This document shows, one piece after another, positions 1 through 29,243 of a DNA stretch of 29,243 nt. Every line of letters begins with the position of its first letter. The stretch's first letter is position 1. The position numbers were made by a program, and so were the translations under genes. The notes below the pieces were generated by a model that saw nothing but the letters and a program-made list of their open reading frames with translations, made no database searches and had not been told where the DNA came from. Origin of the DNA: a virus; IMG/VR virus record IMGVR_UViG_3300028025_002392, positions 1 to 29,243 of that record, one strand, 5' to 3'.

Positions 1-422
1 GTCTGTTCTATCCCTAGGGTGCCTAACTTCTCTATGAGCATAGTAGTGGTCAGGTAGCTCTCATATATCACAGGCTCTATGTAGATATCATTATCACAGT
101 AGTATACCCTCATCAGAGCTGTGGGGTGATTGTAACCAAAGTCTAAGCCATACACGTACTTGACAAACCTAGCAGGCCTATGAGCTACAAAGGACCAGTT
201 GCTGTAGATGTTACTCTTGCTTGTTGCCTTCTCACCTAGAGCATAGATCTGATACAGTGCCTCATCTGTTCTAGCTAGATCCTCTATCTGTGCCTTGATG
301 CTATCAGGTAGGAAGGGGTTATCTTTGTAGGTAGACTTTATCAGCGTGCTCTCCTCAGCAGGGAGCTCATACAGCCACGATACACTATCAGATGGGTTGT
401 AGTCAAAGATTAGCTTATCTTC
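1..422. repeat. Terminal direct repeat, left copy (terL; pairs with 28822-29243)
   Basis: Positions 1-422 align without gaps to 28822-29243, with 12 mismatches at 12, 51, 116, 129, 169, 246, 273-276, 311 and 411 (97.2% identity). This is the pattern left when a circularly permuted or circular phage genome is assembled past its own start, implying a unit of 28,821 bp. The mismatches are discussed as a finding because they look like two natural alleles rather than errors. Confidence 0.9.
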
Positions 423-842
423 TGTTCTCATGTTAAGCTGAGTGAAGTCATCAAAGTACAGCTCATTAGCTTCATTGCACCAGGCTATATCCCTCTTCCT
501 ACCCCTTATCTTCTGCTCATCATCCACAGAGAAAAACTCTACCATAGATCCATTGGCAAAGGTGTAGATGTGCTCACTCTTATTGTGGCTCTCTTGCTTG
601 TACAGGCCTATCTCTTTAAGGATCTCTATGAAGTCCCTGAGCACTGTAGCACGTAGGGCAGGGAAGGTCTTGCGTATCACTGACACCACCTTATTGTTAT
701 TCTGCAGGCAGTAGATGATCATGAGCTGGCACAGGCTGTAAGTCTTAGAGCTTCTACTACCACCCTCATTAATGATAAATCTCTTATCACTTAAGATGGC
801 CTCATAGTTCTTCTCAAAGATGGCAGTCGCTTTTATATCCAT
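1..842 (-). CDS. terL: Terminase large subunit, N-terminal part (cut by window edge)
   Basis: This is the motor ATPase and nuclease that packages DNA into proheads. The frame opens at an ATG at 842, with an in-frame stop just upstream at 861-863, and runs off the left edge after 280 codons. A Walker A-like loop GGSRSSKT lies at residues 27-34. A Walker B/catalytic Glu region, WCNEAN, is near 121-126. The first nuclease acidic residue is in LDFGYNHP (D234). The C-terminal part sits at the other end of the window (28515-29243). Joining the two across the circle gives 382 aa, a little short for the PBSX-like terminase family but plausible. The small subunit lies 50 nt upstream. Family assignment comes from motifs and context; no database search was possible. 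Confidence 0.93.
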   Translation of the reverse strand, partial: MDIKATAIFEKNYEAILSDKRFIINEGGSRSSKTYSLCQLMIIYCLQNNNKVVSVIRKTFPALRATVLRDFIEILKEIGLYKQESHNKSEHIYTFANGSMVEFFSVDDEQKIRGRKRDIAWCNEANELYFDDFTQLNMRTEDKLIFDYNPSDSVSWLYELPAEESTLIKSTYKDNPFLPDSIKAQIEDLARTDEALYQIYALGEKATSKSNIYSNWSFVAHRPARFVKYVYGLDFGYNHPTALMRVYYCDNDIYIEPVIYESYLTTTMLIEKLGTLGIEQ

Positions 843-892
843 AGCAAAGCTAGTACCTAGTTAGATACTATATAGTTGTTATTATTATTATA

Positions 893-1327
893 CTACTTAA
901 CTATAGTAACAGTTATAGCAGATATCTTCTCATCACCACTGGTTACATCTGTATGTTCTTTCAGTGCATTTAGTCTCTGAGTTATGGAGGGGTTAAATTG
1001 TCCTACCATCCCTCCTGTAATTTGATCGTTACGGATCTCTTTCTTTATGTGCGTACAGATTGTCCTATATTCAGAATATCTACCATCAGTGTTATCAAAA
1101 TAATGGTGCACATCACTGTAGTTATTATAGCAGAATATCTCAAAGCCCTCATTAGTCAAAGGTACTCTTAATGGCTCTGCTACCATTTCTGCAGTCTTTT
1201 GAGATAGCACCCATTTAGTCCTAGGGTTAGCAGCACAATATGCTTTGTACTCCTCAAATATCTCCATTAACTTCTCAGGAGTTTCTATAAGTTTAGGCCT
1301 CGGCATCTTTCTCTTTTTTCTCTTCAT
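893..1327 (-). CDS. terS: Terminase small subunit
   Basis: A basic 144-aa protein, probably the DNA-recognition subunit of the packaging machine. It begins with a lysine/arginine-rich stretch (KRKKRKMPRPK). It then shows the pattern I associate with Bacteroidota phage small terminases: PLTNEGFEIF around residues 56-65, YRTICTHIKKEIR around 87-99, and GGMVGQFNPSITQRLN around 105-120. It sits directly upstream of terL in the same direction, as the subunit pair usually does. Its start overlaps the preceding gene by 35 nt, suggesting translational coupling. Identification rests on these patterns plus position. Confidence 0.85.
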   Translation of the reverse strand: MKRKKRKMPRPKLIETPEKLMEIFEEYKAYCAANPRTKWVLSQKTAEMVAEPLRVPLTNEGFEIFCYNNYSDVHHYFDNTDGRYSEYRTICTHIKKEIRNDQITGGMVGQFNPSITQRLNALKEHTDVTSGDEKISAITVTIVK

Positions 1328-1502
1328 TCTCTACCCCTTTATACTTTGCCTTAGGAGTACTCTCTTCAAATAGATAGCCTAATCCTTTAGAGGTGTAATA
1401 TACATGATCCTTAGCAGTCTCTTCTGTTACTGTAAAGCTGGTCTCAAAATTACCATTATACATAGTAATATACTTTCCTAGGTGTTCAGTTTTTGTTTTC
1501 AT
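1293..1502 (-). CDS. Hypothetical protein, 69 aa
   Basis: A small soluble protein with a charged, lysine/glutamate-rich C-terminus (residues about 50-69) and no recognisable domain. It overlaps the small membrane-protein gene upstream by 17 nt and terS downstream by 35 nt, which supports it as a real member of a tightly coupled operon leading into packaging. No function is assigned. Confidence 0.65.
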   Translation of the reverse strand: MKTKTEHLGKYITMYNGNFETSFTVTEETAKDHVYYTSKGLGYLFEESTPKAKYKGVENEEKKEKDAEA

Positions 1503-1650
1503 ATTCGGTTATAATTAAAAATGTGTAATAAAATGCTATCCATAATCCTGCTGCCCTACTAGCCCACACATAATCTAGGGTGAACAAAGCTAAGCCGCAG
1601 CTCAAAGCAATTAATAGGCTAAAGATACTAATAACATGGCTCCACTTCAT
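1486..1650 (-). CDS. Small membrane protein, 54 aa
   Basis: Translating the minus strand from the ATG at 1650 gives a 54-aa protein starting MKWSHVISIFSLLIALSC. It has two hydrophobic stretches, about residues 5-24 and 33-47, and a short charged tail ENKN, so it looks like a two-pass membrane protein. It starts inside the 3' end of the sigma-like gene (23-nt overlap) and ends 17 nt into the next gene. The recurrent 10-mer AATATAGGTA abuts its start codon. Function unknown. Confidence 0.6.
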   Translation of the reverse strand: MKWSHVISIFSLLIALSCGLALFTLDYVWASRAAGLWIAFYYTFLIITEYENKN

Positions 1651-2170
1651 ACCTATATTGTAATTTGTTTAGATTTTGTTTTAATTCTTTTATCAGGTAG
1701 TAAGCTGAGGTGTGAGTAATACCAAAATAGGTAGCCAGTGCCCGGGAAGTTATGTACCCTTTATCAATATATGCCTCAAATACTATCCTTTGCACCTGGT
1801 CCACTATCTCTGATCTATAGATTTCTATTAATCCCTTGTTAAAAGAGTACATCTTATCCTCCCTTATCTTATCTGCTAGCTCATCATCCTCTATTCTATC
1901 AGGAGTGTTATCTATTATAGCTGTTACTCTATCATCTTTGTGGCTTTTAGATGTACTCCAAAGGATCTGATACTTAATTGTGTTCAGCAGGTATCCCTTT
2001 ACCTTATCCTCATCTGCTGTGTAATCATTTATAGTAAGTACATGGATGTAACTGTTATTAATGACTGTATCAGCGTCTATGTAGCTCCCCATCTTAGATA
2101 GAAAGTAAGCCGTATAAGCTCTCACCTCAGGGTATGCCCTACTAATGTAGTTGTCTAAGAGCCTTTTCAT
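1628..2170 (-). CDS. Divergent RNA polymerase sigma factor-like protein
   Basis: A 180-aa protein with the two-part layout of a small (ECF-like) sigma factor. A helical N-terminal block at residues about 15-75, with SYIHVLT and YLLNTIKYQILWSTSK, resembles sigma region 2. A linker rich in acidic residues (about 80-110) follows. A C-terminal helix-turn-helix at about 140-167 (SRALATYFGITHTSAYYLIK) resembles region 4. It lies at the end of the early cassette, immediately upstream of the packaging and late genes, which is where a late-transcription activator would be expected. The resemblance is structural and by eye. It could instead be a DNA-binding regulator of another type. Confidence 0.6.
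   Translation of the reverse strand: MKRLLDNYISRAYPEVRAYTAYFLSKMGSYIDADTVINNSYIHVLTINDYTADEDKVKGYLLNTIKYQILWSTSKSHKDDRVTAIIDNTPDRIEDDELADKIREDKMYSFNKGLIEIYRSEIVDQVQRIVFEAYIDKGYITSRALATYFGITHTSAYYLIKELKQNLNKLQYRYEVEPCY
1650..1659 (-). promoter_or_regulatory. AATATAGGTA motif abutting a start codon
   Basis: One of seven minus-strand copies of the 10-mer AATATAGGTA. Its last base is the A of the ATG of the 54-aa gene. This copy lies inside the sigma-like coding region, so it could be coincidental here. Confidence 0.35.
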
Positions 2171-2357
2171 ACCATATCATAAAATCCTTGTACCATATCC
2201 TTCTCCTAACAGATGCACAGAAGCACTCTCTAGGTTGCACCCCATCATACTTAATTCTAATCTTTAATAAAGCCACACATGAGTGCTTAGAGTACCTAAT
2301 GTTCTCAGGTAACAGCTCTATTTCAGCTATAAGATCTATCTCAGTTTGTTCAAACAT
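2142..2357 (-). CDS. Conserved small phage protein, 71 aa
   Basis: From the ATG at 2357 this encodes MFEQTEIDLIAEIELLPE and ends with a cysteine- and aromatic-rich part, RECFCASVRRRIWYKDF then WYEKAL. That ending is a pattern I associate with small early proteins of Bacteroidota phages. An upstream ATG at 2393 would give 12 more residues but a 58-nt overlap with the previous gene, so 2357 (22-nt overlap) is preferred. It overlaps the sigma-like gene by 29 nt. Function unknown; the cysteines could bind metal but are few. Confidence 0.65.
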   Translation of the reverse strand: MFEQTEIDLIAEIELLPENIRYSKHSCVALLKIRIKYDGVQPRECFCASVRRRIWYKDFMIWYEKALRQLH

Positions 2358-2584
2358 TCGTCTAGTATAAAAGCAAGCAGTGCAGCCTGACAAGCCAGGA
2401 TAAAATCAAAGGTAAAAAGTAAAGTAAGCCAAAAAGCCACACATTTAATACATCCTAGTGCAGAGTGTATATGTATGGCTATTGTGCTATGTGGTTTATA
2501 CTTGAATAGATAATCTATTAATGCCTGTAAAGGCTCAAAATTAACAAACCACCACGCTAAAGGGATAAGAGCTAGTAATATCAT
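2336..2584 (-). CDS. Small membrane protein with CIKC motif, 82 aa
   Basis: Two to three hydrophobic segments: residues about 1-14, and 47-72 with LGCIKCVAFWLTLLFTF. The CxxC near the second membrane segment followed by FW is a recurring feature of small membrane proteins in Bacteroidota phages. It is probably in the inner membrane. It sits in the early operon between the DUF736-like protein and the conserved 71-aa protein. No function can be given. Confidence 0.7.
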   Translation of the reverse strand: MILLALIPLAWWFVNFEPLQALIDYLFKYKPHSTIAIHIHSALGCIKCVAFWLTLLFTFDFILACQAALLAFILDECLNKLR

Positions 2585-2606
2585 AGCTCAAATATAGTAA
2601 TTTTAT

Positions 2607-2852
2607 TTAGAATGGCAAATCATCATCTTCTAACTTGAACGGTTCTGCAGGTGGTGATAGTACTGCTGGCTTAACATAAGGCTCTTGAAAAGTAGCACTA
2701 AAGTACTTCATGCCTGTCTTACTTTCTTTTAACCATAGTGCTACCTCCATATCTTTGCCGTTTACATTTACCTTCCCTTTGTAGTCCGGGTGAGTTTCGC
2801 TTGTCTTTTTATCATTTTTAAAGATAGCTCCTGTGTTATTCTTTGTTTCCAT
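2607..2852 (-). CDS. DUF736-like small protein with SSB-type acidic tip
   Basis: An 81-aa protein. Residues 7-45 (GAIFKND, HPDYKGKVNVNGKDMEVALW) resemble the DUF736-like fold of small phage and plasmid proteins thought to be OB-fold-like. The extreme C-terminus, EDDDLPF, copies the acidic hydrophobic tip of bacterial single-stranded DNA-binding proteins (DDDIPF), the part that docks replication and recombination enzymes. It lies in the recombination block a few small genes downstream of ERF and the exonuclease, consistent with a role in single-strand DNA handling. That role is an inference from the tip and neighbours. Confidence 0.7.
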   Translation of the reverse strand: METKNNTGAIFKNDKKTSETHPDYKGKVNVNGKDMEVALWLKESKTGMKYFSATFQEPYVKPAVLSPPAEPFKLEDDDLPF

Positions 2853-2854
2853 TG

Positions 2855-2950
2855 TTACTTATTGTTTAAAATTGTTAATAAATACATTATAGTGCACCAC
2901 CACCCCCACACTATCGCAGGGGCTAGTAGTATTGATATTAGGATAATCAT
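2855..2950 (-). CDS. Tiny single-pass membrane peptide, 31 aa
   Basis: ATG at 2950, stop at 2855-2857. The product begins MIILISILLAPAIVWGWWC and is almost entirely one hydrophobic helix ending in NNK. Its start codon overlaps the stop of the preceding gene as ATGA, the tight coupling seen throughout this cassette, which is the main argument that it is real. Function unknown. Confidence 0.45.
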   Translation of the reverse strand: MIILISILLAPAIVWGWWCTIMYLLTILNNK

Positions 2951-3126
2951 AACCTTCTCTCTTTAATGATAGGTAACTCTTCACCATATATCCTGCATGT
3001 AAGCTCTTCTGCATACTTAATGGCCTCTTTGGCTATATACTTAGCTGATACGCCTGCACCGTTTGTTATAAGTGCCTGCATGGCTAATAGGATAGCATCC
3101 TCTTTAAAATCTTCTCTTGATCTCAT
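2947..3126 (-). CDS. Hypothetical protein, 59 aa
   Basis: ATG at 3126, stop at 2947-2949. The product starts MRSREDFKEDAILLAMQALI and continues as a probably all-helical small protein (VSAKYIAKEAIKYAEEL). It begins in an ATGA overlap with the stop of the exonuclease gene and ends in an ATGA overlap with the 31-aa gene. It resembles small conserved early proteins of Bacteroidota phages. No function known. Confidence 0.65.
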   Translation of the reverse strand: MRSREDFKEDAILLAMQALITNGAGVSAKYIAKEAIKYAEELTCRIYGEELPIIKERRL

Positions 3127-3794
3127 AACTGTGTTATTAATTGGTTAAAATATTCTCTACATTGTTCTACCCTCACCTTTATCTGTTCTATCACCTCATC
3201 ATCACGTTTGATAACAAAGGTCTTTACTCTTTTAGCATCAGGGATATGGTCAAAGCTGTGTTGCTTCTGCACCTGGTCTCTAAGATCTAAACTCTCCTCC
3301 ATTAGCCCTAACTTGTAGTGAGCACTCTTTACCTCCTGCTCTACTATGGCATGTGGTGTATTGGTTAGGCAATAACATAACAGTGCTTCCTGCTTATCAC
3401 ATAAAAACATATAGCCCTGTAATTGATAGTAGTAATCTTTATTAGGGCACTCAGTATCAAACCATGGGAAAGTGCTTCCACTCCATGAGTTTTTCACATC
3501 CAATAGCACCTGATCTGTAATTACATCGGGAGTACCTGTAAGCCATTCATTAGTGAAGTGCTCCTCATTTTTAAATAAGAAGCCTTTATCAATTACATCC
3601 ATTACAAAGCTAAGGCACATATCCTCACACTCATTGCCCTTGTCAGTGTACTTACTAGTAAACTCTTTTCTGATACCATAAACGTGTGCCAGGGCTAAGC
3701 CCTGGATATACGTCTTTGTTGTTTGTGATAGTACCTCCCCTTTAGTTTTGGGTGAAGTCATTATCTTACCTATTGCTGAGCATCTAATTTTCAT
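3123..3794 (-). CDS. YqaJ/lambda-exonuclease-type recombination nuclease
   Basis: A 223-aa PD-(D/E)XK nuclease, expected to chew the 5' strand of double-stranded ends and supply single strands to the annealing protein next door. Visible motifs: RCSAIGKIMTSP at 4-15 (YqaJ N-terminus), KGNECEDM at 52-59 (acidic helix), TGTPDVI at 86-92, LLDVKNSW at 97-104 (catalytic D99 and K101), and YYQLQGYM at 122-129 (helix after the active site). It overlaps the ERF gene by 4 nt, the usual exonuclease/annealase pair. All core catalytic residues appear present. Confidence 0.88.
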   Translation of the reverse strand: MKIRCSAIGKIMTSPKTKGEVLSQTTKTYIQGLALAHVYGIRKEFTSKYTDKGNECEDMCLSFVMDVIDKGFLFKNEEHFTNEWLTGTPDVITDQVLLDVKNSWSGSTFPWFDTECPNKDYYYQLQGYMFLCDKQEALLCYCLTNTPHAIVEQEVKSAHYKLGLMEESLDLRDQVQKQHSFDHIPDAKRVKTFVIKRDDEVIEQIKVRVEQCREYFNQLITQL

Positions 3795-4342
3795 ATCATA
3801 GGTATTAATAGTAAGGCTTTTTCTTGCGTTTCTGTAAGGTCAAAGCTATCCTTTAACTTCTCTATGGTGAATTTACCATCTGCTATAGTCTTAACAGCTT
3901 CAGCAAATCTCTTTGCATCTATCTTAGGCTTCGCAGTAGAAGCTACATGCCCATCATCATCTGTGGCTTGCAAAGTTAGTAAGCTCTGAATAGTGTACCT
4001 CCTGAAATAGGATATCTGTGAGCCCTGCTTCTGAGCATCTAGATTTAAGTCCAGTGCCATACAGCTACTGATAGAAAAGCCTGTATAAATACATACTAGC
4101 TGAGTACAAACACTACCACCATCTATAGGCTGTAGCAAAAGTAGATCATGCTGTAATAAGATAGGCTCAACAGCTTCTAGGATACTATTGATATCAGCAT
4201 AAGACTTTTTAAAGTGGGGGTTAGTAGCATTCTTATGTACTTTACCGATTAGTTGTTTTGCCTTGTGAAGGCGAACATAGAAGGGAGCAGGCTGCTGCTC
4301 AACCTCCTGAGGCTTTACAGCCTTTGTAGTTGTTTTTTCCAT
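3791..4342 (-). CDS. erf: ERF family single-strand annealing protein
   Basis: A 183-aa recombinase that pairs complementary single strands. The ERF core is clear: NPHFKKSYADINSILEAV at 41-58, and GSQISYFRRYTIQSLL at 107-122 followed by ATDDDG at 126-131. The first 20 residues are a charged, proline/glutamine-rich leader, and the C-terminal 40 residues form a helical extension. It is paired with the exonuclease (4-nt overlap), so together they form a Red/RecET-like module for recombination-dependent replication or genome circularisation. A TATATTTG promoter element lies 22 nt upstream of its start. Confidence 0.9.
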   Translation of the reverse strand: MEKTTTKAVKPQEVEQQPAPFYVRLHKAKQLIGKVHKNATNPHFKKSYADINSILEAVEPILLQHDLLLLQPIDGGSVCTQLVCIYTGFSISSCMALDLNLDAQKQGSQISYFRRYTIQSLLTLQATDDDGHVASTAKPKIDAKRFAEAVKTIADGKFTIEKLKDSFDLTETQEKALLLIPMI

Positions 4343-4363
4343 TGGTTAGTTGTTAATTATTTA

Positions 4364-4394
4364 CAAATATACTACTTATTATTCTATTTTCACA
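4364..4394 (-). promoter_or_regulatory. Bacteroidota-type promoter candidate for erf and exonuclease
   Basis: On the minus strand TATATTTG (4371-4364) matches the -7 consensus TAnnTTTG. A weak -33 element, TGTG, lies 19 nt upstream. The leader between the -7 element and the erf ATG resembles the leader at 11046-11080: both contain AACTAACCA just before the start codon. Confidence 0.5.
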
Positions 4395-4582
4395 TTATTT
4401 TCTGAAATTATTTCTCTTAGCTTCTCCCTTACCTCCCACATCTCCTCTTTACCATTGTACTTATACTCAGATCGTAACCACTCATCCATCTCTACAAGTG
4501 CCATGTAATAGTTAAAGCCATTGGTAGCGTGGTTGAACTCCTCCTGATCTTCAGGTAAATTATATTCTAGTGTTGCTTTCAT
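4379..4582 (-). CDS. Conserved hypothetical protein, 67 aa
   Basis: The sequence ATLEYNLPEDQEEFNHATNG followed by MDEWLRSEYKY and a charged helical end is a pattern I associate with early proteins of Bacteroidota phages. It is acidic and soluble, and overlaps the 99-aa gene upstream by 4 nt. The promoter -7 element of erf begins just beyond its stop. No function is known for this type. Confidence 0.7.
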   Translation of the reverse strand: MKATLEYNLPEDQEEFNHATNGFNYYMALVEMDEWLRSEYKYNGKEEMWEVREKLREIISENNVKIE

Positions 4583-4878
4583 TTGTCTTGTTGTTTAAAG
4601 GTTAAATATTCATTATATCTTTCTTTCATATCTTTTTTATCTCTATAAACACCACAAGCTAATTCATCTGCTATATCATACCCAAAATCTATTATCTGCT
4701 CTTTCTCCATCTCTTTGGCTTTAATAACAAATTCGCTCAAATCAACCATACCAATATATTTATTTACATACTCGTGCTTAAATGGCTCTTCCCATTCATT
4801 TTCAATGTCGCCATCTTCATAATTTTGTACTTCAGTTAGTATCTGCTCAACCAACCATTCTACTGCTGTTTGTTTCAT
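4579..4878 (-). CDS. Conserved early protein (TAVEWL/EKEQII type), 99 aa
   Basis: It begins QTAVEWLVEQI and has AKEMEKEQIIDFGYDIADEL in the middle, a composition and order shared with two other proteins here, at 10869-11048 and 9995-10240. That suggests a small paralogous family. It is acidic and probably helical. It is the first gene after the 243-bp gap carrying two perfect 23-bp repeats, so it may head its own transcription unit. Function unknown. Confidence 0.7.
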   Translation of the reverse strand: MKQTAVEWLVEQILTEVQNYEDGDIENEWEEPFKHEYVNKYIGMVDLSEFVIKAKEMEKEQIIDFGYDIADELACGVYRDKKDMKERYNEYLTFKQQDK

Positions 4879-4944
4879 ATCATTTCTATATTTTAAGGTT
4901 ATACGTTAATTATATTTTAGTGCGATTTTTAGTTAATTGTGGTG

Positions 4945-5017
4945 ATTAATACCTATATTTCATACTTTACGCTGTTTTATAGTTTTGTTTTGCTATTAAT
5001 ACCTATATTTCATACTT
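4945..5017. repeat. Two perfect 23-bp direct repeats, 50 bp apart
   Basis: The 23-bp sequence starting ATTAATACCTATATTTC occurs at 4945-4967 and again at 4995-5017. Each copy contains the AATATAGGTA 10-mer on the minus strand (4950-4959 and 5000-5009) and an ATG-initiated five-codon frame (MKYRY, then stop). They lie in the gene-free stretch 4879-5121, upstream of the 99-aa gene. Probable regulatory or promoter-linked sites. Confidence 0.75.
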
Positions 5018-5045
5018 ACTGCACATTTATACTTCGCCAAAAGTG
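5013..5045 (-). promoter_or_regulatory. Promoter candidate in the 4879-5121 gap
   Basis: On the minus strand a TTTTG (-33-like) is followed after about 19 nt by TAAGTATG, one base from the TAnnTTTG consensus at -7. The -7 box runs into the right-hand 23-bp repeat, placing the AATATAGGTA motif near the predicted transcription start. The same gap shares a 23-nt element (5028-5050) with the gap at 11193-11215. Prediction by eye only. Confidence 0.35.
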
Positions 5046-5121
5046 GTTAAAATTTATAGTTTTGGCTAGTTATATCATTTCTTTTTAAGTAATGTGGCAA
5101 CTTTTACCCCTTATCCTTTAT

Positions 5122-5577
5122 CTATTTGTCCAGGCAAAAATCATCATACCACTGCACGAAATCATCAAAGGTCTTACTGATAATATAGATACCTCCTGCA
5201 GCTTCTATCATCTGTTGGTATTCCTTCTGCACCACTGACTGCTTATCCTTACCAATCTTTACTTCTATCTTTACAGATCTCCCATAAATAGTAGCAGAAA
5301 TATCTGCAGATCCTGGAGTACCTGTACCCTTAGTCCACTGCCCTGCAGTCTTACTTCCATCAGTTCTATAGCTTTGCCTGAATACTCCCATTGTATTAAT
5401 TCTTTCAGCTTGGTGCTGTGAGTAGTTTAGGAAGTCTTTGATACATTTAGTTAAGCCATTAGCTGTAGCATCACTGTACTTAGTTAGTGGTATGATGTGC
5501 CCTGGTGCTGATGGGTACCTGTAGGACATGTACTTAATTTCTAGATCCTTTAGTCTTTGTTTGTTGTCTTTGTTCAT
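5122..5577 (-). CDS. VRR-NUC-type nuclease (possible junction resolvase)
   Basis: A 151-aa protein whose second half is a PD-(D/E)XK core of VRR-NUC type: GTPGSADISATI (88-95, acidic D92), KIEVKIGKDKQS (103-114, E105 and K107), VVQKEYQQMIEAAGG (115-129, Gln/helix motif) and IYIIS (130-134). Stand-alone VRR-NUC proteins in phages are proposed to cut branched DNA such as Holliday junctions. It sits between the primase-helicase and the recombination pair, fitting processing of replication or recombination intermediates before packaging. The N-terminal 70 residues are not recognised. Confidence 0.8.
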   Translation of the reverse strand: MNKDNKQRLKDLEIKYMSYRYPSAPGHIIPLTKYSDATANGLTKCIKDFLNYSQHQAERINTMGVFRQSYRTDGSKTAGQWTKGTGTPGSADISATIYGRSVKIEVKIGKDKQSVVQKEYQQMIEAAGGIYIISKTFDDFVQWYDDFCLDK

Positions 5578-5579
5578 AG

Positions 5580-5777
5580 TTAAATTTTATTAATATACCA
5601 CCATTGTGTATCTATTTCTGTATTTAATCTCTCATCATCATTATCAATCTCTCCACTCCAAATTATTTTAGTTAGTATGTATTTAGTTACTTTATCATTA
5701 ATCAATTCAGAAACTACACCTTCAAAATAACAGTCACCATCCTCAATATCATGTATTGTATCTCCAATCTGTATCAT
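5580..5777 (-). CDS. Small acidic protein, SH3-like, 65 aa
   Basis: It starts MIQIGDTIHDIEDGDCYFEG and continues as alternating short beta strands (VVSELI, YILTKIIW), a layout like a small beta-barrel. Proteins beginning GDTI.D.E.G..YEG are, from memory, common beside replication genes in Bacteroidota phages. It overlaps the primase-helicase gene by 4 nt and lies 2 nt from the nuclease gene. No biochemical role is known. Confidence 0.7.
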   Translation of the reverse strand: MIQIGDTIHDIEDGDCYFEGVVSELINDKVTKYILTKIIWSGEIDNDDERLNTEIDTQWWYINKI

Positions 5778-8098
5778 ATCTTATTAATTTTAAACCATCT
5801 ACCACTAGCACTTCTACCTTTATCAAATGCATATCCTTTAAACTTGCAGTACTCATTAACCATCTTAAGATACTTTTGTGCATTTAGATCCTGCCATCCA
5901 CCTGTGTAAGTCTGAAAGTCCTGAATGGATGTATTGTTATAGTGCACCACATCTAAAGTGATGTTACCCTCAATAGCGTAATCATAAAACTCTTTGTTAG
6001 TAGCTGAGATAAATCTCTTATGATCTGCATTGATAGCTACAGCTTTAACTAAGCCCATTGATAGAAATTTTTGCAGGTTACTGATCATGTAATTATCAAA
6101 TACTAACCAATCTACCACACTCCAGCTGTCAAATAATAACCTACCGTACTCATCTAGTGGGTTTCGCTGTGCATTAAAGTACTGATTAAACTCTATCTCA
6201 TGCCTTCTCCTGTCATGGCTACCACCTGCACCACTTATCACATAGTTGGTAGTAATAACAATCTTAGGGGAGCGTTCAAATGGGATAAAGATCTCATCCT
6301 TATTTTTTCTGTTTACTGTAATCCCTTCTGAGATTAGTGAGAATAGCTGCTCAAAATCAAAGTTCTTTTTAACATCATCAAAGGCCAGGATCTGACTATC
6401 TAAATTTACCCTTTGGTATACAAAATCAGATTTCTGTGGGTTAAATGCTTTACCATCTATCTTAACTATATTTCTAATCTTACCTATGGCTGTAAGCACT
6501 AAACTTTTACCACTCCCTCCATTAGGGTTATCATCTATTTCCTGATCATTAAAAATTATTGCTTTCTGATCTGTTTTATCTTTGTAGGTGTGGAGTAAAT
6601 ATCCTAGGGTAGTCTCTAAGGCATTCACCCTCTGCTCATCATCTGCAGATACTTTGGATACAAAGCTCTTAAAGTCATTTTCTATGCTCTTAGTTGGCTT
6701 GTAATCCCTATCAATAATTTGTCTATCCCATATGTAGCCATCTATATCAATGTAGGGTACAATATCTATCTTATTCTTAGTAATCTTAACCACTCCATTA
6801 CGATAAGGTATAAAGCTCACATCCTTAGTATCCTGCAGCATCATTAAACCAATAGGCTCTAGCATAGATAAGTGACCATCTGTAAATAGGTAGGGACTTT
6901 TACTACAGTAGTTCCATACATCCACCTGCTTCTGCTTCATTAGGTAGGCTAAGACAAAATCTTTAACCTGGTCCACTGAGGATAGATTAACTTTATTTTC
7001 TATTACCCTCACAAAGGTGGGTTTCTCTGAGCGTTCAGGATAGTATTTGTTAAAGCCGTATTTGTACAGAAAATCTCTATACCTCATAGGATCTACACTA
7101 ACTACTTTCTTATCACTAATGGACCAGAATACATCCTCACTATTAGCTACATCCTTTTTAACATCCTCTACCACATCAGGCTTAATATCTAATTGCTTAG
7201 AGATATCACCAGGGGAGATACCCTCTTTTAGTTTTGACCTTACCTTTAAGATAGTTTCTTTATCCTCAAAATACTTAGTGCCTTTATTAGGGTTCTTATA
7301 AGCAGATCCTACACAGGTATTAATTTCTCCCTGAGTAAAGTCCTTAGCACTATATTGGTGAAGGTAAAATTTAGCAGTATTCTCACTAATGCCATACTCA
7401 CAAAAACAGTTAGCTACTTTAAATACCCAATTATTTCTCCCACCTGATATATCTCCATGGTTAAACTTCATTATATTCTCAATGATATTAGCTTCATTAG
7501 TCATGGGTAGCACTGGCACCCTTTCAAATGAGCTATGTCCTTTCTCCTCTTCTATAAGATTAAATACCTCAGCATCTAAATTGATATAGGCAGTAGGATC
7601 ATAAGACTCAAAGCACACTCTGCTAACATTACAGCTAGATGCATCAAAGTAATCACTATCAATAAACTCCTGAAAGGCTTTAAACCTTCTCTTATGTGTA
7701 AATTTATCAGATGGTGGTATCTTAATCACGCATTTTAGCCCTTTACCGGATGGTGATATGAATATCATAAACACATTAGGGCACTCCATTAGTCTAGCCT
7801 TCTCAGCTTTCATAACCTTACTGCTAGGGTAATCATCAAAATCTAATATACAAAGCCCTGAGTGCTCTATTAGGCCATTATCATTACGTTCATTAAAGGT
7901 GCCATTAAACATGATAGCTCTAAGGCTGTTTTTTAGGCTGCTGTATGCAGGATCATCCTCCTCCATAGCTCTAAGAGCAGTTATCTTATCAATAAGCTCG
8001 GGGTAGCCTTCCTTTATCCTATTGTAAACATCCACCACATCCTGAGTGTAGGGAGTTTCTTTAGAATTGAACAGGCTTTTAAATACAGATATATTCAT
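5774..8098 (-). CDS. Bifunctional primase-helicase
   Basis: The 774-aa replication initiator. Residues 80-180 carry primase-like (VirE N-terminal/BT4734 type) motifs: CILDFDD at 83-89 (D86, D88) and SPSGKGLK at 115-122. Residues 220-265 (NNWVFKVANCFCEYGI) look like a PriCT helical domain. Residues 515-640 are a superfamily 3/D5-like helicase: Walker A GGSGKS at 527-532, Walker B LAFDD at 571-575, KIVITTNY at 612-619 and an arginine-finger-like HDRRRHEIEF at 628-637. No DNA polymerase is encoded, so this protein probably primes and unwinds for the host replisome. The iteron-like gap directly upstream is the likely origin. Confidence 0.92.
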   Translation of the reverse strand: MNISVFKSLFNSKETPYTQDVVDVYNRIKEGYPELIDKITALRAMEEDDPAYSSLKNSLRAIMFNGTFNERNDNGLIEHSGLCILDFDDYPSSKVMKAEKARLMECPNVFMIFISPSGKGLKCVIKIPPSDKFTHKRRFKAFQEFIDSDYFDASSCNVSRVCFESYDPTAYINLDAEVFNLIEEEKGHSSFERVPVLPMTNEANIIENIMKFNHGDISGGRNNWVFKVANCFCEYGISENTAKFYLHQYSAKDFTQGEINTCVGSAYKNPNKGTKYFEDKETILKVRSKLKEGISPGDISKQLDIKPDVVEDVKKDVANSEDVFWSISDKKVVSVDPMRYRDFLYKYGFNKYYPERSEKPTFVRVIENKVNLSSVDQVKDFVLAYLMKQKQVDVWNYCSKSPYLFTDGHLSMLEPIGLMMLQDTKDVSFIPYRNGVVKITKNKIDIVPYIDIDGYIWDRQIIDRDYKPTKSIENDFKSFVSKVSADDEQRVNALETTLGYLLHTYKDKTDQKAIIFNDQEIDDNPNGGSGKSLVLTAIGKIRNIVKIDGKAFNPQKSDFVYQRVNLDSQILAFDDVKKNFDFEQLFSLISEGITVNRKNKDEIFIPFERSPKIVITTNYVISGAGGSHDRRRHEIEFNQYFNAQRNPLDEYGRLLFDSWSVVDWLVFDNYMISNLQKFLSMGLVKAVAINADHKRFISATNKEFYDYAIEGNITLDVVHYNNTSIQDFQTYTGGWQDLNAQKYLKMVNEYCKFKGYAFDKGRSASGRWFKINKI

Positions 8099-8100
8099 AG

Positions 8101-8321
8101 TTAGTTAGTTGGGCTGTAAATGTAATCATTATTTTCACATGACAAGTCTATGACGCAAAATGACGCAAATTTTAAGCACTTGTCATAGCTAATAACTAAG
8201 CCTAGCTTAACTCTTAGCACAAAATGACGCAAATGACGCAAAATAAAATAAAAAAAATCTTTTGAAAAAATAAAATTATTCCAGCAGCTGTTAATAAGAG
8301 AATGTGACACAGCGTCATTAA
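8101..8321. other. Candidate replication origin: iterons plus AT-rich stretch
   Basis: This gene-free gap holds four direct copies of TGACGCAAA (8151-8159, 8161-8169, 8225-8233, 8234-8242) and an inverted GCGTCA at 8312-8317. A 9-bp inverted repeat, ATGACAAGT/ACTTGTCAT (8139-8147 and 8178-8186), brackets the first two copies. An almost pure A/T run covers about 8240-8280. It lies between a DnaA domain IV-like gene and the primase-helicase. Iterons plus an unwinding-type AT tract plus a neighbouring binding protein is the layout of iteron origins. An operator for the helicase gene is the main alternative. Confidence 0.6.
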
Positions 8322-8684
8322 TTAGTAATAATTGCATCTGATTTGCTCTTTAAGTTTCTCTAATTTCTCAATAGTATATATCTCTAATATCCTTTGTTTT
8401 AATGGCTTGTAGTACTGTGGGAGCACAAACTGCTCCCTTAGTTCTTTTGTGTGCAGCATGTAAGCAGGATCCTTTTGCTTTGAGTATATATTGTGCTTAG
8501 TCATACCATTTATAACTGTTGCATGGCTCTGATTAAACAGTCTACCAATTTGTGATAAGGTCATGCCATCCTTTTGGAGTACATGATACAGATAGTATCT
8601 GCGATATAGCACCGGCATATACCTGCTTTTTTCTTTTAGGTCAAATTTATCAATGATGTATTGCACCTCTTCTAATCTGGTCAT
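8322..8684 (-). CDS. DnaA domain IV-like DNA-binding protein
   Basis: A 120-aa protein. Residues 41-64, including MTLSQIGRLFNQSHATVING, match the helix-turn-helix of DnaA domain IV, where a similar motif with HxTV contacts the DnaA box. There is no ATPase domain. The flanks are basic and helical. It is encoded immediately upstream of the TGACGCAAA repeat gap and the primase-helicase, so it is a good candidate for the origin- or operator-binding factor. It overlaps the 80-aa gene by 4 nt. The motif is read by eye; binding is inferred. Confidence 0.72.
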   Translation of the reverse strand: MTRLEEVQYIIDKFDLKEKSRYMPVLYRRYYLYHVLQKDGMTLSQIGRLFNQSHATVINGMTKHNIYSKQKDPAYMLHTKELREQFVLPQYYKPLKQRILEIYTIEKLEKLKEQIRCNYY

Positions 8685-8923
8685 GATATTAGTTTAGGGT
8701 TTACTGATTTAAACAGCTCACTTTGACTGTCTATTAATCCTACTGCATTGATATAGTCTATCTCCACCTTTGCACTGGCTATGATGGTAGATGATAACTG
8801 AGCTATTGCTTTAGCTTTTTCTACTTCCTGCTGTACTTTCTCATTACTCATATCCTCATCAGCTAATCTTTCAAGTGCCATAAAGATGTGATCTCTTAGA
8901 TCACTTAGTTTGTTGTTTGCCAT
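8681..8923 (-). CDS. Conserved hypothetical protein, 80 aa
   Basis: It starts MANNKLSDLRDHIFMALERL and continues KAKAIAQLSSTIIASAKVE. This is a family I associate with Bacteroidota phages, usually near HNH and DnaA-like genes. It is predicted all-helical and acidic in the middle. It overlaps the HNH gene upstream by 23 nt and the DnaA-like gene downstream by 4 nt. Function unknown. Confidence 0.75.
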   Translation of the reverse strand: MANNKLSDLRDHIFMALERLADEDMSNEKVQQEVEKAKAIAQLSSTIIASAKVEIDYINAVGLIDSQSELFKSVNPKLIS

Positions 8924-9515
8924 TTGTTTTACGTTTTAGTTTACATGTTAGTTTCATTATCTCCTGTAGCTCAGCAGGATATCTTTGTATTGTATTTCGA
9001 GCCATATTTTCCTTTCTGCTTATTACTTGTAAATTGCTTAGCTCACAATTCAGGTAGTTCCCATCTAAAAAAATTACTACACATCCTTTTGGTATCTCAC
9101 CATTTGCCTGAGTCCACACATGCCGTTGTAATAGTTCCCAGTGGCTATCTTTAATCTTTACATATTGGTAAAATCTACCTGTTTTATCAGCTCTTACGTG
9201 TATGGTTCCTACAGGCTTTGTGTTATGTGGCTTGTGCCCTTGTTTAAACATTGCCTTTTTAACCTTTTCATAAGTTTCTGCAGGCATTTTTTTACCTTTG
9301 TTATGAGGCTCATGCCCTGGCTTAAATTGGAAGGCCTCACCACTTCTCATACCCTCTTTGTATCTACCACTTGCTGCAGTCTTAAGATAAATTGGATCCT
9401 TTAGCAGCTTATATCTATAGGCTATATTATACACCTTGCTTCTGCTTATTCCTAGATCCTTAGCTATTAGAGCAGTGCTTTCAAATGGGTATCTTCTAAT
9501 TACTTCTGCTGTCAT
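8901..9515 (-). CDS. HNH endonuclease
   Basis: A 204-aa protein. An N-terminal helix-turn-helix lies at about 14-36 (ALIAKDLGISRSKVYNIAYR). Two repeated FKPGHEPHNKGK/FKQGHKPHNTK segments at 64-75 and 90-100 resemble NUMOD-type DNA-contact motifs. The HNH core runs from RHVW (131-134, H132) to PKGCVVIFLDGN (142-153) and NLQVISRKENMARN (161-174). Such proteins are either free-standing homing-type nickases or phage enzymes that cut host or competitor DNA. Here it sits inside the early operon with an ATGA overlap to the upstream gene, not interrupting another gene. Confidence 0.88.
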   Translation of the reverse strand: MTAEVIRRYPFESTALIAKDLGISRSKVYNIAYRYKLLKDPIYLKTAASGRYKEGMRSGEAFQFKPGHEPHNKGKKMPAETYEKVKKAMFKQGHKPHNTKPVGTIHVRADKTGRFYQYVKIKDSHWELLQRHVWTQANGEIPKGCVVIFLDGNYLNCELSNLQVISRKENMARNTIQRYPAELQEIMKLTCKLKRKTNGKQQTK

Positions 9516-9682
9516 AGCTCTTCTACTTTATAGCCATTATCAATATACCACTGTGGTGTATCTGCTTGCTCATCTGTGTAGATGTAATCATGCAGCTTAC
9601 CATCTTTACCTAGGAAGCACTCCCACCAAAAGCCACCTTCAGGCTCCATGCTATCCTCTATCCATACTCTATATTTTTTCAT
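9512..9682 (-). CDS. Hypothetical protein, 56 aa
   Basis: ATG at 9682, stop at 9512-9514. The product starts MKKYRVWIEDSMEPEGGFWW and is acidic and aromatic-rich (seven Trp/Phe), ending YKVEEL. Its stop overlaps the HNH start as ATGA, and its start overlaps the 51-aa gene by 14 nt. Possibly a small beta protein. No function assigned. Confidence 0.6.
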   Translation of the reverse strand: MKKYRVWIEDSMEPEGGFWWECFLGKDGKLHDYIYTDEQADTPQWYIDNGYKVEEL

Positions 9683-9824
9683 ACTGTTCTACTTTTAGTA
9701 TTAGTTTTGGCCACATAGCCATTTGCATTATTGCATGGTCTCTATCCAGGGCTTCTAATATCCTGACAGCTATCCTTTTTTTACCACCATCAAAATAGTT
9801 ATAGGTTACTTTAAAGCGTTTCAT
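9669..9824 (-). CDS. Hypothetical protein, 51 aa
   Basis: ATG at 9824, stop at 9669-9671. It begins MKRFKVTYNYFDGGKKRIAV, followed by ILEALDRDHAIMQMAMWP, a beta-beta-helix layout reminiscent of small phage proteins of unknown role. It overlaps the HTH gene by 14 nt and the 56-aa gene by 14 nt. The continuous chain of overlaps supports it being translated. Confidence 0.6.
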   Translation of the reverse strand: MKRFKVTYNYFDGGKKRIAVRILEALDRDHAIMQMAMWPKLILKVEQYEKI

Positions 9825-10008
9825 TTATGTAGTATTTGTAGTTATCATCCCTTTGCACATCATAGCCAATCTTCTCATACATCTTTAAGTATCTGTAAAC
9901 TGATCTAGTGCTAATCCCTAAGTATCTAGCCATTGAGTGTACAGGTCTAGGCTTTACCTGTAAAAACTGTATTAGCTTTATTACTCTCATCATCCTATAC
10001 TGGTTCAT
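9811..10008 (-). CDS. Small winged-helix regulator, 65 aa
   Basis: From the ATG at 10008 the product is MNQYRMMRVIKLIQFLQ, followed by a helix-turn-helix, MARYLGISTRSVYRYLKMYE (about residues 25-44), and a wing-like YDVQRDDNYKYYI. This is the HTH_11/DeoR-type fold without an effector domain. An upstream ATG at 10050 would add 14 residues but overlap the previous gene by 56 nt, so 10008 is chosen. It could regulate early transcription. The binding site is unknown, though the repeat-rich gap at 11049-11340 is a candidate. Confidence 0.7.
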   Translation of the reverse strand: MNQYRMMRVIKLIQFLQVKPRPVHSMARYLGISTRSVYRYLKMYEKIGYDVQRDDNYKYYINETL

Positions 10009-10240
10009 TGCTCTCAGGCTTAAAGGTTTCGTTATAGTAATCTTTACCAATCTTTAATGGCTCATTATATATATCTGTTTCCATTGCAGTTTCATAAGCC
10101 TTAATTATCTGCTCCTTCTCTATTGCTAGATACTTATGAAAGTGATTAATAAACTCTTTGCCTTCTGTGGTGTACACATTGAATAAGTTGGGGTGCAGTT
10201 CCTCTAGATCAGAGAATACTGCCTGTAGTGCTGTCATCAT
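9995..10240 (-). CDS. Conserved early protein (EKEQII/YYNETF type), 81 aa
   Basis: It shows AIEKEQIIKAYETAMETD and then GKDYYNETF near the C-terminus, a signature I recognise from Bacteroidota phage early proteins of unknown function. It is related in layout to the proteins at 4579-4878 and 10869-11048. It starts in an ATGA overlap with the 54-aa gene and overlaps the HTH gene by 14 nt. Confidence 0.72.
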   Translation of the reverse strand: MMTALQAVFSDLEELHPNLFNVYTTEGKEFINHFHKYLAIEKEQIIKAYETAMETDIYNEPLKIGKDYYNETFKPESNEPV

Positions 10241-10401
10241 TTGTCTTTTTTTATTTGATTATCTAATGTGCTGAGGTAGTCTAGGTAAAGCTGTAGGTTA
10301 AAGCTGCCACCTTTATCACCCTCACTCTTTTTATTTTTCCACCAATCCATCTTAGTCTGTAGGCTAAAGTGCGTAGGTGTAGGTGTAGTTTCAGTAGTCA
10401 T
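10237..10401 (-). CDS. Hypothetical protein, 54 aa
   Basis: ATG at 10401, stop at 10237-10239. It begins MTTETTPTPTHFSLQTKMDW and ends LDYLSTLDNQIKKDK. It has a threonine/proline-rich start and a basic middle (WWKNKKSEGDKGG). It overlaps the 110-aa gene by 11 nt and the 81-aa gene by 4 nt. No recognisable domain. Confidence 0.6.
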   Translation of the reverse strand: MTTETTPTPTHFSLQTKMDWWKNKKSEGDKGGSFNLQLYLDYLSTLDNQIKKDK

Positions 10402-10723
10402 TGCTATCGTTGTTTAGTTCGTTATAAAAATCTCTGTTATTTTCCTCCCATTCTAATACATTAAATCTCTCAGGATCCTCTAGGATATAATCCTCAATAG
10501 CTGTTATTATTTCTTTCAGCTCATCTTTGTTAGGAGTGAAGGGATGGCATACACTATTTATCCACTGTTCACCTTTCTCCAGGGATACATCCACTACACA
10601 CTCCCCTGTTTCCATATCATAGGATACAAAATTCCACTCAAAATCAAGTATAAACTCAATATGATCTACCTCATACCAAATAGATGCTGTGTACTTCTGT
10701 ACTTCTAAATCTCTTAAGTCCAT
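10391..10723 (-). CDS. Hypothetical acidic protein, 110 aa
   Basis: A strongly acidic protein (many Glu/Asp, ending NNDSNDY), with likely beta strands in the first half (ASIWYEVDHIEFILDFEW) and helices in the second (KDELKEIITAIEDYIL). Small acidic early phage proteins are sometimes DNA mimics or inhibitors of host proteins. Nothing here proves that. It starts 11 nt after the stop of the 45-aa membrane protein gene. Confidence 0.65.
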   Translation of the reverse strand: MDLRDLEVQKYTASIWYEVDHIEFILDFEWNFVSYDMETGECVVDVSLEKGEQWINSVCHPFTPNKDELKEIITAIEDYILEDPERFNVLEWEENNRDFYNELNNDSNDY

Positions 10724-10734
10724 TTTAAAGCGTT

Positions 10735-10872
10735 TTAAAGGTTAGTAATGTAAGCTAAGGTATAAACACTCACCCAAAACAATATAAACACCATAGCAGT
10801 GCTTAAAATGTCTCTATGCTCATCTGTAAGGGGTGTAAAGTAATACACAAGGTCGGTTAGTTTCTTTCTCAT
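10735..10872 (-). CDS. Small membrane protein, 45 aa
   Basis: ATG at 10872, stop at 10735-10737. It begins MRKKLTDLVYYFTPLTDEHR and then forms one membrane helix (STAMVFILFWVSVYTLAYI). The basic N-terminus suggests it stays inside. The start codon overlaps the stop of the 59-aa gene as ATGA, the same coupling used elsewhere in the cassette. Function unknown. Confidence 0.6.
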   Translation of the reverse strand: MRKKLTDLVYYFTPLTDEHRDILSTAMVFILFWVSVYTLAYITNL

Positions 10873-11048
10873 TTCTTTTGAATTTTGTAAATGTTATCAA
10901 TTGCTTTAATTTCTGCAGATATTAACTGTGATCTCTCCATAGCTAGAGCTACATCACAGATACTTTCCCATTGCTTGTCAGTAAAAGCTTTGTTTGTGTT
11001 AATTTGCTGGAGTAGGTACTCAACAGCTGTTTGTTTTTGATCATTCAT
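10869..11048 (-). CDS. First early gene; TAVEYL-type protein, 59 aa
   Basis: ATG at 11048, stop at 10869-10871. It starts MNDQKQTAVEYLLQQINTNK and continues to ALAMERSQLISA. It resembles a shortened form of the protein at 4579-4878 (QTAVEWLVEQI). It is the first gene downstream of the main early promoter candidate (TATATTTG at 11080-11073). Function unknown. Confidence 0.65.
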   Translation of the reverse strand: MNDQKQTAVEYLLQQINTNKAFTDKQWESICDVALAMERSQLISAEIKAIDNIYKIQKK

Positions 11049-11344
11049 ATTGGTTAGTTTTAATTAGTGTTGCAAATATACGTACTTACAATGAATTGTT
11101 TACAACTTTAGTGTAATTTATAATCATTCTAAATAAGGAATGTAAAGGAATAGCCTTAAATTATACATGAGAAGTAAGGTGATAACCTTAAATATACTTG
11201 ACAAAAAGTGGTTAATATGTTAGTTATATATTACATTATGCCACCATTCTAGCTACTATGTTAGTTATAACCAACATTACAAATCTACGGTAGTGGTTAG
11301 CTTTTACCGTTAAATTGTGTCACAAATCTTTGTAGAATTAGGAC
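11049..11344. other. Gene-free regulatory gap before the early operon
   Basis: No open frame of interest was seen. Besides the early promoter it contains a 13-bp direct repeat, TATGTTAGTTATA (11216-11228 and 11257-11269). It also has an imperfect repeat around CCTTAAATATACTTGA (about 11153-11170 and 11186-11201) and a 23-nt element (11193-11215) matching 20 of 23 positions with 5028-5050. These look like binding sites for a regulator. It separates the convergent end of the late operon from the start of the early one. Confidence 0.55.
11073..11105 (-). promoter_or_regulatory. Main early promoter candidate
   Basis: On the minus strand TTGT (11105-11102), a 21-nt spacer and TATATTTG (11080-11073) fit the Bacteroidota vegetative promoter (TTTG, 19-21 nt, TAnnTTTG). 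The first early gene starts 24 nt downstream. The -7 box and the leader closely resemble those upstream of erf (4340-4371). Confidence 0.6.
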
Positions 11345-11384
11345 AAAAAAAACCCCCTGCTAAACTAACCAAAGGTGCAGAGGG
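11345..11384 (-). terminator. Rho-independent terminator of the late/lysis operon
   Basis: On the minus strand CCCTCTGC (11384-11377) pairs with GCAGGGGG (11360-11353) across a 16-nt loop, with one G-T wobble, and is followed by eight T residues (11352-11345). It lies about 40 nt after the metallophosphoesterase stop, so it ends the late transcript before the early promoter. Confidence 0.85.
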
Positions 11385-11422
11385 CTTAGGTAACACATTG
11401 GGCGTATTAACCTAGTGCAAAA

Positions 11423-12295
11423 TTACATATTAAATTTGATACTATCTATATACTTGGTAGTTTTTCTTTCTCCTGTAGTTCCTCTTACACATTTAATAGT
11501 AAGTATCCTTCCACCTAATGGCTTAATGGGTGCACCTCTCTCTACATGCCATCCATGAGATCCATCACCATACTCCTCTTTGTAGGTACCTGTGAGCATG
11601 AGGTGTAATTGCTTCTGCTTAAGTGTGTAGCCTTTTTGTGGATGGCTTTCTACTGTGTCTCTTACATCATTTCTGCATGAATTTTCATGGATATGGCCCA
11701 TCACAAATACATCAAAGCCTTCATAAAGTTCTAATGCCCTGGTTAAATTGATAGCACCTTTGGTAACTATACCACCACCACCTGATCCATGAAAGTATTT
11801 AATCTTAGTGCTAAAAGATGAGGTAGAGCTGTCTGGTGTTTGCTTTATTATTATCCATCCACCATAACCTCCTACTTGCACATTAGATCCTGCCTTAAAG
11901 TTTAGGATATCTACAAATCGCTGCAGGATGTCAGTCTCTTGAAATTTGATTATAGCAGTCTCATGGTTACCGTATCCTATTAGCTTAATGATGTGAGCGT
12001 ATGGTAGAAACCACTCTACAGCTGTCTCTACTATACTATCTAAATACCTTGCATTATTGTGCTCAGGTCTGATGTCTGACTTGTTACGTCTATTATCTCC
12101 CCTCCCTTGCATTAAGCAGAACATATCACCATTAATCATCACAGGTATCTCCTCTTTTAGGCAGTAGTCCAGGTGCCTTTTGATTAGCTCTCTATCAGTG
12201 TGTGGGTTATCCCAATGCAAATCACTAAGAATAGCTACTTTTACCTCACTACCAGATAATACAAGTTCGTGAACATTCTTACCATGTCTAATCAT
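11423..12295 (-). CDS. Calcineurin-like metallophosphoesterase
   Basis: A 290-aa protein with all five metal motifs of the family: DLH (25-27), GD (56-57), GNHE (109-112), H169 in FHG, and GHIH (200-203). It therefore probably has a two-metal phosphoesterase site. A glycine run (SGGGG) follows H169. It is the last gene of the lysis block, 4 nt after the spanin gene, and ends before a strong terminator. Homologues at this place in Bacteroidota phages have no settled substrate; nucleic acid or cyclic nucleotide hydrolysis is possible. The ATG at 12295 is used because it abuts the spanin stop. Confidence 0.85.
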   Translation of the reverse strand: MIRHGKNVHELVLSGSEVKVAILSDLHWDNPHTDRELIKRHLDYCLKEEIPVMINGDMFCLMQGRGDNRRNKSDIRPEHNNARYLDSIVETAVEWFLPYAHIIKLIGYGNHETAIIKFQETDILQRFVDILNFKAGSNVQVGGYGGWIIIKQTPDSSTSSFSTKIKYFHGSGGGGIVTKGAINLTRALELYEGFDVFVMGHIHENSCRNDVRDTVESHPQKGYTLKQKQLHLMLTGTYKEEYGDGSHGWHVERGAPIKPLGGRILTIKCVRGTTGERKTTKYIDSIKFNM

Positions 12296-12299
12296 AAAG

Positions 12300-12746
12300 T
12301 TATTTAAAGGGGTTGTATAATTTGTCTAGCAGTCTTAGGATAAAAAATAGAGCTATCCCACAGCCAAATCCTATTATAAAGAGCAGCCAATTAGTTTTTG
12401 CCTTTTGCTTTTTTTCTGCTTTATATATGTACTTATACTTGAGTACATCCTGTTTTACAAGCTGAGTTTTGTACCTGTACTCAATTCTTGTTTGCCATTT
12501 AGTCTTAGGCACATAGATATTCTTAAAATTGATAATAGTATCTTTAGTTCTGATCACCTTCTCCCATATGATAGTATCATTTACCACCACTGGTACGCTG
12601 TCCACTGATATTATTCTGATAGTGTCGCTATCCGGCACAAGCTCTAAGCCAAACTTAACAGCTTTCTTGTAGTGGTACTGTGCTTTCTTAGCATCAGAGC
12701 AGGAGCCTAATAGGCATAGTGCTATAATTGGTAGGATGTATCTCAT
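12300..12746 (-). CDS. Probable unimolecular spanin (outer-membrane lipoprotein with C-terminal TM)
   Basis: From the ATG at 12746 the protein is 148 aa. It has a short lipoprotein signal, MRYILPIIALCLLGSC, with lipobox LGSC and lipid cysteine C16. A periplasmic stretch follows (about 17-115; beta strands around SVPVVVNDTIIWEK, then basic helices). A C-terminal membrane helix lies at about 119-138 (WLLFIIGFGCGIALFFIL). A lipidated N-terminus plus an inner-membrane C-terminus in one chain is the definition of a u-spanin such as T1 gp11, which fuses outer and inner membranes in the last step of lysis. The start overlaps the amidase stop as ATGA. A start at 12779 would bury the signal behind 11 polar residues and is rejected. 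Confidence 0.78.
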   Translation of the reverse strand: MRYILPIIALCLLGSCSDAKKAQYHYKKAVKFGLELVPDSDTIRIISVDSVPVVVNDTIIWEKVIRTKDTIINFKNIYVPKTKWQTRIEYRYKTQLVKQDVLKYKYIYKAEKKQKAKTNWLLFIIGFGCGIALFFILRLLDKLYNPFK

Positions 12747-13390
12747 AAATTCTCTAGCATTGCTATCATACGTGGGCATGGGTAGATGTCACTCTTATCA
12801 TGTCTCACTGAATTGTGTGTAAATATACCTGGCTCACCCCTCAAAGCACGTTTGTCAATATCAAATATGCTAGCAAAGTAATCTCTAGGGATGTTATACT
12901 GATCACAAAGGTACACTAGAAGCTGCCGAGTAGACTCTATTTGTGCATCTGTGTACATTTGCCAATAGATGTGCCCTTTGTATGGTTTGTCTAAGATAGT
13001 TAGCTGAGTATAATCTACTTTGCCACCTACATAATTGTAGTAATATCCATTCTTTTTAGTTAATGGTCCATAGTTACAGATCTCTATGCCTATAGACATT
13101 CTATCAAGGCTCCTATAAGTTACTCCTGCTTCACTAAATACCTCCTGCTTAAGTCCTAGGTGATAAGCCCAATTTTTAGAGCTGAAGCACTGTACTATTG
13201 TGCCCTTGGAACCAATGATAAAAGCAGTTGCTACCCTTCCTACTTGCTGATTAAAGAATTTAGCTACAGATAGTGCATCTGGTCCACCTGCAGTATGATG
13301 CAAATAGATCTGTTTCTTGTCTGTAAGCTCATCTACGTATTGATCTTTAGATAATCGGTGTTGAATTATCTTCGTTATGTCTAAGTCCAT
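12743..13390 (-). CDS. Endolysin: N-acetylmuramoyl-L-alanine amidase
   Basis: A 215-aa Amidase_2/PGRP-type zinc amidase that cleaves the bond between muramic acid and the stem peptide. Motifs: YLHHTAGG at 29-36 (first zinc His), FIIGSKGTI at 57-65, NWAYHLG at 73-79, IGIEICNYG at 100-108, and HNSVRHDKSDIYPCP at 192-206 (His and C205 as remaining likely ligands, as in T7 lysozyme). No signal peptide is visible, so export probably needs the holin. The holin gene overlaps it by 44 nt upstream and the spanin follows directly. Confidence 0.9.
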   Translation of the reverse strand: MDLDITKIIQHRLSKDQYVDELTDKKQIYLHHTAGGPDALSVAKFFNQQVGRVATAFIIGSKGTIVQCFSSKNWAYHLGLKQEVFSEAGVTYRSLDRMSIGIEICNYGPLTKKNGYYYNYVGGKVDYTQLTILDKPYKGHIYWQMYTDAQIESTRQLLVYLCDQYNIPRDYFASIFDIDKRALRGEPGIFTHNSVRHDKSDIYPCPRMIAMLENL

Positions 13391-13838
13391 TTAGATCTGT
13401 TTTAATTTCTTTAGCCCTGGCAAATAAGTTTTTCATACCCTGCCAAATATCTATACCTTTTACTGCTTTGTAGTTTTCATTTATGCTCATCACTTCTATG
13501 CTCACCAGGATAAGGCTAAGTATTTTTGTTAGCATCAAAGGCACAGAAAAAAACTTTAAAATAATATCATTAAGGATCCAAAAGTCTATCAGATAGAAAC
13601 CAATAACGGCCACCTCATAAAGCATCATTTTGGATATGATAGTGGATAGCTTGCGTGATGTAATAGCTATCTTTAATTTCTTAGCCTTCCATATCCCTGT
13701 TATGGTATCCACCACAATAGCGAAACCAATTAAAAATAAGATCCCTGATATAGGTAAAAAGAAAGCTCCTATCACTGTAAGTAATTGTGTAAAAGATTGT
13801 TTAATGGTTGATAATAAGATGGCTAACTGCATTCTCAT
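13347..13838 (-). CDS. Holin
   Basis: A 163-aa membrane protein with three or four hydrophobic segments (about 17-45, 68-90, 95-115). It carries the holin-family motif VVDTITGIWKAKK (43-55) with SRKLS (61-65), and a later helix with SIEVMSINENYKA. This matches the phage holin family that includes the TcdE/phi-type proteins. The C-terminus is charged and cytoplasmic-looking. It directly precedes and overlaps the amidase gene and overlaps the connector gene by 4 nt, completing a holin-endolysin-spanin cassette. Confidence 0.82.
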   Translation of the reverse strand: MRMQLAILLSTIKQSFTQLLTVIGAFFLPISGILFLIGFAIVVDTITGIWKAKKLKIAITSRKLSTIISKMMLYEVAVIGFYLIDFWILNDIILKFFSVPLMLTKILSLILVSIEVMSINENYKAVKGIDIWQGMKNLFARAKEIKTDLNGLRHNEDNSTPII

Positions 13839-14401
13839 AGTATTAGTATGCTGTTGTTATAGCCGTTTTCTCTAAGGTTACCACACATACCAGTACATAC
13901 AGTTTGCCATTGGGTGATGCAGCTGCAGTTATTAAACATAGGCCGTAGATCTGTATCCTGATTAGTGGTAGAGATGAATATAGGGAATAGATTTTTATTA
14001 GCTAATAGCCATCTGATTAATCTCTGCTCAAAGAAGCTAGCCTTCTGTGCATAGTGCTCCATACCAAAAGCTACCTCAGCACGTGATACAGATGCAGAGT
14101 AATCACCTGATTGTGTTTGTAGTCCTTTGTTTTTAAGTTGGTAGGTTAAGCCAAAGACAGCATCCTCAGCACTTCTCCAAGCTATCACAGGCTGTATAAA
14201 CTCAACTAGATCTATCTCATCAGGTGTAAGCGTCTGAGCATTGTAAGCCGTTAACATATGATTGTAAAAAGTAGTTCCCAAAATAGGCTGTACTCTTAGT
14301 GCTGCCTGAGTAGCTATATATGGAGTAACATCTGTTACATCCACATTAGCAGTGATGGGTGTATTAACCTTTAAATAAGTTTCTGTGATGAAATATAGCA
14401 T
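13835..14401 (-). CDS. Head-tail connector (DUF6712-like)
   Basis: A 188-aa protein with the look of Bacteroidota phage head-completion proteins: FITETYLKVNTPITANVDVT at the start, VQPILGTTFYNHML at about 37-50, FIQPVIAWRSAEDAVFGL at about 68-85, and KNKGLQTQSGDYS at about 90-102. These helical adaptor proteins form a ring under the portal. The gene follows the portal with a one-base overlap (TAATG). The C-terminal cysteines (CSC, CTGMCG) are unusual for a connector and may bind metal or be exposed on the virion. Confidence 0.72.
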   Translation of the reverse strand: MLYFITETYLKVNTPITANVDVTDVTPYIATQAALRVQPILGTTFYNHMLTAYNAQTLTPDEIDLVEFIQPVIAWRSAEDAVFGLTYQLKNKGLQTQSGDYSASVSRAEVAFGMEHYAQKASFFEQRLIRWLLANKNLFPIFISTTNQDTDLRPMFNNCSCITQWQTVCTGMCGNLRENGYNNSILIL

Positions 14402-15738
14402 TATACAGGGGTTGTTGTTTCGGTTACTACTATAGCAGCTGCTGCACTCTGAGTCATATCACCACCTTCTATAGGAGGAAGGGAAGCCAAAGCTCTCACC
14501 TCATTTATAGTCATAGTCTCTAGTACTTTAGTAGCTACCAATGGGCTTAGGCTGTTAAGTGCATCATTAGTTTTGGATGTATCACCCTCAAGCTCTACTA
14601 TATTCTCATTAATGATCTGGAAGTTATTGATAGTAAATTCTGCAGGGATCTTAGCGATAGTTAATAGCTCATTAAAGATAGCCATCACACATCCTCTTAG
14701 CTCCATTACTACGTTCTTTTCAAATATCACATAAGCCTGCTTAATATCTGCACCACCTCCAAGGCTTCCTGTGGTACGTACACCCATTAAGATAGGATCT
14801 ATAGTGTGAGCAAAACAAATCTGCTCAGTGTTAAGCTGTGAGGCTTCCTGAAATAAACTATCATTGCCATTTGTAGGTAGGCTTTCTATCTTAGGTAGCT
14901 GATCCTGTGAGTTAGCAAAAAATGCAACAGCTTTACCAGCATTAGCAGCCCCTTTCATACGATCAATAGTTTCCTTAATCATGTGCTTCTCCTCTTCTGA
15001 TTGTGGCCTCTTAGGAAACATCATAGCAAAGGATGGAAAAATAGAATTTTGTATATTAGATTTAGCAAAGTAGCTAAGCTCACCACTAAGGAAAGCAAAG
15101 TTTAAAGCTGAGGTGTATTGTGGTAGTGAGTAGTAATCCTGCCCTAGTGATTTAATCTCATAGCAATATAACTGCTCATAATCAGAGCATGCTACGTGAT
15201 AAGGTTTGATTTCTTTTATCTCTATGTTTGTACTCCAGTCCTCACAGATATAGTACATATCTTTATACCTAGATATCCTTACTTTCTCAGGTGATATATT
15301 TTCTATCTTAACTAATTTCTTTGTGCTATCAAAACAAAGTTTAAAATAAATTCTATTGTGTACAATTAATTGTCTAGTAACAGCTTTAACTATATGCTTT
15401 AATTTTGTTTTTCTTTCAAACATATATAGCTCTAGCTTCTCAGGGGTAGTAAGTTTGTCAGTTGCCAAAGCAAAGCCACCACCTATCACTGCATTAGTTT
15501 TATAATCTACTATGGCACCATGTAAAGGACTAGAAAAATACATCTGGTTAAGGAGCTGAGGATATAGGTTATCATTACCAAATCTCACCCACATATTAGT
15601 GGCATATCTACCATTAACATAGGGCAGTGATAAATCACCTCTACCTACAGGTAAGAAAGGAGTGCTGAAAGATTGGTACCCCTCCACCATTTCAGGAGAT
15701 GTGCTATCTTTCTTAAAAAAGTTATTATACCATGCCAT
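14401..15738 (-). CDS. Portal protein
   Basis: A 445-aa portal, the dodecameric ring through which DNA enters and leaves the head. N-terminal features: NDNLYPQLLNQMYFSSPLHG (about 55-74) and AIVDYKTNAVIGGGF (75-89), then the clip/stem region with a TIDPILMGV element near residue 320 and a low-complexity tail (SAAAAIVVTETTTPV). It lies 2 nt downstream of the 116-aa gene and overlaps the connector gene by one base. Unusually, it is transcribed after the capsid gene and far from the terminase. Confidence 0.88.
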   Translation of the reverse strand: MAWYNNFFKKDSTSPEMVEGYQSFSTPFLPVGRGDLSLPYVNGRYATNMWVRFGNDNLYPQLLNQMYFSSPLHGAIVDYKTNAVIGGGFALATDKLTTPEKLELYMFERKTKLKHIVKAVTRQLIVHNRIYFKLCFDSTKKLVKIENISPEKVRISRYKDMYYICEDWSTNIEIKEIKPYHVACSDYEQLYCYEIKSLGQDYYSLPQYTSALNFAFLSGELSYFAKSNIQNSIFPSFAMMFPKRPQSEEEKHMIKETIDRMKGAANAGKAVAFFANSQDQLPKIESLPTNGNDSLFQEASQLNTEQICFAHTIDPILMGVRTTGSLGGGADIKQAYVIFEKNVVMELRGCVMAIFNELLTIAKIPAEFTINNFQIINENIVELEGDTSKTNDALNSLSPLVATKVLETMTINEVRALASLPPIEGGDMTQSAAAAIVVTETTTPV

Positions 15739-15740
15739 AG

Positions 15741-16091
15741 TTAATCGTATATTGAGGTGCCTACTGGCCCACTTACCACCATTCTACCCTCTTCTATTAC
15801 TACACCTGTTGATTGAGCAATAGTTAAAGGTAGTACATAGGGTACTGAGCTCTCATAAATCTGATATATAAACTGCCCTTGTAATAAAGTAATATCTATA
15901 GGCTCATTAAGTACAAAAAGATTGTACCGTTCAGGCCATAAGCTAGTATCTGCAGTAGTAAATAGCTGAGGTACACTAGTAGTATTCATTTCATTAGTGA
16001 AAGCAAATAGATAGTGAGGGGTAGATACAGTAGTAACCTCTGTTAAGGTTAGCACCACCTGGTTAATCACTCCCTGTTCAATGTATATCAT
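15741..16091 (-). CDS. Conserved structural-region protein, 116 aa
   Basis: An all-beta protein: QVVLTLTEVTTVSTPHYLFA, FTNEMNTTS, then PERYNLFVLNEP and GQFIYQIYES. This pattern (LTL.E, YLFAFTN, ERYNLF, YQIYES) recurs in my recollection of Bacteroidota phage structural regions, but no role has been fixed. It could be a capsid decoration or head-fibre base. Its ATG abuts the AATATAGGTA motif and it is the first gene after a terminator, so it probably opens a portal-connector-lysis transcription unit. Confidence 0.72.
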   Translation of the reverse strand: MIYIEQGVINQVVLTLTEVTTVSTPHYLFAFTNEMNTTSVPQLFTTADTSLWPERYNLFVLNEPIDITLLQGQFIYQIYESSVPYVLPLTIAQSTGVVIEEGRMVVSGPVGTSIYD

Positions 16092-16100
16092 ACCTATATT
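16091..16100 (-). promoter_or_regulatory. AATATAGGTA motif at start of portal operon
   Basis: The 10-mer directly abuts the ATG of the 116-aa gene, preceded by ATAT. It follows the terminator at 16126-16154, so it is the only candidate start signal seen for the downstream portal-lysis unit. Whether it acts in transcription or translation cannot be told. Confidence 0.5.
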
Positions 16101-16125
16101 ATATGTTTACTTCAAAATGTTTAGA

Positions 16126-16154
16126 AATAAAAAAGCCCCACAATATGCAGGGCT
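16126..16154 (-). terminator. Rho-independent terminator after the tail-tube gene
   Basis: On the minus strand AGCCC (16154-16150) pairs with GGGCT (16138-16134) around an 11-nt loop, followed by a T-rich run (TTTTTATTTC). It sits 23 nt beyond the tail-tube stop and ends the protease-capsid-tube transcript. Confidence 0.75.
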
Positions 16155-16176
16155 AGTTTTAAGCGTGTTAAGTCTA

Positions 16177-16716
16177 TTAAGATATTCCGATAAGAGCTAA
16201 AGCAGTAGGAGTCATATCTACTTCATAAGCTAAGTACTCATTTTCAGCTACCAAAGTTACAGCATATTTAGAACCATCTGCTCTAGCAGTTCCTGATCCT
16301 TCAGCTACTGCAGAAACTTGCAAGTAAGGGAAGTACCAATACTTACCATTAGCATCTAATACTACTGCAGTAAGATACTGTTGACCTGATCCCAAAATTT
16401 TGATAGCTCTAGACTTATCAGCTTCACGTCTGTGAAACATTAAAGCAATAGTCTGAGTAATAAAAGATGATCCATTAACTAAATCTATAGCAGCCTCTTC
16501 TGTAAAGCTAGAGGTGTTTCTACGGATGTAATAGTTCTCAAACAATACAGTACCTGCTAAAGTGATAGCAGTAATTTCCCAGCCTGCACCCAAAGAAGGG
16601 TCTACAGGTGTAATAGAAGCGATTTCATCCTGTTGGTTAATCCATATTCCATAGATACCCCCACTGTTATTATCGCAACTTTTTAAAATGGCCTCGAGGG
16701 CTTGACATGTTGGCAT
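16177..16716 (-). CDS. Probable major tail tube protein
   Basis: A 179-aa protein. The start, ALEAILKSCDNNSGGIYGIW, and the end, GSGTARADGSKYAVTLVAEN followed by EVDMTPTALA, match the layout of tail tube proteins in Bacteroidota siphoviruses. There a G.G.A..D...Y..TL.G.E pattern precedes the C-terminus. It lies directly after the major capsid gene, separated only by a small hairpin, and before a terminator, fitting a highly expressed virion protein. A capsid accessory protein is the main alternative. Confidence 0.65.
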   Translation of the reverse strand: MPTCQALEAILKSCDNNSGGIYGIWINQQDEIASITPVDPSLGAGWEITAITLAGTVLFENYYIRRNTSSFTEEAAIDLVNGSSFITQTIALMFHRREADKSRAIKILGSGQQYLTAVVLDANGKYWYFPYLQVSAVAEGSGTARADGSKYAVTLVAENEYLAYEVDMTPTALALIGIS

Positions 16717-16736
16717 GATTTATATGTTTTATATAA

Positions 16737-16752
16737 AGGGGGTTGCCCCCCT
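16737..16752 (-). terminator. GC hairpin between capsid and tail-tube genes
   Basis: A perfect 6-bp stem AGGGGG/CCCCCT with a 4-nt loop, 14 nt after the capsid stop. On the minus strand it is followed by TTATATAAAA rather than a clean T run. It may partly terminate or protect the 3' end of the capsid message, giving more capsid than tube mRNA. Confidence 0.5.
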
Positions 16753-16765
16753 CTATGAGTTAATA

Positions 16766-17710
16766 TTAAGCGTAGTAAACGATATCTGTAGGGTTAACAA
16801 AGCTGAAACCTACTTTCATGTTAGCACGTGTTCTGATAACTGGCTCAGCAACAGTATCTGCTAAGTTTACAGCACGTAAATCAGAAGAGTCACCTTCACC
16901 ATCAAATGCATAGATAAGGTTGTCTTTCAAAGTGATTACAAAAGTATCATTAGACATCCCTGGACAAAGTACTATTTTGATACCTAAGTAAGTCAAAGCT
17001 AGATCCTGAGTGATATAAGCATTAGTGTTACCTGAAGCTACACCTAAACGGTAGATATTAACTAATTGAGTAGGCATGTAGATACGCAAGTCAGCAGTTC
17101 TAGAAGCAATAGCTGCAGGAACCAAAGCGAAAGCAGCTGCTAATTTTGCACCTAATCCAGCTACACCTGTAAATGTAGTGATTGCACCTGTACCACCATT
17201 GATAACATCACCTGCCAAAACTGAAGCAGCTAATCCTTTCTCATAACCATCACACAAAGCAAGCTGTGGGTTTACAGATAAGGTATCACCTTGCCATCTT
17301 AAAGACTCAATTTGACCTGCAATAGCGTTAGCCATTTCAGACCAGTAGAAGCTAAAGAAAGAAGCTACAGTGAAATCACCATTAGATCCTGCTGCCATTT
17401 GTAAAGATACAAAAGACTGCTCTAAGTCAAATTGACAAACCTGAGCCATAGCAGAAAGAGCACATACGTCTACTTCATGAGAGCTTAAGTCATCAGTGTT
17501 AAGGTTAGGGAAGTTACAAGGGCTAGTAGCTAGTAAGCCAGAACCAAAAGTAACTGTACCAATTTTAGTTTTGTACTTAATACCAGGTAAAGTACGGAAG
17601 TTATCAGGAATTTCACTACCTGAAAGGTAAGCCTGTGCGTAGAACGCATCAGCGTTTGGTGCTAATAATGCAGAAGCATCAATGTTTAAATCAAATCTTA
17701 GTTTTCTCAT
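16766..17710 (-). CDS. Major capsid protein
   Basis: A 314-aa protein with features of an HK97-type capsid subunit. The N-terminal arm is MRKLRFDLNIDASALLA. An aromatic/alanine helical part follows (SFFSFYWSEMANAIAGQIES, about 118-137). An A-domain-like half contains RIYMPTQLVNIYRLGV (about 207-222) and ALTYLGIKIVLCPGM (about 237-251), and it ends VNPTDIVYYA. The arrangement after the protease/scaffold gene is standard. The leader, AAAACAAACAAACACAATG, is A-rich without a Shine-Dalgarno sequence, typical of strongly expressed Bacteroidota genes. Confidence 0.85.
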   Translation of the reverse strand: MRKLRFDLNIDASALLAPNADAFYAQAYLSGSEIPDNFRTLPGIKYKTKIGTVTFGSGLLATSPCNFPNLNTDDLSSHEVDVCALSAMAQVCQFDLEQSFVSLQMAAGSNGDFTVASFFSFYWSEMANAIAGQIESLRWQGDTLSVNPQLALCDGYEKGLAASVLAGDVINGGTGAITTFTGVAGLGAKLAAAFALVPAAIASRTADLRIYMPTQLVNIYRLGVASGNTNAYITQDLALTYLGIKIVLCPGMSNDTFVITLKDNLIYAFDGEGDSSDLRAVNLADTVAEPVIRTRANMKVGFSFVNPTDIVYYA

Positions 17711-17725
17711 TGTGTTTGTTTGTTT

Positions 17726-18109
17726 TTATTGGTTGTTAAATTTATTGAATTTACTTAATTTTTGCTGTACGCTCATCTTTACAGCCTCCTCCATTGTCTC
17801 CTCTTCTGTTTCAGTAACTAAAGACTCTTCTAATTGATTTTTCAAATCAGCTATCATAGCCACAAGTGCATCTACTTGCTCAGTAATTAATGGTCGTACT
17901 ATCTCTAGTATTGCCTCAGCATCCATAGCAGGATCTACAGCCATAGTTTCCTCTTCTACTACTTCCTCCTCTTCTACTACTGTATCAGTCATTGCTTCCT
18001 CTTCTACTACTACTTCCTCTTCTTTTTCTCTAATTTCAGTGATCTCACCATCAACAACAACGTATATTTTGCCGTCAATTAAGTGTTCACCATCAGGTAA
18101 TTTATTCAT
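17726..18109 (-). CDS. Possible nested scaffold protein (internal start), 127 aa
   Basis: In frame within the protease gene, Met193 (ATG at 18109) begins exactly where the scaffold-like part starts: MNKLPDGEHLIDGKIYVVV. The sequence before it, AACTTAAACTAAATAATATG, is A/T-rich like other gene leaders here. The arrangement copies lambda C/Nu3, where the scaffold is made from an internal start in the protease gene. Evidence is positional only. Confidence 0.4.
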   Translation of the reverse strand: MNKLPDGEHLIDGKIYVVVDGEITEIREKEEEVVVEEEAMTDTVVEEEEVVEEETMAVDPAMDAEAILEIVRPLITEQVDALVAMIADLKNQLEESLVTETEEETMEEAVKMSVQQKLSKFNKFNNQ

Positions 18110-18685
18110 ATTATTTAGTTTAAGTTGTTGCTGTTCTTTGAGCTTCATACCTAGATATCCCTCTATGCTGAAACCTACCTGCCCATCTGCTACCAGTTGT
18201 GCATAGTATTCTTTATCTGTTACCTGAGCTGTAACCATTAGAGTGCCTTCAGGTACCTCTATCCCAAAACTAGAATAGGCTTTATCCTCTTTAGGAGTAT
18301 CTACTATCCATGCTTCCAATACATAAGCAGGTACAGTCTTATCAGTATCATGCTCTAGGTTAAAGAGATCCTTGTTACTCATATCACGCATAAACTTTGC
18401 ATGAATTTTCTCTATCTCCTCAATTGAAAACTTAACATAGTACTCTTTACCATCCTCATCATCCTTCCTATAGATCTCCATAGGGATAAGAGCAGGTGCT
18501 ACTATGCGATACTTAAGATCATCTGTAAATATCATAGGCTTAACCTGGCTATTGAAAGCCATACCCATTACTTTGATAGCAGGAGTGGATGTAAAAGCAA
18601 TTTGTTCTATACCTAAGTCCTCCCCATTTTCAGAGTATTCAGGATCTATAGTAATCTTGTAAACAGGTAAGTTATCTTTTGCCAT
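17726..18685 (-). CDS. Prohead protease (XkdF-like) with scaffold-like C-terminus
   Basis: From the ATG at 18685 the protein is 319 aa. Residues 1-185 look like the XkdF/prohead serine protease: LFNLEHD (107-113, catalytic H112) and VGFSIEGY (170-177, catalytic S173). Residues 193-319 are different: a beta-hairpin element, GEHLIDGKIYVVVDGEITEI, then runs of glutamate (EEEVV repeats) and coiled coil, as in scaffolding domains. It therefore probably guides capsid assembly and then matures the shell. An open frame extends upstream to 18817 but would overlap the divergent plus-strand gene and lacks family similarity. The AATATAGGTA motif abuts the chosen ATG. Confidence 0.82.
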   Translation of the reverse strand: MAKDNLPVYKITIDPEYSENGEDLGIEQIAFTSTPAIKVMGMAFNSQVKPMIFTDDLKYRIVAPALIPMEIYRKDDEDGKEYYVKFSIEEIEKIHAKFMRDMSNKDLFNLEHDTDKTVPAYVLEAWIVDTPKEDKAYSSFGIEVPEGTLMVTAQVTDKEYYAQLVADGQVGFSIEGYLGMKLKEQQQLKLNNMNKLPDGEHLIDGKIYVVVDGEITEIREKEEEVVVEEEAMTDTVVEEEEVVEEETMAVDPAMDAEAILEIVRPLITEQVDALVAMIADLKNQLEESLVTETEEETMEEAVKMSVQQKLSKFNKFNNQ

Positions 18686-18728
18686 ACCTATATTATAATA
18701 ATTCATATATTTGTAAAAAAAATTAACT
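18685..18728. promoter_or_regulatory. Divergent intergenic region with signals on both strands
   Basis: This short gap separates the minus-strand protease gene from the plus-strand chaperone-like pair. On the minus strand AATATAGGTA (18694-18685) abuts the protease ATG, with TTATTAT just upstream. On the plus strand TATATTTG (18706-18713) matches the host -7 consensus and lies 15 nt before the ATG at 18729. A TTTG at 18678-18681 could be -33, though the 24-nt spacer is long. The two directions may therefore use different promoter types. Confidence 0.5.
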
Positions 18729-19271
18729 ATGGTAACTATTTTAGGAAGGGAGATCCCCAACAAAATTGAAGAGCTAACTATTGAGCAGTTCGAAGCAATT
18801 ACAGATATTAATAACAATAAAGAGATAGATCCTGTGGATAGGCATCTGCAAATCTTTGAGTATCTAGGAATCCCTGAAAAGGAGTTCTTTGACTTTGATA
18901 TAGCAGAATTTATTGATATTGTTAAAGAGTTTAATTCTGCTCAGGATCCTATGCAAAATCAGGAAGCTGTAACTATTTTAGAATTGGATGGCTTTACATA
19001 TACTGCAGAGCTTAAGCTAACAGTACGTGAAACTAAGCTAATAGAAAAGATTGCCATCCACAAACAGAAGGGGTACATATCAGATATGATGGCAGTGATG
19101 TTTAAAGCAGATCACTTAACTAATGCAGAGCACTATGCAGAAGCTCACCTTAAGTTAAAGTCTAAGCTAATCAGAAAATTGAAAGCTGAGTTATGCATCC
19201 CTTATATTATGTTTGTGGCTAACAAGGTAAAAAACCAAGTAGAGAATGTACCTACCGAAGCAGTGGAGTGA
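18729..19271 (+). CDS. Putative tail assembly chaperone 1 (plus strand)
   Basis: A 180-aa helical, acidic protein starting MVTILGREIPNKIEELTIEQ, with a central beta part (TILELDGFTYTAELKLTV) and a basic helical C-terminus (LKLKSKLIRKLKAELC). The EELTIEQFEAITDI segment resembles SEVTLEQFMEIAEI in the next gene, so the two are paralogues. Between capsid/tube and tape-measure genes, phages place tail-assembly chaperones (lambda G/GT type), and this pair fits by position and character. It is one of only two plus-strand genes. Role inferred. Confidence 0.6.
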   Translation: MVTILGREIPNKIEELTIEQFEAITDINNNKEIDPVDRHLQIFEYLGIPEKEFFDFDIAEFIDIVKEFNSAQDPMQNQEAVTILELDGFTYTAELKLTVRETKLIEKIAIHKQKGYISDMMAVMFKADHLTNAEHYAEAHLKLKSKLIRKLKAELCIPYIMFVANKVKNQVENVPTEAVE

Positions 19272-19983
19272 GGTAACTCTTGAGCAGTTCATGGAGATTG
19301 CTGAGATAGACAAAGAGCAGGGTGCCTACCACTATAATAGTGAGATACTTTCCATCATCACAGATGAGCCCCCTGAGTCTATTGAGGATATGGATATAGA
19401 TGAGCTCAAAGGTTACATAGATGAGTGCAAGTGGGCACTATCACAGCCATCTAATAAATACAAGTCAGAGCTTCTAGGTATGAAGGCTAAGCCCTTTAAT
19501 AAATTGTGCCTCTATGAGTACATAGATCTAGATTATTATTTCACCACTAACTACATTAAAAACCTTGCTAATATATGTGGTGTACTGTACAGGCAAAGTA
19601 AACTAAATGAATGGGGTGAGGAGGTGCTAGAGCCTTATGAGTATGATTGTACTATCAGAGCTGATAAGTTCTTAGACCTTCCCATCACAGATGTTTATGG
19701 CATCATTAATGAGTTTCTAAAGTTTAGAGAGAATTTTGTTAAGGTATATCAAAACTTATTTCAAGGTGATGAGTTACCTGAGTTAACACCAGAAGAGAAA
19801 GCAGAGCTCACACCTGATGAGTTAAAAGATGAGGAGGATGCTAAGAAAGATAGCAAATGGAGTTGGGAGCGAATGATCTACGGCCTATGCAATAATGATC
19901 TAACTAAGTCTGATAAGATAGGAGCTCTACCCCTTACCTACGTATTCAATATGATGGGTATGAAAAAAGAATTAGACATCTAA
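19246..19983 (+). CDS. Putative tail assembly chaperone 2 (plus strand)
   Basis: A 245-aa protein starting MYLPKQWSEVTLEQFMEIAE. The middle contains KPFNKLCLYEYIDLDYYFTT and NLANICGVLYRQ; later DLPITDVYGIINEFLKFREN; then an acidic linker (ELTPEEKAELTPDELKDEED) and WSWERMIYGLCNNDLTKSDK. I associate this pattern with a conserved protein of Bacteroidota phage tail regions. Its ATG lies 26 nt inside the first gene in the +1 frame, so translation is probably coupled. Its 3' end overlaps the convergent minus-strand gene by 12 nt. The chaperone role is inferred. Confidence 0.6.
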   Translation: MYLPKQWSEVTLEQFMEIAEIDKEQGAYHYNSEILSIITDEPPESIEDMDIDELKGYIDECKWALSQPSNKYKSELLGMKAKPFNKLCLYEYIDLDYYFTTNYIKNLANICGVLYRQSKLNEWGEEVLEPYEYDCTIRADKFLDLPITDVYGIINEFLKFRENFVKVYQNLFQGDELPELTPEEKAELTPDELKDEEDAKKDSKWSWERMIYGLCNNDLTKSDKIGALPLTYVFNMMGMKKELDI

Positions 19984-20442
19984 GGGCGTTCCCTGGACAA
20001 ATCCTGGAGGTGCAAATAGTGCCTCAAATGTATAGACTAGCTTTCTATTTTTTTCTAATACTTCTACAGCTTCTAGTATAGGATATCTTTTATTTAACCA
20101 TGCAGTATACTGAGTATATATTTCAGCAGTAATACCTGCACTACCCAAAGCAATAGTAAACTTAGAGACAAAATCTCTAGGTGCTATAGATCCACCATTA
20201 GGGCCATATGCATTACTAGTTACAGGCACCCCATTATTTAAAAAGATAAAGTAATAAGCTGCTACTATCTGTATCTCTAGCTTCTCAAAGCCTGTAACCT
20301 TAGCATTAATTCTTATTGAGCTTACTAGTGTGCCTTCAGGATCTTCTAGTTCAGCATCTACTATTTTCTTAAGGATATTTGCCATCCTTCTCCTAGTAGG
20401 ATATAGCACATTAAATTCTCCAGTGTTTGCGTATCTACCCAT
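19972..20442 (-). CDS. Probable tail/neck completion protein (gp10-like), 156 aa
   Basis: It shows YYFIFLNNGVPVTSN (about 63-77), then GSIAPRDFVSKF, a layout like HK97 gp10/virion morphogenesis proteins, where an (E/N)xG loop and a PR.F motif occur in the middle. An N-terminal arginine-rich helix (YPTRRRMANILKKIV) follows a short leader. It lies between the fibre-like gene (one-base overlap) and the convergent chaperone pair. Assignment is tentative. Confidence 0.5.
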   Translation of the reverse strand: MGRYANTGEFNVLYPTRRRMANILKKIVDAELEDPEGTLVSSIRINAKVTGFEKLEIQIVAAYYFIFLNNGVPVTSNAYGPNGGSIAPRDFVSKFTIALGSAGITAEIYTQYTAWLNKRYPILEAVEVLEKNRKLVYTFEALFAPPGFVQGTPLDV

Positions 20443-21155
20443 TATTGTATGTTTTCTACTAGTAAGCCATAGCTTGAGACTACTGTTGTTGGGCTACTAA
20501 GGTTAATTGTAAAGTATAAATACTGCTGAGTAGTGAAATCTTTTGGTACTACATCAAAGGCAGCCGATTGACCATAGTCAGTATTGGCATTACTTCCTGT
20601 AGCAAAGGCTTTTATACTTCCTGAAGCACCTCCGATTACAGGCATAGTCCTATACATAGATACCATCCCTATAGATCCTATAGCATTAGTTCCTAAAATA
20701 GTAGAAGCTGTTAATTGTGCAAGTGTAGGAGAAGCAAAAGTACCTATTCTTATTCTAGTCCTAGGCCCACCACCACCTAATGTAATTACTCTTACAGTAA
20801 AAGATGAGCGAAGCATAGCATTATTTATTGTGGTAGGGATAGGCACAGAAGCTATTAAAGTTTCATTAGTTGTACCTGTTACTGTTGTTACAGCAGATGA
20901 GCTAAAAAGTATAGTGTTATTTTGTTTAGCATTTAATGCCGTTTGTAAATCTGTTTGACTAGATAGCGTTCCTGTAATACCACCCCATACAGCACTACCA
21001 CCACTAGCAGCGTTAATTATTTGAGTGCCTGTAATAGCAGTATTGACAGGAAGCCCTCCTATAATGGAAGTACACTCTATCAAATCTGTTGCCTGTAAGT
21101 CACCTGTGTGAGCAGGTAGATTAGGCCTCCATGAGCCCCACCATCCATTAGCCAT
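20442..21155 (-). CDS. Fibre-like structural protein, 237 aa
   Basis: A low-charge, Thr/Ser/Gly-rich beta protein. Residues about 51-77 contain SGGSAVWGGITGTLSSQTDL, followed by QTALNAKQN, the short repeat motif seen in many tail-fibre and head-fibre shafts. The rest is beta-rich with a GGGGPRTRIRIG turn. The AATATAGGTA motif abuts its ATG, and it lies 29 nt after the tail-terminator stop, so it may start its own unit. A fibre between tail completion genes is unusual; it could decorate head or neck. Confidence 0.6.
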   Translation of the reverse strand: MANGWWGSWRPNLPAHTGDLQATDLIECTSIIGGLPVNTAITGTQIINAASGGSAVWGGITGTLSSQTDLQTALNAKQNNTILFSSSAVTTVTGTTNETLIASVPIPTTINNAMLRSSFTVRVITLGGGGPRTRIRIGTFASPTLAQLTASTILGTNAIGSIGMVSMYRTMPVIGGASGSIKAFATGSNANTDYGQSAAFDVVPKDFTTQQYLYFTINLSSPTTVVSSYGLLVENIQ

Positions 21156-21164
21156 ACCTATATT
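21155..21164 (-). promoter_or_regulatory. AATATAGGTA motif at start of fibre-like gene
   Basis: The 10-mer, preceded by TAATAT, abuts the ATG at 21155. Together with the copies at 16091 and 18685 it gives three late genes with the near-identical 5' junction ATAATATAGGTATG or ATATAATATAGGTATG. Confidence 0.5.
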
Positions 21165-21184
21165 ATATTATCAAAGTGAAATGT

Positions 21185-21619
21185 TTAAATCGGCACAGCA
21201 CAATCAGTCCAATCATTAACTGTTAAGGTGATACTCATCTGGTATCCTGCAGCGTAATCTAGTAGATCGTTATTCAAAGGTGTAAAGGTAGGCACTCCTA
21301 CCACATCAAAGCTGTAGTCAGTGCTATCCATGTAATAGATGTACAAATCATTTAAGATCTGTTGCGTATCACTTAGAATAGTTATGATGTTAGCTCTATC
21401 CTTTTGTATGATATCATAGCAGAATATATCAAAGCTAAACTCTGTAGTGTTCTCTGTAGGGATTACACCACTGGGTACAATATACACCAGGGGGTACTTC
21501 TCATCCTGAGTAGCAAAGTTATATAGCTGTTCTTTGAAGTCACTGCCTACCTTAAAGACTTGTTTGTGAGCTGTGTAAAAAGCAATGATGTGGTTTGTTA
21601 TGGCTTGTAGGGAATTCAT
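21185..21619 (-). CDS. Tail terminator/completion protein
   Basis: A 144-aa protein with YPLVYIVPSG (about 38-47), FSFDIFCYD (about 59-67), ILSDTQQILNDLYIYY (about 81-96) and a C-terminal MSITLTVNDWTDCAVPI. This succession is the one I associate with Bacteroidota phage tail terminators, which cap the tube and join it to the neck. It lies directly after the tape-measure gene with a 4-nt overlap. Confidence 0.7.
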   Translation of the reverse strand: MNSLQAITNHIIAFYTAHKQVFKVGSDFKEQLYNFATQDEKYPLVYIVPSGVIPTENTTEFSFDIFCYDIIQKDRANIITILSDTQQILNDLYIYYMDSTDYSFDVVGVPTFTPLNNDLLDYAAGYQMSITLTVNDWTDCAVPI

Positions 21620-23976
21620 AGTTCTGCTGATTTATTTATACGGTTTATTTTTTGTTGGGTGGATGTTACTTGTGTCTCAGATACTACAGCTGTTACAGTC
21701 ATATTGCCTGACTCACTAGAGCTACCTCCTGCACTCATGGTGCCACCTGTGTTAGCACTACCAAATAATTGAGCTGCCTGTGGTAAAGCTGTTGCTGTTG
21801 AGGTAGCTCCTCCTCCACCTGCATCACCTCCTCCACCACCTGCTGATGGGGTTGCACCTGGAGATGATAGTATCTGTTTAGCCTTAATCACATTGGTAGC
21901 AATCTGTATAATACCACTAGCAAATTGTGCAATACCTGCAGCACCAAATGATACACCATTCAATGGGTTAGCATTAGAAGCAGCCACCAATGCACTAATA
22001 GCCTTAGCAGTATCTATACCTATTTGAATAAGAGCACTGGCCTTGTTAAATTTCTCTAATTTCTTTTGGTCCTTAATGAGCATGCCTCCTAAATTAGCAA
22101 GTCCATCTACTGTATCTTTAGCAAATCCTAGCTTTGCATCCCTTTCTTTTTGTGCCTCTGCTACCTTAGCATTAGAAGCCTCTATATCTATGTTAGCTAA
22201 TCTATCTGCATGAGCTTTGGCTAGAGCTTCTAAGGTCTCATAGTTACCGTTGGCAGTTTCTATATCTAAAAGATACTGAGCGTTCTCAGCTTCCTTTTGT
22301 TTTGTTACCTCATCCTGCATAGATAGCAATAGATCCTGCTGAGCCTTTACCCTTTCAGCTTCTTGTGCTGCATTCTGTGCTCTCTCCTGCTCATCATAAA
22401 TAGCTACTAGTTCTGCTTTCTGTTCAGCTGTTAAGGTGATGTTAGCCAGTGCATCTGCTCTTAGTTTATCATATTGTGCAGCTTGTGCTAACTGTTCTTT
22501 CTCAAAGCCTTCCTCCATGGCAGCGAATTTAGCATCAGCTATCATAGCATCCCCATTAATTAAGTTCTGAGCATAGGTAGTTTTGATAGCTTCTATTTCT
22601 TTATTCTTTAGAGTCTCAGCATTGGCTAATATAGCAAGCTCCTCTGCACTTAGTTTAGTGGTAGCTGTTAGTCTTAGCTCAGCTAACTTTTGGTTATACT
22701 GATCCTCAGTTAATTTCTTTGCTAAGAATTGCTTATCTAATCCCTCTATCTCTTTCTTTAATCTCTCATCTATGAACGTTTTTTGGTAGTCAGTAAAAGC
22801 CTGGTTTCTAATTGCAATATCTTTATCAATACCATTCTCCATTAAAGCTAATAGCCCTTTGATATTCTCATCCTCTAGTTTTATTTTATCAGCATTGTGT
22901 GCTTTAATATCATCTAGCCGTTCCTTTAAAGTATTCTTAGTTCCTGCTGTCCCTTTCTTTTCTTCCTTTGGCTTTTCAGCATCTCTCTTCTGCTGCTCTA
23001 TCTCAAGTATCTTATATTCATTAAGGCTGTTTCTCCTAGCCTCACCCATATCATTGATAGTTTTATTAGCATTATCCATTGCCTTAGTAGACTCATCTAT
23101 ACGTTTTTTCCTGTCCTCTTCAGATATGTTTAGTGTAGCAAGTTCAGCTATATTTAGCTTCATTTGTTTTACCGTAAGCATTGCAGTCTTTATCTGCTCA
23201 GTTTGATAAGCAATGGAAGCTCTTATCTTAGCCCTAGATAGTTCATAGGTATCCTTACCCTCAGCTTTCGCCAAAGCAATTTTCCTATCATAATCTCCCA
23301 TCTCTTTTTTGTTAGCATCACCTAACATTTGAGACTTCTTTTCATTGGCAGCTATTTGCTCATCTATTCTCTCTAGCTCATTTTTGCCCATCTCCTCACC
23401 TGCATTATCAGTAAGTCCCATCCAATCGGTAAGCATCTCAAATCCTTTGATAAGTAAATTAAGTGGAAGCATTAAGGCATCTATTACTACCTGAAGTACA
23501 CCAAATTTTTTCATTACCAAAACAATAGCTACCACAATAGCTACGATAACAGCTACCAATAAAAAGATTGGATTTGCAAGTAGTTGTATTCCTAATCTCA
23601 CAAAGGTACTACCCAAGGTTGTTACTGTCTTAGTTAAAGCTCCCATCCCTGCAGTTATCATTTTTGGATCCACTCCCTTCATAGCTGTAGAGAAGGTCTT
23701 AGCTTTACTTGCTGCCTCTTCAAAGTCTAGACTCATTAACGAGTCCTTAATACCACCTAATCCATTACTAACCTGCTCAAATTTTGAGCCTGTAGCAAAG
23801 ACAGCTACTGACTCATTAGCATCCTTTATCTTATCAGATAGTTCACCTGCTGCCTGAGATAACCTAGCAATATCTGCAGGATCTGTAGCATTAGCAATCT
23901 CACCTTTGAGTGCTTTTAGTTCTGCTTTAATGGCACCTAGGCCAGAGACTTTTATGGGTATTTCTACTTCATTCAT
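21616..23976 (-). CDS. Tape measure protein
   Basis: A 786-aa protein. The N-terminus is helical (AIKAELKALKGEIAN). Two hydrophobic membrane-like segments lie at about 137-155 (LLVAVIVAIVVAIVLVM) and 158-177. Long coiled coils with many Lys/Glu/Gln run from about 200 to 650. A second hydrophobic helical block (ALIQIGIDTAKAISALVAAS) precedes a Gly/Ser-rich tail (GGGGGDAGGGG). This is the usual layout of tape measures, which set tail length and form a channel during injection. At roughly 1.5 angstrom per residue, 786 aa suggests a tail near 120 nm. Confidence 0.92.
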   Translation of the reverse strand: MNEVEIPIKVSGLGAIKAELKALKGEIANATDPADIARLSQAAGELSDKIKDANESVAVFATGSKFEQVSNGLGGIKDSLMSLDFEEAASKAKTFSTAMKGVDPKMITAGMGALTKTVTTLGSTFVRLGIQLLANPIFLLVAVIVAIVVAIVLVMKKFGVLQVVIDALMLPLNLLIKGFEMLTDWMGLTDNAGEEMGKNELERIDEQIAANEKKSQMLGDANKKEMGDYDRKIALAKAEGKDTYELSRAKIRASIAYQTEQIKTAMLTVKQMKLNIAELATLNISEEDRKKRIDESTKAMDNANKTINDMGEARRNSLNEYKILEIEQQKRDAEKPKEEKKGTAGTKNTLKERLDDIKAHNADKIKLEDENIKGLLALMENGIDKDIAIRNQAFTDYQKTFIDERLKKEIEGLDKQFLAKKLTEDQYNQKLAELRLTATTKLSAEELAILANAETLKNKEIEAIKTTYAQNLINGDAMIADAKFAAMEEGFEKEQLAQAAQYDKLRADALANITLTAEQKAELVAIYDEQERAQNAAQEAERVKAQQDLLLSMQDEVTKQKEAENAQYLLDIETANGNYETLEALAKAHADRLANIDIEASNAKVAEAQKERDAKLGFAKDTVDGLANLGGMLIKDQKKLEKFNKASALIQIGIDTAKAISALVAASNANPLNGVSFGAAGIAQFASGIIQIATNVIKAKQILSSPGATPSAGGGGGDAGGGGATSTATALPQAAQLFGSANTGGTMSAGGSSSESGNMTVTAVVSETQVTSTQQKINRINKSAEL

Positions 23977-23977
23977 T

Positions 23978-26857
23978 TTATATGTAGTATTTAATTTCTA
24001 TTGTGGTGCCGTCTAAGTATCCATCTACAAAGCCTACCCCTATTTGTGTAGTTGTTACGGATACTGTATTTGAACTTGTGGAGTATTGTGCTGAGATCAC
24101 CCCGTCAAAGTTAACGTTACTTATCATTATAGTAGGCACATTAGTGCTAGAGATATATGAAGGCTCAAAGCCATCCAAGTATCCCTCATATGTACCTACT
24201 CCTGTTCTAGTCCAGGTAACACCACCTAGGCTATCATTTTTAACCTGCACTATAGGATCTGTTATCCCTGCCTGTGTTAAGTTAGCAATGTAGATTAATG
24301 GCACTGTACCTGTAGCTACTCCATTTAAACTATTAACCACTAGGTGATTAGTTGCTAGAGTATTTTCACTGATGATATAGTCATCTCCTACTACCACTGA
24401 TCTAGTGCCACCCACTATTACATTACCCCTACCCATAACCATAGCATTAGCCTGATTAGAGAATACATTAGAGGTAGTCATCCTAGTAGTGTTTATGCTA
24501 CTCATTGCTAACATTTGTATAGGGCCTATCCCTGCAGGAGGGGTTGGTATGTTAGGTCCACTAGGTCCCATGAAGGGGGTGAAGTTAATCTCACTATCAA
24601 TACTGATGAGCTCCACCTTTGTGAGCTTGTTAGCATTGGCATCGTAGTCAATTACCTTATTGATATTCCACCATGAATTATCTATCCTAATCTTATCATT
24701 TAATTTCATGGCCTGGATATCAGGCTCTTTCAAATTAAACATAGCAGTCAACATCTTGCCGTTGTTTATCTGCCCCATTGTACGCCTCCAATATCTATTG
24801 TAAAGATTGTTTTCTGTTAGGTTTAAAGGTTGATAATAATAAAAATCACAGATAGCAAAGTTAATGTCAAATGTCGGGGTTAATGGGTCGTCAAAATGGC
24901 CAACTAAAGGATAGTCAGTTAAGTTAATTTGACCTACACTACCATAGTCATATATGTAAAATTGCCCACAAGTTGCTAGTGGTTGCCCTGCTGTAGTCTT
25001 ATCATATAGGATACGTATGTTAGTCTCAGGTGCTGCACCTGCTAGCATTGGTACATAAGCCCCAAATACAGTTTTGATAACAGGGGTAGGGCTAAACAAT
25101 ACAGCCTTAGTAGTTACTTCCTTTACATACTCATTATCAAATACTACCTCAGCTTGTCCATAGATATTGCTAGTAGCGTTGGTGTAAGTAGTGTTAGGGT
25201 TATCCTTATCTGCAGCGTATGTTAGTATTATTTTCTTAGATGTAATCTCAGGTAAAAATGATAAGGTCTGCTCCTGGTCTTTGGCTAGCTTAGCAGTCCA
25301 ATCTACCTCAGCACCACTATCATAGAAGGCATCCCTATGCATTAAGTTTAACTTGTTAGGTTGGGTGTTATCTACCTGAGCGTAGATATTATACATATTA
25401 AAAATACCCTTAATGAAATCACTTTGTTTTATCTTTTTAGGTACGTAGTCATTTACTTCTATTGTGCCACCTATAGCATATACAGTACTGCTAGGTACAA
25501 TGGTAATTAGTATATTAGATATTACAGCTTGTATTTGAATTTGCCCTGAAGCAGGAGCTACTCCTGATGGGGAAGTTTTCCTCCAGCTTCTCACAGATGC
25601 AGCGTTACCTATAGTAGCATATTGCTGATTTACATTTACACCTATAGTAGCAGATGATAAGTTGTTAAGTAGGTTGTAACTAAGAGGAATAGTAGTTTGA
25701 ACTGTTTGGCTTAAAATAGTTGTTGTGCCATTAGGGATAGTTAAAGGGCATTGAACAGCATTTTGCACCCCAAACAAAGTAGCAGTCGGTGACGTGTTAG
25801 TATATAGGTTACTAAATATAATAGGCTGAGTGCCTGCACTTACCCCTATAGCAGGTTTATAATATACATTAGCTGCTACACCACCTGGAGCGCTACCATA
25901 TAAAACACCTCCCGAGCTATTCACTAAGTTTAAAGTGTAGGTCATAGTAACGCTGTAGTCATAGCTTTGAGCATTAGCTGAGCTTATGATAAAGGGTGTA
26001 GTGTATACACCTGTAAGAGGGTTAAAAATATTTTGTATATCCTCTAGTTCAGTCCATGCTGTTATGTTAATCTTAGTGGCTGCAGATTGTGAGGTAGCTA
26101 TCGCAGCTATGTTAGAAAAACCTGCCCAGTTATTAGCTCCATTGATAGTAGTGGCTACTGTCTTTTCTGCTTTTACTAGGTAATCATTATAATCAAAGTT
26201 ATCAGTTCCTCCGTTGTAAGGTATGAAGAGCTTATCAAATCTATCATAAGATAATGAAGGCCAGCTGTAGGTGAAGCCAGCATCCTCAAATATTCTATCT
26301 AGATAAGTCTTAGCAAAGATGGCAGGCTTAAACTCTTGAGTGTTATAGATAGCATCACCTGATCCAGGCAGAAAGTATTTGAAGCCATTAGCTACAGTGT
26401 TAGGAAATCTAGCCACCACATTGAATGCATCATAGGTGTGGTTAAGATCTGAGAAGTCTATATCAGTTAGTTCCTTATTAGCAATGGCTGTAAAGAAATC
26501 TGCTTTGCTATCTTTGATCAGTACCTCATAGGTTACCTGCTCTTCATAGCCATCTGTGAGCTGAGTCTTTACTACCCCTGTTAATTGCATTGAGCAATCC
26601 TCCATTATTGGTATGCCATCCTGAATAACTGCACAGGTAGTGAGAGCATTAATGTTAAAGGTGCCCTCCACTATATTCACATCATAGTAGTGGTTAAGCA
26701 GGTTGTTATTATTCTTACTACCAGTGAGCGTTATGGTCTTAGAGAAGTTACCCTTCCTTTGGCTTATATCTCTTATGTCTCCTGCTTGGAAGTTAAGAGG
26801 GAATGCTGTACCCTCTTTGACATCTAGGAAGCCTGTGCTTAGTTGTATCTTAACCAT
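23978..26857 (-). CDS. Large tail tip/baseplate protein with fibre-like C-terminus
   Basis: A 959-aa protein. The N-terminal part (FLDVKEGTAFPLNFQAGDIR, then SKTITLTGSKNN) and the motif AKTYLDRIFEDAGFTYSWP (about 183-201) are typical of the distal tail hub of Bacteroidota phages. The last 190 residues look like receptor-binding parts: a YadA-like stretch (AMVMGRGNVIVGG, VVVGDDYIISENT). After it come two related modules, VTWTRTGVGTYEGYLDG and VTTTQIGVGFVDGYLDG, each closing with a DGYLDG-type turn. It is two bases from the tape-measure start and overlaps the 491-aa gene by 8 nt. Confidence 0.75.
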   Translation of the reverse strand: MVKIQLSTGFLDVKEGTAFPLNFQAGDIRDISQRKGNFSKTITLTGSKNNNNLLNHYYDVNIVEGTFNINALTTCAVIQDGIPIMEDCSMQLTGVVKTQLTDGYEEQVTYEVLIKDSKADFFTAIANKELTDIDFSDLNHTYDAFNVVARFPNTVANGFKYFLPGSGDAIYNTQEFKPAIFAKTYLDRIFEDAGFTYSWPSLSYDRFDKLFIPYNGGTDNFDYNDYLVKAEKTVATTINGANNWAGFSNIAAIATSQSAATKINITAWTELEDIQNIFNPLTGVYTTPFIISSANAQSYDYSVTMTYTLNLVNSSGGVLYGSAPGGVAANVYYKPAIGVSAGTQPIIFSNLYTNTSPTATLFGVQNAVQCPLTIPNGTTTILSQTVQTTIPLSYNLLNNLSSATIGVNVNQQYATIGNAASVRSWRKTSPSGVAPASGQIQIQAVISNILITIVPSSTVYAIGGTIEVNDYVPKKIKQSDFIKGIFNMYNIYAQVDNTQPNKLNLMHRDAFYDSGAEVDWTAKLAKDQEQTLSFLPEITSKKIILTYAADKDNPNTTYTNATSNIYGQAEVVFDNEYVKEVTTKAVLFSPTPVIKTVFGAYVPMLAGAAPETNIRILYDKTTAGQPLATCGQFYIYDYGSVGQINLTDYPLVGHFDDPLTPTFDINFAICDFYYYQPLNLTENNLYNRYWRRTMGQINNGKMLTAMFNLKEPDIQAMKLNDKIRIDNSWWNINKVIDYDANANKLTKVELISIDSEINFTPFMGPSGPNIPTPPAGIGPIQMLAMSSINTTRMTTSNVFSNQANAMVMGRGNVIVGGTRSVVVGDDYIISENTLATNHLVVNSLNGVATGTVPLIYIANLTQAGITDPIVQVKNDSLGGVTWTRTGVGTYEGYLDGFEPSYISSTNVPTIMISNVNFDGVISAQYSTSSNTVSVTTTQIGVGFVDGYLDGTTIEIKYYI

Positions 26858-28325
26858 TTACGATATTGTTATTAGCTAGCTTAATAGTTACGTTCTGCTT
26901 AATTAAATTCTTGTTGCGTTGGTTGTATACCTGGTAGTCTGAGGTCATGATGTTACAGCTGATGTACTCCTCACTCTCAGGCACATCACAGTCATTTGCA
27001 TAAGAGCTTTGCTTTACATATGTGAATGGTGATGAGATGAGCTCAGTAAAGTAGTTAGCCATGTCCATAGTCATGAAGTTGGTAGCTAGATCTATGGTAG
27101 TGTCAGTGCTTACATAGGTGTTAGTCATACCTCTCTCAGTGAGGGCATAGTCCCACTCATTACTACCATTGATAAAACCAGGCACATCCTGATTAAACTG
27201 CTCACGTGTTACGTTACCTTTCTCATAGCTGTTAAGGCTAAAGGCAAAGCTGTTCCATGAGCCCATACGATCTAAGAATAAGATGCTGTACTCGGTGGTG
27301 CGTATCCTTCTATCTAGTGTTACCCTGTACCTTGCTGAGCTCATCACTCCATTACGTTCATAGTGGAAGTCATAGTACTCAGTGGTAGGCTCTATCAAGT
27401 TACCTGATCCAAAGATAAGAGTAAGCACCCCAAAGTTATTAGGCCCTACTGATACACCACTCACATGATCTGCAGCTGTTACGTTCTTTTCAAAGATGTT
27501 ACCACCATCATTAGCAAACACCATTGTATCTGGAGCCGTTGGTGATCCATTAGCTATGCAGTTTACCCACATATCCTGCGATAGGGTAGCGTACATATTC
27601 TTGTTACCTGCAGGGTAGTTAGTCAGGAACCTATCAAAGATGCCATTGAGCATGAAGTCCTGGTAGTTATAGCTTGGCCACTCAGCCCAATTGATAGCAC
27701 CGTTGAATACATACTTGTTAAGCTGTTGTGCTAGGTTTCTGTTTACTGTCTTACGGCCATCTGCATATGTTATATCTCCATCCTTATTGGCATTGACTAT
27801 CTGAGACCATAAGCTGTTCACTACTATGTAAGCAGGGTTAGCTACTAGCACAGTGAAGAGCCCCTCTAAGTTGGGGTTGGTTACACCTGCACCTGTTTGC
27901 ACTATATTGATTTGATCACCTACTAGAAATGTGTTAGCTACGTTTATCTGTACCCTTCCTACATAAGGGGCTATTAGATATTGGGTTAATGCAAAGGTGT
28001 AACTAGTGGTAGTCAAGTACTCCTCCCCTATCCTTACATCATATTTGTAGTGGCTGTTAGTGGCGTTGTATACTGAGGTGTTATTCAAGTTCAGGTCATA
28101 GCTTACCTTAGCCTGTAACAGCTTCGATAGATCTATCTCACCAAAGCCAGTGGCATAAGTTGGGAGCACCCTGTACTCTGCTATCTTATTTAGCGTACCA
28201 CTCTGATAGATATCATAGATAAACTTGAAGCCCTGCAGGTTTACATTGCTACTGCTGTAGATGTACTTAACAGGGTTGTATGCAGGAACTATTACTTGTG
28301 GGGTTGCTTGTGCTACTAATGCCAT
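26850..28325 (-). CDS. Distal tail protein, 491 aa
   Basis: A beta-rich protein. Features: YNPVKYIYSSSNVNLQGFKF (about 17-36), FIYDIYQSG, EYRVLPTYATGFGEIDLSKL (about 51-70), and a middle VANTFLVGDQINIVQTG segment like a small beta barrel; it ends VTIKLANNNIVNG. I associate this layout with a conserved tail protein of Bacteroidota phages encoded before the hub. A Dit-like or baseplate adaptor role fits its place between terL and the hub gene. Not resolved further from sequence alone. Confidence 0.65.
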   Translation of the reverse strand: MALVAQATPQVIVPAYNPVKYIYSSSNVNLQGFKFIYDIYQSGTLNKIAEYRVLPTYATGFGEIDLSKLLQAKVSYDLNLNNTSVYNATNSHYKYDVRIGEEYLTTTSYTFALTQYLIAPYVGRVQINVANTFLVGDQINIVQTGAGVTNPNLEGLFTVLVANPAYIVVNSLWSQIVNANKDGDITYADGRKTVNRNLAQQLNKYVFNGAINWAEWPSYNYQDFMLNGIFDRFLTNYPAGNKNMYATLSQDMWVNCIANGSPTAPDTMVFANDGGNIFEKNVTAADHVSGVSVGPNNFGVLTLIFGSGNLIEPTTEYYDFHYERNGVMSSARYRVTLDRRIRTTEYSILFLDRMGSWNSFAFSLNSYEKGNVTREQFNQDVPGFINGSNEWDYALTERGMTNTYVSTDTTIDLATNFMTMDMANYFTELISSPFTYVKQSSYANDCDVPESEEYISCNIMTSDYQVYNQRNKNLIKQNVTIKLANNNIVNG

Positions 28326-28537
28326 TACTTGTCTTTACCTATATTAGTGTCATTACTATTATTGTTTTTAAAGCCACCCATAGCGATGAGGTAGGCATGA
28401 TCTAACATGGCCATATGCTGTTGCATCCTATCAGGTCTATTGAATACTATCCTAACATGCTTGCCTGTCTTGTGATGGATGTATGCCTGCACCACCTGTA
28501 TCTTATGTAGCGTATCAGAATGCATAGTAACTATCAT
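28325..28537 (-). CDS. Hypothetical protein, 70 aa
   Basis: A His/Met-rich small protein (TLHKIQVVQAYIHHKTGKHV), ending in a polar Asn-rich tail. It overlaps the end of terL by 23 nt and the tail gene by one base, so it bridges packaging and tail genes. An alternative start at Met5 (28525) would reduce the first overlap. No function is recognised. Confidence 0.6.
   Translation of the reverse strand: MIVTMHSDTLHKIQVVQAYIHHKTGKHVRIVFNRPDRMQQHMAMLDHAYLIAMGGFKNNNSNDTNIGKDK
28336..28345 (-). promoter_or_regulatory. AATATAGGTA motif upstream of the tail genes
   Basis: The 10-mer lies 10 nt before the ATG of the 491-aa tail gene, inside the 3' end of the 70-aa gene. It is the only gene-associated copy that does not touch the start codon, which argues for a transcriptional rather than purely translational role. 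Confidence 0.4.
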
Positions 28538-29243
28538 CAGTGTAATACTCCTGCCTTATGTGAGTAGTGGCATATCTAATTGCATCCATGGCATCATCAA
28601 ATAATTTAACAGGCTCATCTGTTATGAAGTCCCCTATCTTTTTCCATTTGTAATTCTCATACTCTCTCTTTACTGCCTTATCATCCTGGCATATTACCCC
28701 AAAGGTCTTAAGGTTGTCTATGCCTTTCTTAACTACCTTGTTTGCGTTCTGGACATCATACCCTGCTATGTTCATCTCTTGGATGATTTCTGGTCTTGAG
28801 TAATCTGCTAAGATGGTTACGGTCTGTTCTATGCCTAGGGTGCCTAACTTCTCTATGAGCATAGTAGTGGTGAGGTAGCTCTCATATATCACAGGCTCTA
28901 TGTAGATATCATTATCACAGTAGTATACCCTCATCAAAGCTGTGGGGTGGTTGTAACCAAAGTCTAAGCCATACACGTACTTGACAAACTTAGCAGGCCT
29001 ATGAGCTACAAAGGACCAGTTGCTGTAGATGTTACTCTTGCTTGTTGCCTTCTCACCTAGAGCATATATCTGATACAGTGCCTCATCTGTTCTCTTGAGA
29101 TCCTCTATCTGTGCCTTGATGCTATCAGGTAAGAAGGGGTTATCTTTGTAGGTAGACTTTATCAGCGTGCTCTCCTCAGCAGGGAGCTCATACAGCCACG
29201 ATACACTATCAGATGGGTTGTAGTCAAAGATGAGCTTATCTTC
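28515..29243 (-). CDS. terL: Terminase large subunit, C-terminal part (cut by window edge)
   Basis: Open to the right edge, 242 residues corresponding to residues 141-382 of the joined protein. It includes the nuclease domain: LDFGYNHP (first metal Asp), ILADYSRPEI (second acidic site) and KLFDDAMDAIRYA (third). An internal GTG at 28976 is not the start, because the frame continues upstream without a stop and matches the left copy. Residues 141-280 duplicate the left fragment with two replacements (R225K and A190K relative to the left copy). No catalytic motif is affected. Confidence 0.93.
   Translation of the reverse strand, partial: EDKLIFDYNPSDSVSWLYELPAEESTLIKSTYKDNPFLPDSIKAQIEDLKRTDEALYQIYALGEKATSKSNIYSNWSFVAHRPAKFVKYVYGLDFGYNHPTALMRVYYCDNDIYIEPVIYESYLTTTMLIEKLGTLGIEQTVTILADYSRPEIIQEMNIAGYDVQNANKVVKKGIDNLKTFGVICQDDKAVKREYENYKWKKIGDFITDEPVKLFDDAMDAIRYATTHIRQEYYTDDSYYAF
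28822..29243. repeat. Terminal direct repeat, right copy (terL; pairs with 1-422)
   Basis: Gap-free match to 1-422 with 12 substitutions. Taken with the terL frame crossing it, this supports a circular map of 28,821 bp. Confidence 0.9.

Follow-up and report, generated by a model that had tools for sequence, protein, structure and literature searches.

The window, by which we mean the whole 29,243-nt stretch of viral DNA analysed (IMG/VR record IMGVR_UViG_3300028025_002392), carries two overlapping genes on its plus strand: ORF1 (18729..19271; 180 aa), a predicted short (G-type) tail assembly chaperone on the basis of G-family homology, and ORF2 (19246..19983; 245 aa), a predicted tail assembly chaperone of the long (GT) type, read in a single frame, on the basis of homology to GT fusions. 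The coordinates and strands given in an initial annotation of this DNA are exact, as is its overlap of 26 nt (19246..19271, plus strand), although overlap length is not fixed in relatives, where it ranges from 17 to 53 nt and is always 2 mod 3. ORF1 diverges from the gene for a head maturation protease (17726..18685, minus strand; Pfam Peptidase_S78_2, E=9e-8), and ORF2 converges with the gene for a neck/tail-completion-like protein (19972..20442, minus strand), so named from its position and its resemblance to gp42 of Nonlabens phage P12024S, which matches PHROG Neck1 at 4e-4. The two ORFs are the sole conserved plus-strand genes of the window; no further plus-strand ORF in it has family support, the others being short, mostly TTG-started and mostly overlapping minus-strand genes. 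ORF1 has 481 relatives among IMG/VR matches. In the relative loci, which are not all independent as some contigs were fetched more than once, ORF1 lies on the plus strand in 259/259 cases and ORF2 in 254/254, minus-strand protease and neck-like genes stand on either side of the pair in 238, and no plus-strand gene was seen among the recognised neighbours in ~255. The earlier observation that the pair runs opposite to all other genes thus holds across relatives, an arrangement far beyond chance. At two relative loci (L067/L068) ORF1 is 57% identical to that of the window, compared with 92% for the protease and 78% for ORF2, and the exchange of ORF1 alleles between subclades is a possible reading of these identities.

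The two ends of the window (1-422 and 28822-29243) have 422 nt in common at 97% identity, and a single terminase large subunit gene is divided between them; the window can therefore be regarded as a near-complete siphovirus-like phage genome of ~28.8 kb. This end overlap inside the terminase gene indicates a circular or circularly permuted contig with population variation at the join. The lineage appears to be one of freshwater Bacteroidota phages, and its nearest isolates by protease and portal proteins are the Nonlabens phages P12024S/L, at 22-28% amino-acid identity. A search of genome contigs gave a single 3.9-kb contig binned as Sphingomonadaceae (L209), which is probably misbinned phage DNA and does not point to a host.

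In the direction of transcription the minus strand encodes TerS, TerL, a 70-aa protein (g70), a 491-aa protein (g491), a 959-aa protein and the 786-aa probable tape measure protein, followed by a 144-aa tail-terminator-like protein, a 237-aa fibre-like protein (g237) and the 156-aa neck-like protein; beyond the plus-strand pair come the XkdF-type protease, a capsid candidate, a tube candidate, a 116-aa protein (g116) and the portal, and then a DUF6712 protein, holin, amidase, and replication and recombination genes. The probable tape measure protein (21616..23976, minus strand) has coiled-coil and membrane-like segments and is the counterpart of P12024S gp49, which matches a PHROG tape measure family at 2e-4. 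It is very variable among relatives (41-96% identity), ORF1, ORF2 and the tail terminator being far less so. PHROG 19091 takes in both P12024S gp03 and gp09 (2149-2694 and 5953-6552) and window positions 16177-16716, giving two tube-like paralogues in P12024S and one recognised copy in the window phage.

The gp38 family of Nonlabens phage P12024S

The lead to the function of the pair came from P12024S gp38 and gp39, which lie just after TerL; the KWSW...PL motif seen at the C terminus of ORF2 recurs in gp39. The two are on record as separate hypothetical proteins, and together with their relatives they appear to form an unannotated G/GT chaperone family (P12024S, L145, 23136-23830; L146-L208). 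A family built from gp38 and relatives comprised 44 distinct sequences, and in all 44 G genes a slippery run of nine T residues (T9) falls at the FF codons of FFYHLGND. Phenylalanine codons at the slip site are TTT in 88/88 cases, as against 209/406 (51%) elsewhere in the same genes. The -1 frame is open past the G stop and encodes a domain with KWGWY...IYALAKGDI, and the WGW/WSW of this T domain was found in the -1 frame of 44/44 G/GT genes. The T9 run and the open -1 frame with its T domain therefore indicate that the gp38-family gene is frameshift-coded, arranged as G and GT are in lambda (PMC5009743), although the T9 run could also act through transcriptional slippage, as well as through ribosomal frameshifting. 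At 63 loci (63 viral contigs) the gene order is TerL-(g70)-G/GT-tail terminator-neck on one strand, and several of these loci have a TerS 55-71% identical to that of the window. On its architecture, slippery site and synteny, the gp38 family thus seems to be a G/GT chaperone family.

In other phages, relatives of the window's tail-terminator-like protein g144 (21185..21619, minus strand) adjoin the G/GT gene. The G/GT slot of the window is empty, since g70 and g491 there meet directly at 28325. No relative with a G/GT gene elsewhere and without the pair was seen, and the ORF1 profile found no ORF1-type paralogue in 16 G/GT phage records, which are partial and were searched without a positive control.

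Relationship of ORF2 and ORF1 to the G/GT family

ORF2 aligned end to end with conceptual frameshifted GT fusions (hhalign P=6.8e-21 over 226 columns), and matched both a T-only profile from which the early LSFR motif had been left out (P=9.4e-11) and the G part alone (P=1.1e-9); these values are approximate, the profiles being narrow (Neff about 1.7-2.8), and 16 unrelated window families used as controls gave P>=0.02 against the G, ORF1 and ORF2 profiles. When the GT profile was run over 190 window ORFs, ORF2 scored E=1e-18, and in the reverse direction the ORF2 profile recovered the -1 frame T ORF in 14/16 G/GT phage records (best 2.6e-8). The core of the T domain, KWSWERMIYGLCNNDLTKSDKIGALPLTYVFNMMGMKKELDI, lies at 19855..19980 (plus strand), and the EFLKFR codons at 19711..19728 (plus strand) are the counterpart of the FF(L)SFR codons that follow the G/GT slippery site. 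At this G/T junction, where T9 is invariant in 44/44 G/GT genes, the 192 relatives of ORF2 read, for example, GAGTTCCTGAAGTTCAGG, and no slippery heptamer was found in any of the 192 loci. An AlphaFold (AF2) model of ORF2 has a pLDDT of 81 and matches the fold of P12024S gp38 (E=1.9e-7) as well as numerous unnamed viral proteins. By these comparisons ORF2 is a GT protein read in one frame. A weak fold match to the ORF2 model is also present in Flavobacterium phage 6H.

The case for ORF1 is moderate, as judged from sequence comparison. ORF1 matches the gp38 G family over its N-terminal half (hhalign P=8e-6) and ranks second of the 190 window ORFs with the G and GT profiles (E=0.005 and 0.003), ORF2 and ORF1 alone passing the inclusion threshold. 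It has no T domain by the T-only profile and no conserved slippery heptamer. Its structural model is weak (pLDDT 51), and its BFVD fold matches are largely common to ORF2; one of them, A0A6J7X091, is 49% identical to ORF1 and is also matched by the ORF2 model. Compared directly, the two proteins are only weakly alike (hhalign P=0.0055 over 21 columns, or 0.008 when more sequences are used), and their relatedness is convincing only via the G/GT family and the structural matches they have in common. The N-terminal segment that the initial annotation had described as shared is present as (L/I)P-x4-E-(V/L)-T-(I/L)-EQF, but the position it gave as (E/W) reads I in ORF1. Its proposal of a paralogous pair of tail chaperones is borne out by homology to the frameshift-coded family; what it missed is that ORF1 corresponds to the short form (G) and ORF2 to the long in-frame form (GT), with no frameshift. 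Pfam and PHROG scans of ORF1 and ORF2 gave nothing below 1e-3, sequence comparison with solved structures and tblastn against annotated phages gave no match, and annotated chaperones appeared among the BFVD fold matches only at E 0.35 and 0.9. A fold search of the PDB with ORF2 likewise gave no significant match, solved chaperones included, which by itself does not imply that the fold is new.

ORF1 is far more diverged from G than is ORF2 (approximate P=8e-6 vs 1e-9), and in a global alignment it matches G only weakly, as could be the case if ORF2 were an obligate GT protein sufficient as the sole tail chaperone and ORF1 a diverged paralogue serving tail or neck assembly in some other role. 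We consider this unlikely, given that ORF1 is the one window ORF besides ORF2 above inclusion with the G and GT profiles, that it overlaps ORF2 and is co-conserved with it in relatives, and that the two have structural neighbours in common. In addition, when G and T are permanently fused in frame in a TP901-1 mutant, the particles look complete but are non-infectious (PMC4493119), so that such a fusion is non-functional alone and an in-frame GT protein plausibly requires G from elsewhere, for which ORF1 is a possible source.

Promoter-like motifs and translation starts

The initial annotation had placed a host-type box 15 nt before the ORF1 ATG, and this was recovered as TATATTTG (18706..18713, plus strand), which fits the Bacteroidota -7 element TAnnTTTG (PMC2483708). 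It precedes ORF1 in 196/196 loci (56 distinct intergenic sequences), at 14-17 nt in relatives and with varying surrounding bases, and this full conservation backs the further claim that the pair has a separate promoter type, from which that annotation had proposed independent timing or dose of the chaperones. A -33 TTTG at canonical spacing from TATATTTG was not found, many relatives having TTG 23-25 nt upstream, and a sigma-70 scan gave nothing that exceeded shuffles, as expected with this type of host. Further copies of TATATTTG lie upstream of the Erf gene (minus strand, 4371), near 2596 and in the gap at 10.7-11.4 kb (minus strand, 11080). This gap (10724-11422) comprises ~700 nt with no long ORF, also holds a 26-nt direct repeat at 11213/11254, and is a possible origin or early control region.

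The divergent protease gene has a signal of its own, as had been noted: its start reads ...AATATAGGTATGG on the minus strand, a AATATAGGTA signal (18685..18694, minus strand) running into its ATG, and the form TACCTATAT occurs in 176/196 relative loci. The start signal AATATAGGTATG is found at the protease gene and directly before the ATGs of the structural genes g237 and g116. The TATATTTG octamer also precedes non-structural genes, and AATATAGGTATG goes with the protease, g237 and g116 structural genes, which suggests two promoter classes in the genome, with the chaperone pair in the host-type class. Repeats of AATATAGGTA occur on the minus strand near 18692, 21162, 16098, 28343, 5007, 4957 and 1657, often running into an ATG (protease, g237, g116), which makes AATATAGGTA a candidate for a late promoter or a start signal in this phage. 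Positions 4912-5011 are non-coding and consist of two tandem 50-nt units, 72% alike, each with TTAATACCTATATTTC at its end, and thus hold two spaced signal copies.

Opposite orientation and a host-type promoter are also what an inserted module of anti-defence or host take-over genes, lying among structural genes by chance, might present, and the stretch before the protease in P12024S does contain small genes in a reversed block, together with a methyltransferase. The initial annotation had offered such an accessory module as its alternative. This reading is not backed by the data and in our view can hardly be correct: the pair is homologous to G/GT, it is present and inverted in all relative loci, and a genome deprived of it would have a tape measure protein but no chaperone candidate.

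The overlap raises a separate question, because at 2 mod 3 throughout it would allow one kind of shift (+1 or -2) to fuse ORF1 and ORF2 in every relative. Recoding of this sort is very unlikely. Overlap length varies from 17 to 53 nt, there is no conserved slippery heptamer (the commonest occurs in 11/120), the ORF2 ATG is retained even where its position has shifted, and any overlap that evolves by 3-nt indels should keep its frame. The product would moreover be a G-G-T protein, for which we know of no precedent.

The flavobacterial ribosome site TAAAA (PMC2483708) occurs 2-12 nt before the start in 68/107 ORF1 contexts vs 4/115 ORF2 contexts, and upstream A+T content is 87% for ORF1 vs 66% for ORF2. 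Considering the computed homology and domain layout, the absence of a conserved slippery site, and the conserved orientation and promoter-like motif, we think it very probable that ORF1 and ORF2 are G and in-frame GT tail chaperones, under their own conserved Bacteroidota-type promoter, that replace the frameshift. Chaperone activity, binding partners, ratio control and expression time, as well as the direction of evolutionary change, are our inferences. In lambda, many G and few GT molecules bind the tape measure protein and T recruits the tube protein, at a G:GT ratio of about 30:1 that is crucial (PMC5009743). By analogy, ORF1 would coat the tape measure protein, and the C-terminal T domain of ORF2 would recruit the protein of the tail tube. 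Elsewhere slip frequency sets how far G exceeds GT; here translation initiation would do so, with stronger initiation at ORF1 and the ORF2 start sitting inside the end of ORF1. The host-type promoter would give early or constitutive expression of the pair.

Comparison with known chaperone systems and evolution

The pair and the genes of P12024S gp38/gp39 and the IMG/VR G/GT phages encode homologous G and T domains within the same set of packaging, neck and tail-tip genes. In those phages, unlike in the window, G/GT is a single gene, annotated hypothetical, that contains a T9 slippery site and encodes T in the -1 frame, and it adjoins TerL on the late-gene strand. Lambda G/GT and TP901-1 gpG/gpT resemble the pair in having a short and a long form with a common N-terminal domain, the long form with a C-terminal T domain, and a tape measure gene in the genome. 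The window pair differs from both in being two genes without a frameshift, on the opposite strand, and in being neither directly upstream of nor collinear with the 786-aa tape measure gene, from which three genes separate it. No sequence similarity to lambda G was detectable in family scans.

T4-like phages are reported to have two-gene chaperones consisting of one short gene and one longer fused gene (Vladimirov et al., 2022, as described in PMC10885494). On that description they are like the window pair in combining a short gene with a longer gene fused to a downstream part, without a frameshift. T4-like phages are myoviruses, however, whereas the window derives from a ~29 kb siphovirus-like phage with frameshift-using relatives, and its genes are paralogues that overlap, run in the inverted direction and follow a conserved host-type promoter. 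In a Pfam scan, ORF1 and ORF2 had no match to T4 proteins at E<=0.1. The two-gene solution is thus already reported from T4-like phages, and the window represents a separate lineage in which it is inverted and differently regulated.

A frameshift-coded G/GT gene seems to have been replaced in this lineage by a G gene and an in-frame GT gene that were moved, inverted and placed behind a host-type promoter. By parsimony the frameshift-coded state would be ancestral, and in the simplest history the gene would have been relocated and inverted, been duplicated and lost the slip, the direction and order of these steps being putative. It is a real possibility, to which we give a little less than even weight, that the lineage went from frameshift dosage to gene-duplication dosage, the same rearrangement removing the chaperones from late transcription and leaving G:GT to be set by two starts. 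If this is true, synthesis of the chaperones would precede that of the tail proteins that they handle, or be independent of it.

The G:GT frameshift is a textbook case of dosage control and is widely conserved in long-tailed phages. The present work identifies an unannotated T9 G/GT family in Bacteroidota-type phages and names the predicted chaperones of an abundant freshwater phage group. A clade without the frameshift beside frameshifting sister groups constitutes a natural experiment on the purpose of the frameshift, and this lineage would allow one to test which is essential: the ratio, co-translation or timing.
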